NCBI GenBank assembly: GCA_018402585.1
Contig: JAGYIO010000001.1
Span: 62,001-126,000, forward strand
Reading direction: 5' to 3'
DNA length: 64,000 nucleotides
Source of the DNA: Chthoniobacterales bacterium
GTDB lineage: Bacteria > Verrucomicrobiota > Verrucomicrobiia > Chthoniobacterales > JACTMZ01
The translations under genes were made by a program, and so were the position numbers. This document shows, piece after piece, positions 1 through 64,000 of this stretch (the first letter of the stretch is position 1; each line of letters begins with the position of its first letter). A model generated the notes under the pieces. The model was not told where the DNA came from and ran no database searches. It was given only the letters and a program-made list of their open reading frames with translations.

Positions 1-1238
1 GGGTTGAGCGTCTTGGCGAAACCGATGAAGTCGCACGGGATCAAGTGCGTGCCCTGATGGATGAGCTGGTAGAAAGAATGCTGACCGTTCGTTCCCGGTT
101 CACCCCAGTAAATCGCGCCGGTGTTGTAGTCGACGTGACGTCCGTCGAGCGTGACACTCTTGCCGTTGCTTTCCATGGTCAGTTGCTGGAGGTAGGCGGG
201 AAAGCGCTTCAAATACTGCTCGTAAGGCAAGACCGCCGCGGTCTGCGCCTCGAAGAAATCGCCATACCAGACGGCAAGAAGACCCATGAGCACCGGCAGG
301 TTTTCCCCCAACGGCGCGGTGCGGAAGTGTTCGTCCATCTCGTGGAAACCGGCAAGCAGGGCGCGGAAATTATCCGGACCGATGGCCACCATGGTGGAAA
401 GCCCGATCGCCGAATCCATCGAGTAACGGCCTCCCACCCAGTCCCAGAAACCGAACATATTTGCCGGGTCGATGCCGAACTCGCGGACTTTCTCCGCATT
501 GGTCGAAACCGCGACAAAATGCTTGGCCACGCAACTCTCGTCGCCACCCAGGCCGCGTAGCACCCAATCGCGCGCGGTCTGCGCATTGGTCATGGTCTCA
601 AGGGTGGTGAAGGTCTTCGAGGAAATGACAAACAGCGTCTCGGCCGGATCAAGGCCGCAGACCGCCTCGGCAAAGTCGTCGCTGTCCACGTTCGAGACGA
701 ATTGGCAATGCAGGGCGCGGTCGCTGAAAAATTTCAGCGCTTCATAAGCCATGACCGGCCCGAGGTCGGACCCGCCGATCCCAACATTGATCACGTTGCG
801 GATTTTCCGGCCGGTTTGCCCGCGCCAAGCGCCGGAGCGCACGCGGTCGGCGAAAGCACCCATCTTGTCCAGGACCTCATGCACGGCCGGAACCACGTCC
901 TCGCCCTCGACCATGATCTTTTCCCCGCGCGGCGCCCGCAGGGCGGTGTGCAGCACAGCGCGGTCTTCCGTGGTGTTGATCTTCTCCCCGCGGAACATCG
1001 CCTCGATCCGTCCCCCCAAGCCGCGCTCCGCGGCCAGGGCCAAGAGCAATTCGAGCGTGCGGCCGGTCACCCGGTTCTTCGAATAGTCGAGATAAAGCCC
1101 GCAGGCCTCGACCGTGAGGCTCGTCCCGCGCCGGGAGTCGGCGGCGAAAAGTTCGCGCAGATGAAGGCCGGCCAATTCGCCGTGGTGGGCCTGCAGTTCT
1201 TTCCAGACAGGCGAGTGGGTCAGGGCTTGGGTACTCAT
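1..1238 (-). CDS. pgi: glucose-6-phosphate isomerase (3' end runs off the window)
   Basis: Reverse-strand translation [34 protein letters not shown]...[19 protein letters not shown]...[13 protein letters not shown]...[12 protein letters not shown]; classic PGI motifs; missing from the ORF track because its stop lies outside the window. Confidence 0.95.
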
Positions 1239-1337
1239 GGCTAATCGCCAAGGAACCAGAAGTTGAGCGGTAGGTGAAACCCGAAATTGGGTCGGTTTGG
1301 TCTTGCGCACGACGACAAAGCAGCCAAGGTGGAACTG

Positions 1338-1715
1338 ATGAAATCAGCCCTGCCCTTTGCCCTCGCCGCCGCGCTTCTTGCCGGTTGCGCCGCCATCGAA
1401 CGCGCCGATCACAACGCCACCGAGCAAATGCTCACCGCCGGCGGTTTCAAGGTCCTCCCGGCGAACACTCCGGACCGCCAAGCCAAGATGGCCGAACTCA
1501 AACCCTACACCATCGCCCGGCAGATCAAAGGCGATAAGGTCTTCTACATTTATCCCGACGATCAAAACAACTTCGTACTGGTCGGAGACCAAGCCGCCTA
1601 CAGCAAATACCAAGCGCTCTTGGTCCAAGAGCAGATCTCCAACCAAAATTTGATGGCCGCCCAGATGGAAACCATGCCCGGCATGTGGGGCGGCTGGGGC
1701 TCTTACGGCTACTAA
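1338..1715 (+). CDS. small putative lipoprotein, unknown function
   Basis: [19 protein letters not shown] lipobox; start chosen inside ORF 1287..1715. Confidence 0.6.
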
Positions 1716-1738
1716 AAACAAGCCACTTGATTTCCCGC

Positions 1739-1772
1739 GGGCCCGCTTGCCACAAGCGGGCCCGTCTTTTTT
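1739..1772 (+). terminator. Rho-independent terminator
   Basis: Perfect 11-bp stem GGGCCCGCTTG/CAAGCGGGCCC followed by GTCTTTTTT. Confidence 0.8.
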
Positions 1773-1813
1773 CCCTGCTGCCGCGCCGCCGCCCCGCCAA
1801 CATTTGCCATCCG

Positions 1814-2542
1814 ATGAGCCACGCTCTTCCGCACGACTTCGACCGCCGCGCCGCTGTCTACGAGGAACATGCGCCCGTGCAACGCGAAGCGGCGGCCTGG
1901 CTGGCCGAATGGCTGCCGCAAAAAATCGAAAGCCCGGCCCTTGAAGTCGGCGCCGGCACCGGGCTCTTCACCCGCCACTTGGTCGGCCCCACCGACCAGC
2001 TTTGGGCGACCGACCTAGCTCCGCGCATGGTCCGAATCGGCCAGGACACCCTGCCGCAAGCCCAGTGGTCTGTCGCCGATGCCCTCCATCCGCCCACCGG
2101 CCACGCCTACCGGTCGATTTTCAGCTGCAGCCTCCTGCAATGGCTCCCCGATCCCGCCGCTGCGCTCCGCGCCTGGCATCGCGCGGCCGCACCCGGAGCG
2201 CGCTTCCTTGGCGGATGGTTTGTTCGCGGCACGCTGGCCGAATTTTTCCACGTCTGCCCGGAGGCCGCGCCCTTTGCCTGGCGCGACCCCGCGGAGTGGC
2301 GCGGGATCCTGCAAGAGGCCGGTTGGGCCACCCAACGCAGCGAGGGCCGCACCTACAGCAAGCAACACCCAGAGGCCACCGCCATGCTCCGCGCCGTGCA
2401 TAATGCCGGCGCCGTCATCCCGCGCCGCCTCGGCCCCGGACGCCTCCGGCAGGCCTTGCGTCAATACGACCGGGAAAACCGCGGAGAAAATGGCGTGACG
2501 GCCTATTTCAAATTCCTCCGCTTGGAGGCCATCCGATCATGA
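1814..2542 (+). CDS. SAM-dependent methyltransferase, BioC-like (malonyl-ACP methyltransferase family)
   Basis: DFDRRAAVYEEHAPVQREAA...LEVGAGTGLFTRHL...FSCSLLQWLPDPAAALR resembles BioC. Confidence 0.65.
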   Translation: MSHALPHDFDRRAAVYEEHAPVQREAAAWLAEWLPQKIESPALEVGAGTGLFTRHLVGPTDQLWATDLAPRMVRIGQDTLPQAQWSVADALHPPTGHAYRSIFSCSLLQWLPDPAAALRAWHRAAAPGARFLGGWFVRGTLAEFFHVCPEAAPFAWRDPAEWRGILQEAGWATQRSEGRTYSKQHPEATAMLRAVHNAGAVIPRRLGPGRLRQALRQYDRENRGENGVTAYFKFLRLEAIRS

Positions 2543-2976
2543 ACTCCGCGGAACCGGCCCGGCTCATCCTGGCCAACTTCCGTCGTCATTTCGGCCGCGA
2601 TCTGGTTGCCGGGCCGGACGCCGTACAGAACCTCCTCGAGTCTCCGCGTGCCGTGCTCTCGGCCCTTGGTCCGCCTGGCTCCGATCATCTTTTCAATTAC
2701 GCCAACCGCACGGCTTTGACCCTCTTCGAATACCAGTGGGCTGAACTGATCGGCCAACCCTCGAGCACCAGCGCCGAGCCGGTGCACCGCGATGAGCGGA
2801 GGCGCTTGCTCGACGAAGTCAGCCGGCAGGGCTTCATCGAAAACTATTCGGGGATCCGCCGGAGCAAAAACGGCCGCCGTTTCCGGATCAACCACGCCAC
2901 GGTCTTCAATCTACTTGATCCGGACGGACAATACGTCGGCCAGGCGGCGACTTTCGAGGACTGGACCCCGCTTTAA
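2539..2976 (+). CDS. stand-alone MEKHLA/PAS-like domain protein
   Basis: NYANRTALTLFEYQWAELIGQPSSTSAEPVHRDERRRLLDEVSRQGFIENYSGIRRSKNGRRFRINHATVFNLLDPDGQYVGQAATFEDW matches the MEKHLA domain pattern; ATGA overlap with the upstream gene. Confidence 0.7.
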   Translation: MNSAEPARLILANFRRHFGRDLVAGPDAVQNLLESPRAVLSALGPPGSDHLFNYANRTALTLFEYQWAELIGQPSSTSAEPVHRDERRRLLDEVSRQGFIENYSGIRRSKNGRRFRINHATVFNLLDPDGQYVGQAATFEDWTPL

Positions 2977-2997
2977 AGCGGCCCCGGCAGCCGACGG

Positions 2998-3999
2998 TCA
3001 GCCCAGCCGCCGCAGTCTCCAATTGAGCCAAATCGTCGAGACTCCGGCCGAGATGAAGGAAACCGAGAGCGCCGCACCGAGCAACCACGCGGCCGCGGAA
3101 CCGTCTTTGTGCATCCACGCGATCCACGCGGTAATCAGGAGGAGGATGCCGGTGAGGAAGGTGCCGATCCAAGCGATGAATGGACGGCTCCGCACTGCGA
3201 CGCCGATCCGGGCAAACCCGAACACGGCCAAGACAATGGCCAGCACCCCGTTGCTGTTGGTCAGCAAAAAGTGGTCGCCGATCCAGACCGCCACCCCGCC
3301 CGCCATGGAAAGCAAACCGAAGAAAACAGTGGAAAGAAAGGTCCCCCAAGCGCGCGACGAAAAGGCGTAAATCAGATCCGAAGCACCGATCGCGAAAAGC
3401 AAGAGCGCCACAAGTTTCACGTAGTGAAGGCCGGTGATGAGCGGTGCCCCCAAGCCAAGCAGGCCGACCATCACCGCAATCATTCCGAAATACCAGGCAG
3501 CCGGGACAGTGGGCGCGACCTCCTTGTAAAGCGCAGCGTAGGACTCGTGCCCGGCCGGTGGCGGCAGATCCTGCTCTTTTTCCACTTGCTCGGTCTTGAC
3601 CCGCACGCGGTTGGCCCAGTCCTGGCACTGGTTGCTGAAAAGCGAATAGTAAGCGCCATCCTCGACCTCCCCGAGCGCCTCGCAGGCCGCCTGCGCGTTG
3701 AAACGCGGCTCCACGAACCAGTAACCCTGCGCCGTGATGTCCTCCGGCCGGCGCATCACCTTCCCCAGGTCGCGCTCATGAAACCGCATGCCATCGTCCC
3801 CGTAGCCGATCTCGTCGACCACCTCACCGGCCTTCATGAAAAAAAGTTGGTCGTGGCGCAACTGCAGGTGCAAAAGCGCACCGAGCTTGTTGTTCACCAG
3901 GGGATACAGAAACGAGAGCTTGTCCAGATTACGCTGGGCAAACTGCGCATAATCCGCCCCGGCGCACTCCGGCCTGACCGCTGCTTCGACCTTTCCCAT
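2998..3999 (-). CDS. multispanning membrane protein with soluble N-terminal domain and HdeD/DUF308-like C-terminus
   Basis: N-terminal YYSLFSNQCQDWANRVR; at least six hydrophobic segments in the C-terminal half. Confidence 0.55.
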   Translation of the reverse strand: MGKVEAAVRPECAGADYAQFAQRNLDKLSFLYPLVNNKLGALLHLQLRHDQLFFMKAGEVVDEIGYGDDGMRFHERDLGKVMRRPEDITAQGYWFVEPRFNAQAACEALGEVEDGAYYSLFSNQCQDWANRVRVKTEQVEKEQDLPPPAGHESYAALYKEVAPTVPAAWYFGMIAVMVGLLGLGAPLITGLHYVKLVALLLFAIGASDLIYAFSSRAWGTFLSTVFFGLLSMAGGVAVWIGDHFLLTNSNGVLAIVLAVFGFARIGVAVRSRPFIAWIGTFLTGILLLITAWIAWMHKDGSAAAWLLGAALSVSFISAGVSTIWLNWRLRRLG

Positions 4000-4089
4000 C
4001 GCCGCGGAGCATCACCCTCCGCCGCTGCGAATTCAAGTCCGCTGACGCTTGCCGGCCCTCAGCCCGCGCGCTAAGGTAAGGTTCCGCTC

Positions 4090-5499
4090 ATGGGCAAAAC
4101 CTTATTCGACAAAGTCTGGGCCGCGCACACCGTGCGTGTGCTGCCCAATGGGATGACCCAACTCCTCATCGGGACGCACCTCATCCACGAGGTGACCAGC
4201 CCGCAGGCTTTCGGCATGCTCCGCGATCTCAAGTTGCCGGTGCTTTACCCGCAGCGCACCTTTGCCACGGTCGACCACATCGTCCCCACGGACGAACGCG
4301 AGGAACCTTTTTCCGATTCCCTGGCCGACGCCATGATCAAGGAACTGCGCCGGAATTGCGCCGGGGCCGGGATCAAGTTTTTTGATCTCGCCAGCGGAAA
4401 ACAAGGCATCGTGCACATCGTCGGCCCCGAGCAGGGCATCACCCAACCGGGCACGACCATCGCCTGCGGCGACTCGCACACCTCGACGCACGGCGCCTTC
4501 GGAGCCATCGCCTTCGGCATCGGCACCAGCCAGGTCCGCGACGTACTCGCCACCCAAACCATGGCCCTGCAGAAGCCGAAAGTGCGCCGTATCGAGGTCA
4601 ATGGCCGACTCGCCCCCGGGGTCTACGCCAAGGACGTTATTCTCCACATTATCCGGAAACTCGGGGTGAATGGAGGCCTCGGTTACGCTTACGAGTACGC
4701 CGGCTCGACCTTTGATCGTTTTACGCAGGAAGAACGCATGACGGTCTGCAATATGTCGATCGAAGGCGGGGCGCGGGTCGGATACGTCAATCCGGACCAA
4801 ACCACCTTCGATTACCTGCGCGGCCGTCCCTACGCTCCTTCGCAGGCCGACTACGACGCGGCGGTGACCCGGTGGAAATCCTTCGCCAGCGACCCCGACG
4901 CAAAATACGACGACATCGTCATTTACGACGCGGCAGAGATCGGTCCGACCGTCACCTGGGGCATCAATCCCGGCCAGGCGATCTTTATCGACGAGACTAT
5001 TCCCACTCCGGAAGAACTGCCGGAAAAAGACCGCTCCACGGCCGAAGAGGCCTACGCGCACATGAAACTGAGGCCCGGCCAACCGATCAAAGGGACCAAA
5101 GTCGACGTCGCTTTCCTCGGTTCTTGCACCAACGCCCGGATCAGCGACCTGCAGGAAGTGGCCAAGTACTTGCAGGGCAAAAGAATCAAAACCGGAGTCA
5201 AAGGTATCGTCGTTCCCGGTTCGCAAGGCGTCGCCGCCATTGCCGAGTCCATGGGCTTGGCCGACATCTTCCGCCTAGCCGGCTTCGAGTGGCGCGGGGC
5301 CGGTTGTTCCATGTGCCTCGGTATGAACCCGGACAAGCTGATCGGCGACCAACTCTGCGCCAGCTCAAGCAACCGCAACTTCAAGGGCCGCCAAGGCAGC
5401 CCGACCGGACGCACCGTCCTGATGAGCCCGCTCATGGTCGCCGCCGCCGCCGTGACCGGCGAAATCAGCGACGCCCGCGAAGTCTTCGGCCTCAGCTGA
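4090..5499 (+). CDS. leuC: 3-isopropylmalate dehydratase large subunit
   Basis: [15 protein letters not shown]...[22 protein letters not shown]...[12 protein letters not shown]...[12 protein letters not shown]. Confidence 0.97.
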
Positions 5500-5547
5500 A
5501 ATTCTTCCGTCACTCAGCCCACCGAAAACTGAACACTGAAAACTTTC

Positions 5548-6153
5548 ATGTCTTTAGCCAAGATCTCCCAAATCGCCGGTCGCGGCGTCTCCGTCCCCGG
5601 TGATGATGTCGACACCGACCGCGTCATCCCCGCCCGTTACATGAAGTGCGTCACCTTCGACGGCCTCGGCGAGTATGCCTTCTACGACGAGCGCTTTGGC
5701 CCGAACGGCCAGCCCAAGCCCCACCCGCTGAACGAACCCAAATACGCCGGCGCCACCATTCTTCTGGCCGGGCGCAATTTCGGCTGCGGCAGCTCGCGTG
5801 AACACGCCCCGCAAGCCCTCTACCGCCACGGCTTTCGGGCCGTCCTGGCCGAAAGCTTCGCCGAAATTTTCTTCGGCAACTCGATCACCCTCGGCATGCC
5901 CTGCCTGGTCATGGAGGGACGCGACATCCGCGCCCTCGCCGCCCTGCTTGCGGAAGCCCCGCAGACCGAGCTCAACATCGACATCCCCAACAGCCAAGTG
6001 TCCATCGCCGACGTCAGTTTCCCGGCCAAACTCCCCGACCACGCCAAAGAGGCCCTGCTCGACGGCAAGTGGGACGCCATCGCCGACCTCCTCGAAGGCC
6101 TCGACGCGGTCAAATCCACCGCCGCCCGTCTGCCCTACATCCAAGCAGCCTAG
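5548..6153 (+). CDS. leuD: 3-isopropylmalate dehydratase small subunit
   Basis: GDDVDTDRVIPARYMK...NFGCGSSREHAPQAL. Confidence 0.96.
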   Translation: MSLAKISQIAGRGVSVPGDDVDTDRVIPARYMKCVTFDGLGEYAFYDERFGPNGQPKPHPLNEPKYAGATILLAGRNFGCGSSREHAPQALYRHGFRAVLAESFAEIFFGNSITLGMPCLVMEGRDIRALAALLAEAPQTELNIDIPNSQVSIADVSFPAKLPDHAKEALLDGKWDAIADLLEGLDAVKSTAARLPYIQAA

Positions 6154-6178
6154 CCAGCGGCACTCTCCCTCTCTCCTC

Positions 6179-6210
6179 GGTGGGGTCCGCCGGCCCAGCG
6201 GACCGCTGTC
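6179..6210. repeat. palindromic REP-like element, family D
   Basis: GGTGGGGTCCGCCGGCCCAGCGGACCGCTGTC; homologous to 31010..31042 with compensatory stem changes. Confidence 0.6.
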
Positions 6211-6265
6211 GACATCCTGCGCACTTCTCCTTCCCCCCCCGCGCGCTCTTTCCTACCCTCCACGC

Positions 6266-7186
6266 GTGCTCAAGCTGATCATCCGACGTCTGCCCGCGCT
6301 TTTTTTTGTCCTCTTTTGCGTCATCACCCTGACCTTTTTTCTGGTCCGCCTTGCCCCCGGAGGTCCCTTCGACCGCGAGCGCAAAATTCCCCCGGCGATC
6401 GAGGCCCAGCTTCTCGCCAAATACCAACTCGACGGCCCGCTCTGGTCCCAATTCACCGGCTACCTGGCGGACGTGGTCCGCGGTGACCTCCGCCTCTCGA
6501 CCAAATACCGCAACCGCAGCGTCAACGAGATCCTCGCCCAAACCCTGCCAGTCACCTTCGCGCTGGGCGGACTCTCTTTCCTGCTCGCCACCGCTGGCGG
6601 CGTCTGGCTCGGCACCTTCGCCGCGGTGCGCCGCGACTCCGCGGCCGACCGCCTCACCATGGCTGCGGCGCTCCTCGGACTTTCCATCCCCATGTTCGTG
6701 GTCGGTCCCATCCTCGTCCTGGTTTTCGGTCTTTGGCTTAAGTGGCTCCCGGTCGGCGGCTGGGGCTCGCCCGCGCAACTCATCCTCCCCGCGATCACCC
6801 TCGCCATTCCTTTCGCCGCGGTCATCGCCCGTCTCATGCGCACCAGCCTGCTCGAAGTACTCAACCAAGATTTCGTCCGCACCGCCCGCGCCAAAGGCCT
6901 CCCCGATCGCACTGTGGTCTATAAGCACGCCCTCCGCGTGGCCATCCTGCCCGTCGTAACCTACCTCGGCCCGCTCGCCGCCCATCTCCTCACCGGCTCG
7001 ATCGTGGTCGAAACCGTCTTCAACATCCCCGGCGCGGGCGGATTCTTCGTCAATTCCATCCTCAACCGCGACGGCTTCCTCCTTGGTGGTGTCGTGATTG
7101 TCTACTGCGCCCTCTTGATCGTCTTCAACCTGCTGGTCGATGCCAGCTACGCGCTGCTCGACCGGCGCATCCGCGTGGATGCTTGA
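6266..7186 (+). CDS. ABC transporter permease, OppB/DppB-like
   Basis: GTG start; MLKLIIRRLPALFFVLFCVITLTFFLVRLAPGGPFD...RTARAKGLPDRTVVYKHALR. Confidence 0.9.
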   Translation: MLKLIIRRLPALFFVLFCVITLTFFLVRLAPGGPFDRERKIPPAIEAQLLAKYQLDGPLWSQFTGYLADVVRGDLRLSTKYRNRSVNEILAQTLPVTFALGGLSFLLATAGGVWLGTFAAVRRDSAADRLTMAAALLGLSIPMFVVGPILVLVFGLWLKWLPVGGWGSPAQLILPAITLAIPFAAVIARLMRTSLLEVLNQDFVRTARAKGLPDRTVVYKHALRVAILPVVTYLGPLAAHLLTGSIVVETVFNIPGAGGFFVNSILNRDGFLLGGVVIVYCALLIVFNLLVDASYALLDRRIRVDA

Positions 7187-8069
7187 GCCCGGCACCACCG
7201 CCCGTATCCTCCGTCGGCCTGCCGCGCGGATTTCTCTCGGCATCCTCATTGTTGTGGCCGCCGCCGCCGCCATCGGCCCCGAACTTTTCCCCCTCAGCTA
7301 CCGGGAACCCGGACCCCTGCAATACGCCCCGCCCTCCTGGCAACATCCGTTCGGCACCGATCTGAACGGCCGCGACGTCCTCTACCGCGTCCTGCTCGGT
7401 GCGCGCATTTCGCTCATCGTCGGACTGGCCGGCGCCGCGGTCAGCCTCTTCCTCGGTTCGGCCTACGGACTGATCGCCGGTTACGCCGGGGGCAAAATCG
7501 ACAATGCCATGATGCGCCTGGTCGACATCATTTATTCCGTCCCCCGCCTCATCTTCATCCTCATTTTCATCAATGCCTTCGACGGACACGTCCGCGACTT
7601 CGCCGCGCGCCTCGATTGGCAATGGCTGATCAGCTACTCGCGCATTGTTATTCTCATCATCACCCTCGGCCTGATCGAATGGCTCACCATGGCGCGCATC
7701 GTGCGCGGGCAGGTCCTCGCGCTCAAAGAACGCTCTTTCATCCATGCGGCCCAGTCGCTTGGTCAATCCCACCTCAAAATCATCACCCGGCATCTTCTCC
7801 CCAATATTCTCCCCATCATCATCGTCTATCTCACCCTGACCGTTCCCGCCGTGATTCTCGACGAATCCTTCCTCAGCTTCCTTGGCCTCGGCATCCAGCC
7901 CCCCCAAGCCAGCTGGGGATCGCTCCTTGCCGAGGGGGCGCAATCGATCAACCCGCTAAAAAGCTACTGGTGGCTCCTCTTCTTCCCCGCCGCCACCATG
8001 TCGGCCACCCTGCTCGCCTTGAACTACCTCGGCGATCGCCTGCGCGACACGCTCGATCCGCGGCGGTAG
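7179..8069 (+). CDS. ABC transporter permease, OppC/DppC-like
   Basis: HPFGTDLNGRDVLYRVLLGARISL...EERSFIHAAQSLG-type EAA loop; overlaps the oppB-like stop. Confidence 0.9.
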   Translation: MLEPGTTARILRRPAARISLGILIVVAAAAAIGPELFPLSYREPGPLQYAPPSWQHPFGTDLNGRDVLYRVLLGARISLIVGLAGAAVSLFLGSAYGLIAGYAGGKIDNAMMRLVDIIYSVPRLIFILIFINAFDGHVRDFAARLDWQWLISYSRIVILIITLGLIEWLTMARIVRGQVLALKERSFIHAAQSLGQSHLKIITRHLLPNILPIIIVYLTLTVPAVILDESFLSFLGLGIQPPQASWGSLLAEGAQSINPLKSYWWLLFFPAATMSATLLALNYLGDRLRDTLDPRR

Positions 8070-10990
8070 GCAGTGACCACCGACCGCGAAGAGCAGAGTA
8101 CCGCTCCCGCCATGACCAGCAGCCACCATACCGAGGGCTCGGGCACTACGGCATAGGTGAGGTAGACGTCCGGGCCGACGGAGGCCAAATCGAAAGACCC
8201 CCGCTCACGGAGCAAAGAAAAGAGCTCACCCTGCGAATCCACCCAATCATCAATCGTGATTTGCAGATTGGAGAGGCTGGTGGTTGTCCCGGTCACCCGA
8301 TAAATCAGCCATCCCGCCTCGCCCGACCGGTCGGAATTCCAGAACGGATCAGACCAAAGCACCTCGCTCTCCGGGAGATTGAAGACCAGTTGGAAGGATG
8401 TCCTTCCCTCAAAGGCCAGGTTTCCTCCCACCGCGACGCTGTCAAAATTCATCCCGGCACCGTTTGCCGTGTTCTCCACCAGTTCCCAGACCAAACCGGC
8501 GCTGCTTCCGTAGCTCACATCTCCGGTGAAAGTTTGTAATCCCGGGGAATGCCCGGGGCGATGGGTTCCGAAAATCGTGGCCGAACTGAGGATCCCGGCT
8601 CCAGACAACGTGGCGCCGGCCAGCACGGTAGTGCGGAGACTCAGGGAAAGATCCCCGTCGACCACCAACTCGCCCTGGGAGACGAGGGTTTCCCCGGCGA
8701 AGCGGTGAATACCCTCCCCACCAATGACCAGCTTGCTCGATTGACTGGACTGCGTGATGCCGCGGACCTCGGCACCCAAGTTTCCCGCGATAAGCACTTC
8801 GCCAAGGCCCGACCCCGCATTGGTCATGAAGCCGTCCACCGCAAACTCCCCGCCGATCGTGATCGAGCCCGAGGAGTTTGCCTGCCAAGTGGTGTCCGCC
8901 TTCCCCCGCACCGCGCCCTCCACAACCAAGGCGTGGGCAGACGCATTCCGCCAGCTCTGGTCACCGGAAAGCAGCAAAGCAACCGTAGGCCCGAGGCGGG
9001 TCTCCGCCCCCATGGACTCCGCAGCAGTCAGCCCTCCGTTGCGCAGATTGATCGAGGCACCCTCGGGGCCGCTGAGGGACGTCGGCCCATTGAAGGTCAT
9101 GGCACGCGCCAATTGCGCGCCCTCCACGGTCACGGTTACCGCGGGATTGGTTCCGGCGCCCCAAACAAGCTGGTCCAAGAGGGTGCTGACCGCCTTGGTT
9201 TGGCCTTCGCCTCCGTCCGCCTCGGAGGACCAATTTGCGGCCAACCCGTTCCATACTTGGTTGGTTCCCGTCGGGTTCCAATAATTGGTCGCATAAGAAG
9301 AAACCAGCCAAGCCAAACCGTAGGACTCGGAAATTAGGCCGGGCGACGTGTCGAAGACCATTTGGTCGAAATGGACGCGCAACCCGTAAGACTTGCCGCC
9401 GCTCAGCTCCAAGCGGAGAAACTCGGAATTACTGTAAACCGTAGCCGAGCGGCCCAAGAGCGTGGAAGTCTCGCCCCCGCCAAACTCATATACCTCGAGA
9501 TTAAGATCGGCGAAACTCAGATTACGACCAAGATCATCATCCATGTCGAAAGAACGGCCGGCAAACCAGTTAAGCGAGACGGTCAGCTCGACCGGTTGGG
9601 TAAAAATATCGCCGAAGGTATATTCGTTAACGCCCCCCAAGGTCAGCGTGCCGAAATCCCATCCTTTGCGGTCGATGACGCCTCCGCTCGTCCCGGCAAC
9701 ATCGCGCGTGCCGGAAAAGTAGGCCTCGCCCGAACGGACCATATCCATCGCCCCTGCCCCCGTGGCCCGATCCAGGGCCATGGTCGTAACCATTTCCCCG
9801 CCAGGGCCCATGGCTTGCCCGTTATCCCAACCGTAGGTTTCCAAGGCCCCGGCCATGAGCACCGACTTGGCCACCCGTGTATCTTGGGCAAAGACGAGGC
9901 CACCCAGACCAAGGACCGGGTCACGGTTGGCCACGTCCTTAAGGATGGCCAGACCACCCGCGACGAGCGGGGAGGCAAAACTCGTTCCTCCCACGTTGAT
10001 GAAATATAAATCATCCGGAGGAGGATCTTGCACTAACCCGGGCAAGGCGGCGGCCAGTCCGCCCTGATTGCCTAGGTAGGCGGCAAGGAAGAGATCATCA
10101 CCCGGAGCCGCCAGATCGACCGCGACACGTGCCTGGAGGATGGTTATTCCAGTCTGCGGATTATAAAAATCGGCCAAGCCGCGGGAACTGAAGGCTGCCG
10201 GTTCAAGGAAAGTCTTTCCGCTCAGCGCGCCGACCGTGATCAAATTGAAGCCGGACCCAGGCCAGCCGGCCGGCTGGTTCGTGGCATTTCCGGCCGAAGC
10301 AACCAGTGCGGAGAAGGGGTTCTGCGCCGCCAGACCATCCAAGGCCACCACCTCCGCATTCGTGGCGGAAGGACCATAGCCGCTCCAACTGCTGTTGATC
10401 ACGTCTGCCCGCGGCACGCCATCCCCAGTCATGAATGCCCGGTAAGGGGTGAGCACCGAACGGTAAGTGGTCTCGAAAGCGCCCAGAACGTCCGGGGAAA
10501 ACTCGGTGGCTACCGAGCCGGACAAGACGGCGGCCTCGGGCGCCATCCCGAGACCGACCAAGGAGTAGTTGGTGCCATCGAAGCCGCTGCCCGCGAGCAC
10601 ATTCGCCACCATCGTGGCGTGCCAATCGAGTTCATTCAGCGCAGAGGAATTCGGGTAAATGGTAAAACCACTGGTTGCCTCCGGGGGGCGCGCAAAGACA
10701 CTGTGCCCGGACCAGACATGCCCCGCCTCGATGTTACCGACCACCGTACTCGAACCGAGGAACCCCGCCTCGGCAAATGGCCGCCAGCCCACTCGGTCAT
10801 TGACCAGAACAACCCACTGCGCCGCACCGCCAACAATCGGCGCGGCAAAAATGTCGGTCTCCTCTCCGCGGGCACAGTCACCGCCACAGAGCACAGCTAA
10901 CCCCAAGCAGAGCAAAGCGGTCCGCAGGAAGGTCAGGAGGAGATTCACGGCCGACTCACTTGAAGCCAGGCTGGAGGGACCGTCAAGCAC
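8024..10990 (-). CDS. S8 (subtilisin-like) peptidase with autotransporter-like passenger and PEP-CTERM anchor
   Basis: LDWHATMVANVLAG (His block), GGTSFASPLVAGG (Ser block), C-terminal VPEPSVWWLLVMAGAVLC...RR. Confidence 0.85.
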   Translation of the reverse strand: MLDGPSSLASSESAVNLLLTFLRTALLCLGLAVLCGGDCARGEETDIFAAPIVGGAAQWVVLVNDRVGWRPFAEAGFLGSSTVVGNIEAGHVWSGHSVFARPPEATSGFTIYPNSSALNELDWHATMVANVLAGSGFDGTNYSLVGLGMAPEAAVLSGSVATEFSPDVLGAFETTYRSVLTPYRAFMTGDGVPRADVINSSWSGYGPSATNAEVVALDGLAAQNPFSALVASAGNATNQPAGWPGSGFNLITVGALSGKTFLEPAAFSSRGLADFYNPQTGITILQARVAVDLAAPGDDLFLAAYLGNQGGLAAALPGLVQDPPPDDLYFINVGGTSFASPLVAGGLAILKDVANRDPVLGLGGLVFAQDTRVAKSVLMAGALETYGWDNGQAMGPGGEMVTTMALDRATGAGAMDMVRSGEAYFSGTRDVAGTSGGVIDRKGWDFGTLTLGGVNEYTFGDIFTQPVELTVSLNWFAGRSFDMDDDLGRNLSFADLNLEVYEFGGGETSTLLGRSATVYSNSEFLRLELSGGKSYGLRVHFDQMVFDTSPGLISESYGLAWLVSSYATNYWNPTGTNQVWNGLAANWSSEADGGEGQTKAVSTLLDQLVWGAGTNPAVTVTVEGAQLARAMTFNGPTSLSGPEGASINLRNGGLTAAESMGAETRLGPTVALLLSGDQSWRNASAHALVVEGAVRGKADTTWQANSSGSITIGGEFAVDGFMTNAGSGLGEVLIAGNLGAEVRGITQSSQSSKLVIGGEGIHRFAGETLVSQGELVVDGDLSLSLRTTVLAGATLSGAGILSSATIFGTHRPGHSPGLQTFTGDVSYGSSAGLVWELVENTANGAGMNFDSVAVGGNLAFEGRTSFQLVFNLPESEVLWSDPFWNSDRSGEAGWLIYRVTGTTTSLSNLQITIDDWVDSQGELFSLLRERGSFDLASVGPDVYLTYAVVPEPSVWWLLVMAGAVLCSSRSVVTAYRRGSSVSRRRSPR

Positions 10991-10999
10991 CCCGAGGCC

Positions 11000-11944
11000 C
11001 TAAACTAGGCCGGCCAGTTCTGTTTTTGAGGTCCCCCAGCCGGTCGCGTAGGCCACGGCAATCTCGGCCCCAACCTTCGCATTATTTTTGACCAAGGCGA
11101 TGTTCGCCCTCAGGGAACGCCCTTGGGTCTTTGTGGTGATTTCAGCCAGCAAGAAAGGGGTGACCTCTTTGCCGCAAATCCCCCGACGGCCTGCTTCGGC
11201 CAAAGCCGCCGCAATGACCGGCTCGATCTCGGAGGCCGGGATCTCCTCCGCCTCCGGAATCGGATTCGCCACGATGACCGCCCCGGGCAAACCCAGCTCC
11301 CATTTCGCGCGCGCAATCCCCGCCACCTCCTCCGCCGACTCCGCGCGCATCGGCACTTTCAACCCGCTCGAGCGCGAATAAAACGCCGGAAAATCCCCCG
11401 TCCGGTAACCAATGACCGGGACCCCATCCGTCTCGAGCCTCTCGAGCGTCAGCGGCAAATCCAAGATCGCCTTCGCGCCCGCCGTGACCAGCACGACATT
11501 GCTGCGCGTCATCTCGGTCAAATCCGCCGAGACATCAAAAGTCTCCCCCGCCCCGCGATGCACCCCGCCCATGCCGCCCGTGGCAAAAACCGGAATCCCC
11601 GCCATGGCCGCAATCCGCATGGTGGCCGCCACCGTCGTTGCGCCAGCCAAGCCCCGTCCCACCACAAACGGCAAGTCCCGCACCGAAACCTTCATGATCT
11701 CCGGCCCCGACTGGCCGAACATCTTGATCTCCTCCGCCGACAAACCGGCTTTCAACTTGCCCCCGATCACCGCGATGGTGGCCGGCACCGCCCCATGCGC
11801 CCTCACCACCTCCTCGACCGCCAAAGCCGTCTCCACATTCGCCGGATAAGCCATCCCATGCGCGATGATCGTGGATTCGAGCGCCACGACAGGCCGGCCC
11901 GCCGAAAGGGCGACGGAAACTTCGGGCGAGAGAATAACTTTCAT
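11000..11944 (-). CDS. psuG: pseudouridine-5'-phosphate glycosidase
   Basis: [20 protein letters not shown]...[22 protein letters not shown]...NIALVKNNAKVGAEIA. Confidence 0.95.
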   Translation of the reverse strand: MKVILSPEVSVALSAGRPVVALESTIIAHGMAYPANVETALAVEEVVRAHGAVPATIAVIGGKLKAGLSAEEIKMFGQSGPEIMKVSVRDLPFVVGRGLAGATTVAATMRIAAMAGIPVFATGGMGGVHRGAGETFDVSADLTEMTRSNVVLVTAGAKAILDLPLTLERLETDGVPVIGYRTGDFPAFYSRSSGLKVPMRAESAEEVAGIARAKWELGLPGAVIVANPIPEAEEIPASEIEPVIAAALAEAGRRGICGKEVTPFLLAEITTKTQGRSLRANIALVKNNAKVGAEIAVAYATGWGTSKTELAGLV

Positions 11945-12634
11945 CCTGATTCCTAATCTGGCGGCGCGTCCCCGCCGCCGGTTGGAGGATTCGATTCGTC
12001 ACCGGGGACGGCGACGCTACGAGGAGACTCCGCGCCGAGCGCACCGCCCCCGCGATGTCGTCCGCTTGCAACCACCCGGAAACAATGACCACCCGCCGCG
12101 CGCCCGCGTCCCGCACCTCCGCCAAATTCCCCAGCTTGATCCCCCCGATGCAAAAAACCGGAAGACAGACCAGTGCCTGAACCTCCGCCATGTCGCCGAG
12201 CCCGATGGCCGGACGCCCCGGCTTGGTCGGCGTGGCAAAGAGCGGTCCGAACCCGAGATAATCCGCCCCCTCCTCCGCCGCTGCCCGCGCTTGCATCATG
12301 CTGTGGGTCGATTTCCCGATGAGAACCGGACGCCCCGCGGCCGCCCGTGCTTCGGCCACGGTCAGATCATCCTGCCCGACGTGGGCCCCCTCGGCGGGAA
12401 CGTCGCGGAGCAGTTCCGGATGATCATTGAGGATAAGGGGAACACCGCGTGGCGCGGTCAGGGCGTGAATTTGCTCGGCCAAAGCCGCGACAAGAGATTT
12501 GTCCATTTGCTTGGCCCGGATTTGCAGGAGATCGACGCCTCCTTCGAGGAGCTTTTCCGCGGCGAGGGGAGCAGTGTGAGCCGAGAGATAACCGAGGTCG
12601 ACGATCCCGTAGAGGCGGGCGGCCGCCAGCGTAT

Positions 12635-12638
<4 letters not shown>
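11535..12638 (-). CDS. thiE: thiamine-phosphate synthase; frame lacks a stop at the expected end and runs 410 bp into psuG
   Basis: [19 protein letters not shown]...[13 protein letters not shown]...[12 protein letters not shown]...[13 protein letters not shown]...IGKSTHS...[15 protein letters not shown]...[13 protein letters not shown]; only the first ~205-210 codons are ThiE-like. Confidence 0.85.
11960..12020 (-). repeat. palindromic REP-like doublet at the thiE 3' end
   Basis: Minus strand GTAGCGTCGCCGTCCCCGGTGACG + GGCGGCGGGGACGCGCCGCC; 5' GTAG and two hairpins. Confidence 0.7.
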
Positions 12639-13999
<1,361 letters not shown>

Positions 14000-14029
14000 G
14001 ACGAGGCGATCTGTTCCGCCGGACGGCGC

Positions 14030-14473
14030 TTACTTGAGGCGGAACAGCGCTTGGCCGAACTGCACCGGTTGACCGTTCTCCGCCGCCACTTCGGTCACCG
14101 TGCCGGCCTGCTCGGCTTTGATTTCATTCATCACCTTCATCGCCTCGATGATGCAGACCACGGTGTCCGGCGTGACCTGCTGGCCGACCGTGACAAAGAC
14201 CGGCGACTCGGGGGAAGCGGAGGTGTAAAAGGTGCCGACCATCGGCGAGGCAATCTCTTTGCCCGCGACGACGGGCGTGGCTGCCGCGGGCGCGGCCTCA
14301 AGGGGCCTCGACACCGCAGCAGCCGGCGCGGCCGGTGGCGCAGAGGCCATGGGCAGCCCGTAACCAGTTTCTTTTGCGAGGGAGAGGCGGAAACCGTCTT
14401 TCTCCATCTCGAAGGCCGTCAGGCCGTTTTTCTGCATCAAATCGATGAGGGCTTTGATTTCTTTCAGATCCAC
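14030..14473 (-). CDS. accB: acetyl-CoA carboxylase biotin carboxyl carrier protein
   Basis: ASPMVGTFYTSASPESPVFV...VVCIIEAMKVMNEIKAEQAG. Confidence 0.96.
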   Translation of the reverse strand: MDLKEIKALIDLMQKNGLTAFEMEKDGFRLSLAKETGYGLPMASAPPAAPAAAVSRPLEAAPAAATPVVAGKEIASPMVGTFYTSASPESPVFVTVGQQVTPDTVVCIIEAMKVMNEIKAEQAGTVTEVAAENGQPVQFGQALFRLK

Positions 14474-14531
14474 ATTGAGCTCCTTTTTTGTTTTCAGCGG
14501 AGCGAGAGAATGGGTGCCGCCACGGGGCTAG

Positions 14532-15578
14532 TCAAGGCCGCGGCGCAGCCGGTTGCTGCTGGCTCAAACAGTGCACCGAGCCGAGGCCGATGATCAGATC
14601 GGCGCACTCGACGGGCACGACTTTGCGTCCGGGAAAAAGGGACCCGAGCAGAGCCGCGGCCTCGCTGTCGCGCGGGTCGTCGAAGGCCGGCAGGAGCACC
14701 CCGCCGTTGACGAGGAGAAAGTTGGCATAGCTGCAGGGCAGACGGTGCCCCTCCCACTCGCGCCGGCGCCCGGGCATGGGCAAAGTGACGATCTCCAGCC
14801 GGTCACCGTCCTCATCACGCAGACCGCGCAAGGCCTCCAGATTGTCGGCCAGGATTGCCTGATTCGGGTCATCAGCATTTTCCTCGATAACCGTCACCAC
14901 CCGCGACTTTCCGACAAACCGCGTCAGATCATCGATGTGCCCGTCCGTGTCGTCCCCCTCGATCCCGTCGCCCAGCCAGAGCACATTGCGCACCCCGAGC
15001 CACTGCTCCAAGTTGCGGACAATCTGTTCCTCGGTCATTTCTGGATTTCGATTCGGACTCAAGAGGCAACTCCGGGTGGTGAGCAGCGAACCGGTACCAT
15101 TGACCTCGATGGAACCTCCCTCGAGCACAAGCGGGCAGACCAAATGACGCAGGCCAAGGTGCCGGGCCACGGCTTCAGGCACGCGCCGGTCGAGGTCCCA
15201 GCGCGGCAGCTTCCGGCCCCACGCGTTGAATTCAAAATCGGCCACCGCCACCTCACCGGTCCGGTCGTTGACCAGGAAGATGGGACCGTGATCCCGGCAC
15301 CACGGCTCGTCGGAGTCGATCGGGAAAAATTGCACATTGTCGCACTTGCCAATCTGGCGCCGCGCCTCGGCCTCTTCCGCGGCATTCCGCACATTGACCC
15401 GCACCGGTTCGAATTCGGCCGCCGCGCGAACCAGCGCTCCGAAGGCCTGCGGAATGCGAGCGTAAGCCCCGGGAAAACTTTCCGTGTCGGGATGCGGCCA
15501 GGAGAACCAGACGGCATCGTGGGGCTCCCATTCCGCCGGCATGCGAAACCCGAGGTCTGCAGGTGTTTCCATGGTCAT
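14532..15578 (-). CDS. aguA: agmatine deiminase / peptidylarginine deiminase family
   Basis: MPAEWEPHDAVWFSWPHPDTESFPG...EPWCRDHGPIFLVND...VLEGGSIEVNGTGSLLTTRSCLL; start codon uncertain. Confidence 0.85.
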   Translation of the reverse strand: MTMETPADLGFRMPAEWEPHDAVWFSWPHPDTESFPGAYARIPQAFGALVRAAAEFEPVRVNVRNAAEEAEARRQIGKCDNVQFFPIDSDEPWCRDHGPIFLVNDRTGEVAVADFEFNAWGRKLPRWDLDRRVPEAVARHLGLRHLVCPLVLEGGSIEVNGTGSLLTTRSCLLSPNRNPEMTEEQIVRNLEQWLGVRNVLWLGDGIEGDDTDGHIDDLTRFVGKSRVVTVIEENADDPNQAILADNLEALRGLRDEDGDRLEIVTLPMPGRRREWEGHRLPCSYANFLLVNGGVLLPAFDDPRDSEAAALLGSLFPGRKVVPVECADLIIGLGSVHCLSQQQPAAPRP

Positions 15579-15658
15579 ATTTCCAACCACAAAGTGCGAA
15601 AAAGCAAGTCGTGGAAGCGCCGTGCCGCCGGATCGTTTGGTGCGTTTTGACCCCGTGA

Positions 15659-19492
<3,834 letters not shown>

Positions 19493-19521
19493 GAACATCA
19501 CCCGCGCCAGCGGTTTAAAAG

Positions 19522-19560
19522 GCGCTTCTGCTCTGCCCCGTGGGCTGAGGGCAGAAGCGC
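19522..19560. repeat. hairpin-forming inverted repeat
   Basis: Perfect 10-bp arms GCGCTTCTGC/GCAGAAGCGC with a partly paired interior; no U-tract. Confidence 0.5.
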
Positions 19561-19648
19561 AGCCCAAGACAACCGAGAAAGCGGGCCTTCAAGGCCTCTC
19601 CTTCCTCGCTCTGGCCCTCGGTCCAAGCAATCAGTAGTCTTGCCTGTG

Positions 19649-21034
19649 ATGCCCAAGGTGTTTCTCAAAACTTACGGATGCCAGATGAACGAGCGCGATT
19701 CCGAACAAGTCGCGCAGATGCTCGTCGCCCGCGGCTATGAAATGACCGCTCAAGCCGAGGAAGCCGACGTCGTCCTGCTCAACACCTGCAGCGTGCGCGA
19801 TATGGCCGAAAAAAAAGCCCTCGGCAAAATGGGCCTGCTCGGACGCCTCCAAAAAAAGCGCCCGCACACCGTTTACGGATTGCTCGGCTGCATGGCCCAG
19901 AGCCGCGGCGCCTCCCTCCTCGCCGAAGTGCCCCACCTCGACCTGGTCGTCGGCACCCAAAAATTCCACAAAGTGGCCGACCACGTCGACGCCATCCTGC
20001 GCCGCAAAATGGCCCACGACCCGGCGATGGACGACCTCCGCCTCTCCGTCGTCGACACCGACGAGGAAGCCGGCTCGCAGGAAACCATCCGCGACCACGT
20101 TACCGCCCCGGCCAGCGCCTTCGTCTCCATCATGCAGGGCTGCAACATGCGCTGCACCTTCTGCATCGTGCCCGATACCCGCGGGGCCGAACGCAGCCGC
20201 CGCATTGGCAGCATCGTCGGCGAAGTGCGCGAACTCGTCGCGCGGGGTTGCCGGGAAGTCACCCTCCTCGGACAAATCGTCAATCTCTACGGACGCCACG
20301 AGTTTCCCAAACTCGACGGACGCAGCCCGTTCGTGCAACTCCTCGAAGCCGTGCATGAAGTCGAAGGGCTCGAGCGCCTCCGTTTCACCTCCCCCCACCC
20401 CATCGGCTTCCGCGAGGACCTCGTCGACTGCTTCGGCCGCCTCCCCAAGCTGGCCGAACACGTCCATCTTCCCCTGCAATCCGGCTCCGACCGCCTGCTC
20501 AAAGCCATGCACCGCGGCTACACCGCGGAAAAATTCCGCACCCTCGTGCAAAAGCTGCGCGCCAACTGCCCGGACATCGCCATCACCACCGACATCATCG
20601 TCGGCTTCCCCGGCGAAACCGAAGAAGACTATGCCGCCACCCGCGCCCTAACCGACGAACTCTCCTTCGACAACGCCTTCGTCTTCCGCTACTCCCCGCG
20701 CAAAGACACCCCCGCCGCCACCCTGGAGGCGCAACTGCCCGAAGCAGTGAAAGAGGACCGCAACCACGACCTCCTCTCCGTGGTCAACCGCCACGCCCAG
20801 CAAAAATTACAAAATCTCGTCGGCCGCTCCGTCGAAGTCCTCTGCACCGGCCCCAGCCGCCACAACGACACCCGCCTCGCCGGCCGCACCCGAGGCAACA
20901 AGATCACGGTCTTCGAAGGCCCCGCCGGTCTGGCCGGTCAGCTGGTCGACCTCGACATCACCGAAACCGCCGGCTTCACCCTCTACGGCGCCAATCCCCG
21001 CGTCTCCGCGGTGAACTCTCATAGCGGATGGTGA
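19649..21034 (+). CDS. miaB: tRNA-2-methylthio-N6-dimethylallyladenosine synthase
   Basis: MPKVFLKTYGCQMNERDSE...LLNTCSVRDMAEKK...MQGCNMRCTFCIVPDTRGAERSR. Confidence 0.95.
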   Translation: MPKVFLKTYGCQMNERDSEQVAQMLVARGYEMTAQAEEADVVLLNTCSVRDMAEKKALGKMGLLGRLQKKRPHTVYGLLGCMAQSRGASLLAEVPHLDLVVGTQKFHKVADHVDAILRRKMAHDPAMDDLRLSVVDTDEEAGSQETIRDHVTAPASAFVSIMQGCNMRCTFCIVPDTRGAERSRRIGSIVGEVRELVARGCREVTLLGQIVNLYGRHEFPKLDGRSPFVQLLEAVHEVEGLERLRFTSPHPIGFREDLVDCFGRLPKLAEHVHLPLQSGSDRLLKAMHRGYTAEKFRTLVQKLRANCPDIAITTDIIVGFPGETEEDYAATRALTDELSFDNAFVFRYSPRKDTPAATLEAQLPEAVKEDRNHDLLSVVNRHAQQKLQNLVGRSVEVLCTGPSRHNDTRLAGRTRGNKITVFEGPAGLAGQLVDLDITETAGFTLYGANPRVSAVNSHSGW

Positions 21035-21099
21035 TTTCTCTAGCCGCGGCACAGACTGGAGCGTCGACCCCAAGCGACGACCACTTTTCCCAGACTACT

Positions 21100-22110
21100 C
21101 TAAGCGACCGGCACCGAAGCCGGCGAGTGCGGTGCGAGAGGAGAGAGATCCAAAGTCTTGAGCAACTCGAGGTCCTCGTTCGACTCCGGATTCGGCGTGG
21201 TCAAAAGTTTGTCCCCGTAAAAAATCGAATTCGCCCCGGCGAACAAACACATCGCCTGCCCCTCCTTGCTCAGCGACGCGCGCCCGGCCGAGAGCCGGAT
21301 CTTGGACATCGGGAGCAAAATCCGCGCCGTGGCGATCATCCGCACCAGTTCGAAAATCTTCACCGGTTCGGCCTCCTCCAGCGGCGTGCCTTCGACCGCC
21401 ACCAGACAATTGATCGGCACGCTCTCCGGCGGCGGATCGAAATTGGCCAGCACTTCCAGCATGCGCAGTCGGTCGTCCACCGTCTCGCCCAGACCGAGGA
21501 TGCCACCGCAGCAGACGGACATCCCCGCACGCTGCACGGCACCAATCGTGTTCAGCCGGTCCTCGAAGGTGTGGGTGCTGACAATCTTCGGATAATATTC
21601 CGGCGAAGTATCGATGTTGTGGTTGTAAGCCGTGACCCCCGCTTCCTTCAATTTCTTGGCCTCGGCGTCATTGAGTTGGCCGAGCGTGACGCAGACTTCC
21701 ATGCCGAGCTTGCTGACCTCGCGGATCGTCTCGAGCACCGACTCGAAACGCCGGTCACCATCCCGCACACCCTTCCACGCGGCGCCCATGCAAAAACGGG
21801 TCGAGCCGTTCGCCTTGGCGGCCTGCGCATGCGGCAGGATTTCTTCGGTGCTCATCAGTGGTTGCGCTTTGAGACCCGTGTTGTGGTGCGCGCTCTGCGA
21901 ACAGTAGCCGCAATCCTCGCTGCAGGCCCCGGTCTTGATGCTCAGCAAGGTGCAGAGCTGCACTTCTTGGCCCGGCCAATGATTCTGGTGCACCCGCCGC
22001 GCGTCCTCGATGAGGTCGAAAAATGGACGATGGTAGATTTCCCGCAGTTGCTCGAAGGTTACTTGCACTGGGCGGCAGGGTAAATCCGCCGACCCGCAAG
22101 TCAAACGCAT
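21100..22110 (-). CDS. bioB: biotin synthase
   Basis: SIKTGACSEDCGYCSQSAHHNTGL...MGAAWKGVRDGD...YNHNIDTSPEYYPKIVSTHTFEDRLNTI. Confidence 0.97.
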   Translation of the reverse strand: MRLTCGSADLPCRPVQVTFEQLREIYHRPFFDLIEDARRVHQNHWPGQEVQLCTLLSIKTGACSEDCGYCSQSAHHNTGLKAQPLMSTEEILPHAQAAKANGSTRFCMGAAWKGVRDGDRRFESVLETIREVSKLGMEVCVTLGQLNDAEAKKLKEAGVTAYNHNIDTSPEYYPKIVSTHTFEDRLNTIGAVQRAGMSVCCGGILGLGETVDDRLRMLEVLANFDPPPESVPINCLVAVEGTPLEEAEPVKIFELVRMIATARILLPMSKIRLSAGRASLSKEGQAMCLFAGANSIFYGDKLLTTPNPESNEDLELLKTLDLSPLAPHSPASVPVA

Positions 22111-22703
22111 TGCACGCCCTGCGCCCGCAGCACGGCCAGACATTCCGCATGCGCGTCAGGCCGGTAAAGAAACGCCCGCAAACCCGCCGCCTCCGCCGCC
22201 TCCACGTTGGCCGTCAAATCGTCGAGATAGACCGTCGCTTCCGGACGCACCCCGAATTGACGGATGGCCAGCTCGAAAATCCCGCGTTCCGGTTTCAGCA
22301 TTTTCGCCCGGTAGGAAAACACCCCGTCGGCAAACTTTTGGAAAAGAGCATACTCCCGCTCCAGATATTCGTGGTGCAGGCCATTCGTGTTCGAGAGCAG
22401 ATAAAGCGGATACGCGCCATGCAACTTTTCGACCAGATCCCACATCGGCGGATTCGGCTCGAAGATTTCCTGCCAGATCCGGGTCAGCTCCTCCCTCCCA
22501 CCCTCCGGCGACCAGAAGTCGCGCCAGCAGCCAAGGAAGCGCTCGCCCGAAATTTCGCCCCGCTCGTAGGGAACGGCCAGCTTCCGCACCGCCTCTAAAG
22601 TTTGCTCATCGGCGCCGCCGGAAACCAAGGCGGCTTGAATGCGCTTCTGGTCAAAGGTGACCAGCACATTGCCGATGTCGAAAATGAACGCTTCCACTTT
22701 CAC
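22101..22703 (-). CDS. HAD-family hydrolase
   Basis: GTG start; VKVEAFIFDIGNVLVTFD...LYLLSNTNGLHHEYL...YLDDLTANVEAAEAAGLRA. Confidence 0.85.
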   Translation of the reverse strand: MKVEAFIFDIGNVLVTFDQKRIQAALVSGGADEQTLEAVRKLAVPYERGEISGERFLGCWRDFWSPEGGREELTRIWQEIFEPNPPMWDLVEKLHGAYPLYLLSNTNGLHHEYLEREYALFQKFADGVFSYRAKMLKPERGIFELAIRQFGVRPEATVYLDDLTANVEAAEAAGLRAFLYRPDAHAECLAVLRAQGVQCV

Positions 22704-23596
22704 GCCGCGAAATGATCGTAACCCCGCACCGCACCCAGTCCCTCGGCCACTCCCCGCCCCGCCAACCGGCCGATCCGCGTCAAGCGCACGCGCGGGAATT
22801 TCTTTTTCCACGCCGCCTCGAGTCGCGCCGCCGCGCGCGGCGCCACGGCAAAAAGCAACTCGAAGTCCTCCCCGTCGCCCAACGCCTGCCGCACCGGAAC
22901 TCCGCGCCGCCGCGGGACACTCGACGGATCCACCACGAAGCCGGTCCCGCTCGCCGCTGCCAGGCGCGGCAGGTCGGCGGCCAGACCATCACTCAAATCC
23001 AGCATGGCCCGCGGACGGAAATGGGCCACCAACCACCGTGCTTCCTCCACCCGCGGACGAAAGCGCAAATGCCAGCCGGAAGCCAGCGAACCGCCCAGCG
23101 TCCCGGTGACAAAAAGCAAGTCACCGGCGCGACCGCCGGCGCGGCGCACCATATCCTTGGCTCGCACTTCGCCGGTCAGGGTCACGCTGATCACGGCCGG
23201 TCCGTCGGTGCCGGCCAACTCGCCACCGACCAGATCAAAGCCATATTCGCGCGCCGCCTTTTCCAGGCCGCGGTAAAGATCGTCAATCCAGCGCCCGGTT
23301 TGCCCCCGCCGCAAGACGCACGTCACCAACGCAAAACGCGGCACCCCGCCGCAGGCCGCCAGGTCGCTCACCGCGCGGCAGGCCGCTTTCCAGCCGACCG
23401 CCCGCGCCGACTCCCGCGGGAGAAAATGCCGTCCCTCGACCACGCAATCCGTCTTGAGCAAAGTGAGAAAACCGCGCCGCCCGCCGCGCACCGCGGCGCA
23501 ATCATCGCCGATCCCCGTTTGCACCGCGGCGGACGGACGGCGCAGCAAACGCTGAAGGCGCGCCACGACGGCATCTTCTACGACGGATTTGCTCAC
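22700..23596 (-). CDS. thiL: thiamine-monophosphate kinase
   Basis: GTG start; TGIGDDCAAV...LLKTDCVVEGRHF...AVSDLAACGGVPRFALV...MLDLSDGLAADLPRLA. Confidence 0.93.
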   Translation of the reverse strand: MSKSVVEDAVVARLQRLLRRPSAAVQTGIGDDCAAVRGGRRGFLTLLKTDCVVEGRHFLPRESARAVGWKAACRAVSDLAACGGVPRFALVTCVLRRGQTGRWIDDLYRGLEKAAREYGFDLVGGELAGTDGPAVISVTLTGEVRAKDMVRRAGGRAGDLLFVTGTLGGSLASGWHLRFRPRVEEARWLVAHFRPRAMLDLSDGLAADLPRLAAASGTGFVVDPSSVPRRRGVPVRQALGDGEDFELLFAVAPRAAARLEAAWKKKFPRVRLTRIGRLAGRGVAEGLGAVRGYDHFAA

Positions 23597-24387
23597 AGGA
23601 AAAACATGATGGCCGTGACCGACACCGCGTTGAAAACCGCATGCATGATCATCGGCACCAACAAGCTGCCGGACTTCTCGTAGGCCAGCCCGAGGCACGC
23701 CGCGAGGGTGAACAAAGCCGGCAACGACCCGGCATGACCGTGCAACGCGGCGAAAAGCAGACTGGTCAGTCCCAGCGAGAAGAGCGGACCGACGTAACGC
23801 TTGCCCACCGGATAAAGATAGCCGCGGAAAATCACCTCCTCGGCCACCGGCGCGACAATGATGGCCATGACCATCACCGCGATCCGGTCGCGCGGCGATT
23901 CGGCCTCCTGCAAGAATTTCACCACGTCCTGCGCGCTCACCTCACCGCCGGACGCGCTGTAAACCATGGCCTGCACCAGCATGAGCACCGGATAAGCCGC
24001 GGCCAGCGCGAGCAAAGCCCGGCCAAGCAGCGGGAAAAACTTTTCCCCGCCCATCCCGAAAACTTCAACCGGCGAGACCTTGCGGTAAATGAGCAGGCCG
24101 AGCAGAAAAAGCACGATCGCCCCGTAAACCGCCGCGCCGCTCAGCACATGGCCGAATTCCACCGCGCGCTCGCCTTCCTGGGTCAGCGCATCATGTCCGA
24201 GCAAGACAAACCAAGCCGCCAAGACCAGCGCGACCAGACCGTCCAACCCGCTGACCCAACGGTCTTCGACCCGCCCGCCGTGCTCGACCAGCACCCGCCG
24301 CGCCAGCGGCAGATAGTAGCGCAACCCCGCCGCGGTCAGCACGACCAGCACCACGAAAGCCGCCCAGAACGCCACGCCGTTCACCAC
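23593..24387 (-). CDS. CPBP-family intramembrane glutamic endopeptidase-like protein
   Basis: PVAEEVIFRGYLYP...LLFAALHGHAGSLPALF...MHAVFNAV. Confidence 0.87.
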   Translation of the reverse strand: MVNGVAFWAAFVVLVVLTAAGLRYYLPLARRVLVEHGGRVEDRWVSGLDGLVALVLAAWFVLLGHDALTQEGERAVEFGHVLSGAAVYGAIVLFLLGLLIYRKVSPVEVFGMGGEKFFPLLGRALLALAAAYPVLMLVQAMVYSASGGEVSAQDVVKFLQEAESPRDRIAVMVMAIIVAPVAEEVIFRGYLYPVGKRYVGPLFSLGLTSLLFAALHGHAGSLPALFTLAACLGLAYEKSGSLLVPMIMHAVFNAVSVTAIMFFL

Positions 24388-25382
24388 GCGTAAAATTCCG
24401 GCAACAGGTAAGCGCGCCCCGGTTGCAGGCGGAAGTTCGGACCCGGTGCCAACTGCACCTCCACTTTCGACTGCGCCCCCGCGCCGAGTAGCCGCAGCAA
24501 CCGCTGGAAGTTCAGCCCCGATTGGTAGCGGATCACCCCGGCCTCGGGCGCGTCGGCCAGCACCCGGGCTTTGTCATAGGCATCCTCGATGTAACCCAGC
24601 TGATCGACCAGCCCCGCCTCCTTGGCATCTTTGCCCGTCAGGATGCGCCCGTCGGCGAAAGTGTCGCGCAGTTTGTCCGCATCCTGGCCGCGCGCCAAAG
24701 CCACGATGCCGAGGAAGCGCTCGTAGACCTGCTTGACCATGCCCTCGACATAAGCGCTCTCTTCGGGCGTCATCGGACGCGAACCGCTCAGCATATCTTT
24801 GAATTTGCCGCTTTTGAAAACCACCGCGTCCAGCCCGACCTTGTCGAAAAGCCCTTCGTAATTGAGCGACTGGATGATCACGCCGATGCTCCCGGTGAAG
24901 GTTGTCTCGTTGGCCACAATCCAGTCGGCCGCGCAGGCGACGTAATACGCGCCCGACGCGCCGAGCGAACTCATCGCCACCACGACCGGCTTCTTTTTCT
25001 GCACCTTGGCCACTTCGTGGTAAATGATGTCGGACGCCGTGACCTCGCCGCCAGGCGAGTCGACCGCCAGCACGATGGCTTTGACCTCGTCGTCATCCAG
25101 CGCGTTCTGCAGCGCGCCCTTGATCTCATCCACCATCGACGTGCCCCACTCGGTCGTGTCGTCAGTGTAGATCACGCCCTGCACGGGAATGACCGCAATC
25201 TTGCCGCCCCCCGCCTGACCGTCCTCCACCACCACCTCGGAAAGCGCGGGCGCCCGGAAGCTCCGCATGGCCAAACCCTCCGCTTCGGTCGCCCCGACAA
25301 GCGCGAACAGCACAAGGTTGAAAAAGAGGCTGGCGCACAAAGCGAGAAAAACCGCCAGCAAGGCACATCCGGATTTCTTCAT
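24381..25382 (-). CDS. sppA: signal peptide peptidase SppA
   Basis: IAVIPVQGVIYTDD...AIVLAVDSPGGEVTASDIIYHEV...MSSLGASGAYYVACAADWIVANETTFTGSIGVI. Confidence 0.92.
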   Translation of the reverse strand: MKKSGCALLAVFLALCASLFFNLVLFALVGATEAEGLAMRSFRAPALSEVVVEDGQAGGGKIAVIPVQGVIYTDDTTEWGTSMVDEIKGALQNALDDDEVKAIVLAVDSPGGEVTASDIIYHEVAKVQKKKPVVVAMSSLGASGAYYVACAADWIVANETTFTGSIGVIIQSLNYEGLFDKVGLDAVVFKSGKFKDMLSGSRPMTPEESAYVEGMVKQVYERFLGIVALARGQDADKLRDTFADGRILTGKDAKEAGLVDQLGYIEDAYDKARVLADAPEAGVIRYQSGLNFQRLLRLLGAGAQSKVEVQLAPGPNFRLQPGRAYLLPEFYAW

Positions 25383-25481
25383 GGCCCCAACATTGCCGAG
25401 CCCCGCCCCCAAGACAAGCCGCCGCGCGGCGTTTCCCGTTGGACAACGACCGCACCCCCGTGCCATCTTCCCGATTCTATT

Positions 25482-25563
25482 GCTCACGTGGCGGAACTGG
25501 CAGACGCGTGCGTCTCAGAAGCGCATGGGGTGACCCGTGGAGGTTCGAGTCCTCTCGTGAGCA
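25482..25563 (+). tRNA. tRNA-Leu (anticodon CAG)
   Basis: GCTCACG acceptor pairs with CGTGAGC; anticodon arm TGCGT-CTCAGAA-GCGCA; long variable arm; GGTTCGAGTCC T-arm; CCA not encoded. Confidence 0.93.
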
Positions 25564-25572
25564 TATCTTCCG

Positions 25573-26247
25573 ATGCAAAACCCCGCCCAGGTCCGCGGCA
25601 TTTTCAGTCGCATCGCCCCACGCTACGACCTGGCCAACCATCTGCTCTCCGGCGGCCTCGACTTCCTCTGGCGCGCCCGCGCCGTGCGTCTTGTCGCGCC
25701 GTGGCGACCCCGCACCATCCTCGACCTCGCCACGGGCAGCGGTGACCTCGCCCTCGCCCTGCAAAAAAAACTCCCTCAGGCTCGCATTGTCGGCGCCGAC
25801 TTCTGCCTCCCCATGCTGCAAGTCGCCGCCGGCAAAGGCCTCCACCCGCTCGTCGCCGCCGACGGCACCCGCCTCCCCTTTGCCGACGCCTCCTTCGAGG
25901 CCGTGACCGTCGCCTTCGGCCTGCGCAACATGGAGTCCTGGCCCGGTGCCCTGCGCGAAATGTCCCGCGTCCTCCACCCCGGCGGACACCTCCTCCTCCT
26001 CGACTTCTCCCTCCCGCGTCCCCCGCTCGACAAAATCTACCGCCTCTACCTCCACCGCATCCTCCCCCTCATCGCCGGTCTCCTCACCAACCACCGCGCC
26101 GGCTACGAATACCTCGGCGCATCCATCGAAACCTTCCCCTCCGGCCAAGCCATGCTCGACCTCCTCTCCTCCCAAGGCTTCTCCGCCCCCCAAGCCTACG
26201 CCCTCGCCGCCGGCATCGTCACCATCTACACCGCCGAAAAGCCATGA
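25573..26247 (+). CDS. ubiE: demethylmenaquinone/ubiquinone C-methyltransferase (UbiE/MenG)
   Basis: VRGIFSRIAPRYDLANHLLSGGLDFLWR...ILDLATGSGDLAL...AFGLRNMESWPGALREMSRVLHPGGHLLLLDFS. Confidence 0.93.
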   Translation: MQNPAQVRGIFSRIAPRYDLANHLLSGGLDFLWRARAVRLVAPWRPRTILDLATGSGDLALALQKKLPQARIVGADFCLPMLQVAAGKGLHPLVAADGTRLPFADASFEAVTVAFGLRNMESWPGALREMSRVLHPGGHLLLLDFSLPRPPLDKIYRLYLHRILPLIAGLLTNHRAGYEYLGASIETFPSGQAMLDLLSSQGFSAPQAYALAAGIVTIYTAEKP

Positions 26248-27182
26248 GTCCCATCACCTTCACCCCCCTCTACCAAGAACGTCTCTGGGGCGGCCGCACT
26301 TTCTCTTCCCAACTCTCCCGCGCCCTCCCCGGCCACCAACCCATCGGCGAAGCTTGGGAAATCGTCGACCGCCCCGAAGCCCAAAGCGTCATCGCCACCG
26401 GCCCCCACCGCGGACGCACCCTCCACCATCTCTGGACCCACCACCGCGCCGAAATCTTCGGCCCCCGCCACGCGTCCGCCGGCCCACGCTTCCCGCTGCT
26501 CGGCAAACTCCTCGACGCCCGCGACCGCCTCTCGGTGCAAGTCCACCCGCCCGCCGACCTCGCCCCGCAACTCGGCGGCGAGCCCAAGACCGAAATGTGG
26601 TATTTCCTGGCCTGCGATCCCGGCAGCCGCATCTACGCCGGACTCGCCCCCGGCACGACCCGCGCATCGTTCGAGGAAAAACTCCGCCACGGCACGATCG
26701 AAGAATGCCTCCACGTCCTCCCCACCCGCGAGGGGGACAGCATCTTCATCCCCAGCGGACGCCTCCACGCCATCGGCGAAGGCAACCTCATCGTCGAAAT
26801 CCAGCAGAACAGCGACACCACCTACCGCGTCTTCGACTGGAACCGCACCGGTCTCGACGGCCAACCCCGCGCCCTCCACCTCGAAGAATCTCTCCTCTCC
26901 ACCGACTTCCACGACTTTGCCCCGCCCCTCGCCCACCTCGAGTCGGGCCTCCTCGCCGCCTGCAATCACTTCCGCGTGGAGAAAAAAATCCTCACCTCCC
27001 GGCAAGATCTCCGCCCCCCCGGCGACTTCGCCCTCATCACCGTGGTTGGCGGACGCGCCACCTGCGCCGAACAAACCTTCCAACCGGGCGACTTTTTCCT
27101 CCTCCCCGCAACCGACGCTCCCCCCGTCGCCGCTTCTGCTCGCGAGTGCACCGTCCTCGTCACCACCCTCCCCCACTTGTAG
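26244..27182 (+). CDS. manA: class I mannose-6-phosphate isomerase
   Basis: PLYQERLWGGRTFS...LLGKLLDARDRLSVQVHPPADLAPQLGGEPKTEMWYFL...IPSGRLHAIGEGNLIVEIQQNSDTTYRVFDW. Confidence 0.92.
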   Translation: MSPITFTPLYQERLWGGRTFSSQLSRALPGHQPIGEAWEIVDRPEAQSVIATGPHRGRTLHHLWTHHRAEIFGPRHASAGPRFPLLGKLLDARDRLSVQVHPPADLAPQLGGEPKTEMWYFLACDPGSRIYAGLAPGTTRASFEEKLRHGTIEECLHVLPTREGDSIFIPSGRLHAIGEGNLIVEIQQNSDTTYRVFDWNRTGLDGQPRALHLEESLLSTDFHDFAPPLAHLESGLLAACNHFRVEKKILTSRQDLRPPGDFALITVVGGRATCAEQTFQPGDFFLLPATDAPPVAASARECTVLVTTLPHL

Positions 27183-27203
27183 CGGCGGTCACCGACCGCC
27201 GCT
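27179..27203 (+). repeat. REP-like hairpin with 5' GTAG; its TAG is the manA stop codon
   Basis: GTAGCGGCGGTCACCGACCGCCGCT, 10-bp perfect stem with ACC loop. Confidence 0.7.
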
Positions 27204-27213
27204 GCAACCTCAC

Positions 27214-29436
27214 TCAAGTTTCAAGTTTCATCCCTCCGCCCTCTCTTTTTCCCCCTTCCCGCAGCCGCGCGAGCAACCCCCCGTGCCGCCGCCGCGTGTC
27301 GTTCTGCCGCACCGCCGTGGCCAACGCCTTCCGCTGACCCGCCACCACCACGAGCCGCTTGCCCCGGGTGATCGCGGTGTAAAGCAGGTTGCGCTGCAAG
27401 AGGAGGAAATGCTGCATGGCCAGCGGGATCACCACCGCGGGAAATTCCGACCCCTGGCTCTTGTGGATGCTGATCGCATAGGCCGGCTCCACCTCGTCGA
27501 GTTCGTTGAACTCGTAAACCGCCCGCCGCCCGTCGAACTCGATCGCCACCTGACGCTCCTCCACATCGATCGCCATGATCCTCCCGATGTCGCCATTGAA
27601 GACATCTTTGTCATAGTTGTTCCGCGTCTGCAGGACCTTGTCCCCCACCCGGAACTTCGTGCCGAACCGCTCCACTTCCGCCCGGTCCGCCCGCGGCGGG
27701 TTGAGCGCCGCCTGCAGCGACGCGTTTAGTTCCCGGATCCCCAGACTCCCCCGGTGCATCGGCACCAGCACCTGGATGTCGCGCAGCGGATCCAGCCCGA
27801 CCCGCCGCGGAATTTCCTCCTTGACCAACCGCAAGACCAGCTTGGCAATCTCCTCCGGTTCCTCGCGGTGCAGGAAGGCAAAGTCCGTATTCTTCTCCCC
27901 CGCCTCCTCCGGCACCCGCCCGTGCCGCACGTCGTGTGCCGCCCGCACGATGCGGCTGGCCTCGGCCTGACGGAAAATTTCCGTCAACCGCACCGACCGC
28001 ACCGCGCCGCTGGCCAGCAGGTCGGACAAAATCGCCCCCGGCCCCACGCTCGGCAACTGGTCCGGATCGCCCACCAGCACGAGCGACCCGTGCGGCGGCA
28101 GCGCGCGGCACAAAGCCGCCATGAGCGGCACATCGACCATGGAAAATTCGTCGACCACCACGAGGTCCGTATCGAGCGGATGCTGCTTGCCGCGCTTGAA
28201 TCCGCCGGACGGCAACACTTCCAGCAACCGGTGGATGGTCTGCGCCGCGCAGCCCGTCGATTCCCCCATCCGCTTGGCCGCCCGTCCGGTCGGTGCGCAG
28301 AGCAGGAACCGCACCTTCTTGGCCGCGAGAATTTTCAAAAGGCTGTCGAGCAACGTCGTCTTGCCCACGCCCGGACCACCCGTCACCACCACCAACCGCA
28401 CCCCCAGCACGGTGCGCAGGGCTTCCATCTGACTCGGTGAAAGCGTCTTGCCCGTCTTCTCCTCCACCCACCCGAGCGCTTTGTCGAACTCGATGCCCGG
28501 ATAATTCGCCGGCTGTGCCGCCAACCGCGTCAGCGTCTCGGCGATCGTCGACTCCGCCGCCCGCAAGGCCGGCAGAAACACCATGGTCTCACTCCCGATC
28601 TCCTCGATCGTCAATTGTCCGTCCGCCACCTCGCGTTCCAGCGCCCCGGACACCACCGCTTCATCGACCCCCAGCAACTCCGCCGCCGCCGCGAGCAACA
28701 TGGCCCGCGGCAACGCCGTGTGTCCCTCGCCCGTGGCCTCGGAAAGCACATGCTGCAAACCGCCCCGCGCCCGCAAAATCGAATCATGACCGAACCCGAG
28801 TTTCTGCCCGACCGCATCGGCCGTTTTGAAACCGATGCCCGGAATATCCCGCGCCAGCAGATACGGATTGGCCCGCACCCGCGCGATCGCCTCCTCGCCG
28901 TAAAGTTTGAAAACCCGCAACGCTCGGCTCGTGCTGATCCCGTGGCTGTGCAGGAAGACCATGATGTCGCGCACCACGCGCTGCTCGGCCCACGCCCCCT
29001 TGATCTGCTGACGCCGCCCCTCGCCGATCCCCTCCACCTCCTGCAGCCGCGCCGACGCACTCTCGATCACGTCGAAAATTTTCTCCCCGAACTTCGCCAC
29101 CATCTTCTTCGCGTAAACCGGACCAATCCCGCGGATCAATCCGCTGCCGAGATATTTTTCGATGCCTTCGAGCGAGGTCGGCGCCTGACACCGGATATTC
29201 GTCGCGCGCAATTGCATCCCGTGCTCGCGATTGCGTTCCCACCGCCCCTCCGCCGTGATCCACTCGCCGGGCGACACCGCGGCCACCACCCCGACCACCG
29301 CCACCAAATCCCGCCGCCCCTTAACCTTCACCTTGAGCACGGCAAAACCCGTGTCCTCGTTGTGGAACGTAACCCGTTCGACCAACCCGGAAAGCCCGTC
29401 GGCCGGTGCCGTTTGCTCAGAAGCCATCGCCCCCAT
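27214..29436 (-). CDS. recD2: RecD2/YrrC-type ATP-dependent DNA helicase
   Basis: SGLVERVTFHNEDTGFAVLKVKVKG...VVTGGPGVGKTTLLDSLLKIL...VVDEFSMVDVPLM...LVGDPDQLPSVGPG...AYAISIHKSQGSEFPAVVIPL. Confidence 0.94.
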   Translation of the reverse strand: MGAMASEQTAPADGLSGLVERVTFHNEDTGFAVLKVKVKGRRDLVAVVGVVAAVSPGEWITAEGRWERNREHGMQLRATNIRCQAPTSLEGIEKYLGSGLIRGIGPVYAKKMVAKFGEKIFDVIESASARLQEVEGIGEGRRQQIKGAWAEQRVVRDIMVFLHSHGISTSRALRVFKLYGEEAIARVRANPYLLARDIPGIGFKTADAVGQKLGFGHDSILRARGGLQHVLSEATGEGHTALPRAMLLAAAAELLGVDEAVVSGALEREVADGQLTIEEIGSETMVFLPALRAAESTIAETLTRLAAQPANYPGIEFDKALGWVEEKTGKTLSPSQMEALRTVLGVRLVVVTGGPGVGKTTLLDSLLKILAAKKVRFLLCAPTGRAAKRMGESTGCAAQTIHRLLEVLPSGGFKRGKQHPLDTDLVVVDEFSMVDVPLMAALCRALPPHGSLVLVGDPDQLPSVGPGAILSDLLASGAVRSVRLTEIFRQAEASRIVRAAHDVRHGRVPEEAGEKNTDFAFLHREEPEEIAKLVLRLVKEEIPRRVGLDPLRDIQVLVPMHRGSLGIRELNASLQAALNPPRADRAEVERFGTKFRVGDKVLQTRNNYDKDVFNGDIGRIMAIDVEERQVAIEFDGRRAVYEFNELDEVEPAYAISIHKSQGSEFPAVVIPLAMQHFLLLQRNLLYTAITRGKRLVVVAGQRKALATAVRQNDTRRRHGGLLARLREGGKREGGGMKLET

Positions 29437-29521
29437 CCTGCCCGTCGCCCCCGCCCGCCGCAAGCGGACGGCTTTTGCTTGCCAACCACCCGCCGTGGCG
29501 GCTAATTTACTCGGCTCTTCA

Positions 29522-29746
29522 ATGAAAGCCGGTATCCATCCTGAATACGCCGAAACGACGATCACCTGCACCTGCGGGGCCGTTTACCACACCCGCTCGA
29601 CCCGCCGGAACATCAAGATCGGCATCTGCGCGGCCTGCCACCCTTTCTTCACCGGCGAACAGAAGTTCATCGACACCGCCGGACGCGTCGAGAAATTCAC
29701 CCGCCGCTACGGCACGGTCAAATCCACCCGCGCCCCAAAAGCTTAG
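29522..29746 (+). CDS. rpmE: 50S ribosomal protein L31 (zinc-binding form)
   Basis: MKAGIHPEYAETTITCTCGAVYHTRSTRRNIKIGICAACHPFFTGEQKFIDTAGRVEKFTRRYG. Confidence 0.96.
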   Translation: MKAGIHPEYAETTITCTCGAVYHTRSTRRNIKIGICAACHPFFTGEQKFIDTAGRVEKFTRRYGTVKSTRAPKA

Positions 29747-29806
29747 TTGCTTTGCTCCCCATCCGGTGATCACGCCGCCCCGCGGCCGGTCGCCGTTTTT
29801 CTTTTC

Positions 29807-30883
29807 ATGGATCTCGCGCCGCTCCTTGCCAAAAAACGTGAGCGCCTCGCCGAGTTGGACCAACTCGTCTCCTCCGACGACTTCTTCGCCGACCCCGCCA
29901 AGGCGCGCGACGTGATGCGCGAACAAGCCCGGCTCAAAGAACTCGCCGCCGCCCAAGACGAAGTGCAAAGCCTGCGCACCCGGCTGAACGAAAACAGCGA
30001 ACTCGCCAGCAGTCCCGATCCCGAGATGGCCGAACTCGCCGCGGCCGAAATCCCGCAGCTCAAAGCACGCCTCGCCGTCCTCGACCGCGACATCCAATTC
30101 GCCCTCCTCCCGCCCGACGATGCCGAAGACCGCAACGCCATGGTGGAAATACGCGCCGGCACCGGCGGTGACGAAGCCGCCCTTTTCGCCGCCGACCTTT
30201 ACCGCATGTATCAGCGCTACACCGAAGCGCAGGGCCTCAGCCTCGAGTCCGTCGACTCCAGCCCGTCCGGCCTCGGCGGTTTCAAAGAAATCATCTTCAA
30301 AGTCACCGGCCACGCCGTCTTCCGCCGCCTGCGCTACGAAAGCGGCGTCCACCGCGTGCAACGCGTCCCCGCCACCGAGGCCCAGGGCCGCATCCACACC
30401 TCCACCGCCACCGTCGCCGTCCTCCCCGAAGCGCAGGAAGTCGACCTCGAACTCCGCCCGCAGGACCTCCGCATCGAAGTCTGCCGCTCCGGCGGACCCG
30501 GCGGACAAGGGGTCAACACCACCGACTCCGCCGTCCAGATCCTCCACCTCCCGACCGGAAAAATCGTCCGCTGCCAAGACGGACGCTCGCAGCAGAAAAA
30601 CAAAGCCGCCGCTTTGGAAATCCTCCGCACCCGCCTCCTCGAGGACAAACGCAACGAGGAAGAAGCCAAATACTCGGCCCACCGCCGCAGTCTCATCGGT
30701 CGGGCTGGACGCGAGGAAAAAATCCGCACCTACAATTTCCCGCAGAACCGCATCACCGACCACCGCATCGGCCTCACCCTTTACAATCTCGACCGCGTGA
30801 TCGCAGGCGACCTCGACGAAATGGTCTCCTCCCTCCAACAACGCGACATGGAAGACCGCCTCACCGAAGCCGGCCTTGCCTAA
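29807..30883 (+). CDS. prfA: peptide chain release factor 1
   Basis: EIRAGTGGDEAALFAADLYRMY...ATEAQGRIHTSTATVAVLPE...CRSGGPGGQGVNTTDSAVQILHLPTG. Confidence 0.96.
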   Translation: MDLAPLLAKKRERLAELDQLVSSDDFFADPAKARDVMREQARLKELAAAQDEVQSLRTRLNENSELASSPDPEMAELAAAEIPQLKARLAVLDRDIQFALLPPDDAEDRNAMVEIRAGTGGDEAALFAADLYRMYQRYTEAQGLSLESVDSSPSGLGGFKEIIFKVTGHAVFRRLRYESGVHRVQRVPATEAQGRIHTSTATVAVLPEAQEVDLELRPQDLRIEVCRSGGPGGQGVNTTDSAVQILHLPTGKIVRCQDGRSQQKNKAAALEILRTRLLEDKRNEEEAKYSAHRRSLIGRAGREEKIRTYNFPQNRITDHRIGLTLYNLDRVIAGDLDEMVSSLQQRDMEDRLTEAGLA

Positions 30884-30910
30884 AAAGTGATCACCTCATC
30901 CCGCCGATTG

Positions 30911-31042
30911 CAGGGGGCACGGGCAGCCTGCCCGCCCGTGTGCGGGTCTCGCCCGTCACGACCCCATCAACACCCCCCTGTAGCGTCGCCGTCCCCGGCG
31001 ACGATCCCCGGCGGGGCCCGCCGGCCCCAGCGGGCCGCTGCC
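30911..31042. repeat. cluster of three palindromic elements between prfA and prmC
   Basis: CAGGGGGCACGGGC...; GTAGCGTCGCCGTCCCCGGCGACG at 30980; GGCGGGGCCCGCCGGCCCCAGCGGGCCGCTGCC at 31010. Confidence 0.7.
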
Positions 31043-31052
31043 TTTCCCTCGC

Positions 31053-31896
31053 ATGCCTGAAACCCTCCCACTCTTGGAAGTCCTCCGCGCCACCGAGCGC
31101 TACCTCTCCGACCGCGGGGTGGACAGCCCGCGCCTCAACGCCGAGCACCTCCTCGCCCACGCCCTCGGCCTCAAGCGCATGGAACTCTATCTGCAGTTCG
31201 ACCGCCCGCTGACCGAACCCGAGCGCGCCCCGCTGCGCGAGATGGTCAAACGCCGCGGCGCCCGCGAGCCACTGCAACACATCCTCGGCACCGCCGAATT
31301 CCACGGACGCTCTTTCCTCTCTGACCCACGCGCCCTCGTCCCCCGCCCCGAAACCGAACAACTGGTCGAACTCGCCCTCGAACTTGTCAAGGCGCACGCG
31401 TCACCCGCGATCCTCGACCTCGGCACCGGCAGCGGTGTCATAGTACTCACCGTCGCTCTCGAACTTCCGTCCGCCACCCTCCACGCCACCGACCTCTCGC
31501 CCGACGCCCTCGCCCTCGCCGCCGACAACGCCGCCCGCCACCAACTCACCGGCCGCATCCGCTTCACCCAGACCGACCTCCTCCCGCCGGACGAGACCAA
31601 GTTCGACCTCATCCTGGCCAACCTCCCCTACATTCCAACCGCCGAAATTGCCACCCTCTCCCCGGAAGTCCGCCACGACCCCGCCACCGCGCTCGACGGG
31701 GGCGCCGACGGGCTCGACCTCATCCGCCGCCTCATCGCCGAAGCTCCCGCACGCCTCGCCCCCGGCGGTGCCCTCCTCCTCGAAATCGGCGCCGGCCAAG
31801 CCGATGCCGTCAACGCCCTGCTCTCCGCACTCAAATATCGGGACATTTCCCTCCGTCCGGATTATCAAAACATCCTGCGTTTTGCGGTTGGTTTTC

Positions 31897-31904
<8 letters not shown>
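31053..31904 (+). CDS. prmC: release factor glutamine N5-methyltransferase
   Basis: RLNAEHLLAHALGLKRMELYLQFDRPL...PRPETEQLVELAL...ILDLGTGSGVIVLT...LILANLPYIP. Confidence 0.92.
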
Positions 31905-33156
<1,252 letters not shown>

Positions 33157-33204
33157 ACGGTCAGAGCATGCGTTGCCACCCATGACCACTCATGCATCTC
33201 CGCA

Positions 33205-33270
33205 GGTAGGGACGAGCGGACCGCTCGTCCGCCTCGTTTCATCCGGGCACGCGAGCCGCGTGCCCCTACC
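33205..33270. repeat. palindromic doublet (BIME-like) with GGTAGGG...CCCTACC ends
   Basis: GGTAGGGACGAGCGGACCGCTCGTCCGCCTCGTTTCATCCGGGCACGCGAGCCGCGTGCCCCTACC; two 9-bp stems; GTAG/CTAC termini. Confidence 0.8.
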
Positions 33271-33279
33271 TTGACCGCC

Positions 33280-34455
33280 ATGAACCCTCCTTCCCGCGAC
33301 TTCCGCTCCCACACCCCCGGCTACTGGCCCGAGGCCACCGCCGACGAATGGAACGACTGGCGCTGGCAACTCCGCCACCGTATCACCACCCTGGCCAAAG
33401 CCGAAGAACACCTCCGTCTCACCCCGACCGAACGCGAAGGCCTCCTCCTCACCGCGCACAAACTCGCCTTCGCCATCACCCCGCACTACTTCAACCTGAT
33501 CGAGGCGGACAACCCCGACTGCCCGATCCGCCGCCAAGTCATCCCGCTGGCCGGCGAAGCCGTCATCACCCCCGGCGAAATGGCCGACCCTTGCGGCGAA
33601 GACGGACACATGCCCGTGCCCGGCTTGGTTCACCGCTATCCCGACCGCGTCCTCTTCCTCGTCACCGACCGCTGCGCCAGCTACTGCCGCTACTGCACGC
33701 GCAGTCGCGTGGTCAGCGGCGTCGGCGAACAGGAACTCGAGACCGATTTCGAAGAAATCTACGCCTACCTCGCCCGGCACACCGAAGTCCGCGACGTTCT
33801 CCTCTCCGGCGGCGACGCCCTTCTGCTCTCCGACAACAAACTCCGCGCCATCCTCACCCGCCTCCGCGCCATCCCGCACATCGAGTTCCTCCGCATCGGC
33901 TCCCGCGTCCCCATCTTTCTCCCGCAGCGCATCACCCCCGAACTTTGCGCCATGCTCAAAGAGTTCCATCCGCTCTGGATGAGCGTGCACGTCAATCACC
34001 CGCGCGAACTCACGACCGAAGTGCGCGACGCGCTCGGACGCCTCGCCGATGCCGGCATCCCGCTCGGCAACCAAAGCGTGCTCCTCGCCGGCGTGAATGA
34101 CAACCCGGACACCATGCGCGCCCTCATCCACAAACTCCTCCGCTGCCGCGTCCGCCCTTACTACCTCTACCAGTGCGACCTCATCCACGGGTCCGCCCAC
34201 CTCCGCACCAGCGTGGCCAAAGGCCTCGAGATCATCGAAGCCCTGCGCGGACACACCACCGGCTACGCCGTCCCGCAATACGTCATCGACGCCCCCGGCG
34301 GCGGCGGCAAAGTCCCGGTCAGCCCCGGCTACGTCGTCTACCACGACAAAGAAAAAGTCGTCCTGCGCAACTACGAAGGCCGCATTTTCGAATACCCCGA
34401 AAAACCCGGCGCCCCCTCCACCCTCGTCCGCCCCGAAACCATCCTCGACTACTAA
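33280..34455 (+). CDS. KamA-family radical SAM aminomutase (lysine 2,3-aminomutase-like)
   Basis: VTDRCASYCRYCTRSRVV...DVLLSGGDALLLSD...RIGSRVPIFLPQRIT...DAPGGGGKVP; alternative start 33271. Confidence 0.9.
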   Translation: MNPPSRDFRSHTPGYWPEATADEWNDWRWQLRHRITTLAKAEEHLRLTPTEREGLLLTAHKLAFAITPHYFNLIEADNPDCPIRRQVIPLAGEAVITPGEMADPCGEDGHMPVPGLVHRYPDRVLFLVTDRCASYCRYCTRSRVVSGVGEQELETDFEEIYAYLARHTEVRDVLLSGGDALLLSDNKLRAILTRLRAIPHIEFLRIGSRVPIFLPQRITPELCAMLKEFHPLWMSVHVNHPRELTTEVRDALGRLADAGIPLGNQSVLLAGVNDNPDTMRALIHKLLRCRVRPYYLYQCDLIHGSAHLRTSVAKGLEIIEALRGHTTGYAVPQYVIDAPGGGGKVPVSPGYVVYHDKEKVVLRNYEGRIFEYPEKPGAPSTLVRPETILDY

Positions 34456-34480
34456 ACCGCCACTATGCGCCACCGCACCC

Positions 34481-34585
34481 CAGGGGGCACGGGCGTCCCG
34501 CCCGTCACGACCAACCATCACAGGCGGAACGCCTGTGCACCGAGTTCCCCCCGGTAGGGCGCGGCGTCCCCAACGCGCCGGGAAC
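34481..34585. repeat. cluster of three palindromic elements
   Basis: CAGGGGGCACGGGCGTCCCGCCCGTCACGA; CACAGGCGGAACGCCTGTG; GTAGGGCGCGGCGTCCCCAACGCGCC. Confidence 0.7.
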
Positions 34586-34620
34586 CTTGCCAGACATCCT
34601 GCCCACCACCTCCTAACCCC

Positions 34621-35862
34621 ATGGCCACGATCATCATCCGCCCCCGCGCCCGCCTTTTCCACGGACACGATTGGGTCCACGACAACGAAGTCCTCAAGGT
34701 CACGGGCCAACCCGAGGACGGCGCCGTGGTCGGCCTGAAAGACCAACGCGACCGCTTCCTCGGCAGCGCGATCTACAACAGCCACTCGAAAATCCCCGCC
34801 CGCCGCTTCTCGCGGCAGCGCCAAGACCTCGACCCCGACTTCTTCCGCCGCCGCCTGACCATGGCGAGCGAATACCGCGACAAACTCGGACTCGACCCCC
34901 GCGCCCGCCGCGAAGTCTGGAGCGAAAGCGACGGACTCCCCGGGCTCATCCTCGACCGCTACGGCGACTGCGTCGTCCTGCAAACCCTGACCCTCGCCAT
35001 GGACCAGCGCAAAGACCTCATCGCCGACGCCGTGGCAGAAATCCTCCAACCCGCTTGTCTCCTCGAACGCAACGACGCCCCCGTGCGCCAAGCCGAAGGC
35101 CTCGAACTCCACGTCGGCCTCCTCCGCGGCACCGCCCCCGCCCCCTTCGAAGTCACCCTGGCCGGCCTGAAGTTCGGCCTTGATCTCCCCGGCGGACAAA
35201 AAACCGGCCTCTACCTCGACCAAGCCGACAACTACGCCCTCGTCGCGCAACAGGCCAAAGGCAAACGCGTTCTCGACTGCTTCAGCAACCAAGGCGGCTT
35301 TGCCTTGGCCTGCGCCCTGGCCGGCGCGAGCGAAGTCACCGCCCTCGACATCTCCGCCGAAGCCTGCGCCGCCATCGAGTCCAACGCCCGACGCAACAAT
35401 CTTTCCGTAGGTAGGGACGAGCGGCCCGCTCGTCCGCTCGAAAACGAGACGGACGGTCGCCACGGCGACCGTCCCCACCTCCATGTTATCGAAACCAACG
35501 TCTTCGACTGGCTCAAAGCCGCGACAACCCGCGGCGACAAATACGATCTCATCATCCTCGACCCCCCGAGTTTCACCCGCGACCGCGCCCGCCTGAACGA
35601 CGCCCTGCGCGGCTACAAAGAAATCCACCTCCGCGCGGCCCAACTCCTCGACAACGGCGGCCTGCTCGCCACCTTCTGCTGCAGCCACCACGTGAGCGAC
35701 GCCATGTTCCTCGAGGTCATCCGCGAGGCCATGGTCGACGCCAAAAAAACCGCCCGCCTCCGCGCCAGCTACACCCAACGCCCCGACCACCCCATCATCC
35801 TCGGCCTCCCCGAGTCTGGCTACCTCAAGGGGCATCTCTTCGAACTGGTGCCGGGGCGCTGA
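34621..35862 (+). CDS. class I SAM-dependent rRNA methyltransferase, RlmI-like, with in-frame palindromic element
   Basis: PUA-like N-terminus RARLFHGHDWVHDNEV...GQKTGLYLDQADNY...VLDCFSNQGGFALACALAGASEVTALDIS...YDLIILDPPSFTR. Confidence 0.9.
   Translation: MATIIIRPRARLFHGHDWVHDNEVLKVTGQPEDGAVVGLKDQRDRFLGSAIYNSHSKIPARRFSRQRQDLDPDFFRRRLTMASEYRDKLGLDPRARREVWSESDGLPGLILDRYGDCVVLQTLTLAMDQRKDLIADAVAEILQPACLLERNDAPVRQAEGLELHVGLLRGTAPAPFEVTLAGLKFGLDLPGGQKTGLYLDQADNYALVAQQAKGKRVLDCFSNQGGFALACALAGASEVTALDISAEACAAIESNARRNNLSVGRDERPARPLENETDGRHGDRPHLHVIETNVFDWLKAATTRGDKYDLIILDPPSFTRDRARLNDALRGYKEIHLRAAQLLDNGGLLATFCCSHHVSDAMFLEVIREAMVDAKKTARLRASYTQRPDHPIILGLPESGYLKGHLFELVPGR
35410..35479. repeat. palindromic doublet inside the RlmI-like CDS
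   Basis: GGTAGGGACGAGCGGCCCGCTCGTCCGCTCGAAAACGAGACGGACGGTCGCCACGGCGACCGTCCCCACC: three hairpins, near-identical left half to 33205..33230, terminal GGTRGGGACG inverted repeats. Confidence 0.85.
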
Positions 35863-35921
35863 CCAATTTTTTCTCGCCAGCGCGGGCGCGAAAAATCTAC
35901 CTTCGGGTTGGAAACCGACTT

Positions 35922-36539
35922 ATGGCTGAAGACCGATCAACCCGCGACGATTTCCTCGAGCTTGAGGAAGAGAAAACAACTTCCGCCTCCTCGGTTGAGC
36001 AACTCGACGACCAAGTGGCCCAAGCCCAAGACCGCTTGCAGGCCCTCCGACGACAAGCCGAACAACTCGAACGCGAGAAAGCGAAACTTGAGGAGCTGAG
36101 CCGCCGTCAAGATCAATTCGACCGGGGACGCTCCGAGATGGTCGACAAATTCACCTCATCCCTCGTGCACGTCCAGCGGCAGACCGACCAGACGCTGAAA
36201 CGTCTCGAAGTCTTGAAAAATGTGCAGGAAAATTTCACCGCTCTCCTGCAGGAACTCGAAGCAATCCATCCGAATGACTGGGCCGCGGCCGAATTGAACA
36301 AGGAACTCGCCCAAGCGCTCGGCGCGGTGGAGGATGCACGTTCGGTTTACACCAAGGCTCAGGCTCAGGTCGGGGCGGAGGAAGACATCTCCGCGGCCAG
36401 CCCCTTTGAAAGCGGCGATGGTGGCGGGCACAGCTTCGGTTATTGGCTGATGGCCGGCTTTGCCTTCACCCTGCCGCTCTTTGCGCTCGGCCTGCTCGGC
36501 TTGCTCCTTTGGTTCATCCAACTCGGCTCGGCGAACTAA
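35922..36539 (+). CDS. coiled-coil protein with one C-terminal transmembrane segment, unknown function
   Basis: Heptad-rich VEQLDDQVAQAQDRLQALRRQAEQLEREKAKLEELSRRQDQ and a C-terminal hydrophobic segment. Confidence 0.65.
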   Translation: MAEDRSTRDDFLELEEEKTTSASSVEQLDDQVAQAQDRLQALRRQAEQLEREKAKLEELSRRQDQFDRGRSEMVDKFTSSLVHVQRQTDQTLKRLEVLKNVQENFTALLQELEAIHPNDWAAAELNKELAQALGAVEDARSVYTKAQAQVGAEEDISAASPFESGDGGGHSFGYWLMAGFAFTLPLFALGLLGLLLWFIQLGSAN

Positions 36540-36546
36540 CGCAGCC

Positions 36547-36900
36547 ATGGAGCGCCGTCCCTCCAACCCCCTCTCCGCGCAAGCCCAACTTCTGCAGGAG
36601 CAATACGAACAAACTCTGCGCGAGTTGGCCGAGGCGGAAAAAGCCCTGCGTCGGAAGCCCAAAGGTGCCGCTCCGGCCAAGCCCGCCCCGGAACGCAAAG
36701 TGCGCCTGAACAACCTAGCCGCCGCGATCAGCCTGCCCCGTCCGCAGGATCACACCTTCCGGGGCGGTACACCGCGGGCGCCGCGGCGCAACACCCGTCG
36801 ACGCAAGACCGATGCACGTCTCGCCCAGGTAAAATTCCTGCTCCTCTGCCTGCTCCTTGCCGGTTTGTTTATCTTTGTCTGGAAGCATTTGCCGGGCTGA
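36547..36900 (+). CDS. small coiled-coil/basic membrane-anchored protein, unknown function
   Basis: LLQEQYEQTLRELAEAEKALRRKPK...VKFLLLCLLLAGLFIFVWKHLPG; start inside ORF 36460..36900. Confidence 0.6.
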   Translation: MERRPSNPLSAQAQLLQEQYEQTLRELAEAEKALRRKPKGAAPAKPAPERKVRLNNLAAAISLPRPQDHTFRGGTPRAPRRNTRRRKTDARLAQVKFLLLCLLLAGLFIFVWKHLPG

Positions 36901-37023
36901 TGCCGTCAACCCCGGCTTGTTCTTGGCCTCGGGCTCCTCTCCCGCCCGCTCGCCCAGGCGGCAGAGGGGAAGATGCGGCCCAGACTGGTCAGCGGAAGAG
37001 ATTTCCAGGGTGGGGAATCGAGT

Positions 37024-39510
37024 TCACTGCGCGACAAACAAAGCCGATTTCATCGACTCCAACTTGAAGGCCGCGCGACCTTCTTTCACTTCAATGACCT
37101 GCCCGGAGAGGGCGTCTTCGTAAAAGCCGTCCGCCATTTCCGGTCCAGGCTGGAGCACAAATTCGGTCAGGCTGTCCCCGCGGTTCCAGACTGCGAGGAC
37201 CGTGTCTCCCAAATGCGCCCGGACGAAGGCGTAGCGGTCGCCTGCGGCCACCAACAAGCGGCGGCTTCCATAGCGCAGGGCGGGGTGCTCCTGACGCACC
37301 GCCGCCGCTTTGCTGAAATGCTCGCGCACGGAATTTTCCTCGGCGGACAATTTTTCGTCCCACCGCATCATACGACGGTTGTCCGGATCGCCTGCGCCGC
37401 TCATGCCGATCTCATCGCCGTAGTAGATCATCGGTACCCCGTCGATGGTTAAGATAAAGGTCAGTCCGAGCTTGAGCTTCTCGTAGGCCAACGGATTGTC
37501 CACCTCGGGCGGCTTGGCCCAGCCGACTTCTTCTTCGTCACTGATCTCCGGGTCAGGCAGGTCACCATCGGCATAGGCCATGAAGCGGGCCTTGTCGTGG
37601 TTGCCGAGCAGCGGAGACATCAGGGTCTCTTTTCCGTAGATGGCTTCGGAAGCGGACAACGAGCGCTCCAATTCTTCCATCCCCGCATCCTGCTTGGCGA
37701 AGACCTCGATGATTGTGTCGTAGAGCGGAAAATCAAATTGTCCGTCCAGCATATTGGGCCCGACGAAACTCATGATCCCCTCGCGGTCCATAAAAGTTTC
37801 ACCCACACTGTAGAGCGGCACCTTCCGGCCGGGATCGACCGCGCTGCGCAGGGCGGTGCGGTAGCGCCACCAGAAAGAAGGTTGGATGTGCTTCACCGCG
37901 TCGAGACGGTAACCGTCGAGCTTGAAGCGGACGGCGAAATCGATGGCGTTGCTGATCAGGAATTTTACCGCTTGCGGGTTGTCGAAATTGAAGCCGGGCA
38001 ACCACTCCTCGAACCATGTGGTGAATTGCTGGTCGTCCCAACGGCGCAAGTTTTTCGATCCGTCCGGTAATTCCAGCGAACCAAACAGTTCGGGCTGTTC
38101 CTTCCAAAGCGGATGGTCGGTGTGGACATGCTTGAGCACGAGGTCGGCGATGATGAACATCTCATTTTCGTGCGCCACGGAGATCATTTCAGTCAGGGCG
38201 CTTTCCCCGCCGAAACGCGGCTCGACCTCGGTATGCGAGACGGGCCAGTAGCCATGATAACCCGTATAGAAACGGTACGGCTCGAGGTACTCCTGCCAGG
38301 CGCCGTCGGGATTGCGGTTGAGGGGTGCGAGCCAGAGGATATTGATCCCGAGTTTAGCGAAGTAACCTTCGTCGATCTTTTGGCGGATACCTTGGAAATC
38401 TCCGCCTTGGTAGTTGGCTGGGGGCAGGATTCGTTCATCGTCGACCGGCCGGTCGTTGCTCTCGTCACCATTGGCGAAGCGGTCGGTAAAGGCGTAGTAA
38501 ATGATGCCGTCCTGCCACTGGAACGTTTCGGAAACTTTGACCGGGGCTCGCGCGGCATTGCTTACGTTGCCTTTGGCGTCGGCGACCACCACGCGGACCC
38601 ACGCTCCCGCCGGCCAATCACCGGTCGCCACCGTCACGGTGTCATCTGTCCGTTCGTGCGCTGCGATCCGGCTCGTTCCGTCGGGCATCTGCACCACCGA
38701 GGAAATTTGGGTGATGTCCGAGCCACCGGAGACCAGACGAAAAACCGCTTGGCCCTCGCCGGTAGCGGAGGCATAGACCACGGGTGGCCGTCCCCGGTCG
38801 GTCACGCCGACCCTCGCCACGGAATTCTCATGGCCCGTGCCATCATCGAGTTTTTCCGGGTTGGCCGGGTCGAGTGCCCACTGGCCGTCGATCACCAACT
38901 TGTAAGCATGCGGGCCGGGAGGCAGAGGCACGAACAGCTCGTAATCTCCCTCGCCGGTGGGCTGGAGCGGGTGCGACTCGGGATTCCAGCCGTTGAACTG
39001 TCCCGCCACGTTGATTTTTTCGACGTCCGGCCGGTTGGCACGGTAGCTAAAGGTGTAACCATCGGCCGGCTGCACTCCGACCAAAAGCACACCCTGAAGG
39101 ACGGGCTCCTCCCCGGACTCACCGTCCACGACCGATTTCGCGGTGTCCTTGCGGCCAAGATGGCCGCCCGGGGTGGGGCTACGCTCGACGACCCGGAGGG
39201 GAATTTCGACCAACCCGGACACGTTTTTACCCACCTCGACCGACAGCCGGAAGGTGACTTTGTTGAAGCGCACAGTGAAGCGGTCCGGATCCGGATCGGG
39301 CAAGACCAATTCTTCGCCCACCCCCGCTTTGGCAAAGTAAAAGCGGTGCATGTCGAGCAGAAGTTGTCCGCCCGCCGTAACCGGTTGCATCGGCATCCAG
39401 CCGAGAAAACTGCGCAATGGCCCCGGCGCGTTGTCCTGCGCGGGAGCCAAGGATACGGAGGCAACGAGGGTCGCGGCGGCAAGAAACCGGAGGGCAGCAT
39501 GGGTCTTCAT
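37024..39510 (-). CDS. secreted GH13 alpha-amylase-family enzyme with CBM48-like domain
   Basis: Signal peptide; INVAGQFNGWNPESHPLQPTGEGDYELFVPLPPGPHAYKLVIDGQW; GYRLDAVKH, SVGETF, LLGNHDKARF. Confidence 0.9.
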   Translation of the reverse strand: MKTHAALRFLAAATLVASVSLAPAQDNAPGPLRSFLGWMPMQPVTAGGQLLLDMHRFYFAKAGVGEELVLPDPDPDRFTVRFNKVTFRLSVEVGKNVSGLVEIPLRVVERSPTPGGHLGRKDTAKSVVDGESGEEPVLQGVLLVGVQPADGYTFSYRANRPDVEKINVAGQFNGWNPESHPLQPTGEGDYELFVPLPPGPHAYKLVIDGQWALDPANPEKLDDGTGHENSVARVGVTDRGRPPVVYASATGEGQAVFRLVSGGSDITQISSVVQMPDGTSRIAAHERTDDTVTVATGDWPAGAWVRVVVADAKGNVSNAARAPVKVSETFQWQDGIIYYAFTDRFANGDESNDRPVDDERILPPANYQGGDFQGIRQKIDEGYFAKLGINILWLAPLNRNPDGAWQEYLEPYRFYTGYHGYWPVSHTEVEPRFGGESALTEMISVAHENEMFIIADLVLKHVHTDHPLWKEQPELFGSLELPDGSKNLRRWDDQQFTTWFEEWLPGFNFDNPQAVKFLISNAIDFAVRFKLDGYRLDAVKHIQPSFWWRYRTALRSAVDPGRKVPLYSVGETFMDREGIMSFVGPNMLDGQFDFPLYDTIIEVFAKQDAGMEELERSLSASEAIYGKETLMSPLLGNHDKARFMAYADGDLPDPEISDEEEVGWAKPPEVDNPLAYEKLKLGLTFILTIDGVPMIYYGDEIGMSGAGDPDNRRMMRWDEKLSAEENSVREHFSKAAAVRQEHPALRYGSRRLLVAAGDRYAFVRAHLGDTVLAVWNRGDSLTEFVLQPGPEMADGFYEDALSGQVIEVKEGRAAFKLESMKSALFVAQ

Positions 39511-42101
39511 GGCAAGGGTCGGCCGATTGGGTCCGCGCTCGGGGGGGTAGCCCGCCCGGCACCGGCCCGCAATTCGTAATAGGCTGCAGCCATGGGTTGA
39601 AGCTCTTTAATCAACAGGCCCGGTTGCACCATCTGAGCCGGGGTGGTGGTAATCTCAGCCACCTCGCCCGGGACATCCCCGAGGAGGTCCCGGGCCACCA
39701 CCGGCACGGTCTTGGAGCCCGCCAGGGTGTCCCAACCAAGAAAACGCATCGCTCGGCGCGGAAATATGATGCGAACATCGCGCAAGGTGTCCCGCGGATG
39801 AAGGTTAACCACCACGAGCATGCGCTGTCCACTGGCTTGATCATAGCGGAGGTAGCTGTAAAGCCAGTGCCCACTCACTCCGTTTTCGGGCCGCCCGTAG
39901 GCGGGATTTTCGAGGTTCTCCGGGTTCAAGGGATAAAAAGCGCCGTCGCGGAAGGCTGGTTGGTCGAGGGCGGAAAGAAGCCGCCGGTAAAAATCGCGCA
40001 GGGATCTCTGCTCGCTCGAAAGGCCTCCACCATCAAACTTGCCGCCATTGACCCACTTCACGAATTCCGGCATCGACCAATAATCGTAAATGGTGGTGCG
40101 AGCGTCCTCGCGCCCGAAACCTTCCGCCCCCGCCCCCGGTTCGCCCACCTCCTGGCCATGGTAGAGCATGACCGGACCGCGCGAAAGACCGAAGAGCAAA
40201 GCGGAGACTGGACGCCCCACATTCATGCCGGAGCCACCCCATTGCGACGCCGCCGCCAGACGCACCTCGTCATGGTTCTCCGCGTAGCGGAGCGCGTTAT
40301 CAAAGAAAAACTGACCGGGGTGACCGGCATCAAGGTCGTTGGCCGTACCCTCGCCATCGTAGATATTCTTCAAGGCGTCATAGCTGATATCGTCGTAAAC
40401 CGAATCAAACCCTGCGGCGAGCAACTCGGGCATGACCGCACCTTCCGTCACTGCAATGACCGAGGGATCGCCACCCGGCACCCGGGCCGGATCCGTGTCG
40501 TAGGCTTCGGCCATCCAATAGGCCTCCGGTTGCCGCAAATGTGAGCGACCAATCAGCCAGCGCCAAAATTCGGGGGGCACGAGGTGCGCCATGTCCGCGC
40601 GAAAACCATCGACCCCCAACTCCTGCCAGTAGGCGATGATCTCATCCATCCTCTTCCAGGTATCGGGCACCGCCAGATCAGGCTTGGCTCCGTGCGGATA
40701 CAACCGCGTGGACTTTTTCGGATCAGTAAAGTCATAGCCATAGTTGAGTTTTACGGTCTCATACCAGGTATCCGCCGAGGGACTCCAGCTGATCACATTG
40801 TTGCCGGTGACCCGGCCGAACTCCTTTTCCCCATCGAACAATCCATCTCCCCCGCCCACGGCCTGCACGGTCGGACTGGTGGCCCGGCCATCACCATCCA
40901 CCGTCGGCAATCGCAGCGGCGGCCCGTCACCCTCGGCCTCTATCCCTTCCGCAAGGTAGAAAAAATTGTTTTTCGGATCGAAAAACTTCGCGCGGTTATC
41001 CTTGGCCCCAAAGGAGAATTCGGGCCGGACCGTCGAAGCATAGCTGCGGGCCACGTGGTTCGGGACGAAATCGATCAGAATTTTCAATCCACTGGCATGG
41101 GCTCGGGCGACCAGCGCCTTGAACTCTTCCATCCTTTCTTCCGGATGGTCTGCGTAATCGGGTGAAACGTCGAAATAATCACGGATGGCATACGGGCTGC
41201 CAGCCACACCCTTGAGCAGATCGGGGTCATCGGCCGGCTCGCCGATGTTTCCATGGTCGGTCGCGGTGGCTTGCTGGAGGGCGCCGGTCACCCAAATATG
41301 GGTGAAACCCATGATCTTGAGTTCCGCCAGCGCTCTCTCGTTGAGGTCGCTGAACTTGCCGCTGCCATTCTCCGCAAGTGTGCCGTTCGGCTTGCGCGTC
41401 TCATTCGTGTTGCCAAAAAGCCGGGGCAGAAGCTGGTAAATACGTACCTTGGGATGAGCCGGTGCGGTACGTCCCGCGCGGCGGAAACTTGTGCCCGCGT
41501 TGCCCGTCTCGGCCCCCAGGTAGTGGCGCATTGTCTGCACCCCGGTGCCCGAAGACGCGGTCGCGTCAATCGCCCCGTAGAGTCGACCCCAGCCTTCATT
41601 CACCGCCAGGTCTTTGAGGTAAATCGCCATGTCCATCAGCGGCACTCGCCCGGTCAATTTGCCGGGAACCCGGAGCAACACCTGCGCCGGTTCGGATGAC
41701 ACGGTGAAGGCGTCGCCAGCCGCCTCGAGCGGACCCCATTGCGTCTCCTCCCAACGCTGCACATAGTTTTCTTGTCGATCACCACGACGGTTGGCGACCA
41801 AAAGGAGGTCCGCGGAAAAGGGCAGCCAAACCGCTGATCCGGTTTTCTCCCTCGTCCCGGGCAACAGCGGGGACCCCGCGCCGGGCTTCGTTCCCAAAGC
41901 GACAAAAAGCGCCTGGTCGGGACGGTCCACACCCGCCCCGAGGACCAGAATATCCCATCCGGTCGCCGTCTTGGTCACGCGGTAACGCACCTCGTCCGCA
42001 CCGGCCGCATCGTAACGGCCGCCTTCGGCGAGCACCGGACTGGAAAGGAGCATGAGGGCAGACAAAAAACGAAACATCAGCAGCATATCTGAAACGTGCA
42101 T
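39507..42101 (-). CDS. secreted GH13 alpha-amylase-family enzyme
   Basis: LKIMGFTHIWVTGALQQAT...ILIDFVPNHVARSY...GFRADMAHLVP...YWMAEAYDTDP...RYAENHDEVRLA; start uncertain; 4-bp overlap with the next gene. Confidence 0.88.
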   Translation of the reverse strand: MHVSDMLLMFRFLSALMLLSSPVLAEGGRYDAAGADEVRYRVTKTATGWDILVLGAGVDRPDQALFVALGTKPGAGSPLLPGTREKTGSAVWLPFSADLLLVANRRGDRQENYVQRWEETQWGPLEAAGDAFTVSSEPAQVLLRVPGKLTGRVPLMDMAIYLKDLAVNEGWGRLYGAIDATASSGTGVQTMRHYLGAETGNAGTSFRRAGRTAPAHPKVRIYQLLPRLFGNTNETRKPNGTLAENGSGKFSDLNERALAELKIMGFTHIWVTGALQQATATDHGNIGEPADDPDLLKGVAGSPYAIRDYFDVSPDYADHPEERMEEFKALVARAHASGLKILIDFVPNHVARSYASTVRPEFSFGAKDNRAKFFDPKNNFFYLAEGIEAEGDGPPLRLPTVDGDGRATSPTVQAVGGGDGLFDGEKEFGRVTGNNVISWSPSADTWYETVKLNYGYDFTDPKKSTRLYPHGAKPDLAVPDTWKRMDEIIAYWQELGVDGFRADMAHLVPPEFWRWLIGRSHLRQPEAYWMAEAYDTDPARVPGGDPSVIAVTEGAVMPELLAAGFDSVYDDISYDALKNIYDGEGTANDLDAGHPGQFFFDNALRYAENHDEVRLAAASQWGGSGMNVGRPVSALLFGLSRGPVMLYHGQEVGEPGAGAEGFGREDARTTIYDYWSMPEFVKWVNGGKFDGGGLSSEQRSLRDFYRRLLSALDQPAFRDGAFYPLNPENLENPAYGRPENGVSGHWLYSYLRYDQASGQRMLVVVNLHPRDTLRDVRIIFPRRAMRFLGWDTLAGSKTVPVVARDLLGDVPGEVAEITTTPAQMVQPGLLIKELQPMAAAYYELRAGAGRATPPSADPIGRPLP

Positions 42102-42192
42102 CCCAGCCGTGTCAAGGAACCGCCCCCGCGGTGAGCATCTGTCCTTGCACCGTGCGGCAAGATGTCCTCTCCTCGCTGGTGTCTCACCCACC

Positions 42193-43047
42193 GTGAAAGC
42201 CGAGCGCCCTGCCACCACTCCTCAGACACCCGGTCAGGCCCACCAAGGCCCGCTGCTCTCTCAACTGGCCTCCTACCTTTTCCTCACCCTTACCGTTCTC
42301 TTGGCCGCGGTCCCGCTCTGGGAAATCTCGGTGCGCGCCCTGCATCCCTCCGGCCCGGCCGGCGCAGCCGGCCTCGGCAACTTCTCCCGCTTGCTCGCCT
42401 CTTCGGATTTCCTCCGCTGGCTGGGCAACTCACTTTTCGTCGCCCTGGCCGTCACAGTAGTCGGCGTCATTCTCGCGGCCACCGCCGGCTATGCTCTATC
42501 GCGGTTCCATTTTCTTGGACGGCTGGCCGTCCTCCAGAGTCTTCTCGTCACCCAAATCTTTCCCGCCACCCTGCTCCTGCTGCCCATCTTCCTTATCCTC
42601 GTGCAACTCAAGCTGATCAATACCTTCATCGGACTCATCCTGGTTTACCTTGTCACCGTTTTGCCATTTGGCATCTGGCAGATGAAGACGTTTTATCACA
42701 CTATTCCGGAAACGATCGAAGAAGCTGCGGCGATGGACGGCTGCACTCCAGCCCAGACCTTCCGGTGGGTCGTGCTGCCCATTTCCGCCCAAGGCTTGGC
42801 TGTGACCGCGTTATTTTCCTTTGCCGCCGCGTGGAACGAATACGTCGTGGCGGTAATCCTCATGCCGGACTCCTCAATGTTCACCCTGCCGGTCGGACTG
42901 CGCCTGCTGCACAACGGGAACATGGCGGGCGAGACGGGTCTCTTTGCCGCAGGCGCGCTCCTTGTCACCCTGCCGGTCCTCGTTCTTTACTATTTCCTCA
43001 GCCGCTTTTTGGCCGCGCGCGTCGAGGACATTTCGCTGCGCGCTTAA
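42193..43047 (+). CDS. sugar ABC transporter permease, MalG-like
   Basis: GTG start; AATAGYALSRFHFLGR...IPETIEEAAAMDGCTPAQTFRWVVLPIS EAA loop. Confidence 0.88.
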   Translation: MKAERPATTPQTPGQAHQGPLLSQLASYLFLTLTVLLAAVPLWEISVRALHPSGPAGAAGLGNFSRLLASSDFLRWLGNSLFVALAVTVVGVILAATAGYALSRFHFLGRLAVLQSLLVTQIFPATLLLLPIFLILVQLKLINTFIGLILVYLVTVLPFGIWQMKTFYHTIPETIEEAAAMDGCTPAQTFRWVVLPISAQGLAVTALFSFAAAWNEYVVAVILMPDSSMFTLPVGLRLLHNGNMAGETGLFAAGALLVTLPVLVLYYFLSRFLAARVEDISLRA

Positions 43048-43064
43048 AACCCGCTGCGTGCAGT

Positions 43065-43427
43065 TCAATCACCGCGATAAATGCACCGCGAGGTCGGCGT
43101 CTCGTGAATGGCGATCTCGCTGAGATGCGGCAACTGCGGTTTGAGTTCCCGCCAGAGCCAGCCGGCCAACTGTTCGAACGTCGGATTTTCCAGGCCGGGG
43201 ATATCGTTGAGATAACGGTGGTCGAGCCGCGCGATGAGGGGTTTGACCGCCTTGCTGATTTCCGCATGGTCCATCAGCCAGCCCGACTCCGCGCCGACGG
43301 AGCCTGCTGCCGAGACCTCCACTTGGTAGCTGTGGCCGTGCATCCGGGCGCATTGGTGGTCGCGCGGTACGTTGGGCAGGGTGTGCGCGGCCTCGAAGTG
43401 GAAAATTTTGGTCAGCGTGATCTTCAT
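43065..43427 (-). CDS. queD: 6-carboxytetrahydropterin synthase
   Basis: FHFEAAHTLPNVPRDHQCARMHGHSYQVEV...GWLMDHAEISKAVKPLIARLDHRYLND...NPTFEQLAGWL. Confidence 0.92.
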   Translation of the reverse strand: MKITLTKIFHFEAAHTLPNVPRDHQCARMHGHSYQVEVSAAGSVGAESGWLMDHAEISKAVKPLIARLDHRYLNDIPGLENPTFEQLAGWLWRELKPQLPHLSEIAIHETPTSRCIYRGD

Positions 43428-43467
43428 CGCCCTTCTTCTACCCCGCCGCCCGCCCCGCGGCAAACGG

Positions 43468-44112
43468 TCAAACGCCCCGCGCCTTGGGCTCCCAGATGAA
43501 CTTGTGCATCTGCAACTGGAAGCGCGCCGGCGAATGATCCTCCAGCATCCAGGCGACGATGTCACTGGGGGCAATTCTCCCGAAGACCGGACTGAGCAGG
43601 ACCGCCCGGACTTTTCCGGCCAGGCTGTGCTCCTCGATCATGCCCCGCGCCCACTCGTAGTCCTCCCGCGACCCGAGCACGAACTTCACCTCGTCGCGCT
43701 CCGTGAGCTGCGCGATATTGGCGTAAAGATTGCGCGCGCATTCCCCGCTTGAAGGTGTTTTCAGGTCCATGATGCGGTGGACCCGCGGGTCAACCGCCGA
43801 AATATCGTGCGCTCCCGAAGTCTCCAACAACACGGTGAAACCCGCCGCGCAGAGCATGGCCAAGAGCGGCTCACAGGCCGGCTGCAGGAGCGGTTCACCC
43901 CCGGTTACCTCGACGAGCGGACACCCGAAGACCCGGACGGCGGCCACAATCTCCCCGAGCGGCATTTTTTTCCCCACATAAAAGGCATACTCGGTATCAC
44001 AGTAGGTGCAGCGCAGGTCGCAAAAGGTCAGGCGGACAAAAACGCAAGGCAGCCCGGCCCAGGTGCTCTCGCCCTGCACCGACTGGTAGATTTCGTTCAC
44101 CGTGAGTTTCAT
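43468..44112 (-). CDS. queE: 7-carboxy-7-deazaguanine synthase
   Basis: MKLTVNEIYQSVQGESTWAGLPCVFVRLTFCDLRCTYCDTEYAF...VEVTGGEPLLQPA. Confidence 0.93.
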   Translation of the reverse strand: MKLTVNEIYQSVQGESTWAGLPCVFVRLTFCDLRCTYCDTEYAFYVGKKMPLGEIVAAVRVFGCPLVEVTGGEPLLQPACEPLLAMLCAAGFTVLLETSGAHDISAVDPRVHRIMDLKTPSSGECARNLYANIAQLTERDEVKFVLGSREDYEWARGMIEEHSLAGKVRAVLLSPVFGRIAPSDIVAWMLEDHSPARFQLQMHKFIWEPKARGV

Positions 44113-44203
44113 GGCCGCGGACAGCGTAACCGCCACCACCCGCCCGGCCAACCGGACAATTCACTTTTGCCCCCCAGCCTGAATCAGGGTAAGCTTCGCT
44201 TTC

Positions 44204-45004
44204 ATGAAGCACCCGGAGGACCGTGCAACCACCTTGCTCGACACCCAAAGCGAGTCCGACCACCGGCGCATTGTGATCGACCGGGTCGGAGTGAAGAACC
44301 TCCGATTTCCCATCCAAGTCGCGGTGGGCCCCGGCGACCCGCAAAGCACCATCGCCATGGTGCAACTCACCGTCGAGCTGCCCCAGGAATTCAAAGGCAC
44401 TCACATGAGCCGCTTTCTCGAGGTTCTCCAGGCCCATGGTCCCGTACTGCACCCCGAGGACATCGAAAAGCTCTTGCGCTCGCTCATCGACCGGCTGCAG
44501 AGCAAGCGGGCCCATCTCGAGTTCGAGTTTCCCTTTTTCCTCGAGAAAAAAGCTCCCGTGACCGGCGCACCCGGTCTGGTCGACTACACGGCACGCTTCA
44601 CCGCGACGGCCGATCGGGAGGGCCACGACCTGCTCACGACCGTGGTGGCCAATGTCACCACCTTGTGTCCCTGCTCCAAAGCAATCAGTGAGAGCGGCGC
44701 ACACAATCAACGGGGACAAGTCACCCTCCGCTTGCGCTGCGCAGCCCGGTTGCCCCTGCCCGAAATGGTCTCCCTCATCGAACGCTCGGCCAGCAGCGAG
44801 TTGTACAGCGTATTAAAACGCCCGGACGAAAAAGCAGTGACCGAACGCGCCTATGCCAATCCGGTTTTTGTCGAAGACCTGGTGCGCAATATCGCCTCCC
44901 AAGTCAACGCCGATCCCCGCATCACCTGGTGGCAGGTCGAAGCGGAGAATTTCGAGAGCATCCACAACCACAACGCTTACGCCATGGTCGAAAAATATTC
45001 ATGA
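44204..45004 (+). CDS. folE2: GTP cyclohydrolase FolE2 (type IB)
   Basis: IDRVGVKNLRFPIQV...VANVTTLCPCSKAISESGAHNQRG...ITWWQVEAENFESIHNHNAYAMVEK. Confidence 0.94.
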   Translation: MKHPEDRATTLLDTQSESDHRRIVIDRVGVKNLRFPIQVAVGPGDPQSTIAMVQLTVELPQEFKGTHMSRFLEVLQAHGPVLHPEDIEKLLRSLIDRLQSKRAHLEFEFPFFLEKKAPVTGAPGLVDYTARFTATADREGHDLLTTVVANVTTLCPCSKAISESGAHNQRGQVTLRLRCAARLPLPEMVSLIERSASSELYSVLKRPDEKAVTERAYANPVFVEDLVRNIASQVNADPRITWWQVEAENFESIHNHNAYAMVEKYS

Positions 45005-45897
45005 AAGCGTGCCTCCTGCTCGTGCTCCTCCTCTTCCTCGCCGGTTGCGCCACCTCGACCCGCGAGGTCCGCCGCGCCAGCGCGGCAACCTCACCCGTGG
45101 CCGCTGCCCCGAGCCATGCGCCGATCTGGCCGGCCAACGCCCCCAGCCTTACCGCGCAGTCGGCCATCTTGATCGATGCCCGCAGCGGAAAGGTCCTTTT
45201 CCAAAAAAATGCCGATGCCCGCCGGGTGCCGGCCAGTACCCAGAAACTACTCACCGCCTTGCTGGTCAGCCGTCGCGGTAACCTCGATACGCTGGTCACC
45301 GTTGCGCCCGAAGACACGCGCGTCGAGCCGACCCGTTTGGGTCTCCGTCCCGGCGAGCGCCACGCGCGGCGCGACTTGCTTCAATCCATCATGGTGAAAA
45401 GTTCGAATGACGCCTGTGCCGCCCTGGCCCGGGACCACAGCGGCACCGAAGCCGCTTTCACCAGCCAGATGAACCGTGCTGCGTGGTCGCTTGGGGCGCG
45501 GAATTCCTATTTCGCCAACAGCCACGGCCTGCCGGCCAGCCAATTTTCCACCGCCCGAGACATCGCGCGTATCGCCTTCCTCACCTACCGCGATCCCACC
45601 CTGCGCCACATGATGCAGCAGCGCACCGTCTTCTTCCGGCACAACACCGGGCAGGTCACCCGGCTCGAGACGACCAACAAACTGCTCGCACGCTCGTCCG
45701 CTTACAACGGGATGAAAACAGGTTATACCCATGCCGCCGGCCGTTGCCTTGTCTCGAGCGGACGCTTCAACGGCCGGGAGGTCATTCTGGTGCAACTCGG
45801 GAGCAAAACGAGATACATCTTTGACGACGCCGAGCGGCTTATGGCCTGGTCGGGCCGCAGCGGATCCGGCGGCGGGTCTTCCTCCGGAACATTTTGA
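45001..45897 (+). CDS. D-alanyl-D-alanine carboxypeptidase (peptidase S11), lipoprotein
   Basis: LAGCATS lipobox; VPASTQKLLTALL (SxxK), MVKSSNDACAALA (SxN), GMKTGYTHAAGRCLV (KTG). Confidence 0.9.
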   Translation: MKACLLLVLLLFLAGCATSTREVRRASAATSPVAAAPSHAPIWPANAPSLTAQSAILIDARSGKVLFQKNADARRVPASTQKLLTALLVSRRGNLDTLVTVAPEDTRVEPTRLGLRPGERHARRDLLQSIMVKSSNDACAALARDHSGTEAAFTSQMNRAAWSLGARNSYFANSHGLPASQFSTARDIARIAFLTYRDPTLRHMMQQRTVFFRHNTGQVTRLETTNKLLARSSAYNGMKTGYTHAAGRCLVSSGRFNGREVILVQLGSKTRYIFDDAERLMAWSGRSGSGGGSSSGTF

Positions 45898-45928
45898 GGC
45901 AGAAGGCCGCTCCCTTAGTGGCGGATCT

Positions 45929-47026
45929 CTACAACTTCGAGACCACAAATTCCGCAGTCTGGCGCGCCGCTGCGGGATGGCTGACCTTGAGCAAATTTTC
46001 CCGCCAGCGCGCCCACTCGGACCCGCCATTTTCGAGCAGTGCACGCTGCACCGTGCCGATGATTTTTTCCGGACTGGTCGCCAGCGCACCCGCGCCGATC
46101 TCGGCCAGGAGGGTCACATTGCCTTCCTCCTGCCCCGCGACAACGTGGCTGATGATCATGGGGCGAGCGATGGCCAGGGTCTCTTGCACGATGGCTCCGC
46201 CGGCCTTGCCGATGAAAAGATGGCTTTCGGCCAACAACTCCGGCATGCGCTCGGTCCAGCCCAGGAGGCTGAAGGCGCCAACCGGCAAATCGAGCCGTTT
46301 CAAAAATCCGTGCAGATGCTTGTGCCGCCCGGTCACCACGGTCAACTCGACACCCGGCAACGCGGTCAGCCCCCGCACCACCCCCGAGACCGTGCGGCGG
46401 GAACCGGAGGGCAAATAAAGTATTTTCCAAGGTGGCCCCGGCGGCAGCGGGCGACGGGCCAACGCTTCGAAGCGCGGACTGACCGGAAAGCCGAGCACGA
46501 CAATTTTCTCCGGCGGTGTCCCGCCTTGCCTCATAGCCTCGCGCGTCGGCTCATTGGCCACCAGGACCCAGTCGGCCGGGGCGAGGTTCCAGACACGGTT
46601 GATCACGATGGAATCGGTCACCACCATGAAATGCGGGCAAGCCAGCACCTCGCCGCTCTCCATCAGCTCGCTGAGCAAATAGCTGTAAACCGGATAAGTC
46701 GTGATGACCGCCGCCGGTTTTTTCTCGCGCAGCAAATCCCGCAGGGCTGCTTTCAGGTTACCCAAAGTCGGCAAAGTCCAATCGAAGACCGGAGTCTTGT
46801 CATAGAGCCAGAAAAAAGCTTTCCAGGTCACCGGTACGCGCTGGATGGAAAAATTGTAGGCCACTTGCAGGATCTTCGAGGCGCGCGGGTTGACCTCGAC
46901 ATAGGGGTCGCGGACCTCGGTGTGGTAACCGCCGTTGGGATCAAAGGCGTCGCGCACGTTGCGGGCGGCCGAATTGTGACCGTCACCAAAACCGGTGGTG
47001 AGAATGAGGATTTTTGGGTGAATCAT
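45929..47026 (-). CDS. monogalactosyldiacylglycerol synthase-like GT28 glycosyltransferase
   Basis: ILILTTGFGDGHNSAARNVRDAF...VVTDSIVINRVWNLAPADWVLVANE...FIGKAGGAIVQETLAIARPMIISHVVAGQEEGN. Confidence 0.85.
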   Translation of the reverse strand: MIHPKILILTTGFGDGHNSAARNVRDAFDPNGGYHTEVRDPYVEVNPRASKILQVAYNFSIQRVPVTWKAFFWLYDKTPVFDWTLPTLGNLKAALRDLLREKKPAAVITTYPVYSYLLSELMESGEVLACPHFMVVTDSIVINRVWNLAPADWVLVANEPTREAMRQGGTPPEKIVVLGFPVSPRFEALARRPLPPGPPWKILYLPSGSRRTVSGVVRGLTALPGVELTVVTGRHKHLHGFLKRLDLPVGAFSLLGWTERMPELLAESHLFIGKAGGAIVQETLAIARPMIISHVVAGQEEGNVTLLAEIGAGALATSPEKIIGTVQRALLENGGSEWARWRENLLKVSHPAAARQTAEFVVSKL

Positions 47027-47031
47027 GGAGA

Positions 47032-47805
47032 TTACATTTGGCGAAGGGATTCCTTGGCCCGGCTTTGGGCGCCCGCATCATCGCGGCTGCGCTGGGGCAG
47101 GCTGATTGCCCTCTGCAACTCCCGACGCGCCTCATTCTTGCGCCCGACCCTAAGATAGGCCCACCCGAGTTCGGCGTGAAAAAGAGCGTTGCCGGGCTCC
47201 AATTCCACCGCCTTCTGCAGACAGCGGATGGCCTCCTCGTTGCTGGCCGGCGGCATTTTCCCGTAGATCGCTTCGGCTAAAACCCGCAGCAGGGTATTGA
47301 GGTTGGCGATCTCGTAGTTCCACCGCCCGAGAACGTGCCACCCGAGAGCATAGCGGGGATTAAGTCTGACCGCTTCGTCCGACTCGGACTTGACCACCCG
47401 CGAAAGTTCCAGGCGCCGGCGTGCCTCACTGTAAAAAGCCAGGCGGCCTGCCGCGATCGCCAGCGTGACCCGGGTCGCTGGATCCCGGGGCGCCAAGTCC
47501 TTTGCTTTCCGCGCCGTCTCAAAGCCGAGGGTGGCCAAGCGCAACCTTGCCGCGCGCGAAGGGGCGTCCAAGACCATCTCGACATATTGTTTGGCGATCT
47601 TGCGCTGCAACGCCGCATCACCCGGACGCTGGCCGGCCGCTTTTTGGTAAGCAGCCAGCGCCTCGGCCGACTTGAACTGGCGGTCCAGGCTGTCGCCTTG
47701 CTCGATCCACTCCGCAGCACCGTAGACGCTCGAGACCCCGGCCCAGACCAGAGCGGCACAAAGTGTCGTCCTCACTTGGTGAAAAGATAATGCGAGACAA
47801 TCCAT
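47032..47805 (-). CDS. TPR-repeat periplasmic protein
   Basis: [26 protein letters not shown]...[39 protein letters not shown]. Confidence 0.75.
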
Positions 47806-48803
47806 TCTTCGCCGTAGCGGTAACCCCAAAGTCCCGCGCAGGCCATGAAAAACACCCGCCAATAGACCCGCCATTTGGTCACATTCTCCGGCCCATAAGT
47901 CGCCGCAAGGATCGGGGTGATCTCCGCTGCGTGGCGATCCATATTCCTCAGCCAGGCCTCGGACGTCCGCGCGTAATGCGTGCCGTTCACACACCAGTGA
48001 TCCCGCAATTTCAGGTCATCCTGGAAATAGGTCAGCAAATCATCCGACGGCATGGTCCCGCCCTCGAAAAAATACCGCGTGATCCAGTCGCTCGGATCCG
48101 TGCCCCTAAAGTGATAGGCCAGCGTGCGGTGGGTGAAAATGTGCACGAAGAGGAGCCCGCCGGGCTTCATCCATGACGCCACCTTGCGCAGGAGCAGTTC
48201 GTAATTTTTCATGTGCTCGAACATCTCGACCGAGACCACACGGTCGAACTCCCCTTGTCGCAAATCCAGCTCCGCCACATTCGCGGTCTGGATTTCCAGA
48301 TTGCCCAAATCCCGCCGCGCCGCCTCGGCCATGATGTATTCCCTCTGGGTCCTCGAGTTCGACACCCCGAGGATCCGCGAATGCGGATACTTCTCCGCCA
48401 TCCACAAGGTCAAAGATCCCCAGCCGCAACCCAGCTCCAGGACCCGCTGGCCGTCCTCCAACTTCGCCCGCTCGCAGCTCAGAGCCAACATCGCCTCCTC
48501 CGATTCCGCAAAGCTGGTATGCCGGCCGGACCAAAGCCCGCTGCTGTATTTCAGACGCGGACCGAGCACATATTTGAAAAATTCCGTCGGCACCTCGTAG
48601 TGCTGCTCGTTCGCTTCCTGCGTCTTCACCGCGACAGGCAGGGTCTTCAGCTCGCGCACGAAATCTAGCAACGCCTTCTGCTGCGCCTCGACCCCGCCGC
48701 GGTTCTCCTCCTTCAGCTTGCGCGCCAACAACTGATGAATCCCCGCACGGATGAGAAAATCCGGCAGCAACCCTTTTTCCAAAATGCGGTCGAGAACACT
48801 CAT
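47772..48803 (-). CDS. CFA-synthase-family / coclaurine N-methyltransferase-like SAM methyltransferase
   Basis: [27 protein letters not shown]...[20 protein letters not shown]...[13 protein letters not shown]. Confidence 0.85.
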
Positions 48804-48820
48804 GGCGTCATTCTTGTTCC

Positions 48821-48872
48821 GTCGGCGGGGACGCCGACGCTACAAAATGTAGCGGCGCCGTCCCCGGCGTCG
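48821..48872. repeat. head-to-head REP-like pair (CTAC-AAAAT-GTAG)
   Basis: GTCGGCGGGGACGCCGACGCTACAAAATGTAGCGGCGCCGTCCCCGGCGTCG. Confidence 0.75.
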
Positions 48873-48884
48873 AAACGAATGGGA

Positions 48885-49160
48885 ACACCGCCCCAGTTAC
48901 TCCCCAACCACACCCGCCGCGCGAGTCGACTTCTGGTTTGGGCAGGGGGCACGGGCGTCCCGCCCGTCACGATCCAAACCCATCGGCAGGATGCCGATGC
49001 CACACCCCAATGATTTGGGTCACGGGCGTCCCGCCCGCATGGTCTTTCGGAAAACGGGCGAACCGGAGTCCCGCCAAAGCGGGACGTAGATAGCCCATAG
49101 GCAAACGCCCGTTCCCCCTGGGCTTTGCCGCCCCAGTTACTCCCAGCACACACCCGCCAA
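48885..49160. repeat. repeat island: direct repeats plus several short palindromes
   Basis: Two copies of CCGCCCCAGTTACTCCC..CACACCCGCC (about 48887 and 49129); CAGGGGGCACGGGCGTCCCGCCCGTCACGA at 48943; CATCGGCAGGATGCCGATG at 48981; CACGGGCGTCCCGCCCG at 49021. Confidence 0.7.
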
Positions 49161-49233
49161 CGCGCGGGTTTAGGGCCTAAGGGCCGTCTCGCAGACTCGG
49201 CTCCGGCGCCGGCCGTTGTATCTTCAGCCCCCA

Positions 49234-50043
49234 TTATCCCCTCCGCACAAACCACGGAAAAAAGGCATTCGTGGTCCGCTGATACTCCCGGTAATCCTCG
49301 CCCCGCGACCGCACGGCGTGCTCCTCGGTCGCTTTGATCCCCGTCACTTTGGTCAAAAACAAATACATCAAGGCGGGAGCATAAACCGCGATCCACCCAC
49401 CCGGCGAGCCCAGCGCGTAGGTAAAATACGCGACCCAAACTAGCCACTCGCAAAAGTAGTTGGGATGACGCGAATACTTCCACCACCCGAGCCGGCAGGT
49501 TTTCCCCTTGTTGGCCGGATCCGACCGGAACCGGTTCAGCTGCGCATCGGAGGCCGCTTCCCCCAGTATGGCCAGCAACCAGAGCCCCGCCCCGGCATAC
49601 TCGAAGAAACCCAAGCCCGGCGCACCATTAAGGAAGACCAAGACGAAGGGGACGCTCAATAAGGCAATAAGCACCCCCTGAGCCTCAAAAAACCCGAAAA
49701 ACATGGCCCACGTGTGCTTCGGAAACTGCTGCCGCAGCGCCGCGTAGCGCCCGTCCTCTTCCGGGTGATGCCGGGCCACCCGGATCCACAAATAGGTCCC
49801 CAGCCGCGCCGCCCAAATGGTCACCATCAAGACAAGGAGGAAGCTGCGTGTGGTATCCCCTGCCCCCAGCACAGCCCCGGCCAAGACCACCGGGATGAAG
49901 CCGTAGGACCAAAAAATATCCACGATTCCCGCATTGTTCAGCACGCGGGCCATGACCCACACGCCGGCCATCATGATCAGCGGAATGGCCAGCGCGAAAG
50001 CCATCAACCGCCAGAACTCCGCCCACTCCGGCATCATGAGCAC
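49234..50043 (-). CDS. DUF1295 family membrane protein (steroid 5-alpha-reductase-like)
   Basis: NNAGIVDIFWSYGFIPVVL...TCRLGWWKYSRHPNYFCEWLVW...EEHAVRSRGEDYREYQRTTNAFFPW. Confidence 0.88.
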   Translation of the reverse strand: MLMMPEWAEFWRLMAFALAIPLIMMAGVWVMARVLNNAGIVDIFWSYGFIPVVLAGAVLGAGDTTRSFLLVLMVTIWAARLGTYLWIRVARHHPEEDGRYAALRQQFPKHTWAMFFGFFEAQGVLIALLSVPFVLVFLNGAPGLGFFEYAGAGLWLLAILGEAASDAQLNRFRSDPANKGKTCRLGWWKYSRHPNYFCEWLVWVAYFTYALGSPGGWIAVYAPALMYLFLTKVTGIKATEEHAVRSRGEDYREYQRTTNAFFPWFVRRG

Positions 50044-51272
50044 CCCCGATTCAGGCCGGTCGAAAGATCGAGCGTCTCATTGTCCGCCCGGGTATAAATG
50101 GCTTGCACCACACTGATATGACGCGTGGCAAACGCCGCTTCACAATAGGCCAGGTAGTAATCCCACTTGCGCAGGAACGTCTCGTCAAACCCCTGCCCCC
50201 GCACCGCGGCGAGCACGCGGTGGAAATTCTCCCGCCAGACCTGCAACGTCCGCGCGTAATACGGTCCCATGTCGTCCAAATCGTGGAGGAACAAATCCCC
50301 CGTGCGATTCAGCGCCGTATTGACCCGCCCGATGCTGTTGAGCAGCGAGCCTGGAAAAACATGCCGCTGGATGAAATCCACCCCGCGCCGCAGCACCTCG
50401 TATTGGGCATCCGGACACGTGATGTATTGCAACCCGAGCAGACCCTTGCGCTGGAGCAAGCGGTGGCACTGCGCGAAATACCCGTCGAGGTATTTGTCCC
50501 CCACCGCCTCAAGCATTTCGATCGACGCAATCTTGTCGAACTGCCCGGTCAGCTCCCGGTAGTCGGTCAGTCGCAGATTGATCTGGTCGTTCAACCCCGC
50601 CGCCGCGATCCGACGCGCCGTCTCGTCAAACTGTGCCTGCGAGATTGTCACCGTGGTGACCCGGCATCCAAACTTTTGCGCCGCGTGCATAGAAAACCCG
50701 CCCCACCCGCTCCCGATCTCCAGCACCTGATCCGACGGCTGCAACCGCAACTTGCGGCAGAGCACATCGTATTTGCGCACCTGCGCCTGCTCCAGCGTCG
50801 CGCCCGGCTGATCCCAATAGGCGGCCGAATACGTCATGGTCGGATCCAACCACAGCGCGAAGAACTCATTGCTCAGATCGTAGTGCTCTTGGATGTTCCG
50901 CCGACTGTTCCACCGGCTGTTCGGCCGCAGCTGGTGCGCCACCTTGTGCGCGAAATTCATCAGCCCGATCCGCAGGTCCGTCCGCCCCGATCCCTCCAGC
51001 ACCGTCGACTCGTCGGCATTGTGGATAAACCAGGCAATCACCCCGACCAAATCCTCCGTCTCCCACCACCCGTCCGTATACGCCTCCCCAAACCCGACCG
51101 GCCCGTAAAGCACGCAGGTCCGGAAAAATGCCACGTCCTTGACCCGAATCTCCGCCCGCGGCTCCTCCCCCAACCCGCCGAAGCTTTTTTCTGATCCGTC
51201 TGGCAAAACAAGGCGCAGCCGCCCCCGTTGCATGCGGGACAAAGCAGAAAAAAGAATCGGGGTGTAATTCAT
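50034..51272 (-). CDS. cfa: cyclopropane-fatty-acyl-phospholipid synthase family protein
   Basis: NIQEHYDLSNEFFALWLDPTMTYSAAYW...VLEIGSGWGGFSMHAAQKFG...IASIEMLEAVGDKYLDGYF...FIQRHVFPGSLL. Confidence 0.92.
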   Translation of the reverse strand: MNYTPILFSALSRMQRGRLRLVLPDGSEKSFGGLGEEPRAEIRVKDVAFFRTCVLYGPVGFGEAYTDGWWETEDLVGVIAWFIHNADESTVLEGSGRTDLRIGLMNFAHKVAHQLRPNSRWNSRRNIQEHYDLSNEFFALWLDPTMTYSAAYWDQPGATLEQAQVRKYDVLCRKLRLQPSDQVLEIGSGWGGFSMHAAQKFGCRVTTVTISQAQFDETARRIAAAGLNDQINLRLTDYRELTGQFDKIASIEMLEAVGDKYLDGYFAQCHRLLQRKGLLGLQYITCPDAQYEVLRRGVDFIQRHVFPGSLLNSIGRVNTALNRTGDLFLHDLDDMGPYYARTLQVWRENFHRVLAAVRGQGFDETFLRKWDYYLAYCEAAFATRHISVVQAIYTRADNETLDLSTGLNRGCS

Positions 51273-51403
51273 ATTCGCGAGAGAGAATTTAAAGGCTCGC
51301 GTCCGTCCGCCTGAATGGCAAGCCAGCGACGCGGGCGCCCGCTTGCCGCAGACTTGCTAATGCGGCGTGTCTCCGTCTCAGGTTCCATAGTGTCATGAAA
51401 AGA

Positions 51404-52775
51404 GGTTCTTCGCGTGATTTGCTGTGAAAGCTTGCTGGGTTGGGCCGGTTGGTGGTTAAGAGGCTGGGTGAAGAACAGCGAATTTTACGAGCAGGTTCTG
51501 GGGCTGCAATGGCCTTGGAAGGTTGAGCAAGTGGAACTGGATCGAGCAGCCCAGCGGGTGGTGGTGCACGTGGGGGTGGAACCGGGGACGAAGTGGGGTG
51601 ATCCGGCGACGCAAGGGCCGGCGCATGTGCACCAGTGGAGGCAACGCCGGTGGCGGCATTTGGACACCTGCCAGTTTGAGACGGTGATCAGCGCGCGGGT
51701 TCCCAGCGTGAAGTATGCCGACGGGCGGGTTGAGGAGGTGGCGGTGCCGTGGGCCGAGCGTTACCAGCGGGTGACGAGGCTGATGGCGCAGGCGGTGGTG
51801 GTGTGGTTGCAGGCCTGCGGCAGCGTGAGCCAGGTGGCCAAGGTCATGCGGCTGAATTGGCACACGGTCAACGCGATCATGAAGAGCTCCGTAGACAGGG
51901 GCTTGGAGCGGCGGAAGCGCGAGCCGATCGCCTACTTGGGCTTGGACGAACCGCAGCGCAGTGGAGATAGCCTGCCGAAGGCAGCTCTTAAGAGCGAGGC
52001 CAAGCCGAGGCAAAAGAGTTTTCGGCGCGGGCATGTTTACGCCACCATGCTTAATGATCTCGAAGGTGGCCGGGTCTGGGACTTGGTGGAAGGTCGCAAG
52101 GAGAAACAGGCGCGGGAGCTGCTGCAAAGGCTCGATGCCACGCAGCAGGCGGGGGTCAAAGCCGTGGCCATGGACATCTGGAGCCCCTACCGCAACGCCG
52201 TGCAGGGAGTGCTGCCGAAGGCAGACATCGTCCATGATAAGTTCCATCTCTGCGCTTATCTCAACAAAGCGGTCGACACCGTGCGCAAGGCCGAGCATCG
52301 AGAGTTGGCCTCCTCGGGCCGACAAACCCTCAAGGGCAGCAAATACCTTTGGCTGCGGAACTTTCCCGATCTCCGCTTGCAGCCCTCTTTCCGGCAACTC
52401 TACCACCTGAACCTTCGCACCAGCCGAGCTTGGCGGCTGAAAGAAACCTTCGGGGCCTTTTGGCAGTATTGCTACGAAGGGGCCGCACGGAAATTTTTCG
52501 CTGACTGGCTGGCCCAAGTCACCCGCAGCGCGCTGACGCCGATGAAGAAGGTGGCCGAGATGTTCGTCCGCCACCTGCCAGGCCTGCTCAACTACCTCAA
52601 ACACCGCATGACCAACGCGGCCTCCGAGGGCATCAACTCACAAGTGGCCCGCATCATCGCCAACGCCCGCGGCCTCGCCTGCTTTGAAAACCTCCGCACC
52701 CGTGTTCTCTTCTTCCTCGGTAAACTCGACCTCTCCCCCGCCTGATACAAATCACAGCAGATTATGCGGAGAACC
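51404..52775 (+). mobile_element. ISL3-family insertion sequence, ~1.37 kb
   Basis: 24-bp imperfect terminal inverted repeats: left GGTTCTTCGCGTGATTTGCTGTGA (51404-51427), right (revcomp of 52752-52775) GGTTCTCCGCATAATCTGCTGTGA, 20/24 identical. Confidence 0.85.
51468..52745 (+). CDS. ISL3-family transposase
   Basis: FRRGHVYATMLNDLEGGRVWDLVEGRKEKQARELL...AVAMDIWSPYRNAVQGVLPKADIVHDKFHLCAYLNKAVDTVRKAEHREL; GTG start chosen inside the ORF starting at 51414. Confidence 0.9.
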   Translation: MKNSEFYEQVLGLQWPWKVEQVELDRAAQRVVVHVGVEPGTKWGDPATQGPAHVHQWRQRRWRHLDTCQFETVISARVPSVKYADGRVEEVAVPWAERYQRVTRLMAQAVVVWLQACGSVSQVAKVMRLNWHTVNAIMKSSVDRGLERRKREPIAYLGLDEPQRSGDSLPKAALKSEAKPRQKSFRRGHVYATMLNDLEGGRVWDLVEGRKEKQARELLQRLDATQQAGVKAVAMDIWSPYRNAVQGVLPKADIVHDKFHLCAYLNKAVDTVRKAEHRELASSGRQTLKGSKYLWLRNFPDLRLQPSFRQLYHLNLRTSRAWRLKETFGAFWQYCYEGAARKFFADWLAQVTRSALTPMKKVAEMFVRHLPGLLNYLKHRMTNAASEGINSQVARIIANARGLACFENLRTRVLFFLGKLDLSPA

Positions 52776-52981
52776 GTTTTTTTAAACAGAAGGTGGCGAA
52801 GGGGGAAGTCATTGAGCTCTTCGAGTTGTCCAACGGGTGGGTCGTCTGTTCACCGAGTTGCTCGGCCACAGCACGTTGGAAGCTGATTCCACGGAGAACT
52901 TCCCACATTGATATGTGTAAGTAATGGATTCTGAAGACCGACCGCATCCTCTCAGCCGCCAGGCAACCAATCCAAGCAAAG

Positions 52982-53776
52982 CTACTTCGGCAAGGACTTG
53001 TGCGGACGTAAAACACCACGCTGCTCTTCGGTACGCGTCTCTTTCCGGAAAAACGGCACACGCTTGAGCCAGAGGCGCAGCGCCTGCCAGTGGATCAACC
53101 CGATGACCTTGAGGGTGATAAAGGGAAACCTGGCCGTGAAACTGAGGAGGTTACCGAAGGTCATTTCCTTGCGCCGGCCGGTCAGCGTGCTGATCAGCAC
53201 TTTGCCCTCCGCATCGTAGTCATCAATGAAGACGCGCAGCTTTTCGTCCGGCAGGTGAAAGCGGAAGTGGAAGTCGAGATCCACCGGACTGAACGGCGAC
53301 ACATAGTAGTCCTTCGGCACCCGCACCTCGAAGTCGCACTGACCATCCGGGGTGCGCGGCACCAGATACGGCTTCAATTCGCGGAACGTGTTGCCCACCT
53401 GCACGACAGACCCATGCGGGGTGCCGTCAGCCCTGAAGCAGAAATAAATGGTGATGGGATTGAAGGTGTAACCAAGCATCCGCGGGAAACAGAGCATGCG
53501 GATCGAGCCGCCCTCCTCCAGCGGGCACCCCGCGCGCCCGAGGAACTCGCGCACGTTGTCCGCGATCGGACGCTCCCCGGGGCCGTATTGCAGATGGTCG
53601 CGGTCACGCAGGCTGTAAATGTTCGGACGATTGACCCCGAAAATTTTCAGCTTCCGTGCCACGACGTCCAACTCGGCGAGATCGAGGTAGAAATAAAAAA
53701 CGCGGTAAAGAAATTCATGCTGCTTGGGCCGCAGGCGCCGGTGGAAGACGTCGCACTCGTAGAAGCAAGAGTTCAT
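52982..53776 (-). CDS. DUF1365 family protein
   Basis: CDVFHRRLRPKQHEFLYRVFYFYLDL...MLCFPRMLGYTFNPITIYFCF...KDYYVSPFSPVDLDFHFRF. Confidence 0.9.
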   Translation of the reverse strand: MNSCFYECDVFHRRLRPKQHEFLYRVFYFYLDLAELDVVARKLKIFGVNRPNIYSLRDRDHLQYGPGERPIADNVREFLGRAGCPLEEGGSIRMLCFPRMLGYTFNPITIYFCFRADGTPHGSVVQVGNTFRELKPYLVPRTPDGQCDFEVRVPKDYYVSPFSPVDLDFHFRFHLPDEKLRVFIDDYDAEGKVLISTLTGRRKEMTFGNLLSFTARFPFITLKVIGLIHWQALRLWLKRVPFFRKETRTEEQRGVLRPHKSLPK

Positions 53777-53811
53777 GGCCGATGAAGAAAACCTCTCAAG
53801 CGTTGCCAACC

Positions 53812-53875
53812 CAGGGGGCATGGGCGTCCCGCCCGTGAACTCATGACACCACGGGCGGGACGCCCGTGCCCCCTG
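53812..53875. repeat. inverted pair of family A palindromes
   Basis: CAGGGGGCATGGGCGTCCCGCCCGTG-AACTCATGACAC-CACGGGCGGGACGCCCGTGCCCCCTG. Confidence 0.8.
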
Positions 53876-53912
53876 ACCAGAGCCCATGCCAGCGCCCTGC
53901 TCATGACATATC

Positions 53913-55187
53913 TCACCGCCAAGGATCCTCCCCGCACACCGCGTGCGCGCATTGCACGGCCGAGGCGAAGGCATCTTCATGGAAGCCGTAGCGGAAATAA
54001 CTGCCGCTGAAAAAGACCCGCTGGCCGCTCGACTCGGCATTGATCGAGGGCAGATGATGCTGCGCGGCCAGCGCGCCGCGGTCGAAGACCGGGTGCGTGT
54101 ATTCGGTCTTCCAGAGCACGGTGGCCGGGTCGATGCGGTCGGCGTAGTTGAGGCTGACAAAATAGTTGCGGAGTTCTGAGACTCCCTGGAGGCGGTTCAT
54201 GTAGTAATGCGTCGATGGACGCTCCCCCTCCGCACTCGGCTCCATGCGGTAATTCCACGCCGCCCAAGCCAGATTGCGCTGCGGCATGACCGAGGCGTCG
54301 GTGTGCAACACGGTCTGGTTGGACTGATAACGGAAGGCGGAGAGCAACTTCTCCTGCAATGGACTGGGCTGCGCCAGCATGGCGAGGGACTCGTCGGCAT
54401 GCGCGGCCATGATGACACGATCGAAGGAGTGAGCTTGGCCGTCCTTGGTCCGCACCGTGACTCCGTGATTCCCCGCCTCGACGCCGGCCACCGGCACGGA
54501 GGCCCGTGCGCCGGGCAGATCGGCCACCATGCGTTTCACGTATTCGCGCGATCCGCCGTCCACCGTGAACCACGGATGATGCGTGCCAACCCCGAGGAAT
54601 CCGTGGTTGTGGAAAAAGCGGATCAGCGTGGCCGCCGGAAAATCCAGCGCGCCGCCCGGGGTGATACTCCAGATCGAAGCGCTCATCGGCACGAGGTAAA
54701 GACGCAGAAAATCATCGCCCAGGCGGTGGCGGCGCACGAATTCATCGAGCGACATCGACTCGAGCTCCTTGTCGCCCAAGGCCGCGTTGGCCACGCGGAA
54801 AAAACGCATGATCTGGGCGAGCAACTGGAGGAAGCGCGGTCGCACCAAGTTCCGCCGTTGGGCAAAAACGCGGTTCAAGCCCATCCCGTTGTACTCCAGA
54901 TCGAACCCCTCGTGGCGCACGCTGAAGCTCATCTCGGTCGGCTTGATCGGCACCTGCAACTCTTCGAACAAGCGCAGCAGATACGGATAGGTCACCTTGT
55001 TGAAGACCATGAACCCGGTGTCGATCGGCACCCGCCGCCCGTCTTCGTCCACCTCGACGGTGTTCGAATGACCGCCGATGTGCCCCTCCCGCTCGAAGAC
55101 CGTGACGTCGTAGCGCCGCCGAAGCAACCATGCCGCGCCCAGTCCGGCGATGCCGCCGCCGATGACGGCCAAACGTGTTCTGTTCAT
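53913..55187 (-). CDS. FAD-dependent amine oxidase/desaturase-like protein
   Basis: LAVIGGGIAGLGAAWLLRRRYDVTVFEREGHIGGHSNTVEVDEDG...IDTGFMVFNKVTYPYL...GQRVFFSGSYFRYGFHEDAFASAV. Confidence 0.9.
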   Translation of the reverse strand: MNRTRLAVIGGGIAGLGAAWLLRRRYDVTVFEREGHIGGHSNTVEVDEDGRRVPIDTGFMVFNKVTYPYLLRLFEELQVPIKPTEMSFSVRHEGFDLEYNGMGLNRVFAQRRNLVRPRFLQLLAQIMRFFRVANAALGDKELESMSLDEFVRRHRLGDDFLRLYLVPMSASIWSITPGGALDFPAATLIRFFHNHGFLGVGTHHPWFTVDGGSREYVKRMVADLPGARASVPVAGVEAGNHGVTVRTKDGQAHSFDRVIMAAHADESLAMLAQPSPLQEKLLSAFRYQSNQTVLHTDASVMPQRNLAWAAWNYRMEPSAEGERPSTHYYMNRLQGVSELRNYFVSLNYADRIDPATVLWKTEYTHPVFDRGALAAQHHLPSINAESSGQRVFFSGSYFRYGFHEDAFASAVQCAHAVCGEDPWR

Positions 55188-55200
55188 CCTCCCTCCGGCT

Positions 55201-55263
55201 GGAGCGACGGTCTCTGCCCGTCAGAAGAAGGAAAAAAGCACCGACGGTCATTAACCGTCCCGA
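55201..55263. repeat. candidate REP-like doublet (GGAG variant)
   Basis: GGAGCGACGGTCTCTGCCCGTC ... CGACGGTCATTAACCGTCCCGAC. Confidence 0.45.
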
Positions 55264-55278
55264 CAAACCAAGACAAAC

Positions 55279-56241
55279 TCACGCCGAGGCCCGCCCGCCG
55301 ATCTGGTCCTCCTCGCGGTAAGCCGAATCGGGCACCGCGCGCAGATTTTTGATCATTCCGAGCCATGAGAGCACCTTGAGCGTGTAGTAAGTCGGATCGA
55401 ACTCCCACCAGTAGAAACCCTGCCGCGTGGCGGCCTGATAACGATGGTGGTTGTTGTGCCACCCCTCGCCCAGCGTGATGAAGGCGAGAATCATGCTGTT
55501 CCGGCTGTCATCTCTCGTCTCATAACGCTTCCGGCCCAGGACATGGGCCAGCGAATTGATGCACGAGGTGCCGTGAAAAAGGAAAGTGGTGCTGATGAAG
55601 AATCCCCAGATCAACATCTGCAGCGGCGAGGTGCCGAGCACCGGGAAAAAGGCCTGCAGGAGCCAGCCCCAACCGAGCATGACGACGGCGAGAAAAATGG
55701 GACCGATAAGGTCGAAGCGGTTGAGGAAAACCAGCTCGGGAAACTTGGCCAGGTCTTTGATCCGCGAATAGTCGGTCGGGAAATTGCAACTGCTCGTAAT
55801 CCAACCAATGTGCGACCAAAGGAACCCCTGCACGCCGGGCGAATGGAAATCCTCTTCCTCGTCCGAGTGCTTGTGATGATGACGATGCACCCAGGCCCAC
55901 CAGAGCGGACCGCGTTGCGTGCAGGTCAGACCAAGAAACGCGACAATGAATTGTCCGGCCCGCGAAATCTGGAACGTTTTGTGGCTGAAATAGCGGTGGT
56001 AAAAGCCGGTGACGAGAAACATGCGGGCAAAGTAAAGAAATACCGCGGTGGCCAGCGCGACCCAACTCCATCCCGTCCAGATGACCCCGAGGCAACCAAG
56101 GTGCAGAATGATGAAGGGCACAAGGCGCCGCCACTCCATGCGCTCGGGCTGGTTGCGGATCACCTGGGCATCACCCTCGAAATAATCGCTGTCGAGGCAG
56201 TTGATCAAGCGGCGGAGCGGAGAGGTGATTTGGGCGGGCAT
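55279..56241 (-). CDS. acyl-CoA/fatty-acid delta-9 desaturase family
   Basis: VTGFYHRYFSHKTFQ...WVHRHHHKHSDEEEDFHSP...EGWHNNHHRYQ histidine boxes. Confidence 0.93.
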   Translation of the reverse strand: MPAQITSPLRRLINCLDSDYFEGDAQVIRNQPERMEWRRLVPFIILHLGCLGVIWTGWSWVALATAVFLYFARMFLVTGFYHRYFSHKTFQISRAGQFIVAFLGLTCTQRGPLWWAWVHRHHHKHSDEEEDFHSPGVQGFLWSHIGWITSSCNFPTDYSRIKDLAKFPELVFLNRFDLIGPIFLAVVMLGWGWLLQAFFPVLGTSPLQMLIWGFFISTTFLFHGTSCINSLAHVLGRKRYETRDDSRNSMILAFITLGEGWHNNHHRYQAATRQGFYWWEFDPTYYTLKVLSWLGMIKNLRAVPDSAYREEDQIGGRASA

Positions 56242-56245
56242 AATT

Positions 56246-57136
56246 TTATTCTGGGCTCAACCCTAGCTGCCCGAGGAGCCGCTGCAAGTCGTCGTTGCCG
56301 TAATACTCGAGGAGAATCCGCCCTTTCTCCTCGCCATGCTGCACTTCCACGCGGGTTGAAAAATGCTCTTGCAGGCGGTTTTCCAAATGCTGAAGGGCCG
56401 CGGAGTTCGCACGCTTTTGCCGGGTGCGTCCTTTCCGGACCACGCCATCTTGGGTCAGGGTGGTGTTCACCAAGTCCTCGGTGGCGCGCACCGAGAGATG
56501 TTTCCGCATGACTTGCCCCGCCACCATGCGCTGTTCCTCGGTCGTGCGCAGGCCGAGCAGGGCCTTGGCATGTCCGACCGTGAGGCGCGCCTGCACGAGA
56601 TGGGTTTGTAATTCGCCATCCAATTCAAGCAGGCGCATGGTGTTGGCCACCGCGGCGCGGCTCTTGCCGACTTTTTTGGCCATCTCGTCCTGGCGCAATT
56701 TGAATTCCTCGGCCAGGCGCTTGTAGGCCTGCGCTTCCTCGATCGGGTTGAGGTCCTCGCGTTGCAGGTTTTCGACCAGCGCGAATTCGAGCACTTCGAG
56801 GTCGGTGGCCTCGCGAACGATGACCGGAACCTCTGTGCGCCCGGCCTGCCCGGCAGCGCGCCAGCGGCGCTCGCCGGCAATGAGTTCGAAGAGACCGTTG
56901 ACCCGGCGCACGATGAGCGGCTGGATAATGCCATTCTCGCGGATCGAGGCCACCAGTTCAGCCAGATGGTCCGTCGAAAACGTGGTGCGAGGTTGCCACG
57001 GACTGGGCACGACCGAGGTCAGCGGGACGGAATGAACACGTTCGCCCGCCGCTTCTGCCGCGGCAACCGCCTCGGCGGCTGTCTTGGCCGGAGCAATCAG
57101 TGCGCCGAGTCCTCGTCCAAGTGCTGGTTTCGCCAT
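56246..57136 (-). CDS. parB: chromosome-partitioning protein ParB
   Basis: KPALGRGLGALIA...IRENGIIQPLIVRRVNGLFELIAGERRWRAAGQAG...LVENLQREDLNPIEEAQAYKRLAEEF. Confidence 0.95.
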   Translation of the reverse strand: MAKPALGRGLGALIAPAKTAAEAVAAAEAAGERVHSVPLTSVVPSPWQPRTTFSTDHLAELVASIRENGIIQPLIVRRVNGLFELIAGERRWRAAGQAGRTEVPVIVREATDLEVLEFALVENLQREDLNPIEEAQAYKRLAEEFKLRQDEMAKKVGKSRAAVANTMRLLELDGELQTHLVQARLTVGHAKALLGLRTTEEQRMVAGQVMRKHLSVRATEDLVNTTLTQDGVVRKGRTRQKRANSAALQHLENRLQEHFSTRVEVQHGEEKGRILLEYYGNDDLQRLLGQLGLSPE

Positions 57137-57236
57137 GAATCTGCATCTTAACGGGGGGAGCTGCCCGATGGGAAGCGTCCGCGTGGGCCCAAGACCCCAC
57201 TGGCCGCCGAGCGGGTTGTGCGTCTATAAGAAAGCC

Positions 57237-57908
57237 ATGGCGCATCTTTTCAACCGACTCTCGCTTTGGCTCGACCCGACGCCGCGCGGCGGACCCGCCC
57301 AGATGGCCTGCGACGAGGTGCTCTTGGCCCACGCCCAAAACCCGGTGCTCCGGGTCTTCCGCTGGAGCGAATCGTGGGTCAGCATCGGCTTTTTCGTCCC
57401 GTGGGCGGAGGCCGAGGCAACCCGTCCCGGCTGGCCGGTTTGCCGCCGTTGGACCGGCGGCGGCGTTGTGCTGCACGACGGCGACTTCACCTTTTCGCTG
57501 ATCGCCCCGCGCTCCGAGTCCTGGTCGGTGCTGCGGCCTGCTGAAAGCTACCGCGTGCTGCACCTCGCGCTCGCGTCGGCCCTCCATGCAGCCGGATGCG
57601 AGGCGGCTCTTTTCGAGGGCGCGGCCCAGGGTGCTGCGGCCTGCTTTGCCGGACCCGTCCGTTACGATCTGGTCGACGGAAATCGCAAGGTCGCGGGAGG
57701 AGCGCAGCGGCGCACAAAGCGCGGACTCCTCCACCAAGGATCAGTCCGGCAGTCAGGCCTTGAGGCCGACTTCGGTCAACGCCTGGCCTCCACCCTGGCA
57801 TGGCAAACCGAGGCGTGGAAGCCTCCAGAGAATTTCGAGGCAGAGACCACTGACCTGCGAACATCCAAATACGGACGGGACGGGTTCCTCCGGAAGGATC
57901 GGCCTTGA
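57237..57908 (+). CDS. lipoate-protein ligase A / BPL-LPL family protein
   Basis: QMACDEVLLAHAQNPVLRVFRWSESWVSIGFFVPWAEA...CRRWTGGGVVLHDGDFTFSLI...RKVAGGAQRRTKRGLLHQGSV. Confidence 0.82.
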   Translation: MAHLFNRLSLWLDPTPRGGPAQMACDEVLLAHAQNPVLRVFRWSESWVSIGFFVPWAEAEATRPGWPVCRRWTGGGVVLHDGDFTFSLIAPRSESWSVLRPAESYRVLHLALASALHAAGCEAALFEGAAQGAAACFAGPVRYDLVDGNRKVAGGAQRRTKRGLLHQGSVRQSGLEADFGQRLASTLAWQTEAWKPPENFEAETTDLRTSKYGRDGFLRKDRP

Positions 57909-57981
57909 GCAATATCTTGCCCTGCGGCCTTTTGCCTGGAGATTCGTCCGCGCTATGGTGCGCCCAAGCGCAAACCCCACT

Positions 57982-59136
57982 ATGAAAAAAACGGTCAAGT
58001 CCGCGCTCAAAAGCGCGAAAACGAAAGGCAAAAAAGCGCCGGCTGGCAGCCAAGCCGCCACCGGGGACGGAGAATCCGCGAAGACAGGCAAAAGACTCCG
58101 CCAAGCCGCCGTCCGAAAGCCGGCCAAGCGGGCTCGCGTCAAAAAAAGGGTCAGCATGGACCTTGATCACTTGGGTGACCTTCCCCGCAGCTACGGTGAA
58201 GAGCGCATTTTCGTCGTTGCGCAGGAACCGCACTGGCTTTTTTGTTATTGGGATGACGCCTTGACCGCTGGGGTCAAGGAGACCATCTACCTGCGCCACG
58301 CTCGGACCGGAGCGGATGACCCGGAAGCCGAGGTGCCCGTGCCGGCCGAAACCAACACGTGGTATCTCGCGGTCCAGCAAGCCGACGCGGGATATTTGGT
58401 CGAACTTGGCTTTTACCGCGGCACCCGGTGGCAAACACTTGTCCGCAGCGGCACGGTGCTCACCCCGCGTGACACCGTCGCGGGATTCGGCCAGCCCGTT
58501 TTCGCCAACCTCCCCTTACAGGCCACCCGTCAACCACTCGGGGAGATAATCCGCAGAGCAAGGCGCGGGGACGAAAGCCGGAACGACACCCTGGCCCGCT
58601 TCGAAGGGCGCGGAGAGCTGCCGGTCGATCGACTGAGCCCCGCGCAACGCACCGCTCTCGAACGTCTCCTCGACACCCAAACCGGCCCGCTCACCTCCGG
58701 CGCATTGGCCGGCTCCCCGGGATCCAGCGGCGCGGGTCTTTTCTCCGGCGCATGGTAGGAAATCGCGCCGGGCAGCTGGTCATCCGCCGCGCTCTCGAAC
58801 CGGGGGACCATGAGCAGCGGGGCAGCAAGGCGGTCCGGGGGCCGCGAATTCTTCCTGCCCCTCAATGCCGAGGTCATTTTTTACGCTGGCACCCGGCCAG
58901 GCGCCAAAGTGACGGTCGACGGCAAAGAAATCCTGATCCGTCCCGACGGAACTCTCCCTGACCACTTCGTCCTGCCCGAGGGGGAATTTGCCGTTCCCAT
59001 TGTGGCCACCTCACCCGACGGCGCGGAGACCCGGCGCGGGGTGCTCCACTTTGAACGCGCGACGATGCGCGAGGGAGAGGTTGGCTCGACCGCAGAGCCG
59101 CCGCTCGGTGTCCCCATGGGGCGTCAGTATCCCTGA
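57982..59136 (+). pseudogene. DUF4912-domain protein split by in-frame TAG at 58756..58758
   Basis: ORF to 58758 and ORF 58810..59136 share one frame; read-through gives FSGAW*EIAPGSWSSAALSNRGTMSSGAARRSGGREFFLPLNAEVIFYAGTRPGAKVTVDGKEILIRPDG, resembling the usual C-terminal half of this family. Confidence 0.7.
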
Positions 59137-59191
59137 AAGGAGGGCCGAGACCGGGATTCCCGTCCGCCACGGCGCGGGTTAGTCTGCGTCC

Positions 59192-60085
59192 GTGCCCGCA
59201 CCCGACGACTCTCTCGCGCCGGCTTATCTCGATTACCTGCGCGCTGAACGCAACGCCTCGCCGCGCACCGTGAGCAACTACGATCGCGCCTTGACCGCCG
59301 CGGCGGGATTCCTCGGTGCAAAGTCCTGGCCCGAGGCCACGGCCGATGATTTCCGCGCTTACCTCTTCGCCCTGATGAAGCGCGACCGCGCTCGTGCCAC
59401 GATCCGTCTCGACTTTGCCGCACTGCGCAGCTTTTACCGCTTTCTTTGCGAGCGGAAAGGTCTCGCCGCCAACCCGTTGATGGCGGTCTCCCTGCCCAAA
59501 CCCGAGAAACGTCTTCCGGTCGTCCTCACCACCACGCAGATCGACTCATTGCTCCGGGCCCCACGGGAAGCGAAGTGCGAAAAACAGGCACCGGATTGGC
59601 TGTCCTGGCGCGATACGGCCATTCTTGAGTTGTTTTATTCGAGCGGACTGCGCCTCGCCGAATTGGCAGGACTCGCGGTGCATGATATCAATCCTGAAGA
59701 CGGATCGGTCCGGGTTCTCGGCAAAGGATCCAAGGAACGCATCGTACCCGTGGGCCAGCCGGCTCTCGAAGCCATCCAACATTACCGCCTGCGAGCCAAG
59801 GTGCAGTCCGGACCTCTCTTCCTGAGCAAGCTGCGTCAACGGCTTGGTCCCACCTCAATCTGGTCGCTGGTCAAAAAATACCTCCGACTCGCGCAGATCC
59901 CGGTTCCGGCTAGCCCGCACAAACTCCGCCACAGTTTCGCCACCCACCTCCTTGATGCCGGCGCCGACCTCCGCAGCGTGCAAAGTATGCTCGGGCACGC
60001 CAGTCTCTCGACGACCCAAATTTACACGCACGTGACGACCGAAAGACTGAAGAAGGCTTACGACCAGGCGCACCCGCGGGCCTAA
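59192..60085 (+). CDS. Xer-type tyrosine recombinase (XerC/XerD)
   Basis: GTG start; YLDYLRAERNASPRTVSNYDRAL...LFYSSGLRLAELAGL...LGKGSKERIVPVG...HKLRHSFATHLLDAGADLRSVQSMLGHASLSTTQIYTHV. Confidence 0.94.
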   Translation: MPAPDDSLAPAYLDYLRAERNASPRTVSNYDRALTAAAGFLGAKSWPEATADDFRAYLFALMKRDRARATIRLDFAALRSFYRFLCERKGLAANPLMAVSLPKPEKRLPVVLTTTQIDSLLRAPREAKCEKQAPDWLSWRDTAILELFYSSGLRLAELAGLAVHDINPEDGSVRVLGKGSKERIVPVGQPALEAIQHYRLRAKVQSGPLFLSKLRQRLGPTSIWSLVKKYLRLAQIPVPASPHKLRHSFATHLLDAGADLRSVQSMLGHASLSTTQIYTHVTTERLKKAYDQAHPRA

Positions 60086-60515
60086 AAGCAGGCGAAACCC
60101 ACCGAGTGCGCGGTCCACGAAACAGTGCGCAACCAGTTGCCGTTGACCAAAACCCGGACCGATTCCGGACGCGTCCCCTCGCGGGGCAACCGCCCGTGCA
60201 ACGGCACCGGCCAGCAGGCAGTCGACAACGAAATGACCAACAACAAACCCATCATGGTCCGCCAAGTCCAAAGGGGGCCGGGCGGGCGAAGGCCAACAAG
60301 ACCGCGGTGGGCAATTCGAGGACCATGAACGGTCCGACCACCGCGCCGATCGAGCGGCAATGATGCCGGTGAAAATCACTGAATTCCGCCGCGCCGACCC
60401 GGACAAAGGCCGGTTATTGCGCAAAATAGACCAGCCAGATAAGGCCGGTCAGGCCAAAGGTTGCCGCCGCTTGGAGGACCTGTGCCCCGACCAGCCATTC
60501 GGGCGCGCCACTCAT
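60082..60515 (-). pseudogene. degraded small integral membrane protein
   Basis: MSGAPEWLVGAQVLQAAATFGLTGLIWLVYFAQ*PAFVRVGAAEFSDFHRHHCRSIGAVVGPFMVLELPTAVLLAFARP(frameshift)PGPLWTWRTMMGLLLVISLSTACWPVPLHGRL...VNGNWLRTVSWTAHS. Confidence 0.75.
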
Positions 60516-60528
60516 GCGGGCGACGGCC

Positions 60529-61137
60529 TCAGTTCACCACGCGCACCGGCGTACCCCGTGAAACGTTGGCGAAGAAAATTTGCGCCATCCGCTCGGGCAT
60601 GCGCACGCAACCATGCGAGGCGGCAAAGCCCGGGAGAAACCCGGCATGCAAGCCGTAGCCGCCGTGGAAACGTAAAAAATAGGGCATGGGTGCCCCGCGG
60701 AAACTGGTGCCCGGCGGCTTGGCATCGCGCTTCACCCCGACATTGGCCACCATGACATTGCCGTCTTGATCGACGTAGTCCCCGTAAAGATTCGACACGT
60801 GGTCTTTGCTTTTCTGGATGATTTTGTATTGACCGGACGGAGTGCGGTAACCTTCGCGGCCGGAGGAGATCATGGAGACCCCGACGAGACGCCCGTCCTT
60901 GTAAAAGAACGCTTTCTGCTCGCCCAGGTTGATGGTGATCGAAGAGGTTCCGGGCACGCCGTCCCCGTCCCAGTAGGACACGGTGTCCTGGATGCCGACG
61001 CCCGATGATTTGGCCACCACGCCACCTCCGGACGTAAGATAGGTCGTGGTGGAACTGGTCAAACGCCGGTCGTGCGATGCGCACCCGGCCAGGGCCGCAA
61101 AAATCAGACACCAGCCGAGTCGCAGAGGGGCACTCAT
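60529..61137 (-). CDS. L,D-transpeptidase (YkuD) lipoprotein
   Basis: LAGCASHD lipobox; TSSITINLGEQKAFFYKDGRLVGVSMISSGREGYRTPSGQYKI...LHAGFLPGFAASHGCVRMPERMAQIFF. Confidence 0.92.
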   Translation of the reverse strand: MSAPLRLGWCLIFAALAGCASHDRRLTSSTTTYLTSGGGVVAKSSGVGIQDTVSYWDGDGVPGTSSITINLGEQKAFFYKDGRLVGVSMISSGREGYRTPSGQYKIIQKSKDHVSNLYGDYVDQDGNVMVANVGVKRDAKPPGTSFRGAPMPYFLRFHGGYGLHAGFLPGFAASHGCVRMPERMAQIFFANVSRGTPVRVVN

Positions 61138-61195
61138 CGTAAGGTCCCCACAGAAGCGCCTGTTCGGCTTCCGGTCAAACCCAAAGCGTGGCGCA

Positions 61196-61654
61196 TCAGT
61201 CGGGAGCCAAGCAGATCGTCGACACGGTCGCGGGATAACCGGGCAGAGAGGCCTCAACCGCGTAAATTCCGCCCGCCACCATCTCACGGGTCGGCACCTC
61301 GGCCTCGTATTCGAGCCGCTCACCGGGATTGACGACCACCGACGAGGCCTCTGGGGCGAAGTTGCGGTCCTCCGACCAAAGAAAAATCCTCCGACCACCC
61401 GGGCTTCGCAAAGCAACTTCCAAGTGTTGCCCGGTCGGAAAATCAAGGCGCAGCTGACGCCGCGAGGTATTGACCAGGGAGAAAACGACCCGGACAACGC
61501 GGTGCTGGGACAACTTGAATTCGCCGGGCTCGGCCCGCAGGCTGGCTTGCAGGGCCGGGCCCGCCACCGTGGCGCCCCCCGTGCTTTCCCCTTCGAGCGG
61601 CGCGCAGGCTGTCACCGTCGCGGCAAAAATGATGGCAAGCCCGGCCCTTCGCAT
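61196..61654 (-). CDS. BsuPI-like intracellular proteinase inhibitor-domain lipoprotein
   Basis: VTACAPLEG lipobox; VVFSLVNTSRRQLRLDFPTGQHLEVALRSPGGRRIFLWSEDRNFA. Confidence 0.7.
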   Translation of the reverse strand: MRRAGLAIIFAATVTACAPLEGESTGGATVAGPALQASLRAEPGEFKLSQHRVVRVVFSLVNTSRRQLRLDFPTGQHLEVALRSPGGRRIFLWSEDRNFAPEASSVVVNPGERLEYEAEVPTREMVAGGIYAVEASLPGYPATVSTICLAPD

Positions 61655-61721
61655 GAAAACACAATTTAAGCGCGCCGCACGTGCGGTTGCAATTCCCCGC
61701 GCACCCCGTTTACCTGTTCGT

Positions 61722-62189
61722 ATGCCCCGCCCCTTTCTTCTCCTCTGCGCCGCTGCCCTGCTCAGCACCGGCGGAGCGAAAAAGCCGGTCGTCGAATTGC
61801 GCATCCACGGCGAAGGTATCGCCGCTGAAGCCCCGACCTTCGCCTTTCCCGCCACCTTGCTCAGCGGCCGGGAAACCTTTCTCTCCCGCATGCCCCTGAT
61901 CACCCAGCGCGAAATCCACTCCGTTTTTCCCTTCGCGGCCGCGGACGGCTCAGAGGGGGTCTACCTCAAACTCGACAATCATGGTTCCGGCCTGCTCAAA
62001 CAACACACCATGGAACGGAGCGGCCGCCTGCTCGCCGTTTTTTTCAACGGCCGCCAAGTGAGCAATCTGGTCGTCGACCGGCCCGTCAACGATGGCATTA
62101 TCAGTATCCCGCGCGGACTCGACAGCACCGAGGTGGAGTTGCTCACCGCGGCTTACCCGGTCATCGGCCAAAGCGGCAAAAAGCGATGA
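61722..62189 (+). CDS. secreted hypothetical protein
   Basis: MPRPFLLLCAAALLSTGGAKKPVVELRIHGEG signal peptide; ATGA overlap with the following M23 peptidase. Confidence 0.65.
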   Translation: MPRPFLLLCAAALLSTGGAKKPVVELRIHGEGIAAEAPTFAFPATLLSGRETFLSRMPLITQREIHSVFPFAAADGSEGVYLKLDNHGSGLLKQHTMERSGRLLAVFFNGRQVSNLVVDRPVNDGIISIPRGLDSTEVELLTAAYPVIGQSGKKR

Positions 62190-63286
62190 TCAAAGCTTTC
62201 GCCGCCTTGCTCCCCTTTTTTTTCCTGCTCGCCATCACGCCGGCGAGATCCTTTTCCCCCGTCTTGCCCACGGACAACGATGCGCTCTTCCGCGGAAAAC
62301 CGGAAGAGTTTTACATGTATACGGACCGCAATTTCGAGGGCGTGAAGAGCCGGCCATGGCAAGGGGGCAGCTACGGTTTCACCCGCAATCAGCAGCGCGT
62401 CGAGGGGAAAATTCTCCTGACCAAATTCCACGAAGGTATTGATGTGAGCCCCCTCCGCCGCGACGCCTCCGGTCGACCACTCGACGAAATTCGCGCCATC
62501 GAGGGAGGACGCGTGGTCCACGTGAGCAACGATGCCAAAGATTCGAATTACGGAAAACTCATCGTGATCGAACACCAAGTCGAGGGCACCCCCGTCTTCA
62601 GCCTGTATGCCCACCTGGCCACGATCGAAGTACTTCGCGGGCAGGACATCGCGCGAGGTGACCGCATCGGCCTGCTCGGCTCGACCGGCACCGGCCTCAA
62701 CCAGCGCCGCGCCCACCTGCACCTCGAAGTTGCCCTCCTCTGGCACGACCAATTCGCCAGCTGGCACCCGGCCAATTTTCCCGCGCCGAACAAACACGGA
62801 CTCTACAACGGGATCAATCTGATCGGCCTCGACATCGCGGAATTCTACCTCCAGCAACGCAAAAACCCGAATTTAACCCTTCCCCAATTCATCAGGCAGG
62901 AAGACCCTTTCTTCCGCGTCCGTATTCCGGCATCGCCGCACTTCCAACTCCCCCGCCGCTATCCTTGGCTGGTCAAAGGCAATCCTGCCGGCGTGCGCTC
63001 GTGGCTGGTTTCATTCACCGCACCCGGGTTTCCCGTCCGGATCGAGCCCTCGTCCGAGCCCGCCTCCGCCCCGCGCGTCGAATGGGTCGCCCCGGTAAAA
63101 TTCCCTTACGCCAAATTGACCCGCCGACTGATCGATGGCTCGCGCCAGCAACCGCGCCTCGGGGAGAGCGGCGAAAAACTCCTCGGCCTCCTCACTTGGG
63201 ATCCGGACTTCCGGCCGTCGCCGGACGCGCAACGCGGCTTGTCAGAAGACGCCGCCCAGCTTAGGTTTGGGCCAGCCAATGAGTGA
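62186..63286 (+). CDS. M23-family metallopeptidase (LytM-like)
   Basis: [14 protein letters not shown]...[43 protein letters not shown]...[11 protein letters not shown]. Confidence 0.88.
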
Positions 63287-63800
63287 CCGCAGCCCTTACG
63301 CTTACGATTCCAAAATTGAAGGCAATATCATTTTCACCCAACTTGACACCGCGATCAATTGGATGCGCAGCAACTCGCTTTGGCCCATGCCCATGGGCCT
63401 GGCCTGCTGCGCGATCGAACTCATGGCCGCGGGTGCCGCGCGTTTCGACATCGCCCGCTTTGGTGCCGAGGTGATGCGTTTTTCCCCCCGCCAAGCCGAT
63501 GTCATGATTGTCGCCGGCACCGTGACTTACAAAATGGCCCTCGCGGTCAAACGGATTTACGACCAGATGGCCGAGCCAAAATGGGTCATTGCCATGGGAG
63601 CCTGCGCGTCCTCCGGCGGCATGTATCGCAGCTACGCCGTTCTTCAGGGCATCGACCACCTCATTCCGGTCGACGTCTACGTGTCCGGATGCCCCCCCCG
63701 CCCCGAGGCCCTGCTCGACGGCCTGATGCGCCTGCAGAAAAAAATCATGGGGGAACATTCTTTCCTCGAGCAGAAAAAAGAGCTGCTCGCCTCAATCTGA
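63279..63800 (+). CDS. nuoB: NADH-quinone oxidoreductase subunit B
   Basis: [55 protein letters not shown]...[43 protein letters not shown]. Confidence 0.97.
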
Positions 63801-64000
63801 ATGAAGCTGCCCGAGGTTGCCGCAGCCCTGGCCTCGCGTTTCGGTGCAGGCCTGACCGGTCGCGTCGATTTCCGCGGCGAGACCACCCTGCTGCTCCAGC
63901 CTGAAGCCCTCCGCCCGGTCTGCGAGTTTTGCCGCGACGAACTCGGGTTCGATTTCTTGCTCGATATTTCGAGCATCGACCATTTTGAACACGAGCCGCG
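63801..64000 (+). CDS. nuoC: NADH-quinone oxidoreductase subunit C (N-terminal part)
   Basis: MKLPEVAAALASRFGAGLTGRVDFRGETTLLLQPEALRPVCEFCRDELGFDFLLDISSIDHFEHEPR; follows nuoB directly and runs off the window. Confidence 0.88.
   Translation, partial: MKLPEVAAALASRFGAGLTGRVDFRGETTLLLQPEALRPVCEFCRDELGFDFLLDISSIDHFEHEP

Follow-up and report, generated by a model that had tools for sequence, protein, structure and literature searches.

The window analysed here, 64,000 nucleotides long, belongs to a metagenome-assembled genome (MAG) of the order Chthoniobacterales (referred to as G000), which is 89.6% complete; all counts of repeat copies given below are lower bounds. A gene encoding an RlmI-like 23S rRNA (cytosine-C5) methyltransferase, present in a single copy in this genome, carries a palindromic element within its coding sequence (Table 1). 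The initial annotation had placed a palindromic doublet at 35407-35480, with the ORF continuing through it. The sequence is as quoted there; the element proper is slightly shorter, and the ORF is open over its whole length.

Table 1. Features of the RlmI-like locus and of the related intergenic doublet (positions in the window)
Feature	Position	Strand	Basis or remark
RlmI-like 23S rRNA (cytosine-C5) methyltransferase gene, insertion host	34621..35862	+	413 aa ORF, PUA_3 + Methyltrans_SAM
REP doublet, REPIN-like, GTAG heads outward, 70 nt	35410..35479	.	alignment, inverted repeats
Left REP unit, GGTAG-GGACGAGCGG-C-CCGCTCGTCC-G	35410..35436	+	covariance model R1, 45.9 bits in own genome
Variable linker CTCGAAAACGAGA, 13 nt	35437..35449	+	5/13 bases differ in G005
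Right REP unit, rarer GGTCGCC stem class, GGTGGGGACGGTCGCCGTGGCGACCGTCCG on minus strand	35450..35479	-	32.0 bits, covariance model
Canonical 66-nt doublet, intergenic, murA / lysine-2,3-aminomutase-like gap	33205..33270	.	gene names read from ORF translations

The left unit of the element pairs perfectly (35415-35424 with 35426-35435, 10/10 pairs), as does the right one (35451-35461 with 35464-35474, 11/11 pairs). The outer ends, 35409-35419 and 35470-35480, pair at 10 of 11 positions, in agreement with the near-identical inverted ends reported before. Folded as single-stranded DNA, the element reaches -27.3 kcal/mol (z = -4.9; none of 200 shuffles was as good). This z value and the occurrence of the element at ~50 sites in the genome rule out a chance palindrome. 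The first 27 nt were correctly described as differing by one base from the intergenic copy at 33205, and this left unit is identical in the related genome G005. The right unit possesses the stem GGACGGTCGCC, unlike that of the left unit; its stem class was also detected at C23:354284 and C32:176244 of the same genome. The head of this unit is GTGG in the window and the canonical GTAG in G005. Three consecutive hairpins had been proposed. The two REP hairpins stand, while the middle mini-hairpin, CTCG-AAAA-CGAG (35437-35448), was rejected as a part of the family since it is missing from the other copies and from the G005 orthologue; it is an incidental feature of the linker. The Rfam search with the element gave zero matches.

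BLAST of the element against its own genome yielded 47 matches, and the covariance model of the unit produced at least 70 matches to E = 1 among the first 150 candidates scored. The family size estimated with this model is at least ~65 units at ~50 sites, so that the element, whose presence elsewhere in the genome had been left for checking, is abundant there. Twenty-three doublets from this genome and its relatives could be aligned to a 66-nt consensus with a free linker between its two hairpins. This length, which is divisible by three, was also the commonest (14 of the 23). Among 21 unit variants, the stem pairs were 100% standard, with 30 double-changed cells, against no more than 42% paired in slid controls, and 5 of the 8 modelled stem pairs showed double changes. 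About 85% of the 52 listed family sites are intergenic, though the window is ~92% coding according to the same codon-usage model, a simple one with four genes recognized among the listed ORFs as its seed. Relatives lack the doublet at 33205 in the corresponding gap, which may contain another palindrome. Same-genus relatives contain from 0 to 43 detectable family matches each.

The hallmark of GTAG-REPs is a short palindrome bearing an unpaired GTAG (variants GYAG, GTRG, GTMG, GTGG) at one of its ends (Di Nocera, De Gregorio and Rocco, 2013; PMC3733652), and these repeats were described in the Planctomycetes-Verrucomicrobia group in the same paper. The window family resembles them in the head, in a stem of 6-13 bp with alternative complementary bases, in the short loop, in the inverted dimers and in the mostly intergenic location. 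Its stems are 8-11 bp long, GGTAG precedes the stem in most units, and the ~50 sites include many 66-nt doublets with heads outward. The feature in the RlmI-like gene is a dispersed GTAG-headed REP doublet with two covarying hairpins in inverted orientation.

Both Pfam domains of the RlmI-like protein, PUA_3 and Methyltrans_SAM, scored above their cutoffs. The combination of a PUA domain and a Rossmann methyltransferase with the family fold (TM 0.87 to 3c0k) characterizes it as an RlmI-type protein, with PDB relatives 3c0k, 1wxw, and 2as0. The best NCBIfam match, NF053718, reached 293.8 bits, which is below its cutoff of 575 bits, and the exact target site (C1962) was therefore left unassigned. 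The AlphaFold model of the protein has a mean pLDDT of 89.8, bearing in mind that folds rich in orthologues are modelled confidently even if the real protein is damaged. Values below 50 were obtained only for residues 267-282, located between the helix 246-258 and the strand 286-291. The predicted structure matches 3c0k and 2as0, both without the insert, with TM of 0.87-0.89. The methyltransferase fold is probably kept, and the insert would be a disordered loop between the helix and the next strand, as the initial annotation had supposed in regarding it as a tolerated loop. In class I methyltransferases, loops preceding strands are found on the side of the fold that points away from SAM. Placed in such a helix-to-strand loop, opposite to the SAM pocket, the extra residues could be translated and tolerated. 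The segment GRDERPARPLENETDGR is part of the peptide read from the insert region.

Comparison with orthologues gave the insertion a net length of 72 nt (probably 35410-35481), i.e. the doublet and 2 further bases beyond what is recognizable as such. It corresponds to codons 264-287, and the gain of about 24 residues proposed earlier is therefore exactly 24. The RlmI site is uninterrupted in nine of the ten same-genus genomes (G001-G004 and G006-G010), which show a gap of 24 codons. The tenth, G005 (86% identical), has this nucleotide element inserted at the identical codon; thus, the one orthologue with extra residues does not encode them by unrelated DNA. This genome is a separately assembled MAG from Delaware Bay (L103, JAFMJK010000007). 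In a second collection of RlmI orthologues (n = 80), only the match from L103 attains the length of the window gene (1239 nt); all other matches span 1146-1188 nt. Stem classes, orientation, and length of the insert are all identical in G000 and G005, and the flank AAT CTT TCY GTA immediately to its left is common to these two genomes only.

The family was also found in frame in four other genes. A copy in a SUI1/YciH-like gene is common to G000, G005, and G007. In G000 and G005, another copy occupies the linker that separates HisKA from the receiver (REC) domain in a protein of the SpoIIE type; the HisKA-REC-SpoIIE gene of G004 has a possible decayed trace of it. The copy at the N-terminus of lycopene cyclase (CrtY) is limited to G000, and one in the linker of a fused Y-family/DnaE2-like polymerase is present in G000, G002, and G006. 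These other internal coding copies sit in linkers or termini. With them and the nine empty RlmI sites, the earlier claim of in-frame landing in coding DNA is supported. A probable signal peptide at C32:176244 contains a solitary hairpin belonging to the rarer stem class. The copy at C12:478863, upstream of a HisI-like gene, was rejected since it probably lies upstream of the ORF start, and those at C33:83493 and C1:276534 were omitted as doubtful. The TAG of the GTAG head stops one frame per strand, the other two being almost always open. With two open frames and a commonest length divisible by three, the doublet will often leave the ORF open when it lands in a coding sequence.

Two side observations concern these host loci. 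The fused polymerase (G000:C12:102990-103988; L299, L021) combines a Y-family (IMS) polymerase with DnaE2-like PHP/DNA_pol3_alpha in one ORF, whose length is 1584 aa in G000 and 1346-1410 aa in a number of relatives. Another GTAG-headed palindrome, distinct from the family studied here (TGTAGCGGCGCCGTCCCCGGCG with its variants), is present at the lycopene cyclase N-terminus of G007 (L262) and in the murA-kamA gap of L103/L111. These are about the places used by the family in G000, which suggests that target sites may be reused.

The substitution pattern was analysed in copies shared between genomes. Comparison of the RlmI element in G000 and G005 revealed changes at 1 of 46 hairpin sites and at 8 of the remaining 24 (Fisher P = 5e-4); at the synonymous divergence of the gene, so few hairpin changes have P = 3e-7. 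The linker differs at 5/13 bases versus a third-position divergence of 0.27 in the gene. Codon changes within the insert comprise 7 nonsynonymous and 0 synonymous ones, the corresponding numbers outside the insert being 49 and 84; the Nei-Gojobori estimates are dN 0.183 and dS 0.086 for the insert, and 0.091 and 0.43 for the remainder of the gene. The SUI1 copy accumulated 0 synonymous and 5-9 nonsynonymous changes among three species, against a third-position divergence of 23-33% over the remainder of the gene. Two of its changes are compensatory, with both sides of a stem pair altered, and they convert one common family stem to another (ACACGCGG to ACCCGCGG; GGACGAG to GGCCGAG). Broken or wobble pairs occur in the HisKA copy of G005 and in the polymerase-linker copies of G002 and G006. 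From these patterns, which comprise small counts, we infer that the peptide is near neutral and little constrained, and that it is the DNA palindrome that is retained. What keeps its arms may be selection for the hairpin, quasipalindrome correction templated by the hairpin, or conversion with other copies as donors.

A 1103-aa ORF at G000:C1:318767-322076 (L213 767-4076; L269) encodes a leucyl-tRNA synthetase with an in-frame Y1/RAYT-type transposase, in the order synthetase, transposase (HUH motif MPNHVHVLF), and remaining synthetase. The same arrangement is present in G002 and, in a diverged form, in G041 from another family of the order; other genomes match the fusion only outside the transposase. 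Direct in-frame copies of a different palindrome, GGGGGCACGGGCGTCCCGCCCGTCACGACC, flank the transposase in G000 and G002, and leuS of G010 contains a close variant of this palindrome in frame without the transposase. Third positions of the insert diverged by 3-13% between G000 and G002 versus 20-47% in the flanking synthetase, with sharp edges (dS 0.093 vs 0.465). This pattern suggests that the transposase may have arrived recently, an in-frame REP being its landing site. The REP-type transposase embedded in leuS is more surprising than the RlmI insertion; a limited literature search found no paper on such a fusion, which is weak evidence of its novelty. The gap upstream of the RlmI-like gene (34482-34582 of the window) is dense with palindromes: the repeat that flanks the leuS transposase is located there at 34482-34512, an inverted relative of it near 34519-34540, and a hairpin (GGTAGGGCGCG...) at 34553.

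The doublet is similar to REPINs (2011; PMC3116915), in which two inverted REPs and a spacer form hairpins and the doublet is the usual unit. Unlike the window family, the REPIN 16-mers of Pseudomonas SBW25 are almost all extragenic, with 14 overlapping genes (PMC3116915). The survey of genus genomes, all of them incomplete MAGs, detected no RAYT gene flanked by the R1 REP, the nearest R1 being ~7 kb away (L211), and the assignment to a REPIN-RAYT system is for this reason an analogy of function. Y1_Tnp had zero matches in G001, G004, G005, G006, and G009, likewise incomplete MAGs. The 307-aa Y1 transposase at C30:93332 was rejected as the cognate RAYT since long inverted repeats, TAAATTATAGGCCTGACCCC, and not the family REP, lie at its flanks. 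The gene itself (G000:C30:93290-94211; L211) displays a TIR-flanked arrangement.

The parallel drawn earlier with Rickettsia palindromic elements holds for behaviour, i.e. in-frame insertion of palindromes into varied protein genes; it fails for family membership, because those elements, as outlined in PMC3733652, carry a terminal CGTC tag instead of GTAG, and that tag was not found in the window family. The closest precedent, described in 2013, comes from Opitutus terrae and other bacteria, whose genes contain GTAG-REP pairs (PMC3733652). O. terrae, a verrucomicrobium, is reported there to have the most intragenic GTAG repeats. More than half of the intragenic inserts are dimers or groups that encode 20-30 residues, DnaE2 recurs among the hosts, and the authors proposed that the inserts form neutral loops or linkers (PMC3733652). 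The window family agrees with that description in its location inside genes, an error-prone DnaE2-like host included, and differs in its other host genes, the likeness being judged by description. Intragenic GTAG-REP pairs are thus known since 2013; what is added here are the empty sites, orthologous copies, and substitution patterns.

Very probably, the element in the RlmI-like gene is a dispersed GTAG-headed doublet that moved in as a mobile element, in frame, and is tolerated as a loop. It would have arrived as a non-autonomous element, with movement probably proceeding through a single strand by means of a REP-associated tyrosine transposase and an IS200/IS605-like mechanism. We infer the mobility of the doublet from its dispersal and from the presence or absence of insertions among relatives. 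The origin of the window from an incomplete MAG raises the question of an assembly or binning artefact, whose probability is negligible given the same in-frame insertion with a divergent linker in the independently assembled L103/G005. The five-gene protein tree groups G000 with G001, G002, and G006, all lacking the insert, and apart from G005. Given this tree, the insert common to G000 and G005 implies two losses, exchange between lineages, or a parallel event. Independent insertions at one site would explain the patchy distribution and are consistent with site reuse at the CrtY N-terminus, where G000 has a member of this family and G007 another palindrome. They are nevertheless improbable, since the rare right-hand stem class, orientation, and length are the same in both genomes, the linkers match at 8/13 bases (P ~0.01), and the unusual flank is shared. 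A parallel event is less likely than an old insertion lost twice or an exchange between lineages. The linker divergence of 5/13, about the neutral divergence between G000 and G005, favours the old insertion; no recombination tract was picked out around the insert, with site patterns being mixed along the whole region.

Several explanations were considered for the persistence of the palindrome. The hypothesis that selection favoured the insert for a function as a methyltransferase loop finds an argument in its being in frame in two species. It was rejected as very improbable because of the excess of dN over dS (7 nonsynonymous codons against 0), the absence of the insert from most relatives, and the predicted disorder. 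Coding palindromes could also be kept for a function in the cell as RNA or DNA, such as mRNA stability, ribosome pausing, gyrase or protein binding, or as regulatory elements. Conserved arms and compensatory changes in coding copies are in line with this, and such roles have been proposed for REPs elsewhere, as mentioned in PMC3733652. We consider this explanation unlikely, if slightly less so than parallel insertion: the hosts (RlmI, SUI1, HisKA-REC-SpoIIE, CrtY, polymerase) are unrelated, the presence between sister species is patchy, and decay is under way in the HisKA and polymerase copies of certain genomes. A mutational bias without selection, where hairpin-templated correction or gene conversion keeps the arms complementary, is a serious candidate with somewhat less than an even chance. 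The compensatory changes that switch between common family stems and the linkers that diverge near the neutral rate speak in its favour, while the broken or wobble pairs in some orthologous copies imply that such correction is at least inefficient.

For the family of coding repeats as a whole, we tentatively advance a broader reading, which we regard as possible and rather doubtful. Coding REP doublets of these Verrucomicrobia might be standing translated inserts that preserve their palindromes and evolve as hairpins, through compensatory changes and free of synonymous drift, inside working, even essential genes. In-frame REPs might then become landing sites for whole REP-type transposases, as in leuS, where the complete transposase ORF lies between copies of a second REP-like family. 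Coding REP pairs represent a natural experiment, in which one mobile DNA is forced to be both a palindrome and a protein. Filled and empty sites in sister species make it possible to ask whether the hairpin is held by selection, templated correction, or conversion, and in what way proteins accommodate insertions of 20-25 residues. For annotators, GRDxRPxRP segments of 20-25 residues in these genomes carry a warning: they are repeat-derived.
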